NCBI RefSeq assembly: GCF_002909255.1
Contig: NZ_PIOB01000001.1
Span: 930,001 to 994,000 of the forward strand
Direction: 5' to 3'
Source: Arenibacter hampyeongensis
GTDB taxonomy: Bacteria > Bacteroidota > Bacteroidia > Flavobacteriales > Flavobacteriaceae
DNA: 64,000 bases
This document shows positions 1 to 64,000 of the stretch, in pieces. Made by a program: the position numbers and the translations under genes. Each line of letters starts with the position of its first letter. Within the stretch, counting starts at the first letter, position 1. The notes under the pieces are model-generated. The model saw only the letters and a list, made by a program, of their open reading frames with translations, was not told the origin of the DNA and searched no databases.

Positions 1-996
1 GGAACCTTCCGGGCCATCTATTTCAAAAGCGTGATCAGAAGCTTCACCTGAAATTACGACGGCATTGTCTATGGTTCCGGAATAGGCTTGATCAATATCC
101 AAAGCATCGTCACCTTGGGCCCATACCAATAAATTCTTTGTGTTTACAGTTCCTCCAAAAAATTCTATACCATCATCAACATTGGCAACAACTTCAATAT
201 TTTCAATCTTAGTGCCACTTCCCACAGAACCTAAAGTAAGGCCATTGATCTCGTTACCTTCACCGATCAAGGCACCTCCGTGACGTATGGAGATAAACTC
301 CAATTCTCCTGAGTTATCAGTATCGTTCAAAGCATCTCCAGGTCCGTAAAGTCCAAAAGTATCATCGGCAGGAATTCCTTCGATCTGTACTTGGGTAACA
401 TCACCTTTAAAAGACCCGGTAGCTCTTCCCAGAACAATTAGTCCGCCCCAAAGTCCTCTTTGATTGTGGTCCAAATTGGTTCCTGATGTCTGTCCAACAC
501 CTATGTTATCGGCCTCGGCAGTAAATATAATCGGCTTTGCAGCAGTACCGTTGGCCATAATGGTAGATCCTCTTTGTACAATTAGTGCAGATGCCAAGGA
601 TCCTGAACCTGGCTTACCTTTTATAATGGTACCTGGCTCAATGGTCAATGTTTTTCCAACTCCAACAACCACTTTTCCCGCCAATACATATATATTGTCC
701 GCAGACCATGTTGTATCGGCGCTTATTTCTCCGGAAACTGTAATGATTTCTGCACAAGAACCCCCTATGTCCACTCCTGTCTCATCTCCATTTTGGATAC
801 CGTCTTCACATGTTGCAGAGGCTACAGTACATGGCTGACAGTTAGGTCCTCCACAATCGACACCAGTTTCTCCTTGGTTTTGAATTCCGTCATTACAGTT
901 GGCAACGACATCGGCTATTGGCGGTTCGTCATCGTTGGTGCAAGATGTAAAGGCCAATGCGCTTATGGCCAATGCGGATAATAAAAATCTTTTCAT
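1..996 (-). CDS. Beta-helix surface lipoprotein, 3' end beyond window
   Basis: An open frame of 332 codons runs off the left edge without a stop. Residues 1-19 form a lipoprotein signal ending in a FTSC lipobox (Cys19), followed by acidic TNDDE, which favours surface export in Bacteroidota. Residues about 33-75 hold two copies of a Cys-rich module (CNDGIQNQGETGVDCGG, then CEDGIQNGDETGVDIGG). The rest is rich in Gly, Asn and Asp, with short strands such as TIEPGTIIKG and NTKNLLVWAQ that suggest a right-handed parallel beta-helix. An in-frame upstream ATG at 1020 is possible, but the 996 start gives a compact signal peptide. The gene is divergent from a PhoB-like regulator, so phosphate control is a guess from context. 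Function unknown. Confidence 0.8.
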   Translation of the reverse strand, partial: MKRFLLSALAISALAFTSCTNDDEPPIADVVANCNDGIQNQGETGVDCGGPNCQPCTVASATCEDGIQNGDETGVDIGGSCAEIITVSGEISADTTWSADNIYVLAGKVVVGVGKTLTIEPGTIIKGKPGSGSLASALIVQRGSTIMANGTAAKPIIFTAEADNIGVGQTSGTNLDHNQRGLWGGLIVLGRATGSFKGDVTQVQIEGIPADDTFGLYGPGDALNDTDNSGELEFISIRHGGALIGEGNEINGLTLGSVGSGTKIENIEVVANVDDGIEFFGGTVNTKNLLVWAQGDDALDIDQAYSGTIDNAVVISGEASDHAFEIDGPEGS

Positions 997-1330
997 TTCA
1001 ACTGAATTTTTTGTTTTCATTTTTGTTTTCACTTGTTATTCTTAAACATGGCAAATTAATTACCTAACTGTAAAAGTCCTGTTACCCTCAGATTAATAGT
1101 TTGTTGGCTTAACGTTATCTAATGGTTACTATATTAAATCCATGTTAAGAGGTTTCATGTAATAGTATTATCTTTACTTTTGGCTCGGAAAACCAATAAA
1201 TATTAAGGTTTGGCAGGCATGTTGTAAATGATCATAAATTGTATTGGAATTGCGTATTTTCAATTGAAGCATTACTTCCAATACAGACATTCTTAAAAGC
1301 AGACCACATAAAGACCATAAAAATTAAGGC
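997..1330. other. Divergent intergenic region
   Basis: AT-rich spacer of 334 bp between the minus-strand lipoprotein and the plus-strand response regulator. It holds two adjacent copies of TTTTTGTTTTCA (1008-1019 and 1020-1031), which lie in the leader of the lipoprotein transcript, and a -7-like TACTTTTG at 1175-1182. No gene is seen. Confidence 0.7.
1175..1182 (+). promoter_or_regulatory. Candidate -7 element for the two-component operon
   Basis: TACTTTTG matches the Bacteroidota TAnnTTTG consensus exactly. It lies about 150 bp ahead of the response regulator. No clear TTG -33 box is visible at the expected spacing, so this rests on the -7 element alone. Confidence 0.4.
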
Positions 1331-2017
1331 ATGAAAAAAAAAGACATTAAGATACTTTTGGTTGATGATGAACCGGATATTCTGGAAATTGTAGGTTACA
1401 ATTTATCCGCAGAGGGGTATGAGGTTTTTACCGCCAAGAACGGGATGGAAGGAGTTGCGAAGGCTAAAAAGAAAAAGCCCCACTTAATTATTTTGGACGT
1501 AATGATGCCCGAAATGGACGGAATTGAAGCCTGTGAGATTATCCGCAGAACAGAAGGTCTTGAGGACACTTTAATTACTTTTCTAACGGCAAGGGGTGAG
1601 GACTATTCGCAAATGGCAGGATTTGATGCGGGTGCCGATGATTACATTACAAAGCCTATTAAACCAAAGGTTTTGGTAAGCAAAGTAAAAGCTTTGCTAA
1701 GAAGACTAAAGAACGAAGAAAAGGAAGTAGAGGATATCTTTAAGGTTGGTGAAATCATAATAAACAGGGAGGAGTACAAAATTATTAATAAGGGCGAGGA
1801 AATTATTCTTCCCAGAAAAGAGTTTGAGCTTCTGTCACTATTGACTTCCAAGCCAAATAAGGTTTTTAAAAGGGAAGTGATCCTGGATAAAGTTTGGGGC
1901 AATGAAGTAGTTGTAGGGGGTAGAACCATCGATGTCCATATTAGAAAACTTCGCGAAAAAATTGGGGATGATCACTTTAAAACTGTAAAAGGGGTAGGGT
2001 ATAAGTTCGTATTGTAA
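1331..2017 (+). CDS. OmpR/PhoB-family response regulator
   Basis: DNA-binding response regulator of 228 residues, normal for the OmpR family. The receiver domain covers residues about 5-120, with acidic pocket residues VDDE at 11-14, phosphoacceptor Asp56 in ILDVMMPEMDG and the conserved Lys in the later ITKPIKPK motif. A winged-helix effector domain follows from about residue 135, ending in RTIDVHIRKLREKIG and the TVKGVGYKF hairpin typical of PhoB-like proteins. The stop overlaps the start of the sensor kinase by one base, so the two are co-translated partners. Phosphate as the signal is plausible because the pair resembles PhoB/PhoR, but nothing in the window proves it. Confidence 0.93.
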   Translation: MKKKDIKILLVDDEPDILEIVGYNLSAEGYEVFTAKNGMEGVAKAKKKKPHLIILDVMMPEMDGIEACEIIRRTEGLEDTLITFLTARGEDYSQMAGFDAGADDYITKPIKPKVLVSKVKALLRRLKNEEKEVEDIFKVGEIIINREEYKIINKGEEIILPRKEFELLSLLTSKPNKVFKREVILDKVWGNEVVVGGRTIDVHIRKLREKIGDDHFKTVKGVGYKFVL

Positions 2018-3063
2018 TGACCACTAGGATAAAAAAATCTTATCGATTTGCCCATCGTTCCGCAATTCTTATTTCATTTCTACTGAGTTCTGTTTTAGGG
2101 GTATTTTTGTGGAACAGAGGTTCTATTGATTGGTTGCTTTTGGTTGTTGTAGCGCTAACTTCCTACTTGGTTTCTTTTCTAGTGGTGCAGTTGAGGGTGG
2201 AAAAATTCATCTATCGTAAAATTGAGCGCATATACAACGATGTAGCCCTCCTAGAGTCCACCTCCTTGGCTTCCAAGACCATTACTACGGACATGAGGAC
2301 CTTGACAGATGAAATAGAAAAGTTTGCAAAGGATAAAAAGATTGAAATAGACACCTTAAAGATCCGTGAAGAGTATAGAAAGGATTTTTTGGGTAACGTT
2401 TCCCATGAATTGAGAACACCATTGTTTACGGTCCAAGGCTATATTTTAACTTTGTTGGATGGTGCCATGGAGGATAAAGGTCTAAGAAAAAAGTATCTTC
2501 AAAGGGCCAGTAAAGGTGTGGAGCGACTTATTTATATTGTAAAGGACCTTGATCTAATTACCAAATTGGAAGTAGGGGACCTGAATTTGGAGATAGAAGA
2601 TTTTAATATTTTGGAACTTTTCCAGAATGTTTTTGATCTTTTGGAAATGAAGGCAGCTAAGAAGAATATTACCTTAACTTTCGACATGGACTATAGAAAT
2701 CCTATCTATGTAAAGGCCGATAAGGAAAAAATACAACAAGTGATAACCAATCTGCTGGTCAATTCCATTAAATATGGACAGCAGAACGGAACCACGGAGG
2801 TTAGTGTGGAAAACCTAATTAAAAATAAGGTTATTGTCCGGGTGACCGACAATGGGGAGGGAATTTCCAAACAAAACCTTGCCCGAATATTCGAACGGTT
2901 TTACAGGGTCGATAAAAGTGGGAGTAGGGCCGAAGGTGGGTCCGGCTTGGGATTGGCAATTGTAAAACATATTATTGAGGCACACAACGAAAAGATTTAT
3001 GTGGAGAGCGTACTGGATATAGGTTCGGAATTCTCCTTTACTTTAGAAAAGGCAAGCAAGTAA
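2017..3063 (+). CDS. Sensor histidine kinase, PhoR-like
   Basis: Membrane-bound kinase partner of the upstream regulator (348 residues). Two hydrophobic segments at about 15-33 and 39-58 leave almost no extracytoplasmic loop, so it probably senses through a partner or within the membrane, as PhoR does. The H box FLGNVSHELRTPL carries the phosphorylated His130. The HATPase domain shows an N box (TNLLVNSIKY), G1 (DNGEGI), an F box (IFERFYRVD) and G2 (GGSGLGLAIV). The start codon shares its A with the regulator's stop (TAATG). Confidence 0.93.
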   Translation: MTTRIKKSYRFAHRSAILISFLLSSVLGVFLWNRGSIDWLLLVVVALTSYLVSFLVVQLRVEKFIYRKIERIYNDVALLESTSLASKTITTDMRTLTDEIEKFAKDKKIEIDTLKIREEYRKDFLGNVSHELRTPLFTVQGYILTLLDGAMEDKGLRKKYLQRASKGVERLIYIVKDLDLITKLEVGDLNLEIEDFNILELFQNVFDLLEMKAAKKNITLTFDMDYRNPIYVKADKEKIQQVITNLLVNSIKYGQQNGTTEVSVENLIKNKVIVRVTDNGEGISKQNLARIFERFYRVDKSGSRAEGGSGLGLAIVKHIIEAHNEKIYVESVLDIGSEFSFTLEKASK

Positions 3064-3224
3064 TATTTTTCCAGATTCTAATTGATTTTGCGGCATTCGG
3101 GCTCCGTGTAAATTTGTATATTCCATATAGTCAACTTCCGAATGTATCCTTCATTTTCTGCCCGTGGACATGGAGCCTTCCTTATGTTAAATAAATCTAA
3201 ATTAGGGGCAAACCATTAAGTTAT

Positions 3225-3232
3225 TATCTTTA
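3225..3232 (+). promoter_or_regulatory. Candidate -7 element before the FAD oxidoreductase
   Basis: TATCTTTA is one mismatch from TAnnTTTG and lies 32 bp ahead of the start codon. No clear -33 TTG is seen. Confidence 0.3.
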
Positions 3233-3264
3233 GGTGCGACAGATTACGCAACAACCAAGGACCT

Positions 3265-4611
3265 ATGGAACACATTGTTATTATTGGTAATGGAATTTCG
3301 GGTATTACGGCAGCACGCCATATTCGAAAACTATCCGACAAAAAAATCACCATTATTTCCCCGGAGAGCAATTATTTTTTTTCTAGAACTGCATTAATGT
3401 ATGTCTATATGGGACATATGAAGTTTGAGCATACCCAACCCTATGAGAATTGGTTCTGGAAAAAAAATAGATTGGATTTGGTGCACGGTTATGTTGCTAA
3501 GGTAGATACTGCCAATAAAAGGTTACTGTTAAAAGGTTCTGAGGAAATTGGATACGATAAACTGATAATTGCCACTGGTTCCAAATCCAATAAATTTGGA
3601 TGGCCCGGCCAGGATTTGAAAGGTGTACAGGGGCTGTATTCCAAACAGGATTTGGAATTATTGGAAGCCAATGCGCCCAACAGGGAAGTTTGCAAAAGAG
3701 CGGTAATCGTTGGAGGAGGGTTAATAGGCATAGAGTTGGCGGAAATGCTTGGAAGTAGGGATATCCCGGTTACTTTTTTAGTGCGTGAAAAGAGTTTTTG
3801 GGATGGAGTCCTGCCCAAGGGTGAATCGCAAATGATCAATGAGCACATTTTGGAGCACCATATAGACCTAAAGTTGGATACCAATCTCAAGGAAATAGTT
3901 TCGGATGAAAATGGTTGGGCAAAGGCTGTGATTACCGATAAGGGCGAAACAATTCCTTGTAATGTGGTAGGGCTAACTGCTGGTGTTACTCCAAACATCG
4001 ATTTTCTGGAAGGATCTGGTATAGAGGTAGGCAAAGGAGTTAAGGTCAATAATTTTTTGGAAACCAACATAACTGATGTCTATGCCATTGGGGATTGTGC
4101 TGAGCAACATGAGGCCATTGGCAATCGCAGGCCGATTGAGGCCGTATGGTATACGGGTAGAATGATGGGCGAGGCTTTGGCGCAGACCATATGTGGTAGG
4201 AAAAGGGCTTATAAGCCAGGGCATTGGTTTAATTCAGCAAAGTTTTTGGATATAGAATACCAAACCTATGGATGGGTGTTTACAGATAGGTCCAAAAAGG
4301 ACCATGAACTGCATTTTCACTGGAGGCATCCGAGCGAAAAAATATGCGTTACAATTGCCTTTCATAAGGACACCAAGCAGCTCTTGGGGATCAATACCTT
4401 CGGAATTCGGATGCGTCATGAAATTTTAGATCGCTGGCTTACAGAGGAAAGAACAATGGATTACGTTTTGGAATATTTGAAGGATGCCAATTTTGATCCG
4501 GAATTTTACGCCAAATACGAAAAGGCCATTATATCCCATTATAACACCCAATTTGGTACGAACATTACTCCCAAAAAGAAAAGTTGGAAACGAATTTTTA
4601 GCAACGTATAA
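3265..4611 (+). CDS. FAD-dependent pyridine nucleotide oxidoreductase
   Basis: Two-dinucleotide-domain flavoprotein of 448 residues. The N-terminal FAD-binding Rossmann motif is GNGISGITAARHI at about residues 8-20. The second, NAD(P)H-binding motif is VIVGGGLIGIELAEML in the middle. The C-terminal FAD motif VYAIGDCAEQ follows. The redox-active CxxxxC of disulfide reductases is absent, so it resembles the NADH dehydrogenase / nitrite reductase FAD-subunit / ferredoxin reductase branch. The C-terminal about 120 residues are an extra domain I do not recognise. The gene ends 9 bp before a membrane polyferredoxin, which suggests that the two form one electron-transfer module, with this protein passing electrons between NAD(P)H and the iron-sulfur protein. 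The physiological acceptor is unknown. Confidence 0.85.
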   Translation: MEHIVIIGNGISGITAARHIRKLSDKKITIISPESNYFFSRTALMYVYMGHMKFEHTQPYENWFWKKNRLDLVHGYVAKVDTANKRLLLKGSEEIGYDKLIIATGSKSNKFGWPGQDLKGVQGLYSKQDLELLEANAPNREVCKRAVIVGGGLIGIELAEMLGSRDIPVTFLVREKSFWDGVLPKGESQMINEHILEHHIDLKLDTNLKEIVSDENGWAKAVITDKGETIPCNVVGLTAGVTPNIDFLEGSGIEVGKGVKVNNFLETNITDVYAIGDCAEQHEAIGNRRPIEAVWYTGRMMGEALAQTICGRKRAYKPGHWFNSAKFLDIEYQTYGWVFTDRSKKDHELHFHWRHPSEKICVTIAFHKDTKQLLGINTFGIRMRHEILDRWLTEERTMDYVLEYLKDANFDPEFYAKYEKAIISHYNTQFGTNITPKKKSWKRIFSNV

Positions 4612-4620
4612 GATTTTAAG

Positions 4621-6201
4621 ATGCAAATAATAAAAAAAATTGGGCTTTTCACTTTTCTAATTGGTCTAATCATATTTACAATTCTTCCATTCGTAGGTGA
4701 GTTTGAAGTAAGCTCCACAACCTTCGATAAAGTACTTCGGGAAAAAGGTATTTCCAGTGAAATTTTCGTTCAGGAAATGGAGAGAAATGTGGTAGGTAAA
4801 GAGTTTAGCGGTATGCTTTCATTATCACCTAAAATCTCCAATGCTCTTGAGACTGCCAATACCCAACATAGAAAGAATAAGGAGTACAAAAAGGTCATCT
4901 ATACTGGTCCGCATGACATGGCCGCCGCGGTGGGAAAAGTTGGAGGAAGTGGTTTTGTGGTGGATAATAAAGGGCTAATGTGGTTCCTGACCTTTGGCCT
5001 GGGAATATTGGGGGCTTTACTTTTTATTGTTCCCGATGTAGTATTGTTGGGTCTAAAAGGAATTAAAAATAATGGTATTTACCATGAGAATGCCACAAAT
5101 AGGGGATGGATTGCCTGGATGGTCTTCGTTTTTCTGGTTTCTTTTTATTTAGTGCTGTACTTTAGATCGGAATATGCTGTAAATTGGACGTATCTCGTAG
5201 ATCCCATCAGTGAATTTTTAAGTGGTAATCCTGCCGGGCATTGGTTTGTTTATGGATTTATGTATTGTACGGTAATGTCGGTTATGGCCGTTCGCATGTA
5301 TATTAAATACAGGCACAATATGTACCAAATGGTGCGCACAACATCTGTATTGTTCTTTCAGATTGTCTTTGCCTTTCTGATTCCGGAAATAATGGTGAGA
5401 CTCCAAATGCCGTATTATGATTTTAAAAACGCCTTTCCTTTGGATTACGATTTCTTTTTCCAATGGAATCTAAAGTCCCTGTTGAACAGTGGTGGAATAG
5501 GTCTCTTTATTTTGGTTTGGGGAATTGTACTTACTTTGGTAATCGTTCCCGTTATGGTCTACTTTTTTGGGAAGCGATGGTATTGTTCCTGGGTCTGTGG
5601 TTGCGGCGGATTGGCCGAGACCTTGGGTGATCCATACAGACAGCATTCCAGTAAATCCTTATTTTCTTGGAAGGTAGAAAGGTGGTTGGTGCACAGTGTA
5701 TTGGTCTTTGCCGTGGGAATGACCTTGATGACGCTCTACAGTTTTTTTACGGAATCCAGTACCGTCTTGGGGTTAAAAACACAGAGTGTACAAAGTGCCT
5801 ATAGCCTGTTGATAGGTGCATTTTTCGCGGGAGTGATCGGTACAGGGTTCTATCCAATTTTTGGAAACAGGGTATGGTGTAGATTTGGCTGTCCCTTAGC
5901 GGCATATTTAGGTTTTGTACAACGGTTTAAGTCGCGCTTTAGGATTACCACCAATGGGGGTCAATGTATTTCCTGTGGTAATTGCTCTACTTATTGTGAA
6001 CAAGGTATAGATGTTAGGGCCTATGCACAAAAGGGAGAAAATATAATTAGATCCAGCTGCGTAGGTTGTGGTATTTGTTCTGCAGTTTGCCCAAGAGGGG
6101 TCTTAAAGTTGGAAAACGGACCTCTAAAAGGAAGAATTAACCCTACGGAAATTCTTTTGGGGAATGATGTTGATCTAATGGAATTGGTAAATAAAAAATA
6201 A
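4621..6201 (+). CDS. Membrane 4Fe-4S polyferredoxin, NapH/NosR-like
   Basis: Polytopic membrane protein of 526 residues. One membrane segment lies near the N-terminus (about 7-24), followed by a roughly 95-residue extracytoplasmic part and then several membrane spans. Between spans are Cys motifs WYCSWVCGCGG and WCRFGCPLAAY, as in NapH/NosR/CcoG-type proteins. The C-terminus carries two classical 4Fe-4S clusters: Cys449, 452, 455, 459 and Cys480, 483, 486, 490, the last followed by Pro. It probably relays electrons across or along the inner membrane and is paired with the upstream flavoprotein. No nos, nap or cco genes are adjacent, so its pathway is open. Confidence 0.85.
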   Translation: MQIIKKIGLFTFLIGLIIFTILPFVGEFEVSSTTFDKVLREKGISSEIFVQEMERNVVGKEFSGMLSLSPKISNALETANTQHRKNKEYKKVIYTGPHDMAAAVGKVGGSGFVVDNKGLMWFLTFGLGILGALLFIVPDVVLLGLKGIKNNGIYHENATNRGWIAWMVFVFLVSFYLVLYFRSEYAVNWTYLVDPISEFLSGNPAGHWFVYGFMYCTVMSVMAVRMYIKYRHNMYQMVRTTSVLFFQIVFAFLIPEIMVRLQMPYYDFKNAFPLDYDFFFQWNLKSLLNSGGIGLFILVWGIVLTLVIVPVMVYFFGKRWYCSWVCGCGGLAETLGDPYRQHSSKSLFSWKVERWLVHSVLVFAVGMTLMTLYSFFTESSTVLGLKTQSVQSAYSLLIGAFFAGVIGTGFYPIFGNRVWCRFGCPLAAYLGFVQRFKSRFRITTNGGQCISCGNCSTYCEQGIDVRAYAQKGENIIRSSCVGCGICSAVCPRGVLKLENGPLKGRINPTEILLGNDVDLMELVNKK

Positions 6202-6270
6202 GTCTGCGCTGGGGCCAATATTATTATGCCATACAAAACTTGAAGATTTATAAATTGTTAAAAGTATTGA

Positions 6271-6278
6271 TACCTTTG
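6271..6278 (+). promoter_or_regulatory. Candidate -7 element of the glycosyltransferase operon
   Basis: TACCTTTG is an exact TAnnTTTG match, 82 bp ahead of the GT2 start. The nearest TTG (6255-6257) is spaced closer than usual, so the -33 assignment is uncertain. Confidence 0.45.
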
Positions 6279-6360
6279 CGCTTTTAACGGGGCTATGGGT
6301 ATTTAGGATGCCTCAGGTAAGTATCTATGGACAAATAAGAATCATTCTTCACATACACTA

Positions 6361-7050
6361 ATGACCGATATCAAAGTAATAATTCCTGCCTATAATGAAG
6401 CTGATTCCATTGCAAGCGTAATAAAAGAAATCCCTAAAATTGTTTCTGAAATAATTGTCGTAAACAATAATTCTACGGACAATACAGCCCTTAATGCAAG
6501 GGATGCCGGAGCAACCGTTCTCACGGAAAATAGAATGGGTTATGGTTATGCCTGTCTTCTAGGAATTAATTATATATCCAAACAATCCAAAACACCCGAT
6601 GTTATCGTATTTATGGACGGAGACTATTCGGATTTCCCCGAAGAGCTTTCCAAAGTGGTAAAACCCATAGTGGAAAACAATATGGATTTCGTTATTGGGG
6701 CCAGAACAAAGGAGTTGAGGGAAATGGGATCCATGACCCCGCAGCAGGTTTTTGGAAATGCATTGGCCACCACTTTAATGAAATGGTTCTTTGGAGCTTC
6801 TTTTACAGATCTGGGTCCATTTAGAGCCATAAAGTACAACAAGCTAATGGCGCTGGAAATGCAGGATAAGACCTACGGTTGGACCGTGGAAATGCAGTTG
6901 AAGGTTCTAAAAAAGGGATTTACATATGTCGAAGTACCAGTGCGTTATAAAAAAAGAATTGGCATATCAAAAGTATCAGGTACGGTAAAAGGTACTATAT
7001 TTGCAGGCGCAAAAATTCTAGGTTGGATTTTTAAATACAGTTTAAAATAA
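6361..7050 (+). CDS. GT2 glycosyltransferase, polyprenyl-phosphate mannosyltransferase-like
   Basis: Soluble family 2 glycosyltransferase of 229 residues with no membrane anchor. It opens with the family signature VIIPAYNEADSI, followed by the nucleotide-binding VVNNNSTDNT and the metal-binding DGDYSD (DxD). The compact length and TYGWTVEMQLK region resemble dolichyl/polyprenyl-phosphate mannose or glucose synthases. These charge a lipid carrier with a sugar at the inner face of the membrane for later use by GT-C enzymes. The next gene follows after one base and a GT-C-like membrane protein lies two genes on, which fits that scheme. Sugar specificity is not readable from sequence. Confidence 0.85.
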   Translation: MTDIKVIIPAYNEADSIASVIKEIPKIVSEIIVVNNNSTDNTALNARDAGATVLTENRMGYGYACLLGINYISKQSKTPDVIVFMDGDYSDFPEELSKVVKPIVENNMDFVIGARTKELREMGSMTPQQVFGNALATTLMKWFFGASFTDLGPFRAIKYNKLMALEMQDKTYGWTVEMQLKVLKKGFTYVEVPVRYKKRIGISKVSGTVKGTIFAGAKILGWIFKYSLK

Positions 7051-7051
7051 A

Positions 7052-8536
7052 ATGGGACTAACAATTACTTACTTTATCATTACAATTTACAGTATTTCTT
7101 TACTATTAATATTCTTTTATAGCTTGGCACAGCTTAATTTACTGGTCAACTATTTAGGTTATAAAAGGAGAAATCAGGTTGCTCCAAAATACAATTTACT
7201 TGATCCAAAAGAAATACCATTTGTAACCATACAACTTCCTATTTATAATGAAGAGTATGTAATGGAGCGTTTGTTGGACAATATCGCCAAAATAGAATAC
7301 CCTAAAAGTAAGTTGGAGATTCAGGTTTTGGATGATTCCACTGACGATTCCGTATTGGATACTGCAAAGCGTATCCAAGCCCTTCAAGAGGCAGGACTTG
7401 ATATTACACATATAAGAAGAACTAATAGACAAGGATATAAGGCAGGAGCCCTAAAGGAAGGTCTAGTTTTGGCCAAGGGAGAGTTTATTGCCATTTTTGA
7501 TGCAGATTTCTTGCCATCCAGTGATTGGTTGAAGAAAACTGTTATCTACTTTAAGGATCAGGAAATAGGTGTTGTTCAAACAAGATGGGGGCATATCAAT
7601 AGGGAATATTCTACTTTGACACGTATTCAGGCTTTTGCTTTGGACGCCCACTTTACATTGGAACAAGTAGGACGTAATGCCAAAGGGCATTTTATAAACT
7701 TCAATGGTACTGCTGGTATCTGGAGAAAGGAATGTATTTTGGATGCAGGAAACTGGGAAGGTGATACCTTGACCGAGGACTTGGATCTTAGTTACCGTGC
7801 ACAATTGAAAAACTGGAAATTTAAGTATTTGGAGGATGTAGAGACTCCGGCAGAACTTCCAGTGGTAATTAGTGCTGCTCGTTCACAACAGTTTCGTTGG
7901 AACAAAGGTGGAGCTGAAAACTTTAGAAAAACCGTTTGGAGTGTTGTTTCTGCCAAGAACATTTCGTTTAAGACAAAGTTTCACGGCGTTATGCACTTGT
8001 TAAATAGCTCTATGTTCCTTTGCGTATTTTTGGTAGCCCTGTTGAGTATACCAATGATGTACATAAAAAATACGTTTGACCATTTGGGTTGGATTTTCGA
8101 AGCTACCAAATTCTTTATTCTAAGTACCGTTATACTTTTCGTCTGCTATTGGTTTACGTATAAGAGTATTCAGGGAAGTAGTTTTGATAATTTTGTTGAC
8201 TACATTAAAATCTTCTTTACCTTTTTCTCGGTTGCACTTGGATTTTCTTTGCATAATTCCATTGCCGTATTGGAAGGCCATATGGGTAAAAGAAGTGAGT
8301 TCGTCAGGACACCAAAATTCAATTTGAACAGTATAAAGGACAGTTGGAAAGGAAATAAATACTTGGCTACCAAACTTTCTCCCAACATGATTTTGGAAGC
8401 GGCCTTAATGCTTTACTTCCTGTTTGGAATGTACAGTGCCATTCCCTTAAACGATTTTGGACTTTTTCCATTTCATTTTATGTTGTTTTTGGGATTCGGT
8501 TATGTCTTCTTTAAATCGCTTATGGCGAGGGCCTAA
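7052..8536 (+). CDS. Cellulose-synthase-like GT2 processive glycosyltransferase
   Basis: Membrane GT2 enzyme of 494 residues. An N-terminal membrane helix (about 5-25) precedes the catalytic domain with VTIQLPIYNE, DDSTDDS, IFDADF (DxD), TEDLDLSYRA (ED acceptor motif) and QQFRWNKGG (QxxRW). This D,D,D,QxxRW set marks processive beta-glycan or glucomannan-type synthases. Four or so C-terminal helices follow the QxxRW motif and would form the translocation channel. A gap of one base after the previous GT2 implies an operon. No PilZ or BcsB-like partner is nearby, so the product may be a membrane glycolipid or a short polymer rather than cellulose. Confidence 0.87.
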   Translation: MGLTITYFIITIYSISLLLIFFYSLAQLNLLVNYLGYKRRNQVAPKYNLLDPKEIPFVTIQLPIYNEEYVMERLLDNIAKIEYPKSKLEIQVLDDSTDDSVLDTAKRIQALQEAGLDITHIRRTNRQGYKAGALKEGLVLAKGEFIAIFDADFLPSSDWLKKTVIYFKDQEIGVVQTRWGHINREYSTLTRIQAFALDAHFTLEQVGRNAKGHFINFNGTAGIWRKECILDAGNWEGDTLTEDLDLSYRAQLKNWKFKYLEDVETPAELPVVISAARSQQFRWNKGGAENFRKTVWSVVSAKNISFKTKFHGVMHLLNSSMFLCVFLVALLSIPMMYIKNTFDHLGWIFEATKFFILSTVILFVCYWFTYKSIQGSSFDNFVDYIKIFFTFFSVALGFSLHNSIAVLEGHMGKRSEFVRTPKFNLNSIKDSWKGNKYLATKLSPNMILEAALMLYFLFGMYSAIPLNDFGLFPFHFMLFLGFGYVFFKSLMARA

Positions 8537-8557
8537 TTCAATTAAAACACAGTATTT

Positions 8558-8592
8558 AAAAGCCCTGTTCTGTAAAAGGAACAGGGCTTTTT
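8558..8592 (+). terminator. Rho-independent terminator after the GT2 pair
   Basis: A near-perfect hairpin with arms AAAAGCCCTGTTC and GAACAGGGCTTTT encloses an 8-base loop and runs into a T tract, 21 bp after the stop codon. It separates the two GT2 genes from the following membrane GT-C gene. Confidence 0.85.
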
Positions 8593-8799
8593 GCTTTCAA
8601 AATTAATAATCCACCCTATTCCCTTGAAACTGAAGTTAGACGTGAACCGGATTCCCCCCAATGCAAGGCAATGTGGGGTTCTACAGAGGTGTATTCTTTC
8701 TAAATAATAAAAAGACTATAGTTTCATTGCCAAAATCAAAACTAGACCAGTTGTTATTTGATAATTTCATTTAAATTTGGAGATTGCTCAACTAATTAA

Positions 8800-10185
8800 G
8801 TGACCAAAAACTACCAGACCATTATGATCCAAAGGACCGTTTCTTATTGGAAACTTCACAAAATTCCAATGTTAATGGTGCTTTTTAGTATTCTATTTTA
8901 TATGGCTTTTGGGTACGATTTGGATCGTGCAGATTTTATAAAATTATTAAGCCTTTATTCGGTCCTGTTTTTTTTGTGCTATAAGCTAATTCAGTTTGAA
9001 AAATGGAATTTTAAGTTTCTGGCCATTTCCGGAACGCTTTTCCGATTGATGCTACTTTTTGCCGAACCCAACCTATCCCAAGATTTTTATAGATTTATTT
9101 GGGATGGTCAATTGATCAACAATGGCATAAGCCCCTACCTTCACATGCCTAAAGATCTGATTATTGGGGGTGGGCAAATAATGCACAATGCCGGAGAGTT
9201 GGTAAGTGGAATGGGAAGTTTGAGTGCTTCAAATTATAGCAATTATCCACCTTTAAACCAGATTATTTTTGCACTGTCCACGTGGTTGGCCGGAAAAAGT
9301 ATAGTTGGGAGTGTACTGGTTATGCGGACCATTATAATTCTGTCCGATCTGGGAATTCTGTATTTCGGCCGTAAGTTGTTACAAAAACTCAATAAATCCA
9401 CGCATCTGATCTTTTGGTATTTTCTAAATCCCATGGTAATTTTGGAACTGACGGGAAACCTTCATTTTGAAGGGGTAATGTTGTTCTTTTTTATATGGTC
9501 CATTTATCTTTTGTTCATTAATAAATGGCTGTTGGCCGCTATTGTGTATGCATTTTCTATCTCTATAAAATTGGTGCCCTTACTATTTCTGCCATTGTTC
9601 TTAAAATATTTCGGAATCAAGAAAAGCTTGCTCTTTTATGGGGTTGTGGGTATAACATTGGTCCTATTGGTACTCCCATTCCATTCCCCGGAATTGGCGG
9701 ATAATTATTTACAGACGGTTGGACTTTGGTTCTCCAATTTTGAATTCAATGCCGGACTGTACAACCTCATTAAAAAAGTGGCCTTAAATTTTGATGCCAA
9801 ACCATGGGAGCTTATTAAGGATTATGGAAAAATAACGCCCATCGTCGTCATTGCCTTGGTAGCCCTGTTTGCGTTTGTACGAAACAATAAAAAAATATCA
9901 AGCTTGATGACCTCTATGCTTTGGGTCTTAACGCTGTACTATTTTTTGTCGGCGACCGTGCACCCATGGTATATTATTTTTCTATTGGTTCTATGCCTTT
10001 TTACCGAATTTAGATTTCCCATTGTATGGTCCTTTAGTGTTATATTTAGCTACTGGGCCTATTCCAATGAGGGGTTTAAGGAGAATTATTGGTTGTTGTC
10101 TATTGAATATATTTCAGTATATGGTTTCATGATCTATGAAATTGTTAGATTACATAACAAAAAACTACTTTTTAGTAATAATTAG
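8800..10185 (+). CDS. Polytopic membrane glycosyltransferase, GT-C/GT87-like
   Basis: Membrane protein of up to 461 residues with roughly 10-12 hydrophobic spans. The first periplasmic loop holds FYRFIWDGQLINNGISPYL, the characteristic loop of bacterial GT-C mannosyltransferases, with an acidic residue expected for lipid-phosphate-sugar use. The 8800 start is GTG; an ATG at 8824 would shorten the protein by eight residues and is equally possible. It probably transfers a sugar from a polyprenyl-phosphate donor outside the cytoplasm. The DPM1-like enzyme two genes upstream could supply that donor, although a strong terminator lies between them. Confidence 0.75.
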   Translation: MTKNYQTIMIQRTVSYWKLHKIPMLMVLFSILFYMAFGYDLDRADFIKLLSLYSVLFFLCYKLIQFEKWNFKFLAISGTLFRLMLLFAEPNLSQDFYRFIWDGQLINNGISPYLHMPKDLIIGGGQIMHNAGELVSGMGSLSASNYSNYPPLNQIIFALSTWLAGKSIVGSVLVMRTIIILSDLGILYFGRKLLQKLNKSTHLIFWYFLNPMVILELTGNLHFEGVMLFFFIWSIYLLFINKWLLAAIVYAFSISIKLVPLLFLPLFLKYFGIKKSLLFYGVVGITLVLLVLPFHSPELADNYLQTVGLWFSNFEFNAGLYNLIKKVALNFDAKPWELIKDYGKITPIVVIALVALFAFVRNNKKISSLMTSMLWVLTLYYFLSATVHPWYIIFLLVLCLFTEFRFPIVWSFSVIFSYWAYSNEGFKENYWLLSIEYISVYGFMIYEIVRLHNKKLLFSNN

Positions 10186-10216
10186 CACTTCAAATACAAA
10201 AATTCATTTTTATTTG

Positions 10217-10224
10217 TACTTTTG
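10217..10224 (+). promoter_or_regulatory. Candidate -7 element of the arginine/proline cluster
   Basis: TACTTTTG is an exact TAnnTTTG match. If the start of transcription lies the usual 5-8 bases downstream, it falls at about 10229-10233, almost on the ATG of the arginine leader peptide. The leader would then be translated with little or no 5' untranslated sequence. No good -33 TTG is seen. Confidence 0.5.
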
Positions 10225-10232
10225 ATGGTATA

Positions 10233-10316
10233 ATGAATAACTCATATTACATACTTAATGCTAACAAGGTGTCTGACCTTGCTTATTCATTTACGCCTAC
10301 ACGTCGTCGCCCGTAA
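10233..10316 (+). CDS. Arginine-rich leader peptide of the arg/pro cluster
   Basis: Short ORF of 27 codons plus TAA, not previously called as a gene. The peptide starts MNNSYYILNAN and ends TPTRRRP: codons 24-26 are CGT CGT CGC, immediately before a Pro codon and the stop. It is the only small ORF between the GT-C gene and the first arginine gene and lies directly behind a TACTTTTG promoter element. Tandem codons for the operon's own end product in a short upstream ORF are the hallmark of ribosome-mediated attenuation leaders. A 6-bp hairpin (CAAGGT/ACCTTG, 10265-10281) lies within it and a weaker one (CGCCC/GGGTG) spans the stop codon. Expression is unproven. Confidence 0.7.
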   Translation: MNNSYYILNANKVSDLAYSFTPTRRRP

Positions 10317-10402
10317 GGGTGCGCTTCTTTTATGGAAATAGGTGAGTCCATTTCCCTCTCAAAAAAAATAAATCATAATTTTAATTCTAAAAGCAACATT
10401 CA
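10317..10402 (+). promoter_or_regulatory. Untranslated region between leader peptide and GNAT gene
   Basis: 86 bp. GGAAAT (10334-10339) and ATTTCC (10350-10355) can form a hairpin with a 10-base loop. AGGG at the leader stop could instead pair with CCCT at 10354-10357, giving mutually exclusive folds. A run of eight A residues follows instead of a T tract, so a standard intrinsic terminator is not visible. Control might therefore act on translation or through Rho. Confidence 0.4.
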
Positions 10403-11032
10403 ATGAAGATTGTTATTGCTAACGATTCCCATTTTAAATATGCCGAGATCATCTGCGAAACCATTGCAGAGTCGGCCAAAGTGCGCGGCACCGGGATTGC
10501 TAAGCGTACTCCTGAATATATTCAAAAGAGACTGCATAATGGTAACGCTATTATCGCCTTGGATGGAGATAAATTTGCAGGTTTCTGCTATATAGAGGTC
10601 TGGGGACATGAGAAGTTTGTCGCCAATTCGGGCCTTATCGTACATCCGGATTATAGAAACCAGGGTTTGGCAAAGCAAATAAAAAAGGAAATTTTTGACC
10701 TATCCAGGAGTAAATTTCCCAATGCCAAAATATTTGGGATCACAACGGGATTGGCAGTGATGAAGATGAACTATGAACTGGGCTATAAACCGGTTACTTT
10801 TTCTGAACTCACTACAGATCCCGAGTTTTGGAAAGGCTGTCAGACTTGTAAAAATTTTGATATCCTTACCAGGACAGAACAAAAGATGTGTCTTTGTACC
10901 GGTATGCTGTACGACCCGGAAACTAAAGCAAAGGAAATCAAACAGGAGCCCAAGGAAAAATTAAATTCCAAGGCATTTCAAAGATTAAAAAGTATTAAGG
11001 AAAGTTTATTCCTAAACAAGAAAACAAAGTAG
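10403..11032 (+). CDS. GNAT acetyltransferase with C-terminal Cys4 motif, first gene of arg cluster
   Basis: N-acetyltransferase of 209 residues. The GNAT fold occupies residues about 1-140, with the acyl-CoA loop RNQGLA at 85-90 and a strand ending in LIVHPDYRNQG. A C-terminal extension contains Cys146, Cys149, Cys163 and Cys165 (CxxC and CxC), which looks like a small zinc- or iron-binding site, then a Lys-rich tail. As first gene of an arg cluster that otherwise lacks an N-acylglutamate synthase, it is the best candidate to acylate glutamate (acetyl or succinyl), the committed step. This is inference from position; the sequence only shows a GNAT. It follows the Arg leader peptide and precedes argG by 42 bp. 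Confidence 0.75.
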   Translation: MKIVIANDSHFKYAEIICETIAESAKVRGTGIAKRTPEYIQKRLHNGNAIIALDGDKFAGFCYIEVWGHEKFVANSGLIVHPDYRNQGLAKQIKKEIFDLSRSKFPNAKIFGITTGLAVMKMNYELGYKPVTFSELTTDPEFWKGCQTCKNFDILTRTEQKMCLCTGMLYDPETKAKEIKQEPKEKLNSKAFQRLKSIKESLFLNKKTK

Positions 11033-11074
11033 TGGATCAATACTACTATGAATAAATAATAAGATAAGTTTAGC

Positions 11075-12265
11075 ATGAAGAAATTAGTTTTAGCATATAG
11101 TGGTGGATTGGACACTTCCTATTGTGCAAAGTATTTATCAAAGGATCAAGGATTTGAAGTACATGCCGTAAGTGTAAACACTGGTGGGTTTTCAAAGGAG
11201 GAAATAGATAGCATTCATAAAAAGGCCTTGGAGTTGGGGGCCACCTCATACACTTCTATAGATGCAGTACAAACCTTTTATGAAAAGGTAGTAAAGTATT
11301 TAATTTTTGGGAATGTATTAAAAAACAACACCTATCCTTTATCGGTAAGTGCGGAACGAATTGTTCAGGCCATTGAAATTGTAAACTACGCCAAAAAGGT
11401 AGGCGCCAAATATATTGCCCACGGTAGTACCGGGGCAGGGAACGATCAGGTAAGGTTTGATATGATCTTTCAGATTATCGCTCCAGAAATTGAAATCATT
11501 ACCCCTATAAGGGATAACAAATTGGCTAGGGAAGCTGAAATCGCATATTTAAAACAGAATGGGGTTGATTACCCTTGGGAAAAGGCCAAATACTCTATTA
11601 ATAGGGGTCTATGGGGTACCTCGGTTGGAGGTGAGGAAACACTTACCTCACATAAGTCTTTGCCCGATTCTGCTTATCCAAGTCAACTTCAAGAAACAGA
11701 ACCCAAACAATTGAAACTTACTTTTCACAAGGGAGAATTAATTGCTTTGGACGGTGATAACGATACTCCTGTGAACAATATCGTAAAATTGGAGGCTATT
11801 GCGTCCAAATATGCTATTGGTAGGGACATCCACGTTGGGGATACCATTATTGGCATCAAAGGTAGGGTAGGATTTGAAGCACCTGCTTCCTTGATCATAA
11901 TCAAGGCCCACCATTTGTTGGAAAAACACACCCTTACCAAATGGCAACAGTACCAAAAGGAACAACAAGGTAATTTCTATGGCATGTTGTTGCACGAAGG
12001 AAATTATTTGGATGAGGTAATGCGCAATATTGAGGCCTTCTTGACCGATACTCAAAAGAACGTTAGTGGTGATGTCTTTGTAAGTCTGCACCCTTATCGA
12101 TTTGAATTGGACGGGATATCCTCTTCGCACGATTTAATGAACGCCTCTTTTGGAAGCTATGGTGAGATGAACAAAGGATGGACCGCGGATGACGCCAAAG
12201 GATTTATTAAAATACTTTCCAATTCCGGAAAAATATATAACCACGTAAATCAGAATAATGATTAA
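11075..12265 (+). CDS. argG: Argininosuccinate synthase
   Basis: Joins citrulline and aspartate with ATP to argininosuccinate, the penultimate step to arginine. 396 residues, normal length. The ATP-pyrophosphatase P-loop is AYSGGLDTSYC at 8-18. Further hallmarks are the GSTGAGNDQVRFD block, which binds citrulline and aspartate, and the PWEKAKYSINRGLWG region. The stop overlaps the start of argC by 8 bp, showing tight coupling. Confidence 0.95.
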   Translation: MKKLVLAYSGGLDTSYCAKYLSKDQGFEVHAVSVNTGGFSKEEIDSIHKKALELGATSYTSIDAVQTFYEKVVKYLIFGNVLKNNTYPLSVSAERIVQAIEIVNYAKKVGAKYIAHGSTGAGNDQVRFDMIFQIIAPEIEIITPIRDNKLAREAEIAYLKQNGVDYPWEKAKYSINRGLWGTSVGGEETLTSHKSLPDSAYPSQLQETEPKQLKLTFHKGELIALDGDNDTPVNNIVKLEAIASKYAIGRDIHVGDTIIGIKGRVGFEAPASLIIIKAHHLLEKHTLTKWQQYQKEQQGNFYGMLLHEGNYLDEVMRNIEAFLTDTQKNVSGDVFVSLHPYRFELDGISSSHDLMNASFGSYGEMNKGWTADDAKGFIKILSNSGKIYNHVNQNND

Positions 12266-13232
12266 AGTAGGTATTATTGGTGGTTCGGGGTATACTGGAG
12301 GGGAACTCATTAGAATTCTCCTGAACCATCCCAGTGCAACTATAGATTTTGTTTTTAGTACTACCAGGGCGGGCAAAAAGGTTACCACGGCCCATCCGGA
12401 CCTATTGGGGGTTACCGATCTGGCATTTACAGGTGAGGTTAACAAGGATGTAGATGTGGTATTTCTTTGTCTTGGGCATGGGAACTCCACTAGTTTTTTA
12501 AAGGAAAATGAGTTTTCCAAAAATACCAAGATCATAGATTTGAGTAATGACTTTAGGCTGGAGGCCGATGCCGTTCTAGACGGAAAAGCTTTTGTCTACG
12601 GTTTGCCCGAACTTAAGAAGGAAGAAATTAGGAAGGCGAAATACATTGCCAACCCAGGTTGCTTTGCCACCGCCATCCAGTTGGGATTATTGCCATTGGC
12701 AAAGGCCCATAAACTGGATAAACCGGTACATGTCAATGCCGTTACCGGAAGTACAGGAGCAGGAGTAAGCCTTTCGTCAACCTCACATTTTAGCTGGAGG
12801 AACAACAACGTATCCTGGTATAAGCCTTTTACACACCAGCACCTTGGGGAGATAAATGAAAGCTTGCACAGTCTTCAAGAAAATACGGGGGAACTTTTTT
12901 TCCTACCTAATAGGGGTAATTTTACTAGAGGGATATTGGCCACGGCCTATACAGATTTTGATGGGAGTTTGGTAGAAGCCTATGAACTTTACAACGATTT
13001 TTATAAGGATGCGGTCTTTACACAGGTGACGGAAGAGGACATCAACCTAAAGCAGGTGGTGAATACCAACCAATGCCATATTCATTTGCACAAGCACAAC
13101 AATACCCTACTGATTACCTCTGCCATAGATAATTTATTGAAAGGGGCTTCAGGGCAGGCAGTACAAAATATGAATTTGGCCTTCGGATTTAAGGAAACAG
13201 AAGGCCTGCAATTAAAAGCCGGTGTATTTTAG
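12258..13232 (+). CDS. argC: N-acetyl(acyl)-gamma-glutamyl-phosphate reductase
   Basis: NADPH-dependent reduction of N-acylglutamyl phosphate to the semialdehyde, third step of arginine synthesis. 324 residues. The Rossmann motif is GGSGYTGGELIRIL at 8-21, the catalytic nucleophile is Cys135 in NPGCFATA, and SNDFR and GLPEL are family motifs. It begins inside the 3' end of argG (8-bp overlap). Whether the acyl group is acetyl or succinyl cannot be told from ArgC. Confidence 0.94.
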   Translation: MIKVGIIGGSGYTGGELIRILLNHPSATIDFVFSTTRAGKKVTTAHPDLLGVTDLAFTGEVNKDVDVVFLCLGHGNSTSFLKENEFSKNTKIIDLSNDFRLEADAVLDGKAFVYGLPELKKEEIRKAKYIANPGCFATAIQLGLLPLAKAHKLDKPVHVNAVTGSTGAGVSLSSTSHFSWRNNNVSWYKPFTHQHLGEINESLHSLQENTGELFFLPNRGNFTRGILATAYTDFDGSLVEAYELYNDFYKDAVFTQVTEEDINLKQVVNTNQCHIHLHKHNNTLLITSAIDNLLKGASGQAVQNMNLAFGFKETEGLQLKAGVF

Positions 13233-13262
13233 TATTGTTGGCCCTTGAATGGTAATGGCAAT

Positions 13263-13299
13263 ATTTAAACCGATCAACAATCATTTAAACCAATCAACA
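13263..13299 (+). repeat. Two-copy 20-bp-period direct repeat before proC
   Basis: ATTTAAACCGATCAACA and ATTTAAACCAATCAACA lie 20 bp apart with one mismatch, inside the 109-bp argC-proC gap. It could be a tandem protein-binding site or a replication-slippage product. Confidence 0.6.
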
Positions 13300-13300
13300 G

Positions 13301-13320
13301 CTTCCCACGGTTTTGGGAAG
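13301..13320 (+). promoter_or_regulatory. Hairpin directly upstream of proC
   Basis: CTTCCCA and TGGGAAG pair perfectly over a 6-base loop, 22 bp before the proC ATG. No T tract follows, so it is not a classical terminator. It may be an RNA-processing or stability element within the operon. Confidence 0.4.
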
Positions 13321-13341
13321 GTGATAAATAACTATTAAAGA

Positions 13342-14136
13342 ATGAAAATAGCCATAATTGGAACAGGTAATTTAGGGTTGTCCATAGCAAAAGGCATTTT
13401 GAACACTAACGGCGCCACATCCATGGTCCTTACCAAGAGAAATCTAAGTGGGCTTAAGGAAATTGAGAAATTTGGAATTGTGACCACTACCACTGATAAT
13501 AGGGAAGCAGTGTCCAAATCGGATATTCTAATATTTGCAGTTCAGCCAAACCAATTTGTAAAGATATTGGGGGAGGTTAAGGACATTCTTACAGATAAAC
13601 ATGTTATTATTTCCACCATTACCGGTTTTAGTATTGCCAAAATGGAAGAAGTTATTGGCCCTGATCACTATATTATTCGTGCCATGCCCAATACCGCTAT
13701 TTCTGTAGGGAAATCCATGACTTGTATCTGCTGCAATGAGAAGGGTGCCAAAAGGATCGACTTGGCCAAGGCCATCTTTAACCGTATGGGGCATTCCATG
13801 CAAATTCCGGAAGACCAGATGCAGGCCGCTACCGTTATTTGTGCCAGTGGAATTGCGTTTTGGATGCGATTGATACGTGCCACCACACAAGGGGCCATTC
13901 AATTGGGATTCGATGCCAAGGAAGCACAGGAATTGGCCATGCATACCTGTAATGGGGCTGCTAGTTTGTTGATAGAATCTGACAGTCACCCAGAAAATGA
14001 AATAGATAAGGTAACTACCCCAAGGGGATGCACCATTTCCGGATTGAACGAAATGGAACACCAGGGACTTAGTTCTTCCTTGATAAGAGGTATAGTTGCT
14101 TCATTCGACAAAATAAACGAGATTAAAAAAGGTTAA
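13342..14136 (+). CDS. proC: Pyrroline-5-carboxylate reductase
   Basis: Final step of proline synthesis, reducing pyrroline-5-carboxylate with NAD(P)H. 264 residues. The N-terminal Rossmann motif is IIGTGNLGLSIAKGIL. AVQPNQ, then RAMPNTAISVGKSMT, and the C-terminal TTPRGCTISGLNEME block are the conserved signature, the last forming the active site of the dimer. It sits between argC and argD, mixing proline and arginine genes in one cluster, which makes sense because both start from glutamate and use parallel chemistry. Confidence 0.93.
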   Translation: MKIAIIGTGNLGLSIAKGILNTNGATSMVLTKRNLSGLKEIEKFGIVTTTTDNREAVSKSDILIFAVQPNQFVKILGEVKDILTDKHVIISTITGFSIAKMEEVIGPDHYIIRAMPNTAISVGKSMTCICCNEKGAKRIDLAKAIFNRMGHSMQIPEDQMQAATVICASGIAFWMRLIRATTQGAIQLGFDAKEAQELAMHTCNGAASLLIESDSHPENEIDKVTTPRGCTISGLNEMEHQGLSSSLIRGIVASFDKINEIKKG

Positions 14137-14195
14137 CCTTGTCATTAAACCTACATGGTTTTTAGGCATAAGAGGTTCAAAATATAAGATATAAG

Positions 14196-15323
14196 ATGGA
14201 ATTATTTGATGTATACCCATTATATAACGTAACCCCTGTTTCGGCAAAGGGAATCGTGGTCACCGATGATAAAGGACAGGATTATTTGGATTTTTACGGT
14301 GGACATGCCGTAATCTCCATAGGACATTCCCACCCACATTATGTGCAAAGATTAAAGGAACAGTTGGACAAAATAGGTTTTTATAGCAATGCCATCCAGA
14401 ACCCTGTTCAAGAAGCCTTGGCGCATAAATTGGGGAAACTTTCGGGCTGTGAAAATTACAATCTCTTCCTGTGCAATTCAGGGGCGGAGGCCAACGAAAA
14501 TGCCTTAAAATTGGCATCTTTCCAAACAGGTAAATCTAGGGTAATCGCTTTTAAACACGGATTCCATGGGAGGACTTCTGCCGCTGTGGCCGCCACTGAC
14601 AATGAAAAAATAAATGCCCCTATAAACAAGCAACAAAAGGTAACCATACTTCCCTTCGAGGATTTGGCAGCGTTTAAAACCGAAATCTCCAAAGGAGATG
14701 TTTGTAGTGTGATCATAGAAACCATTCAAGGGGTAGGAGGTTTAGATCAACCTTCCCAAGAATTTTATCAAAATATAGCTTCCCTTAGTAAGGAAAATGG
14801 TGCCTTGCTTATTGCAGATGAGGTGCAATGTGGCTATGGTAGAAGCGGTAAGTTCTTTGCCTTTCAGCATTACGGAATCAAACCGGACATTATTACAGTA
14901 GCCAAGGGAATGGGTAACGGATTTCCTATTGGTGGAGTCCTGATCCATGAAAGTATTAAAGCTTCCTACGGAATGTTGGGAACCACTTTTGGCGGGAATC
15001 ATTTGGCCTGTGCCGCAGGACTGGCGGTATTGGAAGTAATCGAGAAAGAGAATTTAATAGAAAATGCCGCCGAACTTTTTGAATATTTCAAGGCAAAGGC
15101 AGCTGCTATCCCCCAGGTAAAAAGAGTAAAGGGAATGGGGCTTATGCTAGGGTTGGAATTTGATTTTGACGTGGCTGAGCTAAGAAAGAAATTGATCCAT
15201 AACCAACATATGTTTACCGGTGGCGCAAGCGATAAACACGTTTTGAGGGTATTGCCGGCATTGAATATTACCAAAGGAAATTTGGATCAATTTTTTGATG
15301 CCTTAAAAAAAGAATTGGCATGA
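14196..15323 (+). CDS. argD: Acetylornithine (acylornithine) aminotransferase
   Basis: PLP-dependent class III transaminase converting N-acylglutamate semialdehyde to N-acylornithine with glutamate as amino donor. 375 residues, typical of ArgD. It shows SGAEANENALKLA, the cofactor-holding LLIADEVQCGYGRSGK and Lys237 in VAKGMGNG as the Schiff-base lysine. TTFGGNHLACAAG follows. Its stop overlaps proA by 4 bp. It could also serve as an ornithine or succinylornithine transaminase. Confidence 0.92.
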   Translation: MELFDVYPLYNVTPVSAKGIVVTDDKGQDYLDFYGGHAVISIGHSHPHYVQRLKEQLDKIGFYSNAIQNPVQEALAHKLGKLSGCENYNLFLCNSGAEANENALKLASFQTGKSRVIAFKHGFHGRTSAAVAATDNEKINAPINKQQKVTILPFEDLAAFKTEISKGDVCSVIIETIQGVGGLDQPSQEFYQNIASLSKENGALLIADEVQCGYGRSGKFFAFQHYGIKPDIITVAKGMGNGFPIGGVLIHESIKASYGMLGTTFGGNHLACAAGLAVLEVIEKENLIENAAELFEYFKAKAAAIPQVKRVKGMGLMLGLEFDFDVAELRKKLIHNQHMFTGGASDKHVLRVLPALNITKGNLDQFFDALKKELA

Positions 15324-16516
15324 GTTTATATTTAGACATATCCCAAAGAAATGCGGTGCTCAATACCATGGCACAACTGATCGATGGGGAACGAAATACC
15401 ATTCTTGAGGTCAATAAGAAGGACCTGGAGGCCTATAATGGTGATGATTTGGCCATGTACGACCGACTAAAGGTTGACGATGCCAAGATTGAAGGTATGA
15501 TCTTATCCCTTCAGCAGTTGGCGGGCCAGGAAGATCCTTTGGGATTGGAGCGCTTTAATTTTACCCATGAAAATGGGATGCACGTCAGTAATAAAACGGC
15601 CCCTTTTGGCACGGTCCTGATCATTTATGAATCCAGGCCCGATGTTACCATAGAAGCGGCGGCCATTGCCTTTAAATCTGGCAACAAAATTTTGTTGAAA
15701 GGCGGAAAAGAATCGCTTCAAAGCAATTTGGTACTGGTAAATTTTTGGCATAAATCCTTGGAGCAACACGACATTTCCAAGGATTGGGTAACTTATTTGG
15801 AATTCAATAGGGAGCAGACCCAGGCCTTTTTGGAAAAGCCTACCCAAAAGCTGGATCTTATTGTACCTAGGGGAGGGGAAAAATTGATTGCGTTTACCAA
15901 AAAGCATGCTACATGCCCGGTAATCGTCAGTGGTAGAGGAAATAATTTCCTATACGTACATCCTAAGGCGGACCTTAAAAAGGCAATGTCTATTATTCTG
16001 AATGGGAAGACCACAAAGATTTCGGCATGTAATGCTTTGGATAAGGTGTTGATAGACAGTGAATTGCCCAACAAAGCAGCTTTTATAAAGGATTTGATAG
16101 CTGAATTAAAAGCGAAAAATGTAGAGATTTTAGTGGATAATAGTCTGGTTGGCACAACAGACACTTCAGCAATTATGGGAGAATGCATCTGGTTTGAGGA
16201 ATTTTTGGATTATAAGATTCTCATCGGGGAAGTAGGAAACACGGAGGAAGCTGTTGAAAAGATAAATACCTATGGCGGAGGCCATTCCGCGGTAATCGTT
16301 ACTGAGGAGGAGCAGGAGGCCAACCTATTTATGAATTCTGTGGATTCTGCGGCAGTATACCATAATGTATCCACCCGTTTTACGGATGGAGGACAATTTG
16401 GACTGGGCGGGGAACTGGCCATAAGTACGGATAAATTACACCAAAGGGGGCCCATAGGACTGCAACATTTGGTGACCAACAAATGGTATGTTAAAGGTGA
16501 TGGTCAAATAAGGTAG
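15320..16516 (+). CDS. proA: Glutamate-5-semialdehyde dehydrogenase (gamma-glutamyl phosphate reductase)
   Basis: NADPH-dependent reduction of glutamyl-5-phosphate, second step of proline synthesis. 398 residues, aldehyde-dehydrogenase fold. Signature elements are VLIIYESRPDVTIEAA near residue 100, the LIVPRGGEKLI loop, and the presumed catalytic Cys237 in ISACNALDKVLI. The C-terminal GGQFGLGGELAISTDKLH block is diagnostic. The start lies in the last codons of argD (ATGA overlap). Confidence 0.94.
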   Translation: MSLYLDISQRNAVLNTMAQLIDGERNTILEVNKKDLEAYNGDDLAMYDRLKVDDAKIEGMILSLQQLAGQEDPLGLERFNFTHENGMHVSNKTAPFGTVLIIYESRPDVTIEAAAIAFKSGNKILLKGGKESLQSNLVLVNFWHKSLEQHDISKDWVTYLEFNREQTQAFLEKPTQKLDLIVPRGGEKLIAFTKKHATCPVIVSGRGNNFLYVHPKADLKKAMSIILNGKTTKISACNALDKVLIDSELPNKAAFIKDLIAELKAKNVEILVDNSLVGTTDTSAIMGECIWFEEFLDYKILIGEVGNTEEAVEKINTYGGGHSAVIVTEEEQEANLFMNSVDSAAVYHNVSTRFTDGGQFGLGGELAISTDKLHQRGPIGLQHLVTNKWYVKGDGQIR

Positions 16517-16551
16517 TACCCAGACCTAACAATAGGTCTAAAAAAAAGAGC

Positions 16552-17313
16552 ATGCAGAAGAAAAGAATATTATTAAAAATAGGATCCAACACCCTTACCA
16601 AGGAAACAGACCATATTTCTAGGGGAAAAATTGAGGATATTGGTAGGCAGATTGCTAAACTTAAGGATAAGTACGAATTTATCATTGTAAGTTCAGGAGC
16701 CATAGCCGCCGCCAAACAGTTTGTAAAATTGGAACACAACGGGCAGGAGATTACCGTTAAGCAGGCCTTGGCCTCCATTGGGCAGCCCCATTTAATGCGT
16801 ATTTTCCAGGAGAATTTTAGAGAATTGGGATTATTTACCTCCCAATGTCTTTTATCATATTCCGATTTTGAAAGGGAAGTTTCCAAGGAAAATATCTGCA
16901 ATACCATCAATGTCCTGGTGGCCAATAACTTCATCCCGATTATTAACGAGAACGACACTGTTGCTACCGATGAGATTCAGTTTGGGGACAATGATAAATT
17001 AGCAGCGTTGACAGCCGCCTTGATGAAGGTTGATCTATTGGTCATAGCGACCAACACTGATGGTATTTACACCAAGGAATCATTTGCCGATAAGGATCCA
17101 AAAACCATTAGATTGGTAAGTAATTTAATCGATTTGCAAAAAGAGATAAGCAATTCCAAATCTTCCCATGGTACGGGGGGAATGGAATCCAAGATCGAGG
17201 CCGCCAATATAGCGAGAAAAGCAAATATTGAAACCTGGATCGTGAATGGCCTAAAAGACAATTTTATTATTGATGCCCTCGAAAACAAAACCGCTTTTAC
17301 AACCATAAAATAA
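16552..17313 (+). CDS. proB: Glutamate 5-kinase without PUA domain
   Basis: First committed step of proline synthesis, phosphorylating glutamate. 253 residues with only the amino-acid-kinase domain: ILLKIGSNTLTKE at the N-terminus, VSSGAIAAAK, IINENDTVATDEIQFGDND in the glutamate-binding loop and GTGGMESKIEAA near the end. The C-terminal PUA domain of the Escherichia coli enzyme is missing, a common short form. It precedes argF' by 4 bp. Confidence 0.93.
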   Translation: MQKKRILLKIGSNTLTKETDHISRGKIEDIGRQIAKLKDKYEFIIVSSGAIAAAKQFVKLEHNGQEITVKQALASIGQPHLMRIFQENFRELGLFTSQCLLSYSDFEREVSKENICNTINVLVANNFIPIINENDTVATDEIQFGDNDKLAALTAALMKVDLLVIATNTDGIYTKESFADKDPKTIRLVSNLIDLQKEISNSKSSHGTGGMESKIEAANIARKANIETWIVNGLKDNFIIDALENKTAFTTIK

Positions 17314-17317
17314 AGAA

Positions 17318-18256
17318 ATGCAACACTATTTATCCTTAAAAGATATCGATTCCCTACCGCAATGGGTGGAAGAAGCTAGATCATTAAAGGCGAATCCGCT
17401 TCAATTCAAAGCTTTGGGACAGACCAAGACCATATGTTTATTATTCTTCAACAACAGCCTTAGAACCCGTTTAAGCACACAAAAAGCGGCCATGAACTTA
17501 GGGATGGAAGTTATTGTGATGAACTTTGGAAGCGAAGGATGGGCGTTGGAATATGGAGACGGTACCATCATGGACCAAGGCACTTCCGAACACATCAAGG
17601 AAGCTGCTCAAGTAGTGGCCCAATATTGTGATATAGTAGCTATTAGGGCCTTTGCCTCTTTGACCCATAAGGAACAGGACGAGGCTGAGGTGGTCATGAA
17701 TGGTTTTAAAAAATATGCCGGTATTCCGGTGGTGAATATGGAAAGCTCTGTGGGGCATCCTTTACAGGCTTTGGCTGATGCTATTACCCTTGCGGAAAAC
17801 AATACAAAGAAAAGACCCAAGGTGGTCTTGTCCTGGGCACCACATCCAAAGGCATTGCCACATGCAGTGGCCAATTCCTTTGTGGAAATGATGCATTTGC
17901 AGGAGGCCGATTTTGTTATCACCCATCCCAAAGGATACGATTTAAATCCGGAGGTGACCAAGGGCGCCAAAATAGAATTCGATCAGGACAAGGCTCTGGA
18001 AGATGCCGATTTTGTTTATGTAAAAAACTGGAGCAGCTATCAGGATTATGGTAAGGTGGTAAACCAGGATAAGAATTGGACCATGACCAATAAAAAATTA
18101 GGCCATGCCAAGTTCATGCACTGTTTGCCCGTAAGACGAAATGTGGTAGTAGCCGATGAGGTTTTGGACGGCAATAACTCCTTGACCATTCAACAGGCCA
18201 ATAATAGGACCTATTCTGCACAGATCGTGTTGAAGAAGTTGTTGGAGAGCTTGTAG
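17318..18256 (+). CDS. argF': N-acetylornithine / N-succinylornithine carbamoyltransferase
   Basis: Transfers carbamoyl to an N-acylated ornithine, the route used by Bacteroidota and xanthomonads instead of free ornithine. 312 residues. The carbamoyl-phosphate motif is SLRTRLSTQ (47-55, the expected SxRT), with VGHPLQALAD and HCLPVRRN completing the active site. The residue known to set acyl-group preference (Pro90 in the Bacteroides fragilis succinyl enzyme, Glu92 in the Xanthomonas acetyl enzyme, from memory of the published structures) is Ser90 here, in MDQGTSEHI. The preferred acyl group is therefore open. It is the last gene before a 660-bp repeat island. Confidence 0.9.
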   Translation: MQHYLSLKDIDSLPQWVEEARSLKANPLQFKALGQTKTICLLFFNNSLRTRLSTQKAAMNLGMEVIVMNFGSEGWALEYGDGTIMDQGTSEHIKEAAQVVAQYCDIVAIRAFASLTHKEQDEAEVVMNGFKKYAGIPVVNMESSVGHPLQALADAITLAENNTKKRPKVVLSWAPHPKALPHAVANSFVEMMHLQEADFVITHPKGYDLNPEVTKGAKIEFDQDKALEDADFVYVKNWSSYQDYGKVVNQDKNWTMTNKKLGHAKFMHCLPVRRNVVVADEVLDGNNSLTIQQANNRTYSAQIVLKKLLESL

Positions 18257-18375
18257 GGGTAGGCTTTTGGAAGTTGGCAGTAATCAGTATACAATTGGAA
18301 GTTGACAGTGAACAGTGGGCAGTATACAGTTATCAGTAAACAGTATTCAGTGAGCAATAGCAATGTCTTATGCTC

Positions 18376-18428
18376 GTCACTTCGAGTGGTTTTATGGAGT
18401 GAAACGAAATAAAATTGTATCGAGAAGT
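18376..18428 (+). repeat. 53-bp repeat R2, copy 1
   Basis: Begins GTCACTTCGAGTGGTTTTAT and ends TGTATCGAGAAGT; the ends are imperfect inverted repeats (ACTTCGA / TCGAGAAGT). A second full copy of the same length, with only a few substitutions, lies at 22184-22236, and a fragment at about 30907-30925. Resembles flavobacterial REP-like spacer elements. Confidence 0.75.
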
Positions 18429-18477
18429 TAAAGGTGTAAAGTAAACAGTGAGCAGTAACTAGTAAACAGATTTTTTT

Positions 18478-18520
18478 GCTGCGCTACGCTTGCCTGACGG
18501 CTGGGCAGGCTCGCAATGAC
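18478..18520 (+). repeat. Hairpin repeat R3, copy 1
   Basis: Contains TGCCTGACGGCTGGGCAGGC, able to form a hairpin, and ends TCGCAATGAC. Related copies are at 18734-18776, 26096-26137, 32231-32298 and, inverted, 26546-26590. Confidence 0.7.
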
Positions 18521-18531
18521 CAAAATAGGTG

Positions 18532-18600
18532 GCTCCTTCCCTTGGTTAAGGAAAGGTGGATTCTCCGACCATAGGAGGAGAAGACGGAAGGGATTGAAAC
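18532..18600 (+). repeat. 69-bp repeat R4, copy 1
   Basis: Starts GCTCCTTCCCTTGGTTAAGG and ends GACGGAAGGGATTGAAAC; the CTTCC and GGAAG ends are complementary. Copies: 18788-18855, 22315-22396 (diverged, with an insertion) and 26337-26428 (with an insertion). Confidence 0.75.
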
Positions 18601-18733
18601 TAAAGGTTAATTCTTTTGCTCGAATAGTATTAATTAGTGCCACGTCAGTAGACTTTACTCTGCAAGGAGTGTTAGGCATTTGGCAGTTAACTGTAATGGG
18701 AAACAGTGAAAAGTAATAAGTAAACAGATTTTT

Positions 18734-18776
18734 GCCGCGCTATTCCTGCCTGATGGCTAGGCAGACTCGCAATGAC
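18734..18776 (+). repeat. Hairpin repeat R3, copy 2
   Basis: Same layout as the copy at 18478-18520, with a GCCTGATGGCTAGGC hairpin core and a TCGCAATGAC end. Confidence 0.65.
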
Positions 18777-18787
18777 GAAAATTAAGC

Positions 18788-18855
18788 GCTCCTTCCCTTA
18801 GCAAGGGAAGGTGGATTCTCCGACCATAGGAGGAGAAGACGGAAGGGATTGAAAC
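18788..18855 (+). repeat. 69-bp repeat R4, copy 2
   Basis: Nearly identical to 18532-18600 from TGGATTCTCCGACCATAGGA to the GATTGAAAC end. The two copies lie 256 bp apart in the same orientation, each preceded by an R3 copy, so R3-R4 is a composite unit duplicated here. Confidence 0.75.
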
Positions 18856-18918
18856 CGTAGGCTGGTTAATTTGAGCAAAAAGATCAATTACACCCCAAGC
18901 GGGTAGTAAAAAAAGAAC

Positions 18919-19698
18919 ATGAAACAAAAACTATCTATAATAAAAATTGGTGGGAACGTAATTGAGAATGAAGGGGAACTCAACAAGTTTCTGGATTCCT
19001 TTTCCGCCATGGAAGGCCCTAAAATTTTGGTGCACGGTGGTGGCAAACTGGCTACCCAAATCGCAGAAAAGTTGGGAATCGAATCCAAATTGGTAGGAGG
19101 AAGACGTATTACCGATGAAGAGGGACTAAAGGTAATTACAATGGTCTACGGCGGGTTGGCCAACAAGAATATTGTGGCACAATTACAGGCCAGAGGAGCA
19201 AACGCCATTGGCCTTAGTGGTGCCGATGGGAATACCATTCGGGCCGTGAAAAGACCGGTACGGGAAATAGACTACGGATTTGCGGGAGATGTGGAGGAAG
19301 TAAATGCAGCGGCAATTGACAAATTGTTGCAGGCCGAATTTGTTCCGGTCTTTTGTGCCATCACCCATAACAAAGAAGGGCAGTTGCTGAACACCAATGC
19401 CGATACCATTGCCTCGGAAGTGGCCATTGGGATGAGCGGGAACTATGACACCACTCTTTACTATTGTTTTGAAAAGAAAGGGGTATTGTTGGATATTGCG
19501 GACGAGACCTCGGTTGTAAAACACCTGGAGCCTAAGAACTACCAGGATTTATTGGAAAAGAAAATTATAGCGGATGGCATGCTTCCAAAATTGGAAAATT
19601 GCTTCCATGCGCTTCATAAAAATGTGGGCAAGGTCTGTATTGGGGACTTGGATATGCTAAACCCTAAAACCACCTTATTTACCACGATTACCTTATAA
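18919..19698 (+). CDS. argB: N-acetyl(acyl)glutamate kinase
   Basis: Phosphorylates N-acylglutamate, second step of arginine synthesis. 259 residues, amino-acid-kinase fold: IIKIGGNVIE at 6-15, LVHGGGKLATQIA near 40, NTNADTIASEVAIG and DGMLPKLENC in the second half. The N-terminal helix found in arginine-inhibited hexameric kinases is missing (the protein starts directly with MKQKLSIIKIGG), so direct feedback inhibition is less likely. It follows the repeat island and is two bases from argE. Confidence 0.93.
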   Translation: MKQKLSIIKIGGNVIENEGELNKFLDSFSAMEGPKILVHGGGKLATQIAEKLGIESKLVGGRRITDEEGLKVITMVYGGLANKNIVAQLQARGANAIGLSGADGNTIRAVKRPVREIDYGFAGDVEEVNAAAIDKLLQAEFVPVFCAITHNKEGQLLNTNADTIASEVAIGMSGNYDTTLYYCFEKKGVLLDIADETSVVKHLEPKNYQDLLEKKIIADGMLPKLENCFHALHKNVGKVCIGDLDMLNPKTTLFTTITL

Positions 19699-19700
19699 AC

Positions 19701-20768
19701 ATGGATCAACAAAAACTTACGGAAAAGGCTATTGCATTGTTACAGGAACTGATTTCAATTCAGTCGTTTTCCTCCGAAGAAGATAAAACGGCAAATGCCA
19801 TTGAAGCATGGTTTACACACTTCAACATCCCTTTTAAACGGGAGAAGAACAATGTGTATGCCTTTAATAAATACTATGATGAGAACAAGCCGTTATTATT
19901 ATTAAACTCGCACCACGATACGGTAAAGCCCAATTCGGCCTATACCAAAGACCCTTTTCATCCACATATTGAGGATGGAAAATTATTTGGTTTGGGCAGT
20001 AATGACGCCGGAGGATGTCTGGTATCATTGATCGCTACCTTTACCCATTTTTACGCCCAGGAAAACCTAAACCATAACATGGTAATCGTGGCCTCTGCAG
20101 AAGAGGAAAGTTCAGGGCCCAATGGTCTAAACAGTATGTTGCTCATCCTTCCAAAAATAGATGTGGCCATAGTAGGGGAACCTACTTTGATGAATTTGGC
20201 CATTGCCGAAAAAGGCTTGGTGGTTTTTGAGGGCAAGGTAAGTGGAACACCCTCGCATGCCGCCCACCCGAACGATAATAACGCCATTTACAATACCATT
20301 GAGGTACTACAGTGGTTTAAGGACTATAAGTTTCCCAAAGTATCCGAAGTGTTGGGCGAAGTAAAGCTTACGGTAACCCAGATAAGTGCCGGTAACCAGC
20401 ACAATGTTGTGCCCGGACATGTGGATCTGGTAATAGACGTGCGTGTAAACGACTGTTATACCAACAAGGAAATCGCGGATATGCTCACTGCGGAAGCACC
20501 CTGCGAGGTAAAACCCCGTTCTTTACGCTTAAACTCTTCTTCCATCAATAGGGAACATCCTTTGGTTAAATCGGGCTTGGCCTTGGGCAGAAGCAGCTAT
20601 GGTTCACCTACCCTTTCGGATCAGGCGGCCTTATACTGTCAGTCATTAAAATTGGGACCTGGAGATAGCACCCGTAGTCACTCCGCGGATGAATTTATTT
20701 ATGTAGCGGAAATTGAAGAAGGAATAGATTTGTATATTCAGATCTTGCAAGGATTCTTGAAACAATGA
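19701..20768 (+). CDS. argE: Acetylornithine/acylcitrulline deacylase, M20 family
   Basis: Zinc-dependent M20 peptidase-family deacylase (355 residues) that removes the acyl group. In the argF' pathway the substrate should be N-acylcitrulline. Metal-site motifs are LLNSHHDTVKP, GLGSNDAGGC and the catalytic pair in ASAEEESSGPNG. A dimerisation domain with GTPSHAAHP follows, and HSADEF near the C-terminus supplies a metal ligand. Located between argB and argH. Confidence 0.92.
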   Translation: MDQQKLTEKAIALLQELISIQSFSSEEDKTANAIEAWFTHFNIPFKREKNNVYAFNKYYDENKPLLLLNSHHDTVKPNSAYTKDPFHPHIEDGKLFGLGSNDAGGCLVSLIATFTHFYAQENLNHNMVIVASAEEESSGPNGLNSMLLILPKIDVAIVGEPTLMNLAIAEKGLVVFEGKVSGTPSHAAHPNDNNAIYNTIEVLQWFKDYKFPKVSEVLGEVKLTVTQISAGNQHNVVPGHVDLVIDVRVNDCYTNKEIADMLTAEAPCEVKPRSLRLNSSSINREHPLVKSGLALGRSSYGSPTLSDQAALYCQSLKLGPGDSTRSHSADEFIYVAEIEEGIDLYIQILQGFLKQ

Positions 20769-20843
20769 ACAATTAGCAATTAACAATTAAAAATGTAGAT
20801 TTTTCATTGTAATTGACCATTAATAAACAAACAAAAACGACAA

Positions 20844-22124
20844 ATGAAACTTTGGGACAAAGGATTTAGCACCGACAAAAAAATAGACCATTTCACGGTG
20901 GGCAATGATAGGGAACTGGATTTGCTTTTGGCAAAATACGACGTAATCGCCTCCAAGGCACATGCAAAAATGCTGGGTAAAATTGGTCTGTTGACCCTTA
21001 AGGAAACCGATTCCCTGGTACATGAGTTGGACAATATAGCCAAGACCATAGAGAACGGCACCTTTACCATAGAGGATAGTTTTGAGGACATGCATTCCAA
21101 GATTGAATTCCTGCTAACCCTAAGGTTGGGCGATGCCGGTAAAAAGATCCACACCGCCCGATCTAGGAACGATCAAGTTTTGGTGGCCATGCATTTGTAC
21201 CTAAAGAACGAATTATCAGAGATCAAGGAACTGACCAAGGATTTGTTCCACCTCTTATTAATTTTGGCCGATAAGCATAAAAAAGTGATGTTGCCGGGCT
21301 ATACCCACTTGCAGATTGCCATGCCCTCCTCCTTTGGACTATGGTTCTCCGCCTATGCCGAAAGTTTGGTAGACGATCTTTATTTTGTGGATGCCGCCTA
21401 TAAGGTAGCCGATCAAAACCCCTTGGGAAGTGCTGCGGGTTATGGAAGTTCTTTCCCTATAGACCGTAGTTTTACTACTGAGGAAATGGGCTTTGAAACC
21501 ATGAAATACAATGTAGTGGCCGCACAAATGGGCCGTGGCAAGGTAGAAAAAGCAGCAGCCTTTGGGATGAGTAGTATTGCCTCCACCCTGTCCAAAATGG
21601 CGATGGATATCTGCCTGTATATGAGCCAGAACTTTAATTTTGTCTCCTTCCCGGATGAGCTTACAACAGGTTCCAGCATTATGCCCCATAAGAAAAACCC
21701 TGATGTTTTTGAATTGGTGCGGGGTAAGTGTAACCGACTTCAAACCGTGCCCAACCAATTGGTATTGATCACCAACAACCTGCCCAGTGGCTATCACCGG
21801 GACCTGCAATTGGTAAAAGAGGTAATCGTACCTGCCATACAGGACCTAAAGGCCTGTTTGGAAATCCTGACCTTTAGTTTAAAGGAGATACGGGTCAACG
21901 AAAATATTTTGGACGATCCCAAATACGACTATTTGTTTAGTGTGGATACTTTGAACGAATTGGTATTGACTGGCACTCCTTTCCGTGATGCCTATAAGAA
22001 AATGGGCAAGGAGATCAATGAAGGTACCTTTACTCCCAAAAGGGATATACGCCACACCCACGAAGGCAGTTTTGGCAACCTTTGCTTGGCAGAGATCAGA
22101 AAGAAAATGGATAAGATTTCCTGA
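20844..22124 (+). CDS. argH: Argininosuccinate lyase
   Basis: Last step of arginine synthesis, splitting argininosuccinate to arginine and fumarate. 426 residues, fumarase/aspartase superfamily. Conserved blocks are MHSKIEFLLT, HTARSRNDQVLVAMHLYL, MLPGYTHLQIAMPSSFG and the family signature GSSIMPHKKNPD, which contains the catalytic serine loop. Separated from argE by 75 bp with short AT-rich repeats. It closes the cluster and is followed by a repeat island. Confidence 0.94.
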   Translation: MKLWDKGFSTDKKIDHFTVGNDRELDLLLAKYDVIASKAHAKMLGKIGLLTLKETDSLVHELDNIAKTIENGTFTIEDSFEDMHSKIEFLLTLRLGDAGKKIHTARSRNDQVLVAMHLYLKNELSEIKELTKDLFHLLLILADKHKKVMLPGYTHLQIAMPSSFGLWFSAYAESLVDDLYFVDAAYKVADQNPLGSAAGYGSSFPIDRSFTTEEMGFETMKYNVVAAQMGRGKVEKAAAFGMSSIASTLSKMAMDICLYMSQNFNFVSFPDELTTGSSIMPHKKNPDVFELVRGKCNRLQTVPNQLVLITNNLPSGYHRDLQLVKEVIVPAIQDLKACLEILTFSLKEIRVNENILDDPKYDYLFSVDTLNELVLTGTPFRDAYKKMGKEINEGTFTPKRDIRHTHEGSFGNLCLAEIRKKMDKIS

Positions 22125-22475
22125 TCAGCAATCAGTAAACAGTTTCCAGCGAACAGAGGGTTAAAGTCCAAAGTTCAAAGTCCGTCACTTCGAGTGATTT
22201 TATGAAGTGAAATGAAATAAAATTGTATCGAGAAGTAGACGATGAACAGTAAAAAGTGAACAGTTTTCACCGGTCAGTGAGCAGTTGATTTACAAACTAA
22301 TTCATAAAATAAAGAGCTCCTCCCTTTAGGCCTGTACTGAGCGGAGTCGAAGTGCGAAGGGAGGTGGCTTCGACGTAGGAGAAGACGGAGGGTTCTGATT
22401 GCTCGAGCCTAGGGGCTTTGCGCAGTAAAAGGTATAGGCACGAGCGTGACACTCGCTCCAGCGGGGCTTATTATG
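22125..22475. repeat. Repeat island after argH
   Basis: 351 bp between argH and the convergent broken DUF6090 gene. Holds CAGT-type repeats (about 22125-22160 and 22245-22290), the second R2 copy (22184-22236) and a diverged R4 copy (22315-22396). No gene is seen. Confidence 0.7.
22184..22236 (+). repeat. 53-bp repeat R2, copy 2
   Basis: Same length and ends as 18376-18428, with only a few substitutions, for example GTGATTTTATGAAGTGAAAT against GTGGTTTTATGGAGTGAAAC. Confidence 0.75.
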
Positions 22476-23207
22476 TTATTCTAGTTGATTAATTTCTGTA
22501 TTTACTCTCTTATTTAAATCTATGGCTCTTTTTAAAGTGGCTGAAAAATAGCGATTATAAATATATTTGAACAAAGAGGAATTCTTTGAAACTATTTCCC
22601 TAAAATGAGTGTCTTCAATTAGTAATTCATAATTCTTTGGAACAGTTTTAGAATTTTTAGTCAGAAATTTTGAGAATTCCTCTTTGTATACATAAATATT
22701 AATAAAGTCTAATATTTCTCTCTCCCAAGTTTTCATTAATTCATAATCATTATCATATAGATACGTTATTTCAGTTCTTAAAATTTCATTGGAGATAGTT
22801 TCAAGTCCTCGCGATTTAAGCATTTCAAAACCGCTTGTATTTTGCCAAAAATGTGGGAATAAAGAAAAACTTTGAAGATGGAGTTCTAAAGTATCATCAT
22901 ACGGTCTTTTATTGTCTAAATAATCTAATATTATTTTCATATGATTTATAGATTTGGCAAGAAGTCTGTCATTTTCCTGTAGGTCTAGTACATCTAATTC
23001 GAGGTTTTAATGTATTTCTTTAAGAATATAGAGTTCAATTTTTCTTGCTTTTTTCGCTTCATTCCAATTGTTTATTTGCAGAGCAATTAGAATACCTATA
23101 ACTAAGAGAAATATTTCTCCAACCGCATATAACATGTATTTTTTCAGGCTACCTTCATACAACAGTTTTTGCCTTATTCTCCGAAGTAATTTTAACATGG
23201 TTTCCAC
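22476..23207 (-). pseudogene. DUF6090-type membrane protein gene with one in-frame stop
   Basis: An N-terminal half (23207 down to 23010, about 66 codons) contains KKYMLYAVGEIFLLVIGILIALQINNW, the membrane helix and INNWNE signature of the DUF6090 family. It stops at TAA (23007-23009). The same frame continues without a shift through LELDVLDLQEN into the 154-residue remainder ending at 22476. Restoring that one codon gives about 243 residues, close to the family length. So a single nonsense change splits an otherwise intact gene, by recent decay or a sequencing error. Function of the family is unknown; one membrane anchor and a helical cytoplasmic or periplasmic domain are apparent. Confidence 0.75.
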
Positions 23208-23664
23208 ATTTTATTTTGCTTCAATGACCACCTACATAAGAATATGGTAACAAGTACCTATATTCCTATTTTAGATAAACTGTTTTTTAATACATTTCTG
23301 TGTATAAAAAATCCTATTAATTCTTAAAAATTTTCGTGGATGTGCAGCGGAGGGAATACTTCAACCAAAAGATGGCTACTAACTTTCTAAGGTAGTGAAT
23401 ATATGGTTTCGGATTGGAGTAATCGATAAAGTTCAAAATTCTTCGGTGAACGACCTTTTTCAGTAAACAGTTCACAGTAGTCAGTTTTCAGTAAATGGGA
23501 ATCAGCGATGTTGGCTTACAGTGAAAAGTGGGCGTAGCAGCCAATTCAATATGAGCCCAATTTCAGGGATTCCCAAGGATAACAAAAATATAATCATGAT
23601 TTTGTGTCAAAGGGAATTACTTTCTTATTATTGTAAACTGTTAACCATAATAACGGCAGTACTT
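23208..23664. other. Divergent spacer with CAGT repeats
   Basis: 457 bp between the broken DUF6090 gene and the metallophosphoesterase. AT-rich, with a CAGT-word stretch at about 23460-23525. An upstream in-frame extension of the phosphoesterase frame to 23521 is open but reads through this repeat, so it is not treated as coding. Confidence 0.6.
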
Positions 23665-24651
23665 ATGAAATCCAGATTTGTTTTTTTGTTTGCAATAATT
23701 TTATCTTTCTCAGTCCATTCCCAAGACATTTCCCAGTTACATTTTAACGGAAACAAAGAATTTAAGGTGGTACAGTTTACGGATACCCATATTAATGTGG
23801 AACGTGGCAAAAACTTGGATGCCTTTACTACCATTAAAAAAATATTGGCCATAGAAAAACCGGATTTGGTGGTTTTAACGGGGGATATTGCTACTGATGG
23901 CAATCCTGAAAAAACATATAAAGAATTTGAAGCTATTTTTACCGAAGCCAAAATGCCCTGGATCGTCACCCTTGGTAATCATGATTCCCAAGCTGATCTT
24001 TCCAGGAAAGAAGTGGCAGATTTCCTTCGGAAATTAAATTACTGTTTAAATGATGACCAGGGCGATACCTATGGTAACTCCAATTTTGTATATCCTGTCC
24101 TTAGTACTGATAATAGGAACGAAGCGCTTATTTACATTATGGATTCCAATGCCTATAGCACCTTAAAACCTGAAGTGGATGGTTGGGGCTGGTTTGATAA
24201 TAGTCAAGTAAGCTGGTACAAGGAAAAAAGCAAGGAATTTACCCAACTAAATAATAACGAACCCCTACCTGCCATTGCCTTTTTTCATATTCCGTTGCCG
24301 GAGTATTACCAGGCATGGAAGAATAAAAAAGTAAAGGCCATTGGGAAGCGAAAAGAGCAGGAATGTGGACCGGAAATTAATACGGGCATGTTTGCGGCCA
24401 TGCTGGAAGGCAAGGATGTGATGGGCACTTTTGTGGGCCATGATCACAATAACGATTATATAGGGGTGCACTTTAATATGGCCTTGGCCTATGGTAGGGT
24501 TACCAAAACAAAAACCTATAACAAAGCGCCGATCGAAGGGGCAAGAATAATTGTTTTAAAAGAGGGGGAACGTAGCTTTGATACCTGGATCCGAGAGGTA
24601 AACGGCAAAAAAGTCTACACTTGTTCATGGCCGGATTCTTTTCTGGAATAA
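23665..24651 (+). CDS. Secreted calcineurin-like metallophosphoesterase
   Basis: Start chosen at 23665 because it opens a clean signal peptide (MKSRFVFLFAIILSFSVHSQ) and the upstream frame is repeat DNA. The mature protein shows all metallophosphoesterase blocks: FTDTHIN, VLTGDIATDG, TLGNHDSQ, AFFHIPLPEY and FVGHDHNND, which bind two metal ions. About 328 residues, single domain, resembling the purple-acid-phosphatase/Dcr2-like branch. It probably removes phosphate from organic phosphates in the periplasm or outside the cell. Substrate unknown; stands alone between repeats and a convergent bestrophin gene. Confidence 0.85.
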   Translation: MKSRFVFLFAIILSFSVHSQDISQLHFNGNKEFKVVQFTDTHINVERGKNLDAFTTIKKILAIEKPDLVVLTGDIATDGNPEKTYKEFEAIFTEAKMPWIVTLGNHDSQADLSRKEVADFLRKLNYCLNDDQGDTYGNSNFVYPVLSTDNRNEALIYIMDSNAYSTLKPEVDGWGWFDNSQVSWYKEKSKEFTQLNNNEPLPAIAFFHIPLPEYYQAWKNKKVKAIGKRKEQECGPEINTGMFAAMLEGKDVMGTFVGHDHNNDYIGVHFNMALAYGRVTKTKTYNKAPIEGARIIVLKEGERSFDTWIREVNGKKVYTCSWPDSFLE

Positions 24652-24835
24652 AGTTGTTGTAAAAAGGGTGGGACGGACCTCCCCCACTCCCAAGGTAGGG
24701 GAGCAACGGGAAATAGACCTTCCCTGCATAATAGAAATGTTATTACTTTTTGAATAGACTCCTAGCTAAATTTCTTCAAGAAGAACCAAGGCTCGCGCTC
24801 GCGGTGGTTGTAACTGGCATAATAGGCCCTAAACC

Positions 24836-25891
24836 TTAAAATTGAACCCCGTGCTCGGCAGGAAATTGCAAGGGGATGTCCTCCTTGTTTTCTCCAAGGT
24901 TTTGCCTTAGGTCGATTTCAATTCCCCTTGCAATGGTAGAAATGGGAACGTCATTGGCAGTGCCTTCAAACGGATTTTCTCCCGTACGGCCGATTCTTTC
25001 CATGGTATGGAACATCCAGGCCACAGCGGTATAAACGGGGATTGAGAACAAGATAAATAAGTCGCCCAATAGGGAGTGTTTATCTGCGAATCCCTGGCCA
25101 ATTTCTACAAATTGTGGCACCAATGCCATAGGAAGAAGGAGTAATAAAAGCCACATAAAATAATGGTTGAGGGAAGCATATTGTCTGGGGTATGGGAAAT
25201 TCTTGATGCGTTCCGTTTGCCCTTGAACCGTTAGAAGCTCTTGGACAAGTCCTTCCAGTTCAAGAAACGAGAACTCCCAAAGCATGCCGTTTTCCTTAAG
25301 TTTTTTCAGGTGATGGGATTGTAAATATAAAATGGCGGTCTGATGATTATCCTTGTTCATTACATACTCCAAATCGGTTGCGGACAAATACAGTTGTAAA
25401 TCCGCTTCCAAGGGAAATTTCTTTTCTGGTGGCTGTACGCCCCATTCGCGATTTGTCTTATTATTGCTGGTGGTTTCCCATGGCTTTGGCTGCCGCATGG
25501 CATGTCTTAATGCCGTCATCCATGCAATATGCCGGTGGGTGAGTACTTTCACCTCTGCTTGGATAGTTTCTTCTGATATAGCCTCCTTAGCATGCTCATT
25601 GGAGAGCATGTCTTGAACAAATACACCAAAGGTGCGGGAGGTGTTGACAATTCCGCCCCAAATTTTTCTAGCTTCCCATATACGGTCATAAACAGCATTA
25701 TTTTGAAATCCGATGACGAACGCCACTGCTGTACCGATCAAGGCCATTGGTGTCCATGGAATTCTAAACCAATCCATATCTAGGAAATAATAGCCCAGAA
25801 CCCACAAAACAATTATGAAAATGAACCAAAGGGTTTCAAACCGTGTCCATTTGGCCATAGTTAGTATTCGATAAACTTTTCCTGTGTACAT
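24836..25891 (-). CDS. Bestrophin-family ion channel protein
   Basis: 351 residues with the bestrophin (former UPF0187) layout. An N-terminal RFETLWFIFIIVLWVLGYYF membrane helix is followed by the family hallmark GFQNNAVYDRIWEARKIWGGIVN. Further helices lie around residues 235-290 (HYFMWLLLLLLPMALVPQF) and the C-terminus has ENPFEGTANDVPISTI, corresponding to the conserved acidic/NPF-like region. Bacterial homologues form pentameric channels, cation-selective in characterised cases. The start at 25891 gives the MYTGKVYRIL N-terminus common in relatives; Met12 is an alternative. Confidence 0.88.
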   Translation of the reverse strand: MYTGKVYRILTMAKWTRFETLWFIFIIVLWVLGYYFLDMDWFRIPWTPMALIGTAVAFVIGFQNNAVYDRIWEARKIWGGIVNTSRTFGVFVQDMLSNEHAKEAISEETIQAEVKVLTHRHIAWMTALRHAMRQPKPWETTSNNKTNREWGVQPPEKKFPLEADLQLYLSATDLEYVMNKDNHQTAILYLQSHHLKKLKENGMLWEFSFLELEGLVQELLTVQGQTERIKNFPYPRQYASLNHYFMWLLLLLLPMALVPQFVEIGQGFADKHSLLGDLFILFSIPVYTAVAWMFHTMERIGRTGENPFEGTANDVPISTIARGIEIDLRQNLGENKEDIPLQFPAEHGVQF

Positions 25892-26166
25892 AGGTGGTTA
25901 AGGGTATTGGTTCTGTTATAAATAGTGGTCAATAGTGGTGTAAAGGTTGTAATACACTACCCCTAAATATAGTAAATCCATTTTTTATTGGGGGTGGTTA
26001 TATCAGTAAACAGTTATAAGTTAATAGGAGTCAGTAATGAGTAAGCAGTGCATAATGTCGAAAGTGGAATGTCGAAATATTCAAAAATCAGATTGTCGCG
26101 CTACACCTGCCCGACGGATAGGCGGGCTCGCAATGACGTAATGCTGCATGGTGGTAGACCGGCGGA

Positions 26167-26242
26167 GTCGAGACTTATAAAGAGAGACCAATGGTGTGCG
26201 ACTTCTCGTCGTCCCAGAAAAAGGGACTCTGTCGAAGTGACT
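26167..26242 (+). repeat. Repeat R5, copy 1
   Basis: Begins GTCGAGACTTATAAAGAGAG, with GTCGTCCCAGAAAAAGGGAC and CTGTCGAAGTGACT further on. A second copy with the same order of blocks is at 32101-32175. Confidence 0.7.
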
Positions 26243-26336
26243 AATTAGGTAATTACGAGGAGCTTTGGTAACGAAGCAATCTATTCACTCAAAAAACCGA
26301 CTGCCGCGTTTCACTCGCAATGACGAAAATAGATAG

Positions 26337-26428
26337 GCTCCTTCCCTTGGTTAAGCCTGTCCCGCGTTTTTCTCGGGAGGACAAGGTGGGTTCTCCGACC
26401 AAAGAAGAAGAAGATGGAAGGGATTGAA
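26337..26428 (+). repeat. Repeat R4, copy with insertion
   Basis: Shares GCTCCTTCCCTTGGTTAAG at its start and GGAAGGGATTGAAA at its end with 18532-18600, but carries about 23 extra bases in the middle that include a CCCGCG...CTCGGGAGG stretch. Confidence 0.65.
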
Positions 26429-26545
26429 AGCCCAAGACTTTTGACATTTCACAATTGGCCTCCGCTAGCGTGAGGGTCACACTTGCCCGCAAAAGGCAGG
26501 CTCTTGCTAAATCCTTTTCAATGAAAACCAAATAATTCTCAGATA

Positions 26546-26590
26546 AAGTGGGCCTGCCTAGCCGTTAGTTTGGAGCGGCGTGGCAATCTG
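26546..26590 (-). repeat. Hairpin repeat R3, inverted copy
   Basis: Read on the minus strand it begins CAGATTGCCACGCCGCTCC and contains CTAACGGCTAGGCAGGCC, matching the R3 layout in the opposite direction to the copy at 26096-26137. Confidence 0.55.
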
Positions 26591-26699
26591 TTTCTTTAAT
26601 ATAGAGATTGCTTCGTCGTCAAAAACTCCTCGTAATAACGGTAAAATGTCAGGTCGAGCGCAGTCGAGACCTATAAGGTGATACCTCGATTCTTTCTTT

Positions 26700-27266
26700 C
26701 TAATCAGATGACCTGCTGCCAGCCTCCTTCAAGACCCTTTCCGCCTGGACCAAGTGGCGCTGATTGTGATAGATGACCACCCTAAACGTATCTCCCAATC
26801 TGAGTTTGATCCATTTGGAAATGGAGATAGCGGTTTCGGTTTTAACAAGGTCTGCCCGTGAGGCCAGTTTCAGGACATTGATCAAACCTTGTTGTTGGGC
26901 AATAAATGTGATGAGTACCGTCTTATCCAGAGAACTGCCCATGGGATTCATGTTGCTAAAGGTTTTCATCTTGTTCAACTTTTCCTTGGGAAGCATAGTA
27001 TTGGCAAAATAGTTGCCCAACCAGCCGCTTTTGAATTTTTCTGAAGGCCGGTGTCGAGAGGCTTTTAGCTGCTTTTCAATTTCAGGAATATAAAAATCTC
27101 CATATCGGTTTAAATGTTCCAAACATTCCAAAATACTCCAGCTTTCAGGAGAGGCTTTCCAGTTTAAAGTTTCCAAAGGCAGGGTTTTAAATTGTTCTGC
27201 CTTGGCCTTATATTCCTGGCTGCGCTCCAACAAATCCTCCAATAAGTCCTTAGATGCTATTTCCAT
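26700..27266 (-). CDS. DinB-family (metal-binding four-helix) protein
   Basis: 188 residues of the DinB_2/YfiT-like superfamily. Helical throughout, with the conserved SWSILECLEHLNRYGDFY block placing metal-ligand His51, and a C-terminal YHNQRHLVQAERVL supplying His167 and His171. These three His are the usual divalent-metal site. Family members are often thiol-S-transferases acting in stress response, but the specific reaction is unknown. Last gene of a minus-strand run, 52 bp after the Crp/Fnr gene. Confidence 0.82.
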   Translation of the reverse strand: MEIASKDLLEDLLERSQEYKAKAEQFKTLPLETLNWKASPESWSILECLEHLNRYGDFYIPEIEKQLKASRHRPSEKFKSGWLGNYFANTMLPKEKLNKMKTFSNMNPMGSSLDKTVLITFIAQQQGLINVLKLASRADLVKTETAISISKWIKLRLGDTFRVVIYHNQRHLVQAERVLKEAGSRSSD

Positions 27267-27318
27267 TGTTTTTTAGGGCAAAATTGGCTGCTTTTAGCAA
27301 TTAAAACATTGATTTGAA

Positions 27319-27855
27319 TTAAGATTTTTTAATCCTTGAAAGCGTTTCAGGAGTCATTCTTAAATAGGAAGCTATGTATTTATGTGGTATTTCCTGAAAG
27401 AGTTGGGGACTGCGCTTTAGGACTCTTTTATACCTTTCCAAGGGGGACACGGTTAAGATATCCCGTTCCCGTTCCATCTGTTGTAAGACCAGATGCTCCA
27501 ATATAAGTTGCCATCTTCCCATATTTTCTGGGGAGGACCTAATATAATTAGTAAAGACCGACTTGCCAATGACTTTAAGTTTGGTTTTTTTTAGTACCTG
27601 TATATATAAATCGGAAGGCGCTTCATTTAGAAAAGAATCCAACGCCGCTATAAAATTGTCCTTATAGCCAAATCTTATGGTGTGTTCCTCATTTTCCTCC
27701 ACCACAAAAATTCTTAAACTGCCCTCTACCACCCAGTAGAGGTTAGTGTCTAAGATTCCCTGGACCTTTACATATTCGTTCCTACCCAGTTCCAGTTCTG
27801 CGCTCCATAAGCCTTCCCTGTCTATTTGTTCCTTTAGGTGGGTAACGGGATTCAT
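27319..27855 (-). CDS. Crp/Fnr-family transcriptional regulator
   Basis: 178 residues. The N-terminal two-thirds is a cyclic-nucleotide-binding-like beta barrel (YWVVEGSLRIFVVEENEEHTIRF, then DNFIAALDSFLNEAPS). The C-terminus is a short helix-turn-helix, PHKYIASYLRMTPETLSRIK. No Cys cluster for an Fe-S sensor is present. Typical of the short Bacteroidota CRP-like proteins of unknown effector. It overlaps the upstream alcohol dehydrogenase by 4 bp, so may control this local operon. Confidence 0.87.
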   Translation of the reverse strand: MNPVTHLKEQIDREGLWSAELELGRNEYVKVQGILDTNLYWVVEGSLRIFVVEENEEHTIRFGYKDNFIAALDSFLNEAPSDLYIQVLKKTKLKVIGKSVFTNYIRSSPENMGRWQLILEHLVLQQMERERDILTVSPLERYKRVLKRSPQLFQEIPHKYIASYLRMTPETLSRIKKS

Positions 27856-28841
27856 TTTTTTATTTGATTATTATTAATGCGAATTACAATTTTCCCTTTA
27901 TGTTTTCCCTCACCAAAATACTGGATCAATCGCCCTGCATCTTCCAGGGGATATGGGCCGTCTATTTGGCATTTGATCTTCTGCTGAGCCATCAGGTCAC
28001 AGATATAATCCAACCCAATATTTGATTTTAGGGCAAGTATTTTTAAACTTTTAGAGCTTAACAGGGGTACAAGTTTGCCCCAAAGCAACAATCCAATTAG
28101 ATTGAAAGGCTTGCCGCCTATACTTACATAACGCCCATTGGGGTTTAAGGCTTTGAGATAGGTTAGTGGAGCTTTGTTGGACTTACAGTCCAAGATAAGG
28201 TCGTACCGCTCTCCGGCCTGTGTGAAATTCACCTTTTTATAGTCGATCACCTGATCATAACCAATGGCTGTCATCATAGCCAGTTTTTCTTGGGCATCTA
28301 CTCCTGTTACTTGACAGTTATGAAGTTTGGCCAACTGTAGCCCAATGGTGCCCACACCGCCACCGCCACCGTTGATCAAAATTTTTTGTCCGTCTTCTAT
28401 GTGTCCTATGTCCCGCAATGCCTGTAAAGCCAGACAGGAGGCATGCGGAACGGCTGCTGCTTCCTCAAAATTTAGGGCTTGGGGTTTCTGTATAACCGCA
28501 TTTTCGCTAATACTTATATATTCTGCAAAGGTGCCAAAGCCATATTCCGAGGTATCGCCCATAACCGCATCCCCAATTTTAAACTTCGTGGACTTTGCCC
28601 CAACGGCTACAACGGTACCTGATAATTCCATTCCCAAAAGGCCATTTTTGGGTTTAAAAAGTCCGAACATTAAACGGTATAAATATGGTTTTCCCGAGAC
28701 GAGAAACCAGTCGTAGTCGTTTACGGTAGTGGCATGGATCTTTATCAGCACCTCATTGTCCTTTGGGGAGGGTATTGCAGCTTCTTTTACCCTAACCCCC
28801 TTTTCTGGCGAGCCATATGCTTCACATTTAATAACTTTCAT
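27852..28841 (-). CDS. NAD(P)-dependent alcohol dehydrogenase / quinone oxidoreductase-like
   Basis: Medium-chain reductase of 329 residues. The N-terminal GroES-like domain shows ATTVNDYDWFLVSGKPY and MELSGTVVAVG. The Rossmann fold has ILINGGGGGVGTIGLQLAK as nucleotide-binding motif. The Cys and His ligands of zinc-dependent alcohol dehydrogenases are absent, so it is a zinc-free quinone-oxidoreductase type enzyme. Often annotated as NAD(P)-dependent alcohol dehydrogenase; substrate unknown. Coupled to the regulator downstream by ATGA overlap. Confidence 0.87.
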   Translation of the reverse strand: MKVIKCEAYGSPEKGVRVKEAAIPSPKDNEVLIKIHATTVNDYDWFLVSGKPYLYRLMFGLFKPKNGLLGMELSGTVVAVGAKSTKFKIGDAVMGDTSEYGFGTFAEYISISENAVIQKPQALNFEEAAAVPHASCLALQALRDIGHIEDGQKILINGGGGGVGTIGLQLAKLHNCQVTGVDAQEKLAMMTAIGYDQVIDYKKVNFTQAGERYDLILDCKSNKAPLTYLKALNPNGRYVSIGGKPFNLIGLLLWGKLVPLLSSKSLKILALKSNIGLDYICDLMAQQKIKCQIDGPYPLEDAGRLIQYFGEGKHKGKIVIRINNNQIKK

Positions 28842-28867
28842 TTGGATCTATTGATGTCCTAATTTAA

Positions 28868-30280
28868 TCATTTGATTTTAATGGGTTTTTGAAAATCTTC
28901 GGTCATATTATAGGGCAATTTCCAAATTTCACCCTTGAAATTTCCAAAATATAGTTCGGACTTACTTAGCTGGTGCGAATCTCCATCGGCCCAGAAAAAT
29001 GAAAACGGGGCCTTGTAATTAACGGGCCTTCTCACATAGGAATGGCTAAAGGAACTAAACTGCGTTATGGTATTTATCTTTTTCCAGGTTTCTCCTTTAT
29101 CCTTGGATTGCCAAATGGCCAGTTCACCGCCAACGCCCCATTCCTGGGGTCCTATTTCTGTGGGCCCAACAATTTTCCAGTCGTCTTCTCCAATAAAAAG
29201 GCTCCCCATATCATAATTGTGGTCGGAGGTGGTGATTAAAGTTGTTTGCCATTCTGCACCGTTCCATTTGGTAATGCACCATTCGTATGGGGCACTTTTG
29301 GGGCCGGGTTCATGGCCATTGCTTCTTATGTATAGGCAGGCGGGATCGCCTTCAGCTGTAAAACCCATATCTTTTAAATACAGGTTTTTGTTTTGGGAGG
29401 CATAATCCATCACTCTGGCGGGACTGGCTAGGTCCACAAGAGGGACTGGGGTATTTATGCCGTTTACAGTGGTCCAAGTGGTGCCAAAGTCGGCCGATTG
29501 TATATAGTACAGATCTGTCCTTTTATCTACGTTGCCATTGGGATGTCGGTTAAAAAAAGTTCCCAACACCTTGCCCTTATATAGATCAGAGGTCTGATAA
29601 TGCCCTGATTTTTGACCTTCCTTTTCAGGGATAGCAGCGAGCAATTTATCTTCGGTCCAGGAGATGCCGTCCTTACTGGTTTCAAAATAGAGTTGACGGA
29701 CTCCGGTATATTTTGTGAAAAATTGAAAGAAGCCAAAATCGGTATACCTGGGTTGTGGGTAGGTCATTTCCTCTTCTGTAATCTGAACAAATTCTTCAAT
29801 GGAATATGGTGTCTTGCTTTTGTATTTATAACCTGGCCTTTGAGCACCCCGCCCACTAATGAATATCCAAATATACCCAGAGCCATCGATTAGAATGGAG
29901 GGATTGTCATGTGGATCGTCTATCCCATTTTTGTCATAGACGACCGTGGGTTTTGAGACCATTTCAGTTTTATGGTCGAACTCTCCGATCATACAAAGAA
30001 GGTGACGTTGGTCCTCTGCGGGAGTTCCTCCATACACGAAAAATGTTTTTTCAACTTCGGGGGCGTAAATAGCCAAGGGAACGTGTTTTGCGGTGTAGGT
30101 TCCCAGTGCTCCTGAGTATTTGTCCCCATATTCGTACTTCTGATTAAGTTCGAACCAAATACCCCTGTAACCGTTGATCTTTGTATTGGTCAAATCTTGG
30201 CCGAAGGCATTTCCACCTCCGAAAATAGTAAAAACCAGTACTAATAATTTGAGATTTCTTCCAGTGGTGTTGCTTATCAT
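28868..30280 (-). CDS. Secreted BNR-repeat beta-propeller protein
   Basis: 470 residues with a signal peptide ending FGGGNAFGQ at about residue 28. The mature protein is a chain of beta-propeller blades with Asp-box/BNR-like sequences (SADFGTTWTT, SKDKGETWKK, TSKDGISWTED). It also carries INGYRGIWFELNQ near its start and DDPHDNPSILIDGSGYIW, typical of the BNR_4 group that includes some polysaccharide-lyase-like propellers. Probably binds or cleaves an extracellular glycan. No sialidase RIP motif was seen, so sialidase activity is not claimed. Lies 5 bp after the GNAT gene. Confidence 0.75.
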   Translation of the reverse strand: MISNTTGRNLKLLVLVFTIFGGGNAFGQDLTNTKINGYRGIWFELNQKYEYGDKYSGALGTYTAKHVPLAIYAPEVEKTFFVYGGTPAEDQRHLLCMIGEFDHKTEMVSKPTVVYDKNGIDDPHDNPSILIDGSGYIWIFISGRGAQRPGYKYKSKTPYSIEEFVQITEEEMTYPQPRYTDFGFFQFFTKYTGVRQLYFETSKDGISWTEDKLLAAIPEKEGQKSGHYQTSDLYKGKVLGTFFNRHPNGNVDKRTDLYYIQSADFGTTWTTVNGINTPVPLVDLASPARVMDYASQNKNLYLKDMGFTAEGDPACLYIRSNGHEPGPKSAPYEWCITKWNGAEWQTTLITTSDHNYDMGSLFIGEDDWKIVGPTEIGPQEWGVGGELAIWQSKDKGETWKKINTITQFSSFSHSYVRRPVNYKAPFSFFWADGDSHQLSKSELYFGNFKGEIWKLPYNMTEDFQKPIKIK

Positions 30281-30285
30281 TTGTC

Positions 30286-30735
30286 TTATTTCGATTTGCT
30301 AAAACATATTTTTTTGATGTCCCCCTCACTGATGTATTCCCTTGTCTCCTGAAACCCAAACTTTTTATACAAGGCAATAGCAGGTGCATTTGCCCAACCT
30401 GTTTCTACAATAATAGTTTCCGAATTGTCATAATTTTCAAGAAAGTGTAACAGTTTACGGGCTATTCCCTGCCTGAAATAGTTGGGATGTACAACCAGGC
30501 TACAGATATCAAGAGTGTTTCTAGGTTGGTCTATTTCAGCTGCAGCGGCCAATACATCATCCTTCCACAAACCAAAAAATTGGGTGTTGCTATTTTGAAA
30601 ATCGGTAGTAGTCCTTCTTAATGGAGGAAAATCCGACACACCCAGTAATTCAGCCTCAATGCGATAGGAAACTTGAAAAAGCTCATGAAGTTTTTTTGCA
30701 TAGGAAATTTCGGAATGGGCTATTTTTTCGATCAT
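30286..30735 (-). CDS. GNAT family N-acetyltransferase
   Basis: Small acetyltransferase of 149 residues. Core strand and acetyl-CoA loop are DICSLVVHPNYFRQGIARKLLHFL at about 74-97 (Q-G-I-A), followed by IIVETGWANAPAIALYKKFGFQETRE, the typical final beta-alpha-beta of the fold. Substrate unknown. First gene of the five-gene minus-strand run. Confidence 0.88.
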   Translation of the reverse strand: MIEKIAHSEISYAKKLHELFQVSYRIEAELLGVSDFPPLRRTTTDFQNSNTQFFGLWKDDVLAAAAEIDQPRNTLDICSLVVHPNYFRQGIARKLLHFLENYDNSETIIVETGWANAPAIALYKKFGFQETREYISEGDIKKICFSKSK

Positions 30736-31269
30736 TGACGTTTAAGTATGGCCTTAATTATGGAATACTGATCCCAATGAAATCTCTAATATAGCAATTC
30801 TTTGTTTCACGTTCGGGGTTCAAGGTTCAAAGATCAAAGTTGAATGTTCAAGGTTTAAAGTTGAATATTGTACGTCCCTGATATAGGTTGAACACTTTAA
30901 AGTTGAACGAAATAAAATTGTATTCAGTAGTATGAGGTGAATAGTAAACAGTGAACATTGAGTAAACAATTGCAACGCTGCACCGGCCTTGTGGAAGGTA
31001 AACTTACCTGACGGCTACGGCAGGTCCCTTCTAATATTAATTGGGACTTCCCAGATTGACCTCCCCCCGGCCCCCTCCCAAGGAGGGGGAGTGGAGGTTC
31101 TGAAAATCGTTTAAAGGATAGATTTGTTCCCATTCTTTGGGAGGAGGCTAGGGGGTGGACTTTATAGCAGGATGATTATCGTCATTGACTTTGCAATCTC
31201 TTAAATCACATAACAGATTGCCTCACTTTGATTAATTGACAAAAGTTTGGCCGGTTACCGGTTATCTTT
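30736..31269. repeat. Intergenic repeat region
   Basis: 534 bp. Holds degenerate tandem TTCAAAG/GTTGAA words (about 30818-30910), an R2 fragment ACGAAATAAAATTGTAT (30908-30924), CAGT words (about 30925-30970), an R3 relative (about 30970-31025) and a stretch with CCCCCTCCCAAGGAGGGGG able to form a strong hairpin (about 31070-31090). No gene is seen. Confidence 0.65.
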
Positions 31270-31857
31270 TTATTTGAAAATTTTCAGTGCAGGTATATAG
31301 CTGTGTTTTTTATTTTTATAGACTCTAATAGTGCTTAATATTATTATTGTAATGTTATAAATGTAAAGGACAATTACTGGAAGGTATAATTTTAAGATAC
31401 CTGCCGGTCCTACAATGGTATCTAAATATCCCATTATTACCCCCAACAATCCTGAGAATATTATAATGAAATATGAGAAAAGAAGGAGGCACCAAGTGAT
31501 TTCGAAATTTAATATGGACTTTCCTAGCTCATTTACATCCTTGTATTTATCCTTCTTTAGAATCCAGAAAATTAAGGGAAGAATAATCCCTAAAATTGGG
31601 AAGAACAATAACCCCAATGCCGATAAACACATAAGGGTCAAATATCCTTTATCCTCGAGAATTATCCAGTCCAAAATTTCATCGGGAGAAGTATCCAATG
31701 CAATTGCCAGTCTTTTTAAAGTATCCCCCCGAGGTTCTGATTCGTTATTCTCTATTCTTTGAATAGTTCTTAGACTCAAACCGGACTCTTCGGCCAATAA
31801 TTCTTGGGACAAACCTTTTCTACATCTCAATTCCTTAACTCGTTGCGATAAATTCAT
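31270..31857 (-). CDS. XRE-family regulator with C-terminal membrane domain
   Basis: 195 residues. The N-terminal helix-turn-helix has LSQELLAEESGLSLRTIQRIE at about 18-38 and ends near residue 62. Four hydrophobic segments follow (YLTLMCLSALGLLFFPILG, then around 115-135, 145-165 and 168-188), so the DNA-binding domain is tethered to the membrane. Such fusions are common in Bacteroidota but little characterised. A TGACAT/ATGTCA inverted repeat lies 72 bp upstream of the start. Confidence 0.85.
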   Translation of the reverse strand: MNLSQRVKELRCRKGLSQELLAEESGLSLRTIQRIENNESEPRGDTLKRLAIALDTSPDEILDWIILEDKGYLTLMCLSALGLLFFPILGIILPLIFWILKKDKYKDVNELGKSILNFEITWCLLLFSYFIIIFSGLLGVIMGYLDTIVGPAGILKLYLPVIVLYIYNITIIILSTIRVYKNKKHSYIPALKIFK

Positions 31858-31928
31858 ATTACTGTCTTTATTGTTTTAATTTGATGTAAAAGTAATCCCG
31901 GGTTATAATTTTAATAGCGTCGCTTGTA

Positions 31929-31953
31929 TGACATATTTACGTCATTAATGTCA
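31929..31953 (-). promoter_or_regulatory. Candidate operator of the XRE regulator
   Basis: TGACAT and ATGTCA flank a 13-bp centre that contains a third half-site (ACGTCA). It sits upstream of the membrane-anchored XRE gene, where autoregulation would be expected. Confidence 0.35.
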
Positions 31954-32100
31954 GACCCTTATTTGAGAGGCATTAAGAGGGAATGGTAAATAGTATTTCT
32001 CCAAAATCCAAAAATAGTCAATTACATTTTTTTTTGGACTACTTATTATAGACCCTAGTCTTGTTAAACTCGAAATGAAATGGATGGTATGTTAGTGCAA

Positions 32101-32175
32101 TCGAGACCTATAAGGAAAGACCAATGGTTTGCGACTACCCGTCGTCCCATAAAAATGAGACTCTGTCGAATTGAC
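32101..32175 (+). repeat. Repeat R5, copy 2
   Basis: Starts TCGAGACCTATAAGGAAAGA, then CCAATGGTTTGCGAC and GTCGTCCCATAAAAATGAGA, in the same order as 26167-26242. Confidence 0.7.
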
Positions 32176-32230
32176 TACAACGGACAATGAGGGTGGAGTC
32201 GTAACGAAGCATCTTCCACTACAAAAAAAG

Positions 32231-32298
32231 CAGATTGCTGCGCTGGACCTATTTAGAGGTTAGACAGGCCTCCCTATAGGCAGGCAAACTCGCAATGA
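32231..32298 (+). repeat. Hairpin repeat R3, expanded copy
   Basis: Begins CAGATTGCTGCGCTGG and ends GGCAAACTCGCAATGAA, like the other R3 copies, but carries about 20 extra bases around AGACAGGCC and ATAGGCAGGC. Confidence 0.55.
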
Positions 32299-32548
32299 AG
32301 GTAAAATGTCAGGTCGATCGCCGTTTCCAATAGGATAGATTTCTCCCAAGTCGTACCCTGATTTCGCGCCATGTTATCCTAGCGGATAAGGTGTGGAAAA
32401 TATTGTGGTTATTTTTTTGGATAAACCATTCCGAAATCAAATTCAATGCCTTTTTGGAAATAACAAATGTATTTGATTCAATTAGCGTCCTAGATCGAGT
32501 ATGGCCTTGATGGCTATAAACTATCCGAACTATTATGATTCCAAAGTG

Positions 32549-32767
32549 TTATTTCTTATTCACAGTATAGACACCCCCAGCAACCAAAAGTATACCCAAT
32601 CCTAAATAGATATATCCCTGTTCTTTGCTCCCTTTATCTGAAACATCGAGTTCTATATCCAACACCTTTACAGAGGCCCCACTATTTTCTATTTTATTCA
32701 AACCTACATACCCTAAGGCGAGGCCACCAATAATTAGAAGGATCCCTATTACTTTTTTAGTATTCAT
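32549..32767 (-). CDS. Small DUF3185-like membrane protein
   Basis: 72 residues with two hydrophobic segments: about 5-22 (VIGILLIIGGLALGYVGL) and about 51-68 (GYIYLGLGILLVAGGVYTV). A short polar loop of about 28 residues (VKVLDIELDVSDKGSKEQ) joins them. The helix-loop-helix layout resembles DUF3185. Function unknown. Stands alone between a repeat-bearing spacer and the pseudouridine synthase. Confidence 0.7.
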   Translation of the reverse strand: MNTKKVIGILLIIGGLALGYVGLNKIENSGASVKVLDIELDVSDKGSKEQGYIYLGLGILLVAGGVYTVNKK

Positions 32768-32916
32768 AGTGGGTTATTTAATATTAAATATCAACAAAAT
32801 TTTACGAACCGTAAAATAATGTCAACAACAAAATGCATTTACTATCGGGGTGATATGGAATTTGTTGCCAATGGGAGAAGTCGAATAATGGTTGAAATTA
32901 AAATAGGTATTAGACG

Positions 32917-33759
32917 CTATTTGATCATTCCTAAATTAATGACTTCCTGTTCGGTAAGGTGTCTCCAGTGTCCTCTTGGAAGGTCTTTTTTGGTGAGTCC
33001 GGCATAGACCACTCGATCCAATTTTACGACCTCGTACTCCAATTCTTCAAAAATACGGCGAACAATTTTGTTTCGGGTGCTCTTTAGTTCTATTCCTACT
33101 TCCCTTTTGGGAGCATTTTCAATAAAACTAATATCATCTACCCGTACAACACTGTCTTCAATTGAAATGCCTTCCTTGATCTTTAGGAGGTCTTCGCCCC
33201 TAAGATTTTTGTTAAGCTCTACGTGATATATTTTCCGAAGTCCGTTTTTAGGCTTTGTAAGTCGCTTCGTCATCTCGCCATCATTGGTAAACAATAAAAG
33301 ACCTGTGGTACTTTTGTCCATTTTACCCACAACGGTAAGTTTGGATTTGGAGGCACTTGAAATAAGGGAGGCTACAGTTCTTCTTCCGTGCTCATCCTTG
33401 GGAGTGGTAACAAAATCCTTAGGCTTATTTAAAAGTACGTATTCCTTTTTCTCAGGATTCAGTAAACGACCGTCAAATTTTACTTCATCGGTCAGTTTTA
33501 CTTTGTAGCCCATTTCGGTGATTGGCTTGCCGTTGACGGTGATGTTCCCTGCTGAGATGTAAATATCGGCATCCCTACGCGAACAAACTCCCGAATTGGC
33601 CACATAACGATTTAGTCGCATTACATTGGGGTCCGAAGGTGGCTGAACTTCCGTTTTCTTTCTTACCGGTGCGTTGCCCCTTGCATAACTTTTCTTTCTA
33701 AAAGTGCCACCCTGCCTTCCTGATGCCTTTTTGTCGTTATTGGAATCTGACCTACTCAT
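32917..33759 (-). CDS. Pseudouridine synthase, RsuA/RluB family
   Basis: rRNA pseudouridine synthase. Start taken at 33759 (MSRSDSNN) because the upstream frame is not protein-like; this gives 280 residues. A basic, disordered N-terminus of about 45 residues is followed by an S4 RNA-binding domain (RLNRYVANSGVCSRRDADIYI) and the catalytic domain with the nucleophile Asp in VVGKMDKSTTGLLLFTND. RKIYHVELNK and GRNK-like EVGIELKSTRNKIVRRIFE are family blocks. Likely modifies 23S or 16S rRNA; the exact site is not deducible. Confidence 0.9.
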   Translation of the reverse strand: MSRSDSNNDKKASGRQGGTFRKKSYARGNAPVRKKTEVQPPSDPNVMRLNRYVANSGVCSRRDADIYISAGNITVNGKPITEMGYKVKLTDEVKFDGRLLNPEKKEYVLLNKPKDFVTTPKDEHGRRTVASLISSASKSKLTVVGKMDKSTTGLLLFTNDGEMTKRLTKPKNGLRKIYHVELNKNLRGEDLLKIKEGISIEDSVVRVDDISFIENAPKREVGIELKSTRNKIVRRIFEELEYEVVKLDRVVYAGLTKKDLPRGHWRHLTEQEVINLGMIK

Positions 33760-33833
33760 AAGTACTATAATTTTTTGCAAAGGTAGCAAAGGAAATCATA
33801 TGTATACGCTATTGTAGTGCTTATTAGTGATTC

Positions 33834-34739
33834 TTAGAAAATTCTGTTCAGTACAAGATCAACATTGATCAATAAAATACTAAATACTCCAAGTATGATG
33901 ATCAATTTTAGAATGTTATGCAGCCAAACGTAGTGTTTTTTACTGTTGGATACTACCAAAAGAATTAAAAACCCCAAAAGTAAAAAGATACTGAATATAA
34001 AATAGAGGTACATATAGCCAACATCAAAATATTCGATCAAGAGAAACGAAGGGACCAAGGTAAGGCCTATCAAGATAGAAATACAGATCTTGGAAAATTT
34101 TGCACCATACAATATGGGGATGGTTTTATAGTTTTGGGCCATGTCCCCGGCCATATTTTCCAGATCTTTGATCATTTCCCTGGCCAATATCAACAGAAAA
34201 AGAAAAAGGGCATGGACAAAAATCACGGTATCAAAATTCTTGTAATACACAAAAACGGCAAAAAAGGGGGCAATGGCCAAGGTTGAGGAAACAAAATTGC
34301 CTAAAAACCGCACTCGCTTTAATTTGTGGGAATAGAACCAGATGCCAAAAATATAGGCAGAAAAGAATACTACGGCCTTAAAGGAAACATAACTGGCAAA
34401 GAATACCGAAAGAAAATTTAATACAAAATAGGTGGTGAGTTTGGTGCGCTGACTTACCAAGCGATCTAACATACTCTTTCGAGGCTTGTTGATAAGGTCT
34501 TTTTCTGCGTCGTAAAAATTATTGATGATATAACCTGCAGCTATTACCAAAGCCGAACTGAGTACGATAACGAACAGGTTGCCATCAAAAACAACTTTCC
34601 GGAGAGGTAAATGGGGCGCTAAAATATATATGGAGGCTAAGTACTGTGCCAAGGTGATCATAAGAATGTTGTACCCTCTAACCACAGAAAACAGGCTCAG
34701 GAACTTTAATAGCAAGAGCTTGTTTTTTCTACTAAGCAT
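33834..34739 (-). CDS. UbiA-family prenyltransferase
   Basis: Membrane prenyltransferase of 301 residues with about eight spans. The two Asp-rich prenyl-diphosphate motifs are NNFYDAEKD and DLENMAGD. Homologues in Bacteroidota are usually named geranylgeranylglycerol-phosphate geranylgeranyltransferase, but the acceptor in bacteria is uncertain. Follows mevalonate kinase by 11 bp, so it uses isoprenoid made by the same operon. Confidence 0.85.
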   Translation of the reverse strand: MLSRKNKLLLLKFLSLFSVVRGYNILMITLAQYLASIYILAPHLPLRKVVFDGNLFVIVLSSALVIAAGYIINNFYDAEKDLINKPRKSMLDRLVSQRTKLTTYFVLNFLSVFFASYVSFKAVVFFSAYIFGIWFYSHKLKRVRFLGNFVSSTLAIAPFFAVFVYYKNFDTVIFVHALFLFLLILAREMIKDLENMAGDMAQNYKTIPILYGAKFSKICISILIGLTLVPSFLLIEYFDVGYMYLYFIFSIFLLLGFLILLVVSNSKKHYVWLHNILKLIIILGVFSILLINVDLVLNRIF

Positions 34740-34750
34740 AGAGATTGCGT

Positions 34751-35689
34751 TTAGAAGTTATAAACCACTTCTAAATTATAGCCTTTCAGGGCTTTTTTTG
34801 CCTTATTGATGTCTTCGGTAAATCCTAGAATATAGCCGCCGCCGCCAGAGCCGCAGAGTTTTAAATAGTAGTCGTTGGTATCTATTCCCTGCTTCCATAG
34901 TTTATGGAATTCTACAGGAATCATAGGTTTAAAATTATCCAAGACCACATGCGATAACTGCTTTAAATTCCCAAAAAGGGATTTTACGTTCCCATTTATA
35001 AAATCTTCCACACAGGCATCGGTATGCTTAATAAACTGATCTTTCAGCATGGCCCGGAATCCTTCGTGTTTCATTTGCTCCATGAACAAATGTACCATTG
35101 GTGCGGTTTCCCCTGTGCTACCACTGTCCAACAGGAATACAGCTCCTTTGCCATCCATATTTTGGGATGGAATGCTGGTAGATTCTATATTGTCCTTGGA
35201 ATTTATAAGAATAGGTAGGCTTAAATAACTGTTTAATGGATCGAGTCCGGAGGATTTACCATGGAAAAACGATTCCATTTTTCCGAAAATAGTCTTCAGT
35301 TTTAGAAGTTTTTCCCTAGTAAGATTCTCTAAAACGGTAATTTTTTCAATAGCATATTTGTCGTAGATGGCGGCTACCAAAGCGCCACTGCTCCCTACTC
35401 CATATCCTTGTGGAATGGAACTGTCAAAATACATTCCGTCGGATAGATCCCTATTTAGGGCCTCCAAATCAAAAGACACCAATTTGTGGTCTTTTAGTTG
35501 CAGGTTTTTTAAATATACAGCAAAGGCCTTAAGGCTAGCATTGGAATTCTTTGCTTCTTCAGAATCCTTGTTCTTGGATTTTAATGCGCCCTTAAAAAAA
35601 TTATAAGGTATAGAAAGTCCTTTAGAATCTTTAATGATTCCATATTCCCCGAAAAGTAGGATTTTAGAGTAAAATAATGGTCCTTTCAT
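34751..35689 (-). CDS. Mevalonate kinase-like GHMP kinase
   Basis: 312 residues. GHMP motif 1 (LLFGEYGIIKD), motif 2 (PQGYGVGSSGALVAAI) and motif 3 (LCGSGGGGYILGF) are all present. Located in an operon with diphosphomevalonate decarboxylase and a UbiA prenyltransferase, so mevalonate phosphorylation is the likely role; phosphomevalonate kinase is the alternative. In motif 2 the usual Ala after GSS is replaced by Gly. Confidence 0.85.
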   Translation of the reverse strand: MKGPLFYSKILLFGEYGIIKDSKGLSIPYNFFKGALKSKNKDSEEAKNSNASLKAFAVYLKNLQLKDHKLVSFDLEALNRDLSDGMYFDSSIPQGYGVGSSGALVAAIYDKYAIEKITVLENLTREKLLKLKTIFGKMESFFHGKSSGLDPLNSYLSLPILINSKDNIESTSIPSQNMDGKGAVFLLDSGSTGETAPMVHLFMEQMKHEGFRAMLKDQFIKHTDACVEDFINGNVKSLFGNLKQLSHVVLDNFKPMIPVEFHKLWKQGIDTNDYYLKLCGSGGGGYILGFTEDINKAKKALKGYNLEVVYNF

Positions 35690-35755
35690 TTCTTTAAGTT
35701 AAGAATAAATATTTAAAAATTAATATTTAAAAATTTATAATTATAGTTTCGATGA

Positions 35756-36088
35756 TTACACAATACTCACCAATAACCTTAATATTTTTTCAATTTTTTC
35801 TTTAATAACCAAATACTCATCGGACTCTATATAGTCTGATTTGTATAAAAGTTCCAACCAATAATCCGTTTCATTCGCTTCTTTTAAGCCAATCGTCATT
35901 TTATTGGGGAAATCTACTTTACTGGTAGCAAATTCCGCCTCTCTTACATTAGCTACAATTGATGTGCCTTATTTTAATAGTTGTCTGGACATCACATATT
36001 CCTTATGGCCTGACACCAATTTTTTGTAGAGCACTACTACATCAATGGCAAAATCAAAACTTTTGGTTCTAATTGTATTTTCTTTCAT
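35756..36088 (-). pseudogene. Four-helix-bundle (S23/IVS-type) protein gene with one in-frame stop
   Basis: An ORF of 111 codons starting at 36088 reads MKENTIRTKSFDFAIDVVVLYKK... and is interrupted only at codon 40 by TAA (35969-35971). It then continues in frame through GTSIVANVREAEFATS, the hallmark of the S23-like four-helix-bundle family, to YWLELLYKSDYIE and a normal stop at 35756. Relatives have Ser at the interrupted position (RSGTSIGAN), so a TCA to TAA change would explain it. It lies in the gap between mvaD and mevalonate kinase, same strand. Function of the family is unknown. Confidence 0.8.
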
Positions 36089-36139
36089 TAATAATTAACG
36101 TAATATCTCACTATTAATTATTCATTTTCCATTTGGAAA

Positions 36140-37222
36140 TTACAGCTTTTCCGCTCCTTTTCCAATTTGATCGCAAATATACTGACCGTTTTCGCAATAT
36201 GCAACCAACTCATTACTAATAAATTGGTAAACCTTTTCTTTTTCATTTTCAGGATATAGTATATGCACATTGGCCCCGGCGTCCAATGTAAAACAGACAT
36301 GGGTTTTGGAAGAGGTCCTGAAGGCCCATATTTTATTGATAATCTCCAGAGTATTGGGTTTCATCAACATAAAATAGGGCATGCTGGTCATCATCATCGC
36401 GTGCAAGGTAAGGGCTTCACTTTCCACGATTTTAATAAATTCCAATAAATTTCCTTCTTCAAAAATCGATTTTAATTTAGACAGATTTTTATGCGCTTGG
36501 TCGAACCGTTGTTCTGCAAAAGGATGATCGTGCATTAAATTATGGCCAAGGCTACTGCTCACCTGTTTGGATCCCTTGTCTACCAAAAGGATGGTATCCT
36601 GATAGTTCTTAAAGATCGGATGTATCTTGTACGGATATTTTATGGCATACAGATCGGAGCTGTTCAAAGTGTCCTTATGTACACCCCATTGCATTAAATC
36701 GCCTTCAATACTCCTGCAAGCGCTACCAGACCCCAATCGAGCCAAAAAGGAGGCTTTCTTTTTAAAAAAAATGGGGTTCATTTCTGGGTTTAACTCCTTT
36801 TCCAGTTCCATTAAACACAGCGCTAGGGCAGACATGCCACTGGCCGATGAGGCTATGCCACTGCTGTGGGGAAAGGAATTTGAGGTTTCTATGGTGAAAT
36901 GATAGGCTTTTAAAAAGGGGAGATAAGGCTCGGCCCTTTTTAAAAACGCATTTATTTTAGGTTTAAAATCTTCTTTTGGTTTGCCCTCAAATAGGAGGTC
37001 GAACGAAAAGTCGGAAGTTTGGTTGTCCAATTTCTTATAGATAACCGTTGTTGTGGTGGCACAGGTATCCAAGGTAAAGCTGATGGATGGGTTGGCGGGA
37101 ATTTGATGTTCCCTCTTTCCCCAGTACTTTACCAAGGCAATATTGCTGGGAGATCTATATGTAACTTTTCCTTCGGTTTTGTCTATGGTATACCCGGAAG
37201 GGATAAAGTCTTTATCGGTCAT
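36140..37222 (-). CDS. mvaD: Diphosphomevalonate decarboxylase
   Basis: ATP-dependent decarboxylation of mevalonate diphosphate to isopentenyl diphosphate. 360 residues. Conserved blocks: SPSNIALVKYWGKRE near residue 25, ISFTLD, the GHMP loop PHSSGIASSASGMSALAL, RLGSGSACRSIEGDLMQWG and CFTLDAGANVH near the C-terminus. It is the first gene of the minus-strand isoprenoid group. The next intact gene, mevalonate kinase, begins 450 bp downstream beyond the broken S23-type gene. Confidence 0.93.
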   Translation of the reverse strand: MTDKDFIPSGYTIDKTEGKVTYRSPSNIALVKYWGKREHQIPANPSISFTLDTCATTTTVIYKKLDNQTSDFSFDLLFEGKPKEDFKPKINAFLKRAEPYLPFLKAYHFTIETSNSFPHSSGIASSASGMSALALCLMELEKELNPEMNPIFFKKKASFLARLGSGSACRSIEGDLMQWGVHKDTLNSSDLYAIKYPYKIHPIFKNYQDTILLVDKGSKQVSSSLGHNLMHDHPFAEQRFDQAHKNLSKLKSIFEEGNLLEFIKIVESEALTLHAMMMTSMPYFMLMKPNTLEIINKIWAFRTSSKTHVCFTLDAGANVHILYPENEKEKVYQFISNELVAYCENGQYICDQIGKGAEKL

Positions 37223-37316
37223 AACGGAATCAATTTGTGCAAAGATAGTTTTTAAGGAGTTTTGCTGTAGATCCTGTTAAAATAAATTGTTAATTTAGGG
37301 GATCAACAACCAACCT

Positions 37317-37790
37317 TTGAAAAAGCAACTTACTTATATCGGAATTTCTGTAGCAGTGTGCTTAACGATTGGATTTTTATCCAGTTTTGCTACGCAGTCC
37401 TCGGTAAATGGTTGGTATTTGGAATTGAATAAGCCTAGTTTTAATCCACCAAATTGGATTTTTGCCCCGGTATGGACCATACTCTATATTATGATGGGCA
37501 TTGCCGCGGGGATTGTCTGGGCAAAGGGGTTTTATCATATTTGGGTGAAAACGGCCTTGTACCATTTCGGCATTCAATTGTTGTTCAATGCCCTTTGGAG
37601 TATAATTTTCTTTGGATTCAAAAATACGTTTGGGGCCTTGCTTGTGATTCTTACCTTATTAGTGTTATTGATCTTTACCATAAAATGGTTTAAAGTAGTA
37701 AGTAAAACGGCCGCTTATCTATTAATTCCTTATCTACTTTGGGTTTGCTTTGCTACTGCCTTGAACTATAAAATTTGGGAATTGAATTAA
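37317..37790 (+). CDS. tspO: TspO/MBR-family membrane protein
   Basis: 157 residues with five hydrophobic spans and the Trp-rich TspO signature: LNKPSFNPPNWIFAPVWTILYIMMGIAAGIVW, then QLLFNALWSIIFFG and the C-terminal LLWVCFATALNYKIWELN. Family members bind tetrapyrroles and act in porphyrin-linked stress responses. The start codon is TTG, since no suitable ATG is available. Its TAA overlaps the stop codon of the convergent DUF1697 gene. Confidence 0.9.
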   Translation: MKKQLTYIGISVAVCLTIGFLSSFATQSSVNGWYLELNKPSFNPPNWIFAPVWTILYIMMGIAAGIVWAKGFYHIWVKTALYHFGIQLLFNALWSIIFFGFKNTFGALLVILTLLVLLIFTIKWFKVVSKTAAYLLIPYLLWVCFATALNYKIWELN

Positions 37791-38332
37791 TTTTTTTCTG
37801 CCATTTCCAGCAATTTCATCATAGTCCTGTGATTTCTGGTCGTGGCCTGCACTTTTAGTCTTTTTTCAAAGAAATTATTGTTGCATTTTGTATTGCCATA
37901 ACCCTGGTCACAGCTGAGGTAGACGCAGTTATTTGAAATCACAAACCTTTCGTTCGGAAATTGTTCTTGTTGTAAAATATTGGTAAGTTCGTTGTTCGGG
38001 GCTTCCTGTAATAGCACATAATACCATTTTTTGGTCTCTAGGTCGCTGTGTTCCACAAAAGGGGATTGTTCTATAATTTCTTTCAATTCTATAAATGTCT
38101 TAGCCATTACGGGAACATCAAAGCCGAAAGTGGCTTTAATACCTTCTTTGATTATTTGCGATACTTTTATGGGCGAGGTTATATCACTGTTTATAACAAT
38201 ATTACCGCTTTGTATATAGCTACGCACCGAATAGAAATCCAAATTATCCAGCATCGTCCTTAAGTCGGACATTATAATTTTCTTCTGGCCGCTTACATTG
38301 ATTCCCCTTAGTAAAATAATAAACGTTGTCAT
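37787..38332 (-). CDS. DUF1697 domain protein
   Basis: 181 residues opening with FIILLRGINVSGQKKIIMSDLRTML, then YIQSGNIVINS and FGFDVPVMAKT, the defining blocks of DUF1697, and ending VQATTRNHRTMMKLLEM. Cytosolic, function unknown. Convergent with tspO; the two stop codons share TTA/TAA bases. Confidence 0.9.
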   Translation of the reverse strand: MTTFIILLRGINVSGQKKIIMSDLRTMLDNLDFYSVRSYIQSGNIVINSDITSPIKVSQIIKEGIKATFGFDVPVMAKTFIELKEIIEQSPFVEHSDLETKKWYYVLLQEAPNNELTNILQQEQFPNERFVISNNCVYLSCDQGYGNTKCNNNFFEKRLKVQATTRNHRTMMKLLEMAEKN

Positions 38333-38404
38333 GATGTTCCAATTTTAAGAGCAGTCAATAAAAATAAGAATTTATGGACTGGGACGAAATTACTTTTTTA
38401 GGTA

Positions 38405-38442
38405 AAATACCTAGTGGCCTTTGTTGTTTTTAGGCCGTATTT
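38405..38442. promoter_or_regulatory. Bulged inverted repeat upstream of glpK
   Basis: AAATAC and GGCCT (separated by CTAGT) pair with AGGCC and GTATTT across an 11-base T-rich loop. It lies in the 250-bp divergent gap between DUF1697 and glpK. Could be a regulator site or an RNA hairpin. Confidence 0.3.
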
Positions 38443-38582
38443 ATTTAAGCTCTTTGATCTGTATCCCGAAGAATTGGGAATAGGATTATTGTTGAAATCT
38501 TAGGGGGTCTATTTATTAATTTTTCAAAATTAGTGTCCATATTTTGTTATCTTGATACCCATTTCAAAAATTCACCACCCAT

Positions 38583-40082
38583 ATGGAAAAATATATACTA
38601 GCGTTAGATCAAGGTACAACCAGTTCCCGTTCAGTTGTTTTTGATAAAAAAGGCAATATTGTTTCGGTCTCTCAAAAAGAATTTACACAGTATTTTCCAA
38701 AACCGGGTTGGGTAGAGCATGACCCCTTGGAAATATGGTCGTCCCAAGTAAGTACGGCCGCAGAGGCGACAACCAAAAAGGGGATTTACGGGGCTGATAT
38801 TGCAGCTATAGGGATTACCAACCAACGGGAAACAGTTGTTGTTTGGGAAAAGAAAACAGGAAAACCAGTATATAATGCCATTGTTTGGCAGGATAAGCGG
38901 ACTTCCAATTATTGTGATGAATTAAAGAAGCAAGGAAAATCCAAGCTTATAAGGGAAAAGACCGGTCTCGTGATCGACTCCTACTTTTCAGGTACCAAGG
39001 TGAAATGGATCTTGGATAATGTGGAAGGTGCCAGAAAAAAGGCGGAAGCAGGAGACTTGATCATGGGAACCATAGATTCGTGGTTAATTTGGAATATGAC
39101 CAAGGGGGAACTACATATTACAGATGTTACCAATGCCTCTAGAACATTGCTCTTTAATATAAACACCCTGGAATGGGATGATGAGTTATTGGAGCTTTTT
39201 ACTATTCCAAAGAGCATGTTGCCCAAAGTGAAACAGTCCAGTGAAGTATACGGTAATACCAATCCCAATTTTTTTGCCAGTAAAATTCCCATTGCGGGAA
39301 TTGCTGGTGATCAACAGGCGGCACTTTTCGGCCAAATGTGTACCAAACCGGGAATGGTTAAAAACACTTATGGTACCGGTTGTTTTATGTTGATGAACAT
39401 TGGGGAAAAACCCATTGTTTCTGAAAACAATCTTTTAACCACCGTAGCGTGGACCATTAATGGAAAAACCCAATATGCTTTGGAGGGCAGTATTTTTATC
39501 GCGGGTGCCGTAGTTCAATGGTTGAGGGATAGCTTAAAGATCATTAAAAAATCTGAAGACGTAGAAAAATTGGCGGGATCTGTAAGCAGCACCGAAGGCG
39601 TTTATTTTGTGCCGGCCTTTGCAGGTTTAGGTGCGCCTTACTGGAACCAACATGCACAGGGAAGTATATTTGGGCTTACAAGAGGAAGTACGGATGCCCA
39701 TATTGCTAGAGCGGCTGTAGAATCCATTGCCTTTCAGACCATGGATGTTTTAAAGGCTATGGAAGCAGATTCAAAAATTTCCATTAAGGAATTAAGGGTA
39801 GATGGAGGAGCAACCGTAAATAATATGTTGATGCAATTTCAGGCCGATGTCCTTAATACGGCAACGGTGCGCCCAAAAGTAATAGAGACCACTGTTATGG
39901 GGGCGGCTTATTTAGCTGGTTTGGCGGTCGGATTCTGGGAAAGTTTGGAAGAAATTCAGGAAATATGGCAAACCGATGTTAATTTTAACCCTACGACAGA
40001 GAGAAAAGATATTGAAAAAAATATCAAAGGCTGGTACCGGGCGATCGATGCTGTAGAATATTGGTCCAAACTAAACAATTAA
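38583..40082 (+). CDS. glpK: Glycerol kinase
   Basis: Phosphorylates glycerol to glycerol-3-phosphate. 499 residues, standard length. FGGY-kinase fold with [16 protein letters not shown] at the N-terminus, [51 protein letters not shown] and [17 protein letters not shown], all characteristic of GlpK. Followed after 18 bp by glpF, the matching channel. Confidence 0.95.
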
Positions 40083-40100
40083 ATAAAAAACCAACTAAAT

Positions 40101-40829
40101 ATGACTCCATTTATTGCTGAAATCATGGGCACTTTTTTCCTGATCCTTTTAGGAGGCGGGGTAGTTGCCAACGTAATCCTTAATAAAACAAAATCTAATG
40201 ATCTGGGCTGGATGGTGATATCTACCGGATGGGCACTGGCCGTGTACATTGGGGTGGTGGTAGCTGCACCATTTAGTGGCGCACATTTAAACCCGGCTGT
40301 GAGCATAGGCCTTGCTGTTGCCGAGAAATTTGATTGGGCATTGGTGCCCTGCTATGTATTGGCGCAATTTATTGGGGCCATGTTGGGTGCCTTGATAGTT
40401 TGGCTCTTCTATAAAGATCATTTTGATGTAACGGAAAACCAAGACACTAAAAAAGCGGTCTTTTGTACTGCTCCGGCCATAAGAAATCCCATTTCCAATC
40501 TTTTCAGTGAGGTGGTAGGTACTTTTACCTTGGTTTTTGTTGTGCTTTATTTTACGGACGCTACTATAACCGATACGGAAACGGTTATTGGCCTGGGGTC
40601 TTTAGGGGCACTGCCAGTAGCATTTTTGGTTTGGGCAATAGGGCTTTCCTTGGGAGGGACCACAGGCTATGCCATTAATCCGGCAAGGGATCTTGGCCCC
40701 CGAATAATGCACGCTATAATGCCCATTAAAGATAAGGGCGGAAGTGATTGGGGCTATGCTTGGATTCCCGTTTTAGGTCCAGTTATTGGAGCTATATTGG
40801 CCGCGTTGCTGATGTTGTTGTTGTCCTAA
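40101..40829 (+). CDS. glpF: Glycerol facilitator, MIP/aquaporin family
   Basis: Six-span channel of 242 residues. The two pore NPA boxes are at 64-66 (HLNPAVSIG) and 193-195. The second reads NPARD, with Asp197 marking aquaglyceroporins rather than water-only channels. Works with glpK, which traps glycerol by phosphorylation. GH16 follows after 13 bp. Confidence 0.92.
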   Translation: MTPFIAEIMGTFFLILLGGGVVANVILNKTKSNDLGWMVISTGWALAVYIGVVVAAPFSGAHLNPAVSIGLAVAEKFDWALVPCYVLAQFIGAMLGALIVWLFYKDHFDVTENQDTKKAVFCTAPAIRNPISNLFSEVVGTFTLVFVVLYFTDATITDTETVIGLGSLGALPVAFLVWAIGLSLGGTTGYAINPARDLGPRIMHAIMPIKDKGGSDWGYAWIPVLGPVIGAILAALLMLLLS

Positions 40830-40842
40830 AGTTATTTGCTCT

Positions 40843-41706
40843 ATGCAGCGAATGTACCTTATTTGTTTTAGTTTACTAATTGGCCTTCTGACAAGGTGTA
40901 ATGAGGGGAAATTGGAAATTGAACAGTTGTCGGATGAACCGTATAAGTTGGTGTGGTCAGATGAATTTGATTTAGAAGGAAGCCCCGATCCTACTAAATG
41001 GAAACTTGAAAAAGGACTGCTTCGTAACCAGGAAGAACAATACTATACCGATAGCATTAAGAATGCCTACGTGGCCGGCGGTAATTTAATATTGCAGGGT
41101 CTGAATGAAGAAATTGCCAACGATAGTTTTGTGTCTGAGGAGGCTGAGGACTGGAGGGAAAATCAAGAATTTGCGAATTATACTTCTGCCAGCCTCACAA
41201 CACAGGGCTTAGCTCAGTGGACTTATGGTAAAATTGATGTCAGGGCGAAACTGCCAAAAGGGGTGGGCGTATGGCCGGCCATTTGGATGTTGGGAGATAA
41301 TGTTAGTGAGGTAGGCTGGCCCAAATGCGGGGAATTGGATATTATGGAACATGTCGGCTTTAACAAGGATTCCATATTTGGTTCTGTACATACAGAAACT
41401 TACAACCATACCAAGGGCACGGCTAAGGGGAAAGCAGTTTTTATTACAAAGCCCTACGATGAATTCCATATTTATTCCATTGAATGGACACCCGAGAGAA
41501 TAGATTTCTTATTGGATGGCGAAGTATACCACTATTTTACCAATGAGGACGGAAACCTTGACGAATGGCCGTTTGACCAACCCTTTCATTTAAAATTGAA
41601 TTTTGCCATTGGAGGAACTTGGGGCGGACAGCAAGGTGTGGATTCATCCATATTTCCACAGCAAATGATCGTAGATTATGTTAGGGTATATGAGTTTACT
41701 CAATAG
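40843..41706 (+). CDS. GH16 beta-glucanase, likely surface or periplasmic
   Basis: Glycoside hydrolase family 16 protein of 287 residues. The catalytic motif GELDIMEHVG gives nucleophile Glu164 and acid/base Glu169; the extra Met in ELDIME is typical of laminarinase-type (GH16_3) enzymes. VWPAIWMLG, IYSIEWTPERIDFLLDG and LNFAIGGTWGG support this. A hydrophobic N-terminus ends in LTRC (Cys19), a weak lipobox because of Arg at -1, so a lipoprotein is likely but not certain. It follows glpF by 13 bp, an unusual partner. Its end overlaps the convergent flavoprotein gene by 11 bp. Confidence 0.88.
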   Translation: MQRMYLICFSLLIGLLTRCNEGKLEIEQLSDEPYKLVWSDEFDLEGSPDPTKWKLEKGLLRNQEEQYYTDSIKNAYVAGGNLILQGLNEEIANDSFVSEEAEDWRENQEFANYTSASLTTQGLAQWTYGKIDVRAKLPKGVGVWPAIWMLGDNVSEVGWPKCGELDIMEHVGFNKDSIFGSVHTETYNHTKGTAKGKAVFITKPYDEFHIYSIEWTPERIDFLLDGEVYHYFTNEDGNLDEWPFDQPFHLKLNFAIGGTWGGQQGVDSSIFPQQMIVDYVRVYEFTQ

Positions 41707-42982
41707 CTATGGCTTGGGCGGCAATATATGCTCCAGTCCAAGCATTCTGAAAATTAAATCCGCCGGTAATGGCATCTATATTGATTACTTCCCCGGCAAA
41801 GAAGAGGTTGGGAAGAATTTTACTTTCGTAAGTTTTAAAATTGATTTCTTTCAGGTCTACCCCTCCGGCAGTGACAAATTCTTCCTTAAAGGTGCTTTTC
41901 CCATCTACATTAAACTTGGAATTCGTTAATTGCTTGGCTAAATTCTGTAATTGGTTTTTGGAAATATCTGCCCATTTATCGGTATCTGAAATGTCCGATG
42001 CTTTTACTAGGCTGATCCATAATCGCTTTGGAAGTTCGAACGCTTTGGTGCGAAGTACTGTTTTCTTACCTTCAATTTCCTTTATCTCATGAAGTTGACT
42101 AAGTACTCCTTCCTCATGATAGGCAGGAAGCCAATTTATTTTTATTGAAAATTTATAATTCAACTCATTAAGCAATTGAGCTCCCCAAGCCGATAGCCTT
42201 AAAATTCCAGGACCGCTCATCCCCCAATGGGTTATTAATAGGGGGCCTTCAGATTCTAGGTCCGATGGGTGGATGGCATATTTTTTTAGGGCCGCATTAT
42301 ATTTTCCATTATTTACCTTGGTTGGAATTATTTTGATACTGGCATTGGTGCTCACCCCCTGTATACCGGTAATTCTTTCATCCTTAATATTGAAGGTGAA
42401 AAGTGAAGGTACTGGTGGGATTATGGTATGCCCCATTCGTCTTAATAGCTCCCAAATTTTAGGATTGCTACCTGTGGCAACCAATATTTTTTTAGCTTTG
42501 TAGGTGTTTCGAATCGATTTAATTTCCCAGGAGTAATCGTCCTTCCCTTTATTCTTGTCCAGTGGTGTTATCTCAATAACGGAACTGTTCTTGAGCACTT
42601 TAATTCCAAGTCGCTCCGTTTCCCCAACAAAGCAGTCTATAATAGTTTGGGAAGAATTGGTCGAGGGGAACATTCTACCATCAGCTTCAATGTTCAATGT
42701 CACTCCCCGTTTTTCAAAGAAGGTCATGGTATCACCTGTACAATAGTTGTGGAACGGACCTAATAGTTCCCTTTCCCCCCTGGGATAATTTTTGGAAAGT
42801 TCTTTGGGGTCAAATTCGGCATGGGTAACGTTACAGCGCCCACCACCTGACACCTTAACTTTGCCCAGTACATCTTTGCCGCGTTCCAAGATTGCGACTT
42901 GTAATTTGGGGTTGGACTCCGCAATGTGTATGGCACCATAAAAACCTGCGGCACCTCCTCCTAGTACAATTACATCGAACAT
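41696..42982 (-). CDS. HI0933-family NAD(P)/FAD-dependent oxidoreductase
   Basis: Flavoprotein of 428 residues. The N-terminal FAD motif is VIVLGGGAAGFYGAIHIAE, followed by KVKVSGGGRCNVTH, a family hallmark. The C-terminus has VTAGGVDLKEINFKTYESKILPNLFFAGEVINIDAITGGFNFQNAWTG, also diagnostic. Reaction unknown; relatives are named aminoacetone oxidase family or BaiN-like. Starts on the last base of the upstream GDPD gene's stop (TAATG) and overlaps GH16 at its 3' end. Confidence 0.9.
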   Translation of the reverse strand: MFDVIVLGGGAAGFYGAIHIAESNPKLQVAILERGKDVLGKVKVSGGGRCNVTHAEFDPKELSKNYPRGERELLGPFHNYCTGDTMTFFEKRGVTLNIEADGRMFPSTNSSQTIIDCFVGETERLGIKVLKNSSVIEITPLDKNKGKDDYSWEIKSIRNTYKAKKILVATGSNPKIWELLRRMGHTIIPPVPSLFTFNIKDERITGIQGVSTNASIKIIPTKVNNGKYNAALKKYAIHPSDLESEGPLLITHWGMSGPGILRLSAWGAQLLNELNYKFSIKINWLPAYHEEGVLSQLHEIKEIEGKKTVLRTKAFELPKRLWISLVKASDISDTDKWADISKNQLQNLAKQLTNSKFNVDGKSTFKEEFVTAGGVDLKEINFKTYESKILPNLFFAGEVINIDAITGGFNFQNAWTGAYIAAQAIAIE

Positions 42983-43734
42983 TAATTAATGCGTTCTGGG
43001 AAATTGGTGATGATGCCATCCACTCCCAATCGCTCTACCGCTTCAATTTCTTCTGGTTCATTAACGGTCCATGGGTAGATTTTGAATCCTGCTTTTTTCA
43101 TCTCGTGAACGTTCTCCAAGGTCAAATCCTCAAAATAAGGGTTAATGGCGACTGCTCCCAATTCTTTGGCAATGTCCAAGGCTTCAAGCGGATCACCACT
43201 AATTAGGATGGCGATGGGCACTTGGGCATTCAGCTTTCGCATGGCCTGAAGTTCATCCCATCTAAAACTGGAAATAATGAATTTGTCGATAGGCCAACCT
43301 TTTTCCTTTATGTAGTAATTCATTATAAAGTTTACCCTGTCAGCCGTGTTGGATCCCTTTAGCTCAATATTTAATTGTACTTTTTTATCAATCACGTTCA
43401 AAACCTCTTGAAGGGTAGGAATTTTATGGTTGCCGACAAGCGTCAATTTCTGCAAGTCTTCAAAATTATAGTCCTCTATTTTTCCAATACTATCCGTAAG
43501 TCTTTCTACCTCGTTATCATGGAACACTACAGTTTCTCCACTTTTTATTTTAAAAACGTCGATCTCTATCATGTCCACACCAAGATCTATAGCTTTTTGT
43601 ATGGATGCCAAGGTGTTTTCCGTTTCATGCCCCATGGCACCTCTATGGCCAATAACCAAGGGTTTGTTCATATTGTCACAACTTAAAATTAATAGTAAGA
43701 GGAATAATGATCCAACTAGTGATGGTGTTTTCAT
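42982..43734 (-). CDS. Glycerophosphodiester phosphodiesterase, lipoprotein
   Basis: 250 residues. Signal with lipobox LILSC (Cys19). GDPD catalytic residues: His30 and Arg31 in IGHRGAMGHETENT, Glu57 and Asp59 in MIEIDV, and His72 in VVFHDNEV. Releases glycerol-3-phosphate from glycerophosphodiesters at the cell envelope. The glpK/glpF pair lies about 2 kb away. Co-translated with the HI0933 flavoprotein. Confidence 0.92.
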   Translation of the reverse strand: MKTPSLVGSLFLLLLILSCDNMNKPLVIGHRGAMGHETENTLASIQKAIDLGVDMIEIDVFKIKSGETVVFHDNEVERLTDSIGKIEDYNFEDLQKLTLVGNHKIPTLQEVLNVIDKKVQLNIELKGSNTADRVNFIMNYYIKEKGWPIDKFIISSFRWDELQAMRKLNAQVPIAILISGDPLEALDIAKELGAVAINPYFEDLTLENVHEMKKAGFKIYPWTVNEPEEIEAVERLGVDGIITNFPERIN

Positions 43735-43750
43735 AATATAATGTGCTAAT

Positions 43751-45541
43751 CTATTTTAAACTTAAAATTAAGGATTCCAATGGTTGTATATCTATTCTTA
43801 TATGGCCAATTTCATTTATAACGATTAAGGATAGCTCCTTTTCTCTGAACAATTCGTCCTTTGTCTGGTAGGTTTTATTCTGCAGACCCCATTCCTGCAC
43901 AATTTCCCTAGGCAATTTTAAATCGAATCCAAATGCCTGATGTGCATCAAAATTAGAAATAATTATTAGTTTTTCGTTTTTGGACCATCTTACAAAGGAC
44001 AGGACGCGGTGATTGTAATATTCTGTATGCTCCTTGTTGTAAAAATGAATATCCCTATAGTTGCCCATCAAAGCACTACTGTTAACGGTGAATTTGAGCA
44101 AGTTCTTGTAAAATGTTCTAAGTTCTTTCTCTTTTGCCGATAATTGCCCTCCGTCAAATTTTTTATTGTTTACCCAGCGTTGAAAGTGGGGTACCCCAAT
44201 ATAATCGAAAATGGAAGTTCTACCGGGTGACCCAAATCCAGGACTTTCGGCGGCCGGTTCTCCTACCTCTTGTCCAAAGTAGATCATTGTAGGTGAGGTA
44301 CTTATGGTTGTGGAAACCACCATGCCCGGTTTGGCATTATCGGCATTTCCTAAAAATTCCGGGCAGGAAAGGCGCTGCTCGTCATGATTCTCTAGAAAAT
44401 GAAGCATCTGGTGCTCAATATCCATGAGTCCGTTTTGCACTACCGGTATATGGTCTGTCCACCCATGGCCCTGCATAATATGTTTTAAGGAATCATAAAA
44501 TTCCACCTTGTCATATAAATAGTCCATTTTCCCTTTAAAGATATAATCCCGGTATAACTGTGGATTATATACTTCTGCCATTAAAAATGCATTTGGATTT
44601 TTCATTTTTATGGACGAATTCATAAAGCTCCAGAATTCAACTGGAACCATTTCAGCCATATCATAACGAAATCCATCCACTCCCAGGTCCAACCAGTAGA
44701 GGGCAATATCCCTAAATTTTATCCAGGAATCGGGTACAACTCTATTTTTCCAGAACTCAAAATGTTCAGAAAAGTCTTTATGGCCAAAGTCTTCTGGTAG
44801 CGATTCAAAATCCCTATGTCCGTCGGGGCTAATTCCGTAATTTATTTTTACAGTCTCATACCAATCATTAAAATCGGGCTTGGGTAAACGGGACCCATTT
44901 CCAGTCCATTTGGCGGGAGTTTCGGTAAATTTGTTGTCGGCCAACTTATTTTGCGCTCCACCTAATGGCAAGTAGCCGTCTCTCCAATCCGGGACTGTAA
45001 AGGACTTTCCGGGATTGTAATAGAAATTGTTGTTCTTGTCATAGACCACATTTGTATTGTCTTTGGCCCCAAAATCTACCACCCCTTTGGGATTATTTTT
45101 TCCATCGTATTTTCTGGCGACATGATTTGGAACAATATCTATGATAACTTTTAAATCCGCTTTATGGCTCCTCGTAATTAAGGATTTGAACTCCGCTAAT
45201 CTATTTTTGGGATTATGTGCCAAATCTGGATTAACACTGTAATAATCCTTAACGGCATAAGGTGAACCCGCTCTGCCCTTAACAATGTCCGGGTCGTCGT
45301 TGGAGATGTCGTACGCGGTATAATCCCTAACTAGGGCGTGATGTGGAATACCGGTATACCAGATATGGGTTACTCCCAAATCCTTAATTTCATTTAAGGC
45401 TTTTTGCGTGAAGTCACGAAATTTGCCCACTCCATTTTCTTCTATGGTGCCCCAAGGTTTATTGGTGGTATTGGTATTGCCGAATAATCTGGTAAATACT
45501 TGATAAACTACTGCTTTTCGAATTTCAGTGGTCTGTTTCAT
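43751..45541 (-). CDS. GH13 alpha-amylase-family enzyme, probably cytoplasmic
   Basis: 596 residues with a complete (beta/alpha)8 GH13 domain. Region I is DIVPNH at 135-140. The nucleophile is Asp294 in GVDGFRYD, the acid/base is Glu323 in MAEVYN, and the transition-state Asp is Asp387 in ENHDEQR. No signal peptide (MKQTTEIRKAVVYQVF), so it should act inside the cell on imported oligosaccharides or storage glucan. Downstream of GH65 in the same orientation across a 210-bp gap containing a hairpin. Confidence 0.9.
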   Translation of the reverse strand: MKQTTEIRKAVVYQVFTRLFGNTNTTNKPWGTIEENGVGKFRDFTQKALNEIKDLGVTHIWYTGIPHHALVRDYTAYDISNDDPDIVKGRAGSPYAVKDYYSVNPDLAHNPKNRLAEFKSLITRSHKADLKVIIDIVPNHVARKYDGKNNPKGVVDFGAKDNTNVVYDKNNNFYYNPGKSFTVPDWRDGYLPLGGAQNKLADNKFTETPAKWTGNGSRLPKPDFNDWYETVKINYGISPDGHRDFESLPEDFGHKDFSEHFEFWKNRVVPDSWIKFRDIALYWLDLGVDGFRYDMAEMVPVEFWSFMNSSIKMKNPNAFLMAEVYNPQLYRDYIFKGKMDYLYDKVEFYDSLKHIMQGHGWTDHIPVVQNGLMDIEHQMLHFLENHDEQRLSCPEFLGNADNAKPGMVVSTTISTSPTMIYFGQEVGEPAAESPGFGSPGRTSIFDYIGVPHFQRWVNNKKFDGGQLSAKEKELRTFYKNLLKFTVNSSALMGNYRDIHFYNKEHTEYYNHRVLSFVRWSKNEKLIIISNFDAHQAFGFDLKLPREIVQEWGLQNKTYQTKDELFREKELSLIVINEIGHIRIDIQPLESLILSLK

Positions 45542-45693
45542 TTTATGCTTCTTTTCTGGAATAAAAGCTACTTAGGTGTTATTAGGCTTTTCTATGCAAT
45601 AATGATACATGTTTTTGGAATTAGTGTTAATTTTTTAATAATTTTTTTCCGGTGACCTCCTTTTGTCACAATTTATTTAAGTTTTCTGTAAAA

Positions 45694-45733
45694 CAATCCC
45701 AATAGTGCATTTTTTGAATCATTCTTGGGATTG
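45694..45733 (-). terminator. Hairpin between GH65 and GH13
   Basis: CAATCCCAA (45694-45702) and TTGGGATTG (45725-45733) are perfect complements around a 22-base loop. On the minus strand the hairpin is followed by GTTTTAC, a short T run. It could attenuate or end GH65 transcripts before GH13. Confidence 0.4.
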
Positions 45734-45751
45734 GTTTTTATTGCTAAAGGA

Positions 45752-48067
45752 CTAAGTAGCGGATGAATGGTTTTTTTTACCTGCAGTTAATACCACCCGC
45801 TTTCCATTCACCCGAATAGACATTTCGTCCGTGCCTTCGAGGTCGAAGGTAGTTTCGTTTTCAGTAACCATGACCTTTAAAATTCTATTCCTAAAATTCA
45901 CCTTGAAAGAGTAGGATTTCCATTCCTTTGGTATTCTTGGGGTAAAGGATAATTTATCATCAGAAATTCTCATGCCCCCAAAACCTTCCACTATGCTCAT
46001 CCATGTACCTGCCATTGAAGTAATATGGAGTCCTTCTTCTACTTCCTTGTTATAATCGTCCAAATCCAATCTGGAAGTGCGTAGATAGAAAGTATATGCT
46101 TGGTCCATTCTGTTCAATTTTGCTGCCTGAATGCTGTGAACGCATGGGGATAAGGAAGATTCGTGAACCGTAAAGGGTTCGTAAAAATCGAAATGCTTTT
46201 CCAGTTCTTCGGTGGTAAAATGGTCTTCAAAGAAATAGAATCCTTGTAGGGTATCTGCCTGTTTAATATATGGTGATCTTAGTATTCGGTCCCAACTCCA
46301 TTTCTGATTAATGGGGCGATTTTTTTTGTTCAATTCCTTGACTGGGATAAGTTCTTTGTCCAAAAAGCCATCTTGTTGCAAATAAATACCCAATTTTTCA
46401 TCATAGGGGAAGTACATTTTTTTTGCAACCTTGCTCCAGGCTTTGGTCTCCTTTTCTGAAAGTTTGGTTACCCCTATGATTCTATGATAATCATCCGGGT
46501 AGCCCTCTTTTACCCTTTGTAGTTCCTGTAGCGCATAATTAATGCACCATTTTGCAATATAATTTGTGTACCAGTTGTTGTTTACATTGTTCTCGTATTC
46601 ATTGGGACCGGTGACCCCTAGAATTACATATTTGTTTTTTTGGGTAGAAAAGGTAGCTCTTTGATGCCAAAATCGGGCTATCCCTATCAAGACTTCCAGT
46701 CCCATTTCAGGGATGTAGGTATAATCTCCCGTAAACCGGTAATAATTGTATATAGCAAAGGCTATGGCACCATTTCGATGTATTTCCTCAAAGGTTATTT
46801 CCCACTCGTTATGGCATTCTTCACCGTTCATGGTGACCATGGGGTATAGGGCCGCCCCATCTACAAACCCTAATTTACGGGCATTTTCAATGGCCTTTTC
46901 CAAATGGTTGTACCTATACGTAAGTAAGTTTCTTGCCACTTTTTTATTTTTGGTGGCCATGTAAAATGGAATGCAATAGGCTTCCGTATCCCAGTAAGTA
47001 CTACCGCCATATTTTTCCCCTGTGAATCCCTTTGGCCCAATATTGAGTCTGGAATCCTTCCCCAAATAGGTTTGGTTTAAATGAAAAATATTAAATCGGA
47101 TTCCCTGTTGTGCCCTTACATCCCCTGCGATCATAATATCGCTCATCTCCCATATTTTGGACCATGATTTTTTTTGTAGCTCCAATAGGGCTTCAAAACC
47201 TAATTCAATGACCTTTAGCAAAACTTTTTTGGCAGCTGAGATCAATTCACTGGACTTATGGTTTGTGGAGACGGTATAACCGCCAAATTTAATCAGCGTA
47301 AGGGTTTCACCTTTTTTAATATCCTTCTTAAAGTGATGTACTATAGTAGTCTCTGAAGTTGCTTCTAAAGGTTTCTCCTTTACCATTTTATTATTATGGT
47401 ACAACCTGGACTCCATAAAAGTGCAGGTAGCGAAATTGGTCTTCATGGTATGGGCCTCAATAAACGCCTGAAAACCTTCCGATGAAACGCCGGTAGTGTT
47501 CCAAAATTGATCATCCCAATTGGTGTCCTCATTGGTAATTCCACTATCTATATAAGGGTGAAAAGCTATGGATGCATCTTGATGAATAGGAGTAATTTCA
47601 TATTTAATGGCACCCACTTCATCATGGTCCAAACTTAGGAATCGGGTAATCTTTACCTCCAAAACGGCATCATTGGGCAAGGTTGCCCTAAAACTCCGTG
47701 TATACCATCCTTCCTGCATATTTAATTCCCTACGAAAATTCGCTACATTTTTACAAGTATTTAGATCCAGAGTTTCCCCATTGATAAGAACATTTATTCC
47801 GATCCAATTTGGAGCGTTCAAAACCTTTGCAAAATACTCGGGATAACCATTTTTCCACCAGCCTACCCTTGTTTTGTCTGGGTAATATACTCCGCCGATA
47901 TAGCTTCCTTGAAAAGTGGGGCCCGTATATTTTTCTTCAAAATTGGCACGTTGACCCATGGCACCGTTCCCAAGACTGAATAAACTTTCTGAGGATTTTA
48001 CCCTGTCCTTTTCAAATCCTTCTTCAATAATAGACCAGTTGTCCGGCTTTATATAATCTTGATTCAT
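45752..48067 (-). CDS. GH65 disaccharide phosphorylase (maltose/kojibiose/trehalose type)
   Basis: 771 residues, normal for GH65. The N-terminal beta-sandwich domain leads to the (alpha/alpha)6 barrel with GGSTYWDTEAYCIPFYM and the acid-rich catalytic block MNGEECHNEWEITFEEIHRNGAI (about 413-435), in which the family's general-acid Glu lies. FEDHFTTEELEKHFDFYEPFTVHESSLSPCVHSI holds phosphate-binding residues. Inverting phosphorolysis gives beta-glucose-1-phosphate plus glucose, which fits the pgmB gene directly upstream. Maltose is the likeliest substrate next to GH13, but GH65 includes trehalose, kojibiose and nigerose enzymes. Confidence 0.92.
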   Translation of the reverse strand: MNQDYIKPDNWSIIEEGFEKDRVKSSESLFSLGNGAMGQRANFEEKYTGPTFQGSYIGGVYYPDKTRVGWWKNGYPEYFAKVLNAPNWIGINVLINGETLDLNTCKNVANFRRELNMQEGWYTRSFRATLPNDAVLEVKITRFLSLDHDEVGAIKYEITPIHQDASIAFHPYIDSGITNEDTNWDDQFWNTTGVSSEGFQAFIEAHTMKTNFATCTFMESRLYHNNKMVKEKPLEATSETTIVHHFKKDIKKGETLTLIKFGGYTVSTNHKSSELISAAKKVLLKVIELGFEALLELQKKSWSKIWEMSDIMIAGDVRAQQGIRFNIFHLNQTYLGKDSRLNIGPKGFTGEKYGGSTYWDTEAYCIPFYMATKNKKVARNLLTYRYNHLEKAIENARKLGFVDGAALYPMVTMNGEECHNEWEITFEEIHRNGAIAFAIYNYYRFTGDYTYIPEMGLEVLIGIARFWHQRATFSTQKNKYVILGVTGPNEYENNVNNNWYTNYIAKWCINYALQELQRVKEGYPDDYHRIIGVTKLSEKETKAWSKVAKKMYFPYDEKLGIYLQQDGFLDKELIPVKELNKKNRPINQKWSWDRILRSPYIKQADTLQGFYFFEDHFTTEELEKHFDFYEPFTVHESSLSPCVHSIQAAKLNRMDQAYTFYLRTSRLDLDDYNKEVEEGLHITSMAGTWMSIVEGFGGMRISDDKLSFTPRIPKEWKSYSFKVNFRNRILKVMVTENETTFDLEGTDEMSIRVNGKRVVLTAGKKNHSSAT

Positions 48068-48174
48068 TATAGTGGTATTTCTACGTTATAGTAATAGGTG
48101 TATGGTCGTTTTCTGTTGTTTTCAATCCAGAAATTACCAAATTAACCAAATATTGTCAATGTTCACCCCAATCT

Positions 48175-48831
48175 TTATTCCAGAAGACGATTTATGAATG
48201 TAACATCCATTTCCGTAAAATTTGAAAACACGAATTTTGCCTTGGAAAGCACCTTTTCCTGCCCTATACCAATGCTCAACATTCCCGCATTATTGGCGGC
48301 CTCAATTCCTGCAACTGCGTCTTCAAAAACTACGCAATCTTTGGGGCGTACCCCCAATTGTTCTGCGGCTATTAAAAAAACTTCTGGATCGGGCTTGGCT
48401 TTGGTTACATGGGTACCGTCAACAATGACATCAAAATAATCCATTAATTTTACCTTTTCCAAAATAGGTATGGCATTTTTACTTGCCGATCCTAGGGCAA
48501 TGGGCATGTTATTCTTTTTGAGAAGCGTAAGTACTTTTTGGACATCTGGCAAGATTTCCGATTCATCCATTTTTTCAATAAGGGACAAGTAATCCTCATT
48601 TTTTTCTACCAACCATCTGTTAAATTGTTCCTGCGAAGTTTTGATGCCTCCAATTTCAAGAAGGATTTCCAGGCATCTTTTTCGACTTACCCCTTTAAAA
48701 AGTTCGTTTTGTTCTTGGGTAAATTCAAAGCCCAATGCATTGGCCAATTTTCTCCAGGCCAGATAATGATATTTGGCAGTATCCACAATAACTCCATCCA
48801 AATCAAATATAAATCCTGTTTTTTTCATCAT
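48175..48831 (-). CDS. pgmB: Beta-phosphoglucomutase
   Basis: HAD-superfamily enzyme of 218 residues converting beta-glucose-1-phosphate to glucose-6-phosphate. Nucleophile Asp10 and acid/base Asp12 in FIFDLDGVIVDTAKYHY, the latter sequence being specific to beta-PGM. Also GSASKNAIPILEK (motif 2 Ser), and KAKPDPEVF and VVFEDAVAGIEAA for Lys and Mg ligands. Pairs with GH65. Confidence 0.92.
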   Translation of the reverse strand: MMKKTGFIFDLDGVIVDTAKYHYLAWRKLANALGFEFTQEQNELFKGVSRKRCLEILLEIGGIKTSQEQFNRWLVEKNEDYLSLIEKMDESEILPDVQKVLTLLKKNNMPIALGSASKNAIPILEKVKLMDYFDVIVDGTHVTKAKPDPEVFLIAAEQLGVRPKDCVVFEDAVAGIEAANNAGMLSIGIGQEKVLSKAKFVFSNFTEMDVTFINRLLE

Positions 48832-48993
48832 TTAAGTTATCAATTGCAACTGGGCAGGGCTAAAAAATAAATTTTTAGATTGTGGAATTTTCGATTATTG
48901 GGGGTCAAATTATTGTTAACCAGTTATAGGTGTGCTTCAATAATTGGGCGATGCTTTTTTTACTTCCAACTTCCAAATGTAATATTGTAAAAT

Positions 48994-50013
48994 CTAATTT
49001 ATAGTAGATCCCCGTTCTATTAAGGTGGGCTCCAAAACCCTTGTGATGTAGGTTTCCTCCTCCAACTCACTTTCGACTTTTTCAATGAGCATTTCCGCCG
49101 CTATTTCTCCCATATGTTCGCCATGTTGGGCCACAGCTGTTAAACCGGGTGAGGCGTATTTGGACAAAAGGCCATCCGTAAAACCAATAAAGGAGATATC
49201 TTCAGGTATTTTCAAGCCTTTGCTTTGCACCAACCGCATACTGTGAATGGCAAAAATTTCATTCACACTCAATACGGCGTCTACTTTTTCGCGATTAAAA
49301 AAATCTTCGATCACATTTTCGTCAATCGTCATGGAAGGAAATTTCAGGATCAAATCTTCGTTATAGGCAATGCCATTATCGGACAAGGCCTCCCGATACC
49401 CTGCAGCTCTCTCCCTACTAACACTAAAATAGTCCTCTGTAGTGATCAAGGCTATTCTTTTTCTGCCGTCTTTTATAAATTTGGTTACTGCGTTGTAGGC
49501 GCCTTTTTTATCATTTATAATTACCTTGTCACATTTTATATCTTCCGTGACACGGTCAAATAAGACCAATGGAATTCCCTGTTCGGTAACTTCCTTTAAA
49601 TGGTTATAGTCGTTCTTTAATTGTGTGCCTGCAGAGAGGGCCATTATAAATCCGTCTATGCTTCCATTGGCCAACAATTCCATATTGATGACTTCCCTGT
49701 CGAAAGATTCGTCGGAGACACATACAATGACATTATAACCTTTGGCATTGGCGTATTTTTCGATACCTCTAAACACCGTAGTAAAAAAGTGATGGACGAT
49801 ATCCGGAATAATTACCCCAATATTTTTGGTGCGCTTGTTCTTTAAGCTGATGGCAATATTGTTGGGCTTGTAATTATATAATTTTGCAAAAGCCTGGACT
49901 TTCTCCTTGGTGTCCGATCCAATTTCCTCACTATTTTTTAATGCTTTGGAAACCGTAGAAATGGAAACCCCTAATTCCCGTGCAATGTGTTTGAGGGTTA
50001 TTTTCTTTTTCAA
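48994..50013 (-). CDS. LacI-family transcriptional regulator
   Basis: 339 residues. N-terminal helix-turn-helix ITLKHIARELGVSISTVSKALKN at 4-26 with the hinge KPNNIAISLKNKRTKNIGVIIPDI, then a periplasmic-binding-protein-like sensor domain (SIDGFIMALSAGTQ, VLFDRVTEDIKCDKV, GFTDGLLSKYASPGLTAVAQHGEHMG). It lies at the head of the pgmB-GH65-GH13 genes and divergent from susC, so it probably controls both in response to a sugar. Palindromes at 50051-50066 and 50256-50265 are candidate binding sites. Confidence 0.93.
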   Translation of the reverse strand: MKKKITLKHIARELGVSISTVSKALKNSEEIGSDTKEKVQAFAKLYNYKPNNIAISLKNKRTKNIGVIIPDIVHHFFTTVFRGIEKYANAKGYNVIVCVSDESFDREVINMELLANGSIDGFIMALSAGTQLKNDYNHLKEVTEQGIPLVLFDRVTEDIKCDKVIINDKKGAYNAVTKFIKDGRKRIALITTEDYFSVSRERAAGYREALSDNGIAYNEDLILKFPSMTIDENVIEDFFNREKVDAVLSVNEIFAIHSMRLVQSKGLKIPEDISFIGFTDGLLSKYASPGLTAVAQHGEHMGEIAAEMLIEKVESELEEETYITRVLEPTLIERGSTIN

Positions 50014-50050
50014 AGGTGAATTTTTTTCAAGGTGAATATACTACTAAAAA

Positions 50051-50066
50051 TCCAAATGCATTTGGA
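50051..50066. promoter_or_regulatory. 16-bp perfect palindrome near lacI
   Basis: TCCAAATGCATTTGGA, 38 bp upstream of the lacI start codon. Size and symmetry fit a LacI-type operator for autoregulation. Confidence 0.45.
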
Positions 50067-50255
50067 CCTTTTTGGCTCAAATATGAATTATTAAAATTAA
50101 AAGTGTAAAAATAATACAATGATTTTAGGAGTAAGGCCAAATACAGATAAAAGTTAAAATAGTATTGAATTTAGTCAAAATACCATTATATTTAAAAAAG
50201 ATGTATATTCGTACAAAGTTTGGCAATTGCGATAATGAAAAAATTGAAAGCTACT

Positions 50256-50265
50256 AAAACGTTTT
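50256..50265. promoter_or_regulatory. AAAACGTTTT palindrome upstream of susC
   Basis: Perfect 10-bp palindrome with the central CG that LacI-family proteins prefer, 120 bp before the susC start. Confidence 0.45.
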
Positions 50266-50384
50266 CGGTATTATTTCGGCGTTAAAAACAGGAATATAAC
50301 AAAATATTGGAATTAGAACATTTATCTTCGAAACAGGAACTTTAAACTCAATTTATTAACTAACTCAATTAAATCTATTAATTT

Positions 50385-53300
50385 ATGAAGCTTAAATTAC
50401 TCAAAAGCCTTTTGCTTTTTGGAACATTTTTATGTTTTGGGATTGCATCGGCGCAAGAGGTGTCAGGTACGGTATCTGATGCTACTGGGCCCTTACCGGG
50501 AGCCAGTGTAGTGGTTAAAGGAACCACAAACGGAGCACAAACAGATTTTGATGGCAATTTCACTATTAGTGATGTGGCCGCAGGCTCAACCCTAGTATTT
50601 AGCTATATTGGCTATAAAACACAAGAGGTGGCGGTAAGTAACCAAACCACTCTTAATATTATAATGGAGGAAGATGCTCAGGCATTGGCCGAAGTTGTGA
50701 TTATTGGTTATGGTACTACGACTATAAAGGATGCTACAGGTGCTGTTTCAGCAGTAACCTCAGAAGACTTTAACGGAGGCGTTATTTCCTCCCCCGAACA
50801 ATTAATTCAAGGTAAAACGGCCGGTGTTCAGATTTCCCAAGGTAGTGGGGAACCAGGTTCAGGAGTTTCTATCAGGATTAGGGGTACATCCTCTGTTAGG
50901 TCCAACAACGATCCATTATTTGTGGTTGATGGAGTCCCACTTCCTTCGGGAGGTAGTTCCTCTGAAGGAACCGACATAGGCGTAGGTTCTAGTTCTGCTA
51001 GAAACCCACTTAGCTTTTTGAATCCAAATGATATAGAAAGCATGAGTATCCTAAAGGATGCTTCCTCAACGGCCATTTATGGTTCTAGAGGTGCCAATGG
51101 AGTAGTTATCATTACTACCAAGAGTGGTAAGGGTGGTGCTCAGGGAGGTACTTGGGAGTTTTCTTCAGATCTAAGTTTTTCATCACCGTCCAATGAATTT
51201 GATTTATTGAATAGGAGCGAATTCCTATCTGCTGTTTCTGCCTTTGGTGGATCTGCCACAGATTTAGGGAATGATACGGATTGGCAATCATTGGTCACCA
51301 GAAATTCATCTTCGACCAATAATAACCTTGCCTATTCCCAGAATTATGGTTCAGGTAACGTACGGGCAACTTTTAACTACGGTAAGCAGTTTGGGATAGT
51401 ACCAAAATCCTCTCAGGAGAGGGTCACTGGTAGAATTAATCTTACCCAAAGATTGTTTGATGATAAGTTAAGGTTGGATTTGCAAAGTACCATTTCCCGT
51501 GTAAATGACGAGGCACCACCTTTAAGTGGTAGTGCAGGGTCTACTGGGGATATGTTGGGTTCTGCCTACTCCGCCAACCCTACTTGGCCAGCTAATAGCA
51601 CATTCAACCCGGGAGATAGAATCAACCCTTTGAATTTGCTGCAAAACTGGCAAAGTTTAACTTACACCGATCGATTTCTGATCAATTTTTCGGCCTCCTA
51701 CGATATTGTGGAAGACTTAACGGCTAAGGTTACCGTGGGGTATGATAAATCCGAATCAACACGTGAGGCTGAATTGGGGAGTAAATCCTTTAATGTGGGC
51801 CGTGGTGCTGGTGGTAATGGTAGAGGTGCACTTAACGATCTTAACCTAGAGAATAGGTTACTGGAACTAACCTTGAACTACAAAAAAGACTTTGGTAATT
51901 CAGTATTGGAGGCATTAGGTGGTTTTTCTTACCAAGATTTTAATACCCAAGGTAGAAATGTCGAAGGTTGGGGTTATGGAACTTCAAATTTGAACAATAT
52001 GGCCAGGGACTTAACAAACGCGGCCAGTAAGTTGGAATCTATGATTACAGGCTCCTACCAGCAGTATGGGTATTCTTCTGGAGGTGATGCCGATCTTTTT
52101 GTAAACAGACTTTTCCCAACACCGGTTTCAGATCGTCTTGGAGAAGTAAGTATTCCAGTAAAATCTGTTTTCACCAATACTTTTGATAATACAGATGAAC
52201 TGCAATCCTTTTTTGCCCGTGCCAATTACAGCATAGCAAGTAAGTATCTATTTACTGCAACAGTTAGGGCCGATGGTTCGTCCCGTTTTGGTGAAAATAA
52301 CCGTTATGGTATTTTCCCTTCTGCAGCTTTTGCATGGAAAATCAATGAGGAAGATTTCATGGGCGATGCCATGTCTACCCTAAAGCTTAGGTTAAGCTAC
52401 GGTATTACTGGTAACCAGGATGGTTTAGGTTATGGTAGGTTTGCGAGAAGGGAGCGATATTCCACAACTACAAATGGAGACCCAAACATTGGTGATGGTG
52501 GGGCAGTAAGTGTGCCTGGAATTACGACAGTGGAATTTGCGAATCCCGATTTAAAATGGGAAGAAACTACACAGTATAATGCAGGTCTGGATTTTGGATT
52601 TGGCAATGATCGCTTTAGTGGGTCAATTGATGTATACCGAAAGGAAACGCGGGATTTGTTGCTGAATATAGAAGCAGCACAACCTTCGCCACAGCCTACT
52701 TTTTTCCAAAATTTGGATGCAGTAGTATTAAACCAAGGAGCTGAATTTTCCCTTAACTATGATATTTTACAGGGTGATGATTTTGGTTGGAATGCTGGTT
52801 TTAATGTTTCCTACAACAAAAACGAAATCACCGATTTTGATGGGGAGATTGCCGCGGGAACTATTCGAGGTGCGGGATTGTCCAACGCCTTTGCGCAGCG
52901 CTTGGCTTCGGGACAACCTTTGTATTCCTTTTACTTAAGGAAGTTTACGGGCTTCGATGCTAACGGGAACCCTGTTCATGAAGGTGGTGTTGATAATCAA
53001 CAGTTTGTGGGTAAGAGTGCCCTTCCGGATATCACAGGTGGTTTCTCTACTTCTGCCAATTATAAAAATTGGTCTGCATCAATGTACTTCAATGGTCAGT
53101 TTGGAAACTATATATACAACAATACTGCCAACGCCTTTTTTACTGGAGGTGCTATTGGTAGTGGAAATAACGTAACACAGAATGTTGTGGAATTGGCGGG
53201 ACAGGAAGGTAGATTTGCTGAAGCCTCGGTTTCAACAAGATTCTTGGAAAAAGGAGATTTTGTAAGATTGCAGACTGCATCCATTTCCTATGACGTTCCA

Positions 53301-53507
53301 TTAAAGGAAGGTTTGTTCAAGTCTATGAGACTAAGTCTTACAGGTCAGAACCTTTTCGTGATTACCGATTATAGTGGTCTTGACCCAGAAGTTAGTGTTG
53401 CGCCAGCAAGTGCAGCCCTGCTCAATGGTTTGCCTATTGCCGGGATCGACTATAGCGCATTTCCAAGACCAAGAACATATACATTAGGATTTAACGTAAC
53501 TTTTTAA
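50385..53507 (+). CDS. susC-like: SusC/RagA-type TonB-dependent outer-membrane transporter
   Basis: 1040 residues. Signal peptide ends GIASAQ (about 24). Then a carboxypeptidase-like regulatory domain with VSGTVSDATGPLPGASVVVKG and DGNFTI (25-95), a plug with VIIGYGTTTIKDATGAVS and LFVVDGVPLP and the SusC signature SILKDASSTAIYGSRGANGVVIITT, and finally a 22-strand barrel ending in PRPRTYTLGFNVTF. Imports glycans with SusD at the outer membrane, powered by TonB. Adjacent lacI, GH65 and GH13 suggest alpha-glucosides. Confidence 0.95.
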   Translation: MKLKLLKSLLLFGTFLCFGIASAQEVSGTVSDATGPLPGASVVVKGTTNGAQTDFDGNFTISDVAAGSTLVFSYIGYKTQEVAVSNQTTLNIIMEEDAQALAEVVIIGYGTTTIKDATGAVSAVTSEDFNGGVISSPEQLIQGKTAGVQISQGSGEPGSGVSIRIRGTSSVRSNNDPLFVVDGVPLPSGGSSSEGTDIGVGSSSARNPLSFLNPNDIESMSILKDASSTAIYGSRGANGVVIITTKSGKGGAQGGTWEFSSDLSFSSPSNEFDLLNRSEFLSAVSAFGGSATDLGNDTDWQSLVTRNSSSTNNNLAYSQNYGSGNVRATFNYGKQFGIVPKSSQERVTGRINLTQRLFDDKLRLDLQSTISRVNDEAPPLSGSAGSTGDMLGSAYSANPTWPANSTFNPGDRINPLNLLQNWQSLTYTDRFLINFSASYDIVEDLTAKVTVGYDKSESTREAELGSKSFNVGRGAGGNGRGALNDLNLENRLLELTLNYKKDFGNSVLEALGGFSYQDFNTQGRNVEGWGYGTSNLNNMARDLTNAASKLESMITGSYQQYGYSSGGDADLFVNRLFPTPVSDRLGEVSIPVKSVFTNTFDNTDELQSFFARANYSIASKYLFTATVRADGSSRFGENNRYGIFPSAAFAWKINEEDFMGDAMSTLKLRLSYGITGNQDGLGYGRFARRERYSTTTNGDPNIGDGGAVSVPGITTVEFANPDLKWEETTQYNAGLDFGFGNDRFSGSIDVYRKETRDLLLNIEAAQPSPQPTFFQNLDAVVLNQGAEFSLNYDILQGDDFGWNAGFNVSYNKNEITDFDGEIAAGTIRGAGLSNAFAQRLASGQPLYSFYLRKFTGFDANGNPVHEGGVDNQQFVGKSALPDITGGFSTSANYKNWSASMYFNGQFGNYIYNNTANAFFTGGAIGSGNNVTQNVVELAGQEGRFAEASVSTRFLEKGDFVRLQTASISYDVPLKEGLFKSMRLSLTGQNLFVITDYSGLDPEVSVAPASAALLNGLPIAGIDYSAFPRPRTYTLGFNVTF

Positions 53508-53517
53508 TCATAGCATT

Positions 53518-55074
53518 ATGAACATACAAAAATATATGAAACCCGTTTTCGGCTCCATATTTGTATTGGTAGGCCTTGTAGCCTGTACCAATTTGGAGAT
53601 AGAAGAAACGGATTCGATCATAACTAAGGCAACCAGTGGTGGTTTTACACCAGTGGCCGATCCGGCATCTTCGCTGGGTGACCTTTATAACAAAGTTGGC
53701 AGCGATTTTCAAAACCAGGAAAATATGTACGCCATGTCTGAAGTAACTACGGATGAGTTATTAATTCCAACTCGGGGAACCGACTGGGGTGATAACGGAA
53801 TTTGGCGGCAGTTGCATACCCATACCTGGACTCCTGCACATTTATTTATTAAGAATGCATGGAACAATTTAAATCAGAATGTTTTTCGCGCCTCGGAAAT
53901 TATTGAAAGTAATCCTAGTGCAGCCGTATTGGCAGAGGCTAAATTTCTCAGAGCATTCAATATGTTTTTTCTAGTGGACTTTTTTGGTTCCGTACCTTTT
54001 AGGGAAGTCGATGAAGGACCTGAAATTAATCCAAAGGTATTGTCCAGAAGCGAGGCATTTAGTTTGGTAGAGAGCGATTTGTTGGCTGCATTACCAGGCC
54101 TACCGGACGGTAGTCCGGGAACGGCCAATACTGGAACAGCAACAAAGGCAGCCGTAAATTTTCTTTTGGCTAAATTATATCTAAACGCCCATATCTATAA
54201 TGGTGGCACCGTGGATAACGCAAATATGCAAAAGGTTATCGATGCCGTAGATGCTATTGCAGCTCAAGGTTTTGCCATAGAAACGGGTTATTTTCAAATA
54301 TTCGAATCCTCGGATGATAACGAGACCATTCTCTATTTAAAGAGTGAAGTTGCGGCCAGAATTTGGAATAGTCTGCATTACAATATGAACTCTCCCGATA
54401 ACACCGGTGGAGGATGGAACGGATTTTCCACATTGGCCGAATTCTATGACTCTTTTGAGGGTGCCGCCAACTCCAATTATGTGGGAGATGGCCAAGAAGA
54501 GCGTAGAGGATGGGTTCCAGATGCGTCAAATGCCAACAATATTAATTTGGGACTTGGTTATGGTTTTTTAATTAACCAACAGTACAACGAAGATGGTACT
54601 AAATTGAAAAACAGACAGGGCGGTGACCTAATATTAACCAAGGAATTAACCTCTATGGTAGGTAATGGTGAAGCCGCTGGTATGCGAATTCTTAAATACC
54701 ATCCAAATGACGGAGGAGAAATAAACTCCTTTAGAAAGCACCAGATTCTTTTTAGATATTCGGATGCCCATTTAATGAAGGCCGAGGCAATGATGCGTAT
54801 GGGTGAAAACGTTACCACAATGGTGAATGAATTGCGCCAGGCTAGGACCAATACTCCAGATTTGCCCAGTGTAACCGAGGATGTATTACTGGCAGAAAGA
54901 GGAAGAGAGTTGTTTATAGAATTTTGGAGAAGGAACGATTTGGTAAGATTTGATAAATTCACCGCACCTTGGAGCTTAAAGGAGGTAAGTGGAGATCCGA
55001 ATTTAAATCTTTTCCCAATTCCAGAAACTGCATTGCTTTCCAATCCCAATTTGGTTCAGAACCCAGGTTACTAA
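53518..55074 (+). CDS. susD-like: SusD/RagB-type surface glycan-binding lipoprotein
   Basis: 518 residues. Lipoprotein signal with lipobox LVAC (Cys23). TPR-like helical SusD fold: LRAFNMFFLVDFFGSVPFREV, AKLYLNAHIYN, FRYSDAHLMKAEAMMRMG and ERGRELFIEFWRRNDLVRF are family blocks, and the protein ends in the PNLVQNPGY tail. Acts as the lid on the SusC barrel. Starts 10 bp after susC. Confidence 0.94.
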   Translation: MNIQKYMKPVFGSIFVLVGLVACTNLEIEETDSIITKATSGGFTPVADPASSLGDLYNKVGSDFQNQENMYAMSEVTTDELLIPTRGTDWGDNGIWRQLHTHTWTPAHLFIKNAWNNLNQNVFRASEIIESNPSAAVLAEAKFLRAFNMFFLVDFFGSVPFREVDEGPEINPKVLSRSEAFSLVESDLLAALPGLPDGSPGTANTGTATKAAVNFLLAKLYLNAHIYNGGTVDNANMQKVIDAVDAIAAQGFAIETGYFQIFESSDDNETILYLKSEVAARIWNSLHYNMNSPDNTGGGWNGFSTLAEFYDSFEGAANSNYVGDGQEERRGWVPDASNANNINLGLGYGFLINQQYNEDGTKLKNRQGGDLILTKELTSMVGNGEAAGMRILKYHPNDGGEINSFRKHQILFRYSDAHLMKAEAMMRMGENVTTMVNELRQARTNTPDLPSVTEDVLLAERGRELFIEFWRRNDLVRFDKFTAPWSLKEVSGDPNLNLFPIPETALLSNPNLVQNPGY

Positions 55075-55104
55075 GAATTTTGGTTTAAGTATATTATATA
55101 TTGT

Positions 55105-55139
55105 AAAAGAGGGCTGTTCATTTGAACAGCCCTCTTTTT
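55105..55139. terminator. Bidirectional terminator after susD
   Basis: AAAAGAGGGCTGTTCA and TGAACAGCCCTCTTTTT form a long perfect hairpin with a 2-base loop. It has T runs on both strands, so it can end susD and the convergent symporter gene. It also shows that the SusCD transcript contains no SusE/F or enzyme gene. Confidence 0.9.
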
Positions 55140-55265
55140 ATTGTGATCGGTTACCTAATGTTGTGTCGACTTCAATAAATAGTTTTCTTTATGTTAAAGT
55201 CGATACTAAAGGATAAGTAGGTATCAAAATTGTGCTATAACTACCTCGAATTGATTCCCAATCTT

Positions 55266-56918
55266 TTATTTCGCGAAATAGATATAGATTCCAATTACAA
55301 TAACACATACGGCGATTCCAACTTGATTTACATATCTATAGGGTTCAATGGAAACTTGCTTGGTATATTCCAATTCAAATGCTTCTTTTCTAGGGTAAAA
55401 CTTTCCAATGACAATCATGATCGCCGCATTTAATAAAAATAGAATGGCGTTTACATGTAAAAAGTGAGGGTAGGCATCTGCCTCTATTATTTTTAATGCG
55501 GCTGGGTCCGTAATCCCAGATGCTTTGGCTGCTTCCAAGGCCTTTTCCACAAACTGTCCCTTTAGAAAAAATTGACTTATAATATATAAAATAGAGCCGG
55601 AAAAAATGGCTATTTTGGCGGCAATGGCGGGCACCCTTTTTGTAAAATAACCTACTACTATAATGGTAAAAATAGGAATGCTGTATATGCCGTTTATTTC
55701 TTGTAAATAATTAAACAAACTTCCGGCATTTGCAATCATCGGTGCTATAAACATGGCGCCCAAGGCTAAACAAATGCCGAAAATCTTACCGTATTTAACC
55801 ACTGTTTTTTCAGGGGCCTCTTTATTAATATGCTGCTTGTAGATATCTATACCGAATAAGGTCACCGAACTGTTTAGAACACTATTAAAGGAACTTAAAA
55901 TAGCCCCAAAAAGTACAGCGGCAAAAAATCCGACCAAGGGTTTGGGTAAAACGGCCCGTACCAGTTCTGGGTAGGCAAGGTCGCTAGACGCCAGTCCGCC
56001 ATCAAAATAATGATAGGCAATCATTCCTGGCAATACCAAAATTAAGGGTCCCAGAATCTTTAAAAAAGAGGCCAATAGCAAACCTTTTTGCCCCTCTGCC
56101 AAATTCTTGGCTCCCAAAGCCCTTTGAATGATCTGTTGGTTGGTACCCCAATAAAAAAGTTGAACCAGCATCATACCAGTAAAAATTGTGGAAAACGGCA
56201 CTTCCTGTCCCGTTTCACCGGTTGAGTCGAATCTTGCGGCATCCGAGGTAATTAGATTATCAAGACCAGTAAACACATTCCCGTCCCCGATAGCCATCAA
56301 TCCAAAAATAGGGATAAGGATTCCACCAACGATAAGACCAACAGCATTGATACTATCTGAAACAGCTACTGCTTTTAATCCTCCAAAAACCGCATAAATA
56401 GAACCTATGATTCCGATTCCCCAAATACAAAGTACCAAGGCCGTAGTTTCAGAAACACCCAAAAGTTCAGGAACATTGAACATGCCACTGATCGCCACGG
56501 ATCCGGAATATAGGATTACCGGCAAAAGTACCACCACATATCCTGTAAGAAACAGCCCTGAGGTAATGGTTTTTGTGGTAACATCAAATCTCTTTGCTAG
56601 AAATTGGGGAATTGTGGTTAGTCCTCCTTTTAAATACCTGGGCAATAAAAAAACGGCAGTTACTACCATGGCAATTGCCGCCAATGTTTCCCATGCCATA
56701 ACAGATAAACCATCGGTATAGGCACTTCCGTTAAGACCAACTATTTGTTCTGTGGAAAGGTTGGTAAGTAATAATGAACCCGCAATTACTCCTGCAGTGA
56801 GACTTCTGCCTCCCAAAAAATAACCGTCAGAGGAACTTTCATCAGTTTTTCGGGTAGCTAGATAGGCAATAAGGGCAACCAAAAGGGTAAAGCCCACAAA
56901 AGAAAAAATTCCTAACAT
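55266..56918 (-). CDS. SSS-family sodium:solute symporter, YidK/SGLT-like
   Basis: 550 residues, about 14 membrane spans. The N-terminus has SSSDGYFLGGRSLTAGVIAGSLLLTNLSTEQIVGLNGSAY, the signature of the YidK/VpSGLT sugar-transporter branch. ATRKTD and GYVVVLLPVILYSGSVAI follow. Likely imports a sugar or sugar acid with sodium. It lies next to SusCD, and no MFS maltose permease is present in the sugar locus, so it may supply the inner-membrane step; that is inference. Convergent with susD and divergent from the VCBS genes. Confidence 0.87.
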   Translation of the reverse strand: MLGIFSFVGFTLLVALIAYLATRKTDESSSDGYFLGGRSLTAGVIAGSLLLTNLSTEQIVGLNGSAYTDGLSVMAWETLAAIAMVVTAVFLLPRYLKGGLTTIPQFLAKRFDVTTKTITSGLFLTGYVVVLLPVILYSGSVAISGMFNVPELLGVSETTALVLCIWGIGIIGSIYAVFGGLKAVAVSDSINAVGLIVGGILIPIFGLMAIGDGNVFTGLDNLITSDAARFDSTGETGQEVPFSTIFTGMMLVQLFYWGTNQQIIQRALGAKNLAEGQKGLLLASFLKILGPLILVLPGMIAYHYFDGGLASSDLAYPELVRAVLPKPLVGFFAAVLFGAILSSFNSVLNSSVTLFGIDIYKQHINKEAPEKTVVKYGKIFGICLALGAMFIAPMIANAGSLFNYLQEINGIYSIPIFTIIVVGYFTKRVPAIAAKIAIFSGSILYIISQFFLKGQFVEKALEAAKASGITDPAALKIIEADAYPHFLHVNAILFLLNAAIMIVIGKFYPRKEAFELEYTKQVSIEPYRYVNQVGIAVCVIVIGIYIYFAK

Positions 56919-57331
56919 TATGAGTAAAGTTTAATTGATTGGTCTAAATATATTGGATTATTTATAATATCCGGCAAGCTTAATAAATTTATCACAAAAT
57001 CACCGATTCTAAAATATCAATTTAATATCAGTAAAACGCAAATAAATATCATTTATTAACAGTGCTTACAATGTAATTTATTGAACTTTAGTTATCTTGG
57101 TCTCAAATTTAAAAAGTTGATTTCCCACACTTTAAATACCAGTATGTTTAACCATTTTAAATCTTATAAATTGTGGTCAATAATGGAGATTTTTATGTAA
57201 AAACTTCTATCCATTGTTGGTAGTAGATAAAAATTGTAGGGAAATAAAATAATTCTTTAAAATGGTGAAAAGGCATGGAATACCGTTATGGTAAATTAAG
57301 GCTGTCTTAAAAAAAAATCACGAATATATCT
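56919..57331. other. Divergent spacer between symporter and VCBS genes
   Basis: 413 bp, very AT-rich, with TATCTTGG at about 57094-57101 as a possible plus-strand -7 element. No repeats of the R2-R5 type and no gene are seen. Confidence 0.5.
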
Positions 57332-60300
57332 ATGGGAAAACTAAATATAAGGGTAAGCCTTATTTTATTGATATTGATAGTGCTTTCGTTGGGTTCTTGT
57401 TCCCCAAAAAAAGAAGTTGATAAATCGTCAGTGCTTCAAGAGGAAACCTTATTCTCCTTATTGGCTTCTGAAAATACGGGAATCGACTTTGTAAACAAGG
57501 TGGTAAATCAGAAAAATTTCAACATTTTTAAATACAGAAATTTCTACAATGGAGGTGGGGTTGCTATTGGAGATATCAATAACGATGGTCTGCCTGACAT
57601 ATATCTTACCGGAAATATGGTCCCCAATAAGTTGTACTTGAACAAAGGGGGATTAAAATTCGAGGATATTACGGAAGCAGCTGGAGTACAGGGTAATAAG
57701 CCTTGGTCTACCGGGGTGACCATGGTTGATATTAATAATGACGGTTTATTGGACCTATATGTAAGTAATGCCGGAAATATGGAGGGCAATAACCATGACA
57801 ATGACCTATATATAAACAATGGGGATCTTACTTTTATCGAAAAGGCAGCCGAATACAATTTGGCAAAGACCGGATTTTCAACTCATGCCTCATTCTTTGA
57901 TTACGATAAGGATGGCGACCTGGATGCCTATATATTAAATAACAGCAATGTGCCGGTCAGTAGTTTGGGCTATGCGGAACAACGCGAGGTAAGGGCTCAG
58001 GATTGGGCCGGGGTTCCCGATATATTTAAGGGTGTGGGGGATATGCTCCTAAGAAATGACGACGGCAAATTTGTGGATGTAAGCGAAAAAGCCGGTATTT
58101 TTGGCAGTTTAATTGGTTTTGGACTAGGGGTAATGGTGAGTGATATCAATGGAGATCTTTATCCGGACATCTATGTTTCAAATGATTTTTACGAAAGGGA
58201 TTACCTCTACATTAATCAAAAAAATGGCACCTTCAAGGAAGAAATAGAACAATGGACCTCCCATTTAAGTTTATCGGCTATGGGAATAGATATGGCCGAT
58301 ATAAACAATGACGGCTTTGCCGATATCTTTATTACGGACATGCTTCCAGAGGGAGATCAAAGGGTAAAATCGGTTATGGAGTTTGAGGGGTACAATGTTT
58401 TCAAATTAAAGCAGAGTAAGGATTTTTACCAACAGTACATTCAAAATACATTGCAGTTGAACAATGGAAACAATTCATTTTCCGAAGTAGCCTATTACAG
58501 CGGGGTAGCCAAGACCGATTGGAGCTGGGCAGGTCTTTTGTTTGATATGGACAACGACGGATTAAAGGATATTTACATTACCAATGGCATAAATCACGAT
58601 TTGACAGATTTGGATTTTGTGGACTTTTTTGCCAATGAAATTATCCAGAAAATGGCCCTTACCGGTGAGAAACAATCCATAGACTCCATCATTGCCAAAA
58701 TGCCCATTGCGCCCCAACCCAACTACGCTTATAGGAACAATGGAGATATTACATTTTCCAATGAAACCAAAAAGTGGGGACTGGAATTGCCCAGTATGTC
58801 AAACGGTGCGGCATATGGAGATTTGGACAATGACGGGGATATGGATATTGTGGTCAATAATGTTAATATGGAAGCCTTTCTATATGAGAACCACAGCGAT
58901 AAAAAATCGGAAAACAATTATCTTAAATTAAAATTCGAAGGTAGCGGTGCCAATAAATTTGCCATTGGAACCACTGTAAAACTATTTTTTGACAATCAAG
59001 TCATAGTCCAGGAATTGATGCCTTCCAGAGGGTTCCAGTCCTCAGTGGATTATGTTATGACCATTGGTTTGGGCAAGAATGCCACTATAGATTCCATGCA
59101 GGTAATTTGGCCGGATGATCGTACCCAAAAATTCAATAATATTAAGGCAAATCAATTCTTGACCCTTAAAAATTCTGAAGCCCAGGATATTTTTGTTCCC
59201 AATAAAAAAACAATTGCGAATCCACTTCTCAGAGAATTGGGAAACTCCAAACTCCTGGTGCATAAAGAGAATAATTACAACGACTTTGATTACGAGGGTC
59301 TTATCTCTAAAATGCTTTCCCAAGAAGGACCGGCTCTATCGGTGGCCGACGTAAATGGTGACGGTAATGAAGATGTTTTTATTGGAGGGGGAGCCAACCA
59401 GGCCGGCGTTCTCTATCTTCATGATGGCAAGGGGGCTTTAACGCCCACCAGACAAAAAGCTTTTGAAAAGGATGTGGCCATGGAGGATACCGCTGCAGCA
59501 TTTTTGGACATAGATGGTGATGGGGATATGGATCTTATGGTAGGAAATGGAGGAAACCAGGTAGGCGATGAAAAACTGTACAAGGTTAGGCTTTATATTA
59601 ATAATGGAAAGGGAATTTTTGAAGCTTCAAATGAAACTTTACCCAGTACCTATAAGAATATCGCTGTAATCGCTCCCCAGGATTTTGATAATGACGGCGA
59701 CATGGACGTATTTGTCGGGTCCAGAAGTGTTGTAGGAAATTATGGCTTGGATCCGGACCATTTATTTCTGGAAAATAACGGTGACGGCACTTTTGGGGAC
59801 GCCACAGAACGTTTGGCATACGACACCAAACAAGCAGGTATGATAACGGATGCGATTTGGGTAGATATCGATGGTGATGAAAAGAAGGATTTAATAACCG
59901 TTGCCGATTGGGGTAAGCCAATCATCTATAAAAATTCCGGAAAACGATTAACAAAAATAAACACCGCATTGGATAGCCTAAGTGGATGGTGGAATGCTAT
60001 AAGTGCCGAGGATTTGGACAATGATGGTGATTATGATTTAATTCTGGGAAATCAGGGCAGCAATGTACCTTATTCCAGTTCCAAAGCCAATCCCATGAAA
60101 TTGTGGGTAAATGATTTTGATAACAATGGAACCATTGAGCAGATTACCACTCGCAATTTTGAAGGAAAGGACTATCCCATTCATCAAAAGAAGGAACTAA
60201 CTACACAAATGGTAGCTTTAAAGAAGCAGAACCTAAAATCCTCCGAATATGCCAAAAGAACTATTGATGAATTATTTTCAAATGACAACTTTAACAATAC

Positions 60301-60694
60301 TATTGTCAAGGAAGGTTCCGTACAGGAATCCGTAATTGCGATAAATGAAGGGGATGGAAAATTCACAATAAAGAAATTGCCCGGGCGAGTACAATTGTCC
60401 TGTGTTTGTGGTATTACATGTGCCGATGTTAACAATGATGGCTATTTGGATCTAATAATGGGCGGTAATAATTTTGAGTTCAAACCTCAGTATTCACGCC
60501 TTGATGCCAATTTTGGAAGTATACTTTTAGGAAATGATAAGCTCGACTTTGAATGGCAAGATTACGATGAAAGTGGATTTTTTATAAAAGAGGAGGTGAA
60601 AAATATTGAACAGTTCAAGGATAAATATGGAAAACGATTCGTCATTGTTGCCATTAATGATAACAAACCAAAAGTATTTGCGCTGGATGAGTAG
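57332..60694 (+). CDS. Giant VCBS/FG-GAP and ASPIC/UnbV lipoprotein, first copy
   Basis: 1120 residues. Signal with lipobox SLGSC (Cys23). Contains at least a dozen calcium-binding blades of the DxNxDGxxD type, such as GDINNDGLPDIYLTG, FDYDKDGDLDAYI, GDLDNDGDMDIVV, LDIDGDGDMDLMV and ADVNNDGYLDLIM, folding into two beta-propellers. An ASPIC/UnbV domain (about 528-610, LKLKFEG to FLTLK) separates them. Expected to sit on the cell surface. Function of such proteins is unknown; roles in adhesion or glycan handling are guesses. Overlaps the next gene by 8 bp and shares its architecture. Confidence 0.85.
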   Translation: MGKLNIRVSLILLILIVLSLGSCSPKKEVDKSSVLQEETLFSLLASENTGIDFVNKVVNQKNFNIFKYRNFYNGGGVAIGDINNDGLPDIYLTGNMVPNKLYLNKGGLKFEDITEAAGVQGNKPWSTGVTMVDINNDGLLDLYVSNAGNMEGNNHDNDLYINNGDLTFIEKAAEYNLAKTGFSTHASFFDYDKDGDLDAYILNNSNVPVSSLGYAEQREVRAQDWAGVPDIFKGVGDMLLRNDDGKFVDVSEKAGIFGSLIGFGLGVMVSDINGDLYPDIYVSNDFYERDYLYINQKNGTFKEEIEQWTSHLSLSAMGIDMADINNDGFADIFITDMLPEGDQRVKSVMEFEGYNVFKLKQSKDFYQQYIQNTLQLNNGNNSFSEVAYYSGVAKTDWSWAGLLFDMDNDGLKDIYITNGINHDLTDLDFVDFFANEIIQKMALTGEKQSIDSIIAKMPIAPQPNYAYRNNGDITFSNETKKWGLELPSMSNGAAYGDLDNDGDMDIVVNNVNMEAFLYENHSDKKSENNYLKLKFEGSGANKFAIGTTVKLFFDNQVIVQELMPSRGFQSSVDYVMTIGLGKNATIDSMQVIWPDDRTQKFNNIKANQFLTLKNSEAQDIFVPNKKTIANPLLRELGNSKLLVHKENNYNDFDYEGLISKMLSQEGPALSVADVNGDGNEDVFIGGGANQAGVLYLHDGKGALTPTRQKAFEKDVAMEDTAAAFLDIDGDGDMDLMVGNGGNQVGDEKLYKVRLYINNGKGIFEASNETLPSTYKNIAVIAPQDFDNDGDMDVFVGSRSVVGNYGLDPDHLFLENNGDGTFGDATERLAYDTKQAGMITDAIWVDIDGDEKKDLITVADWGKPIIYKNSGKRLTKINTALDSLSGWWNAISAEDLDNDGDYDLILGNQGSNVPYSSSKANPMKLWVNDFDNNGTIEQITTRNFEGKDYPIHQKKELTTQMVALKKQNLKSSEYAKRTIDELFSNDNFNNTIVKEGSVQESVIAINEGDGKFTIKKLPGRVQLSCVCGITCADVNNDGYLDLIMGGNNFEFKPQYSRLDANFGSILLGNDKLDFEWQDYDESGFFIKEEVKNIEQFKDKYGKRFVIVAINDNKPKVFALDE

Positions 60695-63600
60695 AGTTAC
60701 ATTAAACATTTTATGTGCAGTGCTTCTATATGGTTGCGGCTCTAAGGAAGGTGAGATTTTTAGGAATCCATTGCCAAATGAAACGGGAATCGACTTTCAA
60801 AATACCATAACAGAAACCGATGACCTGAACATTCTGGATTACCTATATTTCTACAATGGCGGAGGAGTGGCCACTGGTGATATTAATGGGGATGGGCTGC
60901 CCGATATTTTCCTATCCGGGAATCAGGTAAATAACAGATTATACCTAAATGAAGGGAACTTAAAATTTAAGGACATATCCGAAACTGCGGGTGTCTCTGG
61001 GAATAGTACTTGGAACACCGGGGCCATAATGGGCGATATAAATGGGGACGGACTATTGGATATCTACGTTTGCTCGGTGGTTGGTATAAATGGATTTAAT
61101 GGGCAAAATGAGCTTTATATAAACAACGGTGATACTACTTTTACGGAAAGTGCAGCCGAATATGGTCTCGATTTTGACACTTACAGCAGTTCAGCCGCTT
61201 TGCTGGATTTTGATTTGGATGGGGATCTGGATATGTATCTACTGAACCATGCCGTACATACACAGCAATCCTATGGGAAGGCCGAACTAAGAGAAAAAAG
61301 AAATGCACAGTCCGGAGATAAGCTATTGCGCAATGATGTGGGAAAATTTGTGGATGTTAGTGAAGAGGCTGGGATTTACGGTGGCGCCAACGGATATGGA
61401 TTGGGCATTGCCGTGGCGGATTTTAATCAGGATGGTTATCCGGATATCTATGTTGGGAACGATTTTCACGAGGATGACTATTACTATATCAACAATGGCA
61501 ACGGTACATTTTCTGAACAATTGCGCAACTTTTTTGGACATACCACCAAGTTTTCCATGGGAAACGATGTTGCCGATATAAACCATGACGGATGGCCAGA
61601 TCTTATTTCTTTGGACATGCTTCCTGAAGATGAAAGAGTTCTAAAATCTTCCGAAGGGGATGACCTTACCCAAACTCAAATATTAAGGGTAGACCGATTT
61701 GGTTATCACTACCAATATTCGAGGAACATGTTGTTTGTAAATCAACATAATACTCCATATACTGAAACGGCGATCCAAAGTGGCATTGCTGCGACCGACT
61801 GGAGTTGGAGTGCTCTCTTTGGGGATTACGACCAGGACGGGGAACAGGATATCTTTATTTCCAACGGAATTCCAAAAAGGCCCAACGATCTGGACTTTAT
61901 AAAATTCGCCTCCGACGAGCAAATTAAAAATAAACTTAGCAACACCAAATTGGTAGATCAGCAGGCTCTGAACATGATGCCTTCCGGAGTCACCCATAAT
62001 TATGTTTTTAAGGGAGGGGAAGATTTGAAATATAAGGATATGTCGGGGGTTTGGACAGTAAAGGATACGCTGATTTCAGGAGCTACTGCCATGGCCGATC
62101 TGGACAATGACGGCGATATGGACTTGATAATCAATACCCTTAACAGTCCTGCCGCGTTGTATATTAACAAAACGGACGACAAGGCCAACTATTTAAAATT
62201 GAGGTTTAATTATATCGCTAAGAATGAGTTTGGTATTGGTACCAAAGTCTATGCTTATCTGAATGGGGAATTACAGTACAAGGAATTATATACCGTTCGG
62301 GGATTCCAAGCCTCATCGGAACCAATGGTTCATTTTGGTTTTGGAAAGCAGGAGAAGATTGATTCCTTAAAAATAGTTTGGCCAAATAGGACCTATCAGG
62401 TTTTAAAAGAGGTTGCAGTAAACCAAACCTTGATTGTTTCCCCGGAAAACGCCCGGCCTTTCAATTATAATTCGCTAAGGCCATTTTCAAAAAGGATATT
62501 TAATAAAGTTGAAGGAAACTTGGGCATCAATTTCACACATGAAGAAGATAATTATTTGGATATCAATAGACAAAAACTAATTCCCTATCAAATATCTGAC
62601 CGTGGTCCTGCCTTGGCTATAGGTGATATGAACGCTGATGGAAAAAATGATATATTTTTTGGAGGCTCCAAATACATTCCGTCAAGAATATTTCTACAGG
62701 GAGATTCCACCTATTTGGAAAAAAGGATTGCAAATATTGCAAACGACTCCATAAAGGAAGATGTTGTCGCCATTATAGCGGACCTGAATAATGATGGGAA
62801 GGACGACCTTTTTATAGGTAGTGGAGGGGCTGATTTTTACAATGAGATGGCTCCCTTAACGGATAGCTATTATCTTCAAAATAAATCGGGTTTTGAGGCA
62901 AGTGAATTACCTGAGTTTTTTGAAAATGCGGCAGTAATAAGGGAATGCGATTTTGACAATGATGGTGATCTGGATTTATTTGTTGGCAATAATGCCATAA
63001 CCAACGATTTTGGCAATATCCCAAATTCCTATTTGCTGAGGAACGATCAAGGTAGGTTCTCCATCGTGGAAAATAGGGAACTGCAAAAGGCCGGAATGGT
63101 TACGGATGCGGTCTGGAGCGATTTTGATAATGACGGAATACTGGATTTAATAGTTGTGGGGGAGTGGATGTCGCCAAAATTCTATAAAAACAACAAGGGT
63201 CAGTTAACGGAGCAAATGCTATTGGATAATTCCTATAGTGGATTATGGGAATGCATAATACCCTTTGATATTGACAAGGACGGAGATCTGGATTATCTAC
63301 TGGGAAACTGGGGGAACAACACCAAGTTCAAGGCCTCACATGATTATCCCATGAAAATGTTTTATTCGGACTTCGATCAGAACGGGAGTACCGAGACCAT
63401 TGTGGCCACCGAAAAAAATGGCATGTATTATCCTTTGGAAGGTCTGGACGAACTTTCCGCCCAAATGGTAGGCCTGAGAAAGAAGTTTACCACCTATAAA
63501 GCCTTTGCAGGAAAACCCATAACCGGGATTTTAGATCAAAAGGCCTTTAAAGGTAGCACTGTCCTAGAAGTTAATACCCTACAATCCGGTTATTTACAGA

Positions 63601-63935
63601 ATAATGGTGACAAATATTCCTTTGTTCCCTTTAAGGCGGAACTGCAGGTTGCTCCTATAAGAGCCTTTTTAGAGTATGACTTTGATAAGGACGGAAGTAC
63701 AGAGATTTTGGCAGCAGGAAACTATTTTGGAATCAAACCCTATCACGGGAGGTTGGATTCTTTTTCAGGAGCCTTGATAAAAAATGAAAATGATGTAATT
63801 TTGGGCAACAAAATAGGCCTGGATCTGCAATTGAAGTCGGTAAGACATTTAAATATAATAGATTTGAACGGTAGACCCTATTTGTTGGTCACCTACAATA
63901 ACGATCGGACCCAGGTATATGACATTGGCGAATAG
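60687..63935 (+). CDS. Giant VCBS/FG-GAP and ASPIC/UnbV lipoprotein, second copy
   Basis: Start taken at ATG 60687, inside the end of the previous gene (8-bp overlap), because it opens a lipoprotein signal (MSRVTLNILCAVLLYGC, Cys17); upstream in-frame codons do not. This gives 1082 residues. Blades such as GDINGDGLPDIFLSG, LDFDLDGDLDMYL, ADFNQDGYPDIYV, ADLDNDGDMDLII, CDFDNDGDLDLFV and IDKDGDLDYLL flank an ASPIC/UnbV domain at about 501-583. Clearly a paralogue of the preceding protein (the shared GGGVA.GDIN.DGLPDI opening is obvious), so a tandem duplication. Function unknown. Confidence 0.85.
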   Translation: MSRVTLNILCAVLLYGCGSKEGEIFRNPLPNETGIDFQNTITETDDLNILDYLYFYNGGGVATGDINGDGLPDIFLSGNQVNNRLYLNEGNLKFKDISETAGVSGNSTWNTGAIMGDINGDGLLDIYVCSVVGINGFNGQNELYINNGDTTFTESAAEYGLDFDTYSSSAALLDFDLDGDLDMYLLNHAVHTQQSYGKAELREKRNAQSGDKLLRNDVGKFVDVSEEAGIYGGANGYGLGIAVADFNQDGYPDIYVGNDFHEDDYYYINNGNGTFSEQLRNFFGHTTKFSMGNDVADINHDGWPDLISLDMLPEDERVLKSSEGDDLTQTQILRVDRFGYHYQYSRNMLFVNQHNTPYTETAIQSGIAATDWSWSALFGDYDQDGEQDIFISNGIPKRPNDLDFIKFASDEQIKNKLSNTKLVDQQALNMMPSGVTHNYVFKGGEDLKYKDMSGVWTVKDTLISGATAMADLDNDGDMDLIINTLNSPAALYINKTDDKANYLKLRFNYIAKNEFGIGTKVYAYLNGELQYKELYTVRGFQASSEPMVHFGFGKQEKIDSLKIVWPNRTYQVLKEVAVNQTLIVSPENARPFNYNSLRPFSKRIFNKVEGNLGINFTHEEDNYLDINRQKLIPYQISDRGPALAIGDMNADGKNDIFFGGSKYIPSRIFLQGDSTYLEKRIANIANDSIKEDVVAIIADLNNDGKDDLFIGSGGADFYNEMAPLTDSYYLQNKSGFEASELPEFFENAAVIRECDFDNDGDLDLFVGNNAITNDFGNIPNSYLLRNDQGRFSIVENRELQKAGMVTDAVWSDFDNDGILDLIVVGEWMSPKFYKNNKGQLTEQMLLDNSYSGLWECIIPFDIDKDGDLDYLLGNWGNNTKFKASHDYPMKMFYSDFDQNGSTETIVATEKNGMYYPLEGLDELSAQMVGLRKKFTTYKAFAGKPITGILDQKAFKGSTVLEVNTLQSGYLQNNGDKYSFVPFKAELQVAPIRAFLEYDFDKDGSTEILAAGNYFGIKPYHGRLDSFSGALIKNENDVILGNKIGLDLQLKSVRHLNIIDLNGRPYLLVTYNNDRTQVYDIGE

Positions 63936-64000
63936 GAGTCCTAATATGGCTATTCTATTCTAAAAGGGATATTTTGGAGTTAAAATGAGGTGAAGAATTA

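Follow-up and report, generated by a model that had tools for sequence, protein, structure and literature searches.

Organization of the arginine locus

The DNA analysed here (the window) is a 64,000-nt stretch of the forward strand of the Arenibacter hampyeongensis genome (assembly GCF_002909255.1, contig NZ_PIOB01000001.1, positions 930,001–994,000), and the coordinates below are those of the window. It contains an arginine/proline biosynthesis cluster preceded by the following features.

10217..10224, + strand: presumed promoter -7 box TACTTTTG, Bacteroidota type (from the sequence, by consensus)
10233..10316, + strand: candidate Arg leader ORF of 27 codons, MNNSYYILNANKVSDLAYSFTPTRRRP-stop (present in 80/80 fetched relatives, with frame-specific substitutions)
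10302..10313, + strand: codons CGT CGT CGC (Arg), then CCG (Pro) (codon counts over 81 loci)
10308..10321, + strand: predicted hairpin 1, CGCCC-GUAA-GGGUG, with the leader stop codon in its loop and a T-rich spacer after it (alignment)
10334..10355, + strand: predicted hairpin 2, GGAAAU-A-GG-UGAGU-CC-AUUUCC (one genomic copy; compensatory changes)
10403..11032, + strand: GNAT-family N-acetyltransferase gene, the first gene of the arg cluster (PF00583, PF13508)
11075..22124, + strand: remainder of the cluster (NCBIfam and Pfam comparison)

A preliminary description of this DNA had placed a 27-codon ORF ending in CGT CGT CGC CCG TAA between a promoter element and the first arg gene, and this arrangement is confirmed at 10233–10316. 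The ORF begins 8 nt after TACTTTTG, which we take, from the consensus, to be a Bacteroidota-type -7 promoter box, and it ends 86 nt before the GNAT gene. If the start site falls a few bases past the box, as the consensus would have it, the transcript would carry almost no 5′ untranslated region. Leaderless mRNAs are given as 5.5% of the 890 mapped in Flavobacterium psychrophilum (PMC9723704).

The cluster genes are arranged in the order GNAT, argG, argC, proC, argD-like, proA, proB, argF-like carbamoyltransferase, argB, argE-like and argH-like lyase. The GNAT gene (10403–11032) has no NCBIfam match; the best matches of the argD-like, argF-like and argE-like genes fall under the NCBIfam cut-offs, and the argH-like lyase was assigned from Pfam alone. 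The nearest family of the argF-like carbamoyltransferase (17318–18256) is N-acetylornithine carbamoyltransferase, with 276.4 bits against a curated cut-off of 288; acylated intermediates may therefore be in use in this pathway, as judged from this sub-threshold match. The cluster also contains a 662-base gap (18257–18918) on the 5′ side of argB, where a stretch like gctccttccctt..aaggtggattctccgaccataggaggagaagacggaagggattgaaa is found in two imperfect copies, along with degenerate repeats of the acagt type.

Conservation and coding pattern of the leader ORF

A search by similarity of the GNAT protein confirmed 505 public genome loci as relatives, and the best 80 of these were compared with the window, giving 81 loci; named genera among the 80 include Arenibacter, Maribacter, Zobellia and Flagellimonas, and some loci derive from metagenome assemblies. 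A promoter box of the form T[TC]GTAC[AT]TT is found in 81/81 loci, with the ATG beginning 6–10 positions beyond the end of the 11-base box, and all 81 have an ATG-initiated ORF of 25–29 codons at the same place. Short ORFs are common, and 281 of 1580 shuffled upstream regions reach three Arg in eight codons (see below), such that a single occurrence could be a chance ORF. The preservation of its place in every locus leads us to count that explanation as refuted.

The preliminary description predicted that an ORF with C-terminal Arg codons would be kept across relatives while the remainder drifts, and that relatives lacking such an ORF would speak against an arginine leader. The ORF is present in all 80 fetched relatives (the best 80 of 505), and its last residues are kept while the first half drifts. 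The encoded peptide ends in RRP-stop in 79/81 loci and in PRP-stop in the other two. More specifically, RRRP is found in 75/81, a different residue before RRP in 4/81, and RPRP in 2/81; a first scan of the 80 relatives had likewise identified RR near the ORF end in 78, with the two others (L074 and L079) having an ORF that ends in PRP. The number of Arg among the last eight residues ranges from 2 to 5.

Codons −2 (CGC) and −1 (CCG), counted from the stop, are invariant in all 81 loci. Codon −3 is CGT in 57, CGC in 22 and CCC in 2 (Arg in 79/81), and codon −4 is CGT in 52, CGC in 25 and each of four others once (Arg in 77/81). Neither codon −3 nor codon −4 is part of the conserved 5-bp stem of hairpin 1, and the exchange of CGT and CGC with retention of Arg thus speaks for selection on arginine. 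Arg codon usage in the leader is also distinctive, with CGT or CGC in 322 of 337 Arg codons; the GNAT genes of these loci have them in 188 of 650 and use AGA most often. Pooled over 368 pairs of loci with leaders of equal length that differ by no more than 35%, the pN/pS ratio is 0.54 in the leader frame versus 0.88 and 1.43 in the shifted frames. This substitution pattern suggests that the leader ORF is apparently translated.

A conserved ORF with a coding-like pattern could also encode a small functional protein acting in trans. We consider this extremely improbable, since conservation is limited to the last residues and the first half drifts.

A conserved predicted two-hairpin RNA element

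The end of the leader and the bases that follow appear to form a conserved two-hairpin RNA element that has no match in Rfam. The motif of hairpin 1, CGCCCGTA[AG]GGG, is present in 81/81 loci, and a near-invariant CGYCGYCGCCCGTARGGG is followed by a spacer and then by TWTGGAAATAGGTGAGTCCATTTCC; the distance from CCGTARGGG to AGGTGNGTCC is 19–21 nt in every locus. The last Arg codon of the leader serves as the 5′ arm of hairpin 1, with the other Arg codons directly in front of this hairpin. No covariation of its own was seen for hairpin 1 in the aligned rows (73 distinct), and its outermost pair is unformed in 15 of these.

Covariation gives moderate support for hairpin 2 as an RNA structure. 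In a fixed register, two pairs (four cells) are changed on both sides among the 73 distinct rows; 0 of 500 shuffles reach four cells and 29 of 500 reach two pairs. One pair is broken in 13 of the 73 rows. With the partners slid by +2, the covariation score rises from 0.027 to 0.044, though the proportion of formed pairs drops from 96.8% to 46.6%. When the bulge is fitted for each locus, a procedure that favours pairing, the 17 distinct stems from 96 loci form pairs 1–6 from the loop in 17/17, pair 7 in 16/17 and pair 8 in 11/17. Stem exchanges among the 96 loci include GC to AT, AT to CG and AT to GC. The loop is UGAGU in 87 loci and UGUGU in 9, and the bulge is A in 71, UA in 24 and AA in one.

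Hairpin 2 is a near-palindrome, and a DNA operator was considered as an alternative for this part of the element. The element occurs once in its own genome (at most three mismatches; the next match of the model has an E-value of 0.64). The single copy, the conserved 1–2 nt bulge, the conserved loop and the compensatory changes speak for RNA, short of proof, and the operator was not favoured. A pairing of CGCC (hairpin 1) with GGUG (hairpin 2), proposed by eye, was set aside, being broken in two diverged loci (L095 and L124).

The Rfam covariance models gave no match in the window at the gathering score; the one sub-threshold match (E-value 2.1) covers the GNAT start rather than the hairpin element. 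The fold of the leader region as a whole is not clearly better than that of shuffled sequences (z-scores of −1.5 and −1.3), and the fold predicted for the window also pairs some bases of codons −3 and −4. Between hairpin 2 and the GNAT start, the predicted fold is unstructured and the sequence is poorly conserved as far as the CAATG of the start, which argues against a simple masking of the start codon.

A competing reading is that nothing but a protein-binding element of RNA or DNA is conserved, with Arg codons that arise incidentally from the CG-rich 5′ arm of hairpin 1. Compatible with it are the near-invariance of the nucleotides around the stop codon, the very high conservation of the non-coding hairpin 2, the partial pairing of codons −3 and −4 in the fold of the window and the existence of four diverged loci without an ATG for the frame (see below). 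We judge this reading very unlikely, because codons −3 and −4 are outside the conserved stem and swap CGT and CGC with Arg kept, the ORF is maintained over 25–29 codons with a frame-specific pattern, and other families pair Arg-rich ORFs with other hairpins.

Terminator scans, with the his and ilv leaders as controls

The leaders were scanned for intrinsic terminators with strict (perfect stem of at least 6 bp, 6 T in 8) and loose (stem of 5 bp, 5 T in 8) settings. The strict scan is positive in 2/81 arg leaders, both times inside the leader ORF and upstream of the hairpin element. Elsewhere, it is positive in 1 of 33 loci chosen from other genomes and in the his and ilv leaders of the A. hampyeongensis genome. 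The loose scan flags 35/81 arg leaders, the window included, and all 35 hits are at hairpin 1. The spacer after hairpin 1 is T-rich (586 T vs 307 A over the 81 loci), and 5 T in 8 occur after hairpin 1 in 42/81 loci; shuffled spacers give a mean of 34.1, with 16 of 500 shuffles reaching 42. The T runs are thus little above the level of shuffled spacers, and weak termination at hairpin 1 is possible. Termination at hairpin 2 was rejected, as none of the 81 loci has at least 5 T in the 8 nt starting 0–3 nt after it. In a search of the alignments by eye, which was not exhaustive, no conserved alternative pairing that could act as an antiterminator was seen at the arg leader.

Attenuators of the his, trp and leu type employ an intrinsic terminator and an alternative antiterminator. 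The preliminary description drew an analogy to these systems, which the comparison does not support in that form. The short ORF, the clustered Arg codons and the promoter spacing (81/81) bear it out; the strong terminator (2/81 in the strict scan) does not. The arg leader would work like an attenuator and yet, under the strict scan, lack one of the defining features of that class, the intrinsic terminator.

The same genome contains leaders of the ordinary kind. Upstream of hisG (L198, G000:C23) is a His-rich leader, MKNNRTHHHHFFTCSQAS, followed by an 11-bp terminator with a T tail, which looks like an ordinary his attenuator. Upstream of ilvD (L199, G000:C23) is an Ile/Val-rich leader, MKINVNIINVVIIIP, followed by a 17-bp terminator with a T run; no such leader was found upstream of a second gene of the ilvD family (L200). 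For other amino acids, this organism thus apparently relies on leader attenuators of the ordinary type, with an arg leader that is built otherwise. The presence of the his and ilv leaders makes leader-peptide sensing plausible at the arg cluster.

Distribution of the leader and its element in Bacteroidota

A model of the hairpin element (R2) was searched against 395 sampled Bacteroidota genomes and gave strong matches (E-value ≤2.3e-5) in 15, all of them in the same family as A. hampyeongensis and all upstream of GNAT by coordinates. This phylum-wide search (>40 genomes) ran under stricter filters, and it missed one locus (L124) that has the element. The remaining matches (E-value 0.002 and above) were taken for chance; the sequence was viewed around 15 of them (L098–L112).

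An ATG-initiated ORF ending in Arg-Pro-stop is found at 12 of the 15 strong matches, including L087 with a C-terminus of APRRRRP. Four diverged loci of the family (L095, L096, L097 and L124) have an open Arg-Pro frame with no ATG in the stretch read, and a non-ATG start or loss of translation is possible in these cases. Their hairpin 1 loops are UUAG, UUU, UUUU and CUAG, respectively. The frames of L096 and L097 extend past hairpin 1 and end in RRPLGA and VRPFGYDLH, which indicates that a stop codon in the loop is usual, not essential. L124 and another locus of the family missed by R2 (L132) end in RRP and RRRFRP, respectively.

A GNAT gene is present in 158 genomes, of which 15 were inspected and 79 were chosen by us for an ORF scan, with the other 64 left out. 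Scored by the best short ORF that precedes GNAT, 22/79 loci reach at least 4 Arg in 8 codons, as do 52/1580 shuffles and 4/79 antisense regions; for at least 3 Arg in 8 codons, the figures are 49/79, 281/1580 and 19/79, respectively. The shuffles keep dinucleotides approximately, and distances are approximate since the start finder did not find the GNAT ATG in 14/79 loci. The signal is clear in several families, with at least 4 Arg in 8 codons in 9/10 loci of f24 and at least 3 in 8/8 of f8, 11/12 of f4 and 6/8 of f3. It is weak in genus g2, which we take to be Flavobacterium (at least 3 Arg in 2 of 18 inspected loci), and in f2 (1/4, far upstream), while four loci of f25, f40 and f45 that reach 3 Arg were taken for chance. 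Arg-rich upstream ORFs thus appear to extend to several other Bacteroidota families, where they are not accompanied by this hairpin element. A hairpin around the stop is found in some of these other families too, an example being AGGGUUUGACCCU, identified by eye in 3 of 6 f8 loci folded.

These C-termini bear on the nature of the signal. TnaC, SpeFL and the fungal arginine attenuator peptide are arrest peptides whose action is induced by a ligand, and the leader could similarly be a nascent peptide that arrests the ribosome at its Pro-stop end on binding free arginine or a related metabolite, with codon charging not sensed. The Pro right before the stop (81/81), the RRRP end (75/81) and a Phe within the six residues preceding the last three (73/81) are compatible with such a peptide, whereas the variable number of Arg (2 to 5) in the last eight residues, the RRPLGA and VRPFGYDLH ends within the family, and endings such as PRRR, PRA, FRV and RGC in other families speak against a fixed arrest motif. 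Moreover, the Pro codon doubles as part of hairpin 1. We therefore regard peptide arrest as unlikely.

Other features were observed upstream of GNAT. Loci L118–L123, L125–L131 and L137 of genus g2 have another conserved ORF (e.g. MNKISLHITSLSRTNSPITSPEVRMLSL) with few Arg codons and a possible short hairpin inside. A downstream hairpin with a loop like CCUAYGYGG was seen by eye in six loci of f8 and f10 (L145, L146, L149, L152, L164 and L169); an alternative pairing is possible between its CCUA and a UAGG or AGGG next to hairpin 1. In five loci of f24 (L178, L179, L181, L183 and L184), folds read by eye predict that the leader (AGAATTGA type) pairs over a long range with a stretch 3′ of its stop, and the letters of this helix differ between the loci.

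Relationship to ArgR

ArgR, the arginine repressor, controls arg genes. Its DNA-binding family (PF01316) was found in 0 of 41 sampled genomes of the A. hampyeongensis family, the species' own genome included, and in 138 of the 395 sampled Bacteroidota genomes. An ArgR match is present in 6 of 158 GNAT-positive genomes (weak only in one, G030) versus 132 of 237 genomes without GNAT. In families f11 and f12, four of the five ArgR-positive genomes (G238, G347, G351 and G394), the four with a GNAT position to compare, have the argR match 300–360 nt upstream of GNAT on the same strand. This pattern is suggestive of an exchange of the Arg leader for ArgR. The exchange falls short of proven, because two of the three ArgR-bearing f11/f12 loci that were scanned also reach 3 Arg in 8 codons, elsewhere, at 57–15 nt (L195) and 414–363 nt (L196) upstream; the third (L197) does not. 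ArgR and the arg leader would be alike in linking arg genes to arginine, with the difference that ArgR is a DNA-binding protein that the family of A. hampyeongensis appears to lack.

Proposed mechanism

Taken together, the leader probably senses arginine for the arg/pro cluster by ribosome stalling on its Arg codons. The pattern, as a rule, is a short ORF behind a promoter box that ends in 2–4 Arg codons. This reading is supported by the fixed place of the ORF (81/81), the Arg kept at −3 and −4, the pN/pS of 0.54 and the CGT/CGC bias; by the Arg-rich ORFs in other families, the lack of ArgR (0/41) and the his and ilv leaders; and by the compensatory changes of hairpin 2 and the T-rich spacer after hairpin 1. 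Counted against it are the few strict terminators, T runs near the shuffled level and the lack of a visible antiterminator; hairpin 1 without covariation, the small number of covarying pairs in hairpin 2 and a leader fold close to that of shuffles; the four diverged loci with no ATG and the few Arg in g2 and f2; and the Arg-rich ORFs at two of three ArgR-bearing f11/f12 loci.

When charged tRNA-Arg reading CGT and CGC is scarce, the ribosome would stall on the Arg codons of the leader, cover hairpin 1 and hold it open, which would keep the cluster on. With ample arginine, the ribosome would reach the stop codon and depart; hairpin 1 would then form beside hairpin 2, and expression would drop. 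Candidate outputs are premature termination at hairpin 1 (weak, with a U-rich tail), Rho, mRNA decay or a factor that reads hairpin 2. Our own guess is a control at the level of transcription, in which RNA polymerase or an RNA-binding protein would read hairpin 2.

A more far-reaching version, which we put forward tentatively and hold to be possible rather than probable, is that this is an ancient arginine leader of Bacteroidota in which, where ArgR is absent, the stalled ribosome controls a two-hairpin signal whose output is other than intrinsic termination and which is read directly by RNA polymerase or by a dedicated RNA-binding factor. The features of this signal are the stop codon in the loop of hairpin 1 and the conserved bulge and UGWGU loop of hairpin 2. 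The missing strong terminator, together with the very conserved hairpin 2, suggests an output step other than the textbook one; a signal read by RNA polymerase or a factor would, if true, be a new kind of output for leader-peptide sensing. The leader would also explain a stretch that gene callers may skip.

Comparison with known leader peptides

The arg leader shares with the his, trp, leu and ilv attenuators a short ORF with clustered codons for the end product, located between the promoter and the cognate operon. It differs in that, at the hairpin element of the 81 leaders, the strict scan found no intrinsic terminator and inspection by eye no antiterminator, that the last Arg codon is inside a hairpin, and that a separate, very conserved hairpin follows.

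Three systems described in the literature have individual features in common with it. The leader orf34 of Salmonella speF is short and senses arginine through two consecutive Arg codons; no rho-independent terminator was found there, and a hairpin downstream of the stop matters (PMC6386406). It differs in controlling ornithine decarboxylase from a transcript start 516 nt upstream of speF, in involving Rho and RNase G, in its conserved peptide core HIRRT, and in being gammaproteobacterial (PMC6386406). The rbfL leader ORF of Staphylococcus aureus senses arginine restriction through slow decoding of Arg codons; unlike the arg leader, it relies on AGA and AGG, blocks the rbf ribosome-binding site, and precedes no arginine biosynthesis operon (PMC13009471). 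The uORFC-8-2 motif upstream of cysS in Rhodobacterales has tandem Cys codons inside the first of two stems, with the difference that a U run fitting an intrinsic terminator is found at its end and that the amino acid and the phylum are others (PMC8632094).

A literature search, with subscription journals mostly outside its reach, found no paper on an arginine leader in Bacteroidota, and no description of how arginine synthesis is controlled in Bacteroidota that lack ArgR was found in the literature searched; the leader offers a testable answer. A 2010 survey stated that, before its own case in Firmicutes, no leader peptide system had been shown outside Proteobacteria and Actinobacteria (PMC2965389). 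A study of F. psychrophilum, a member of the same family as A. hampyeongensis, reports "strong clues" that leader peptides act as attenuators in front of operons for amino acids, and the available part of its text names no arginine leader and no such element (PMC9723704). A leader peptide is mentioned for the carA promoter of Pseudomonas aeruginosa (PMC4997734), and the arginine genes of Zobellia galactanivorans were detected as a transcription unit (PMC5613140).
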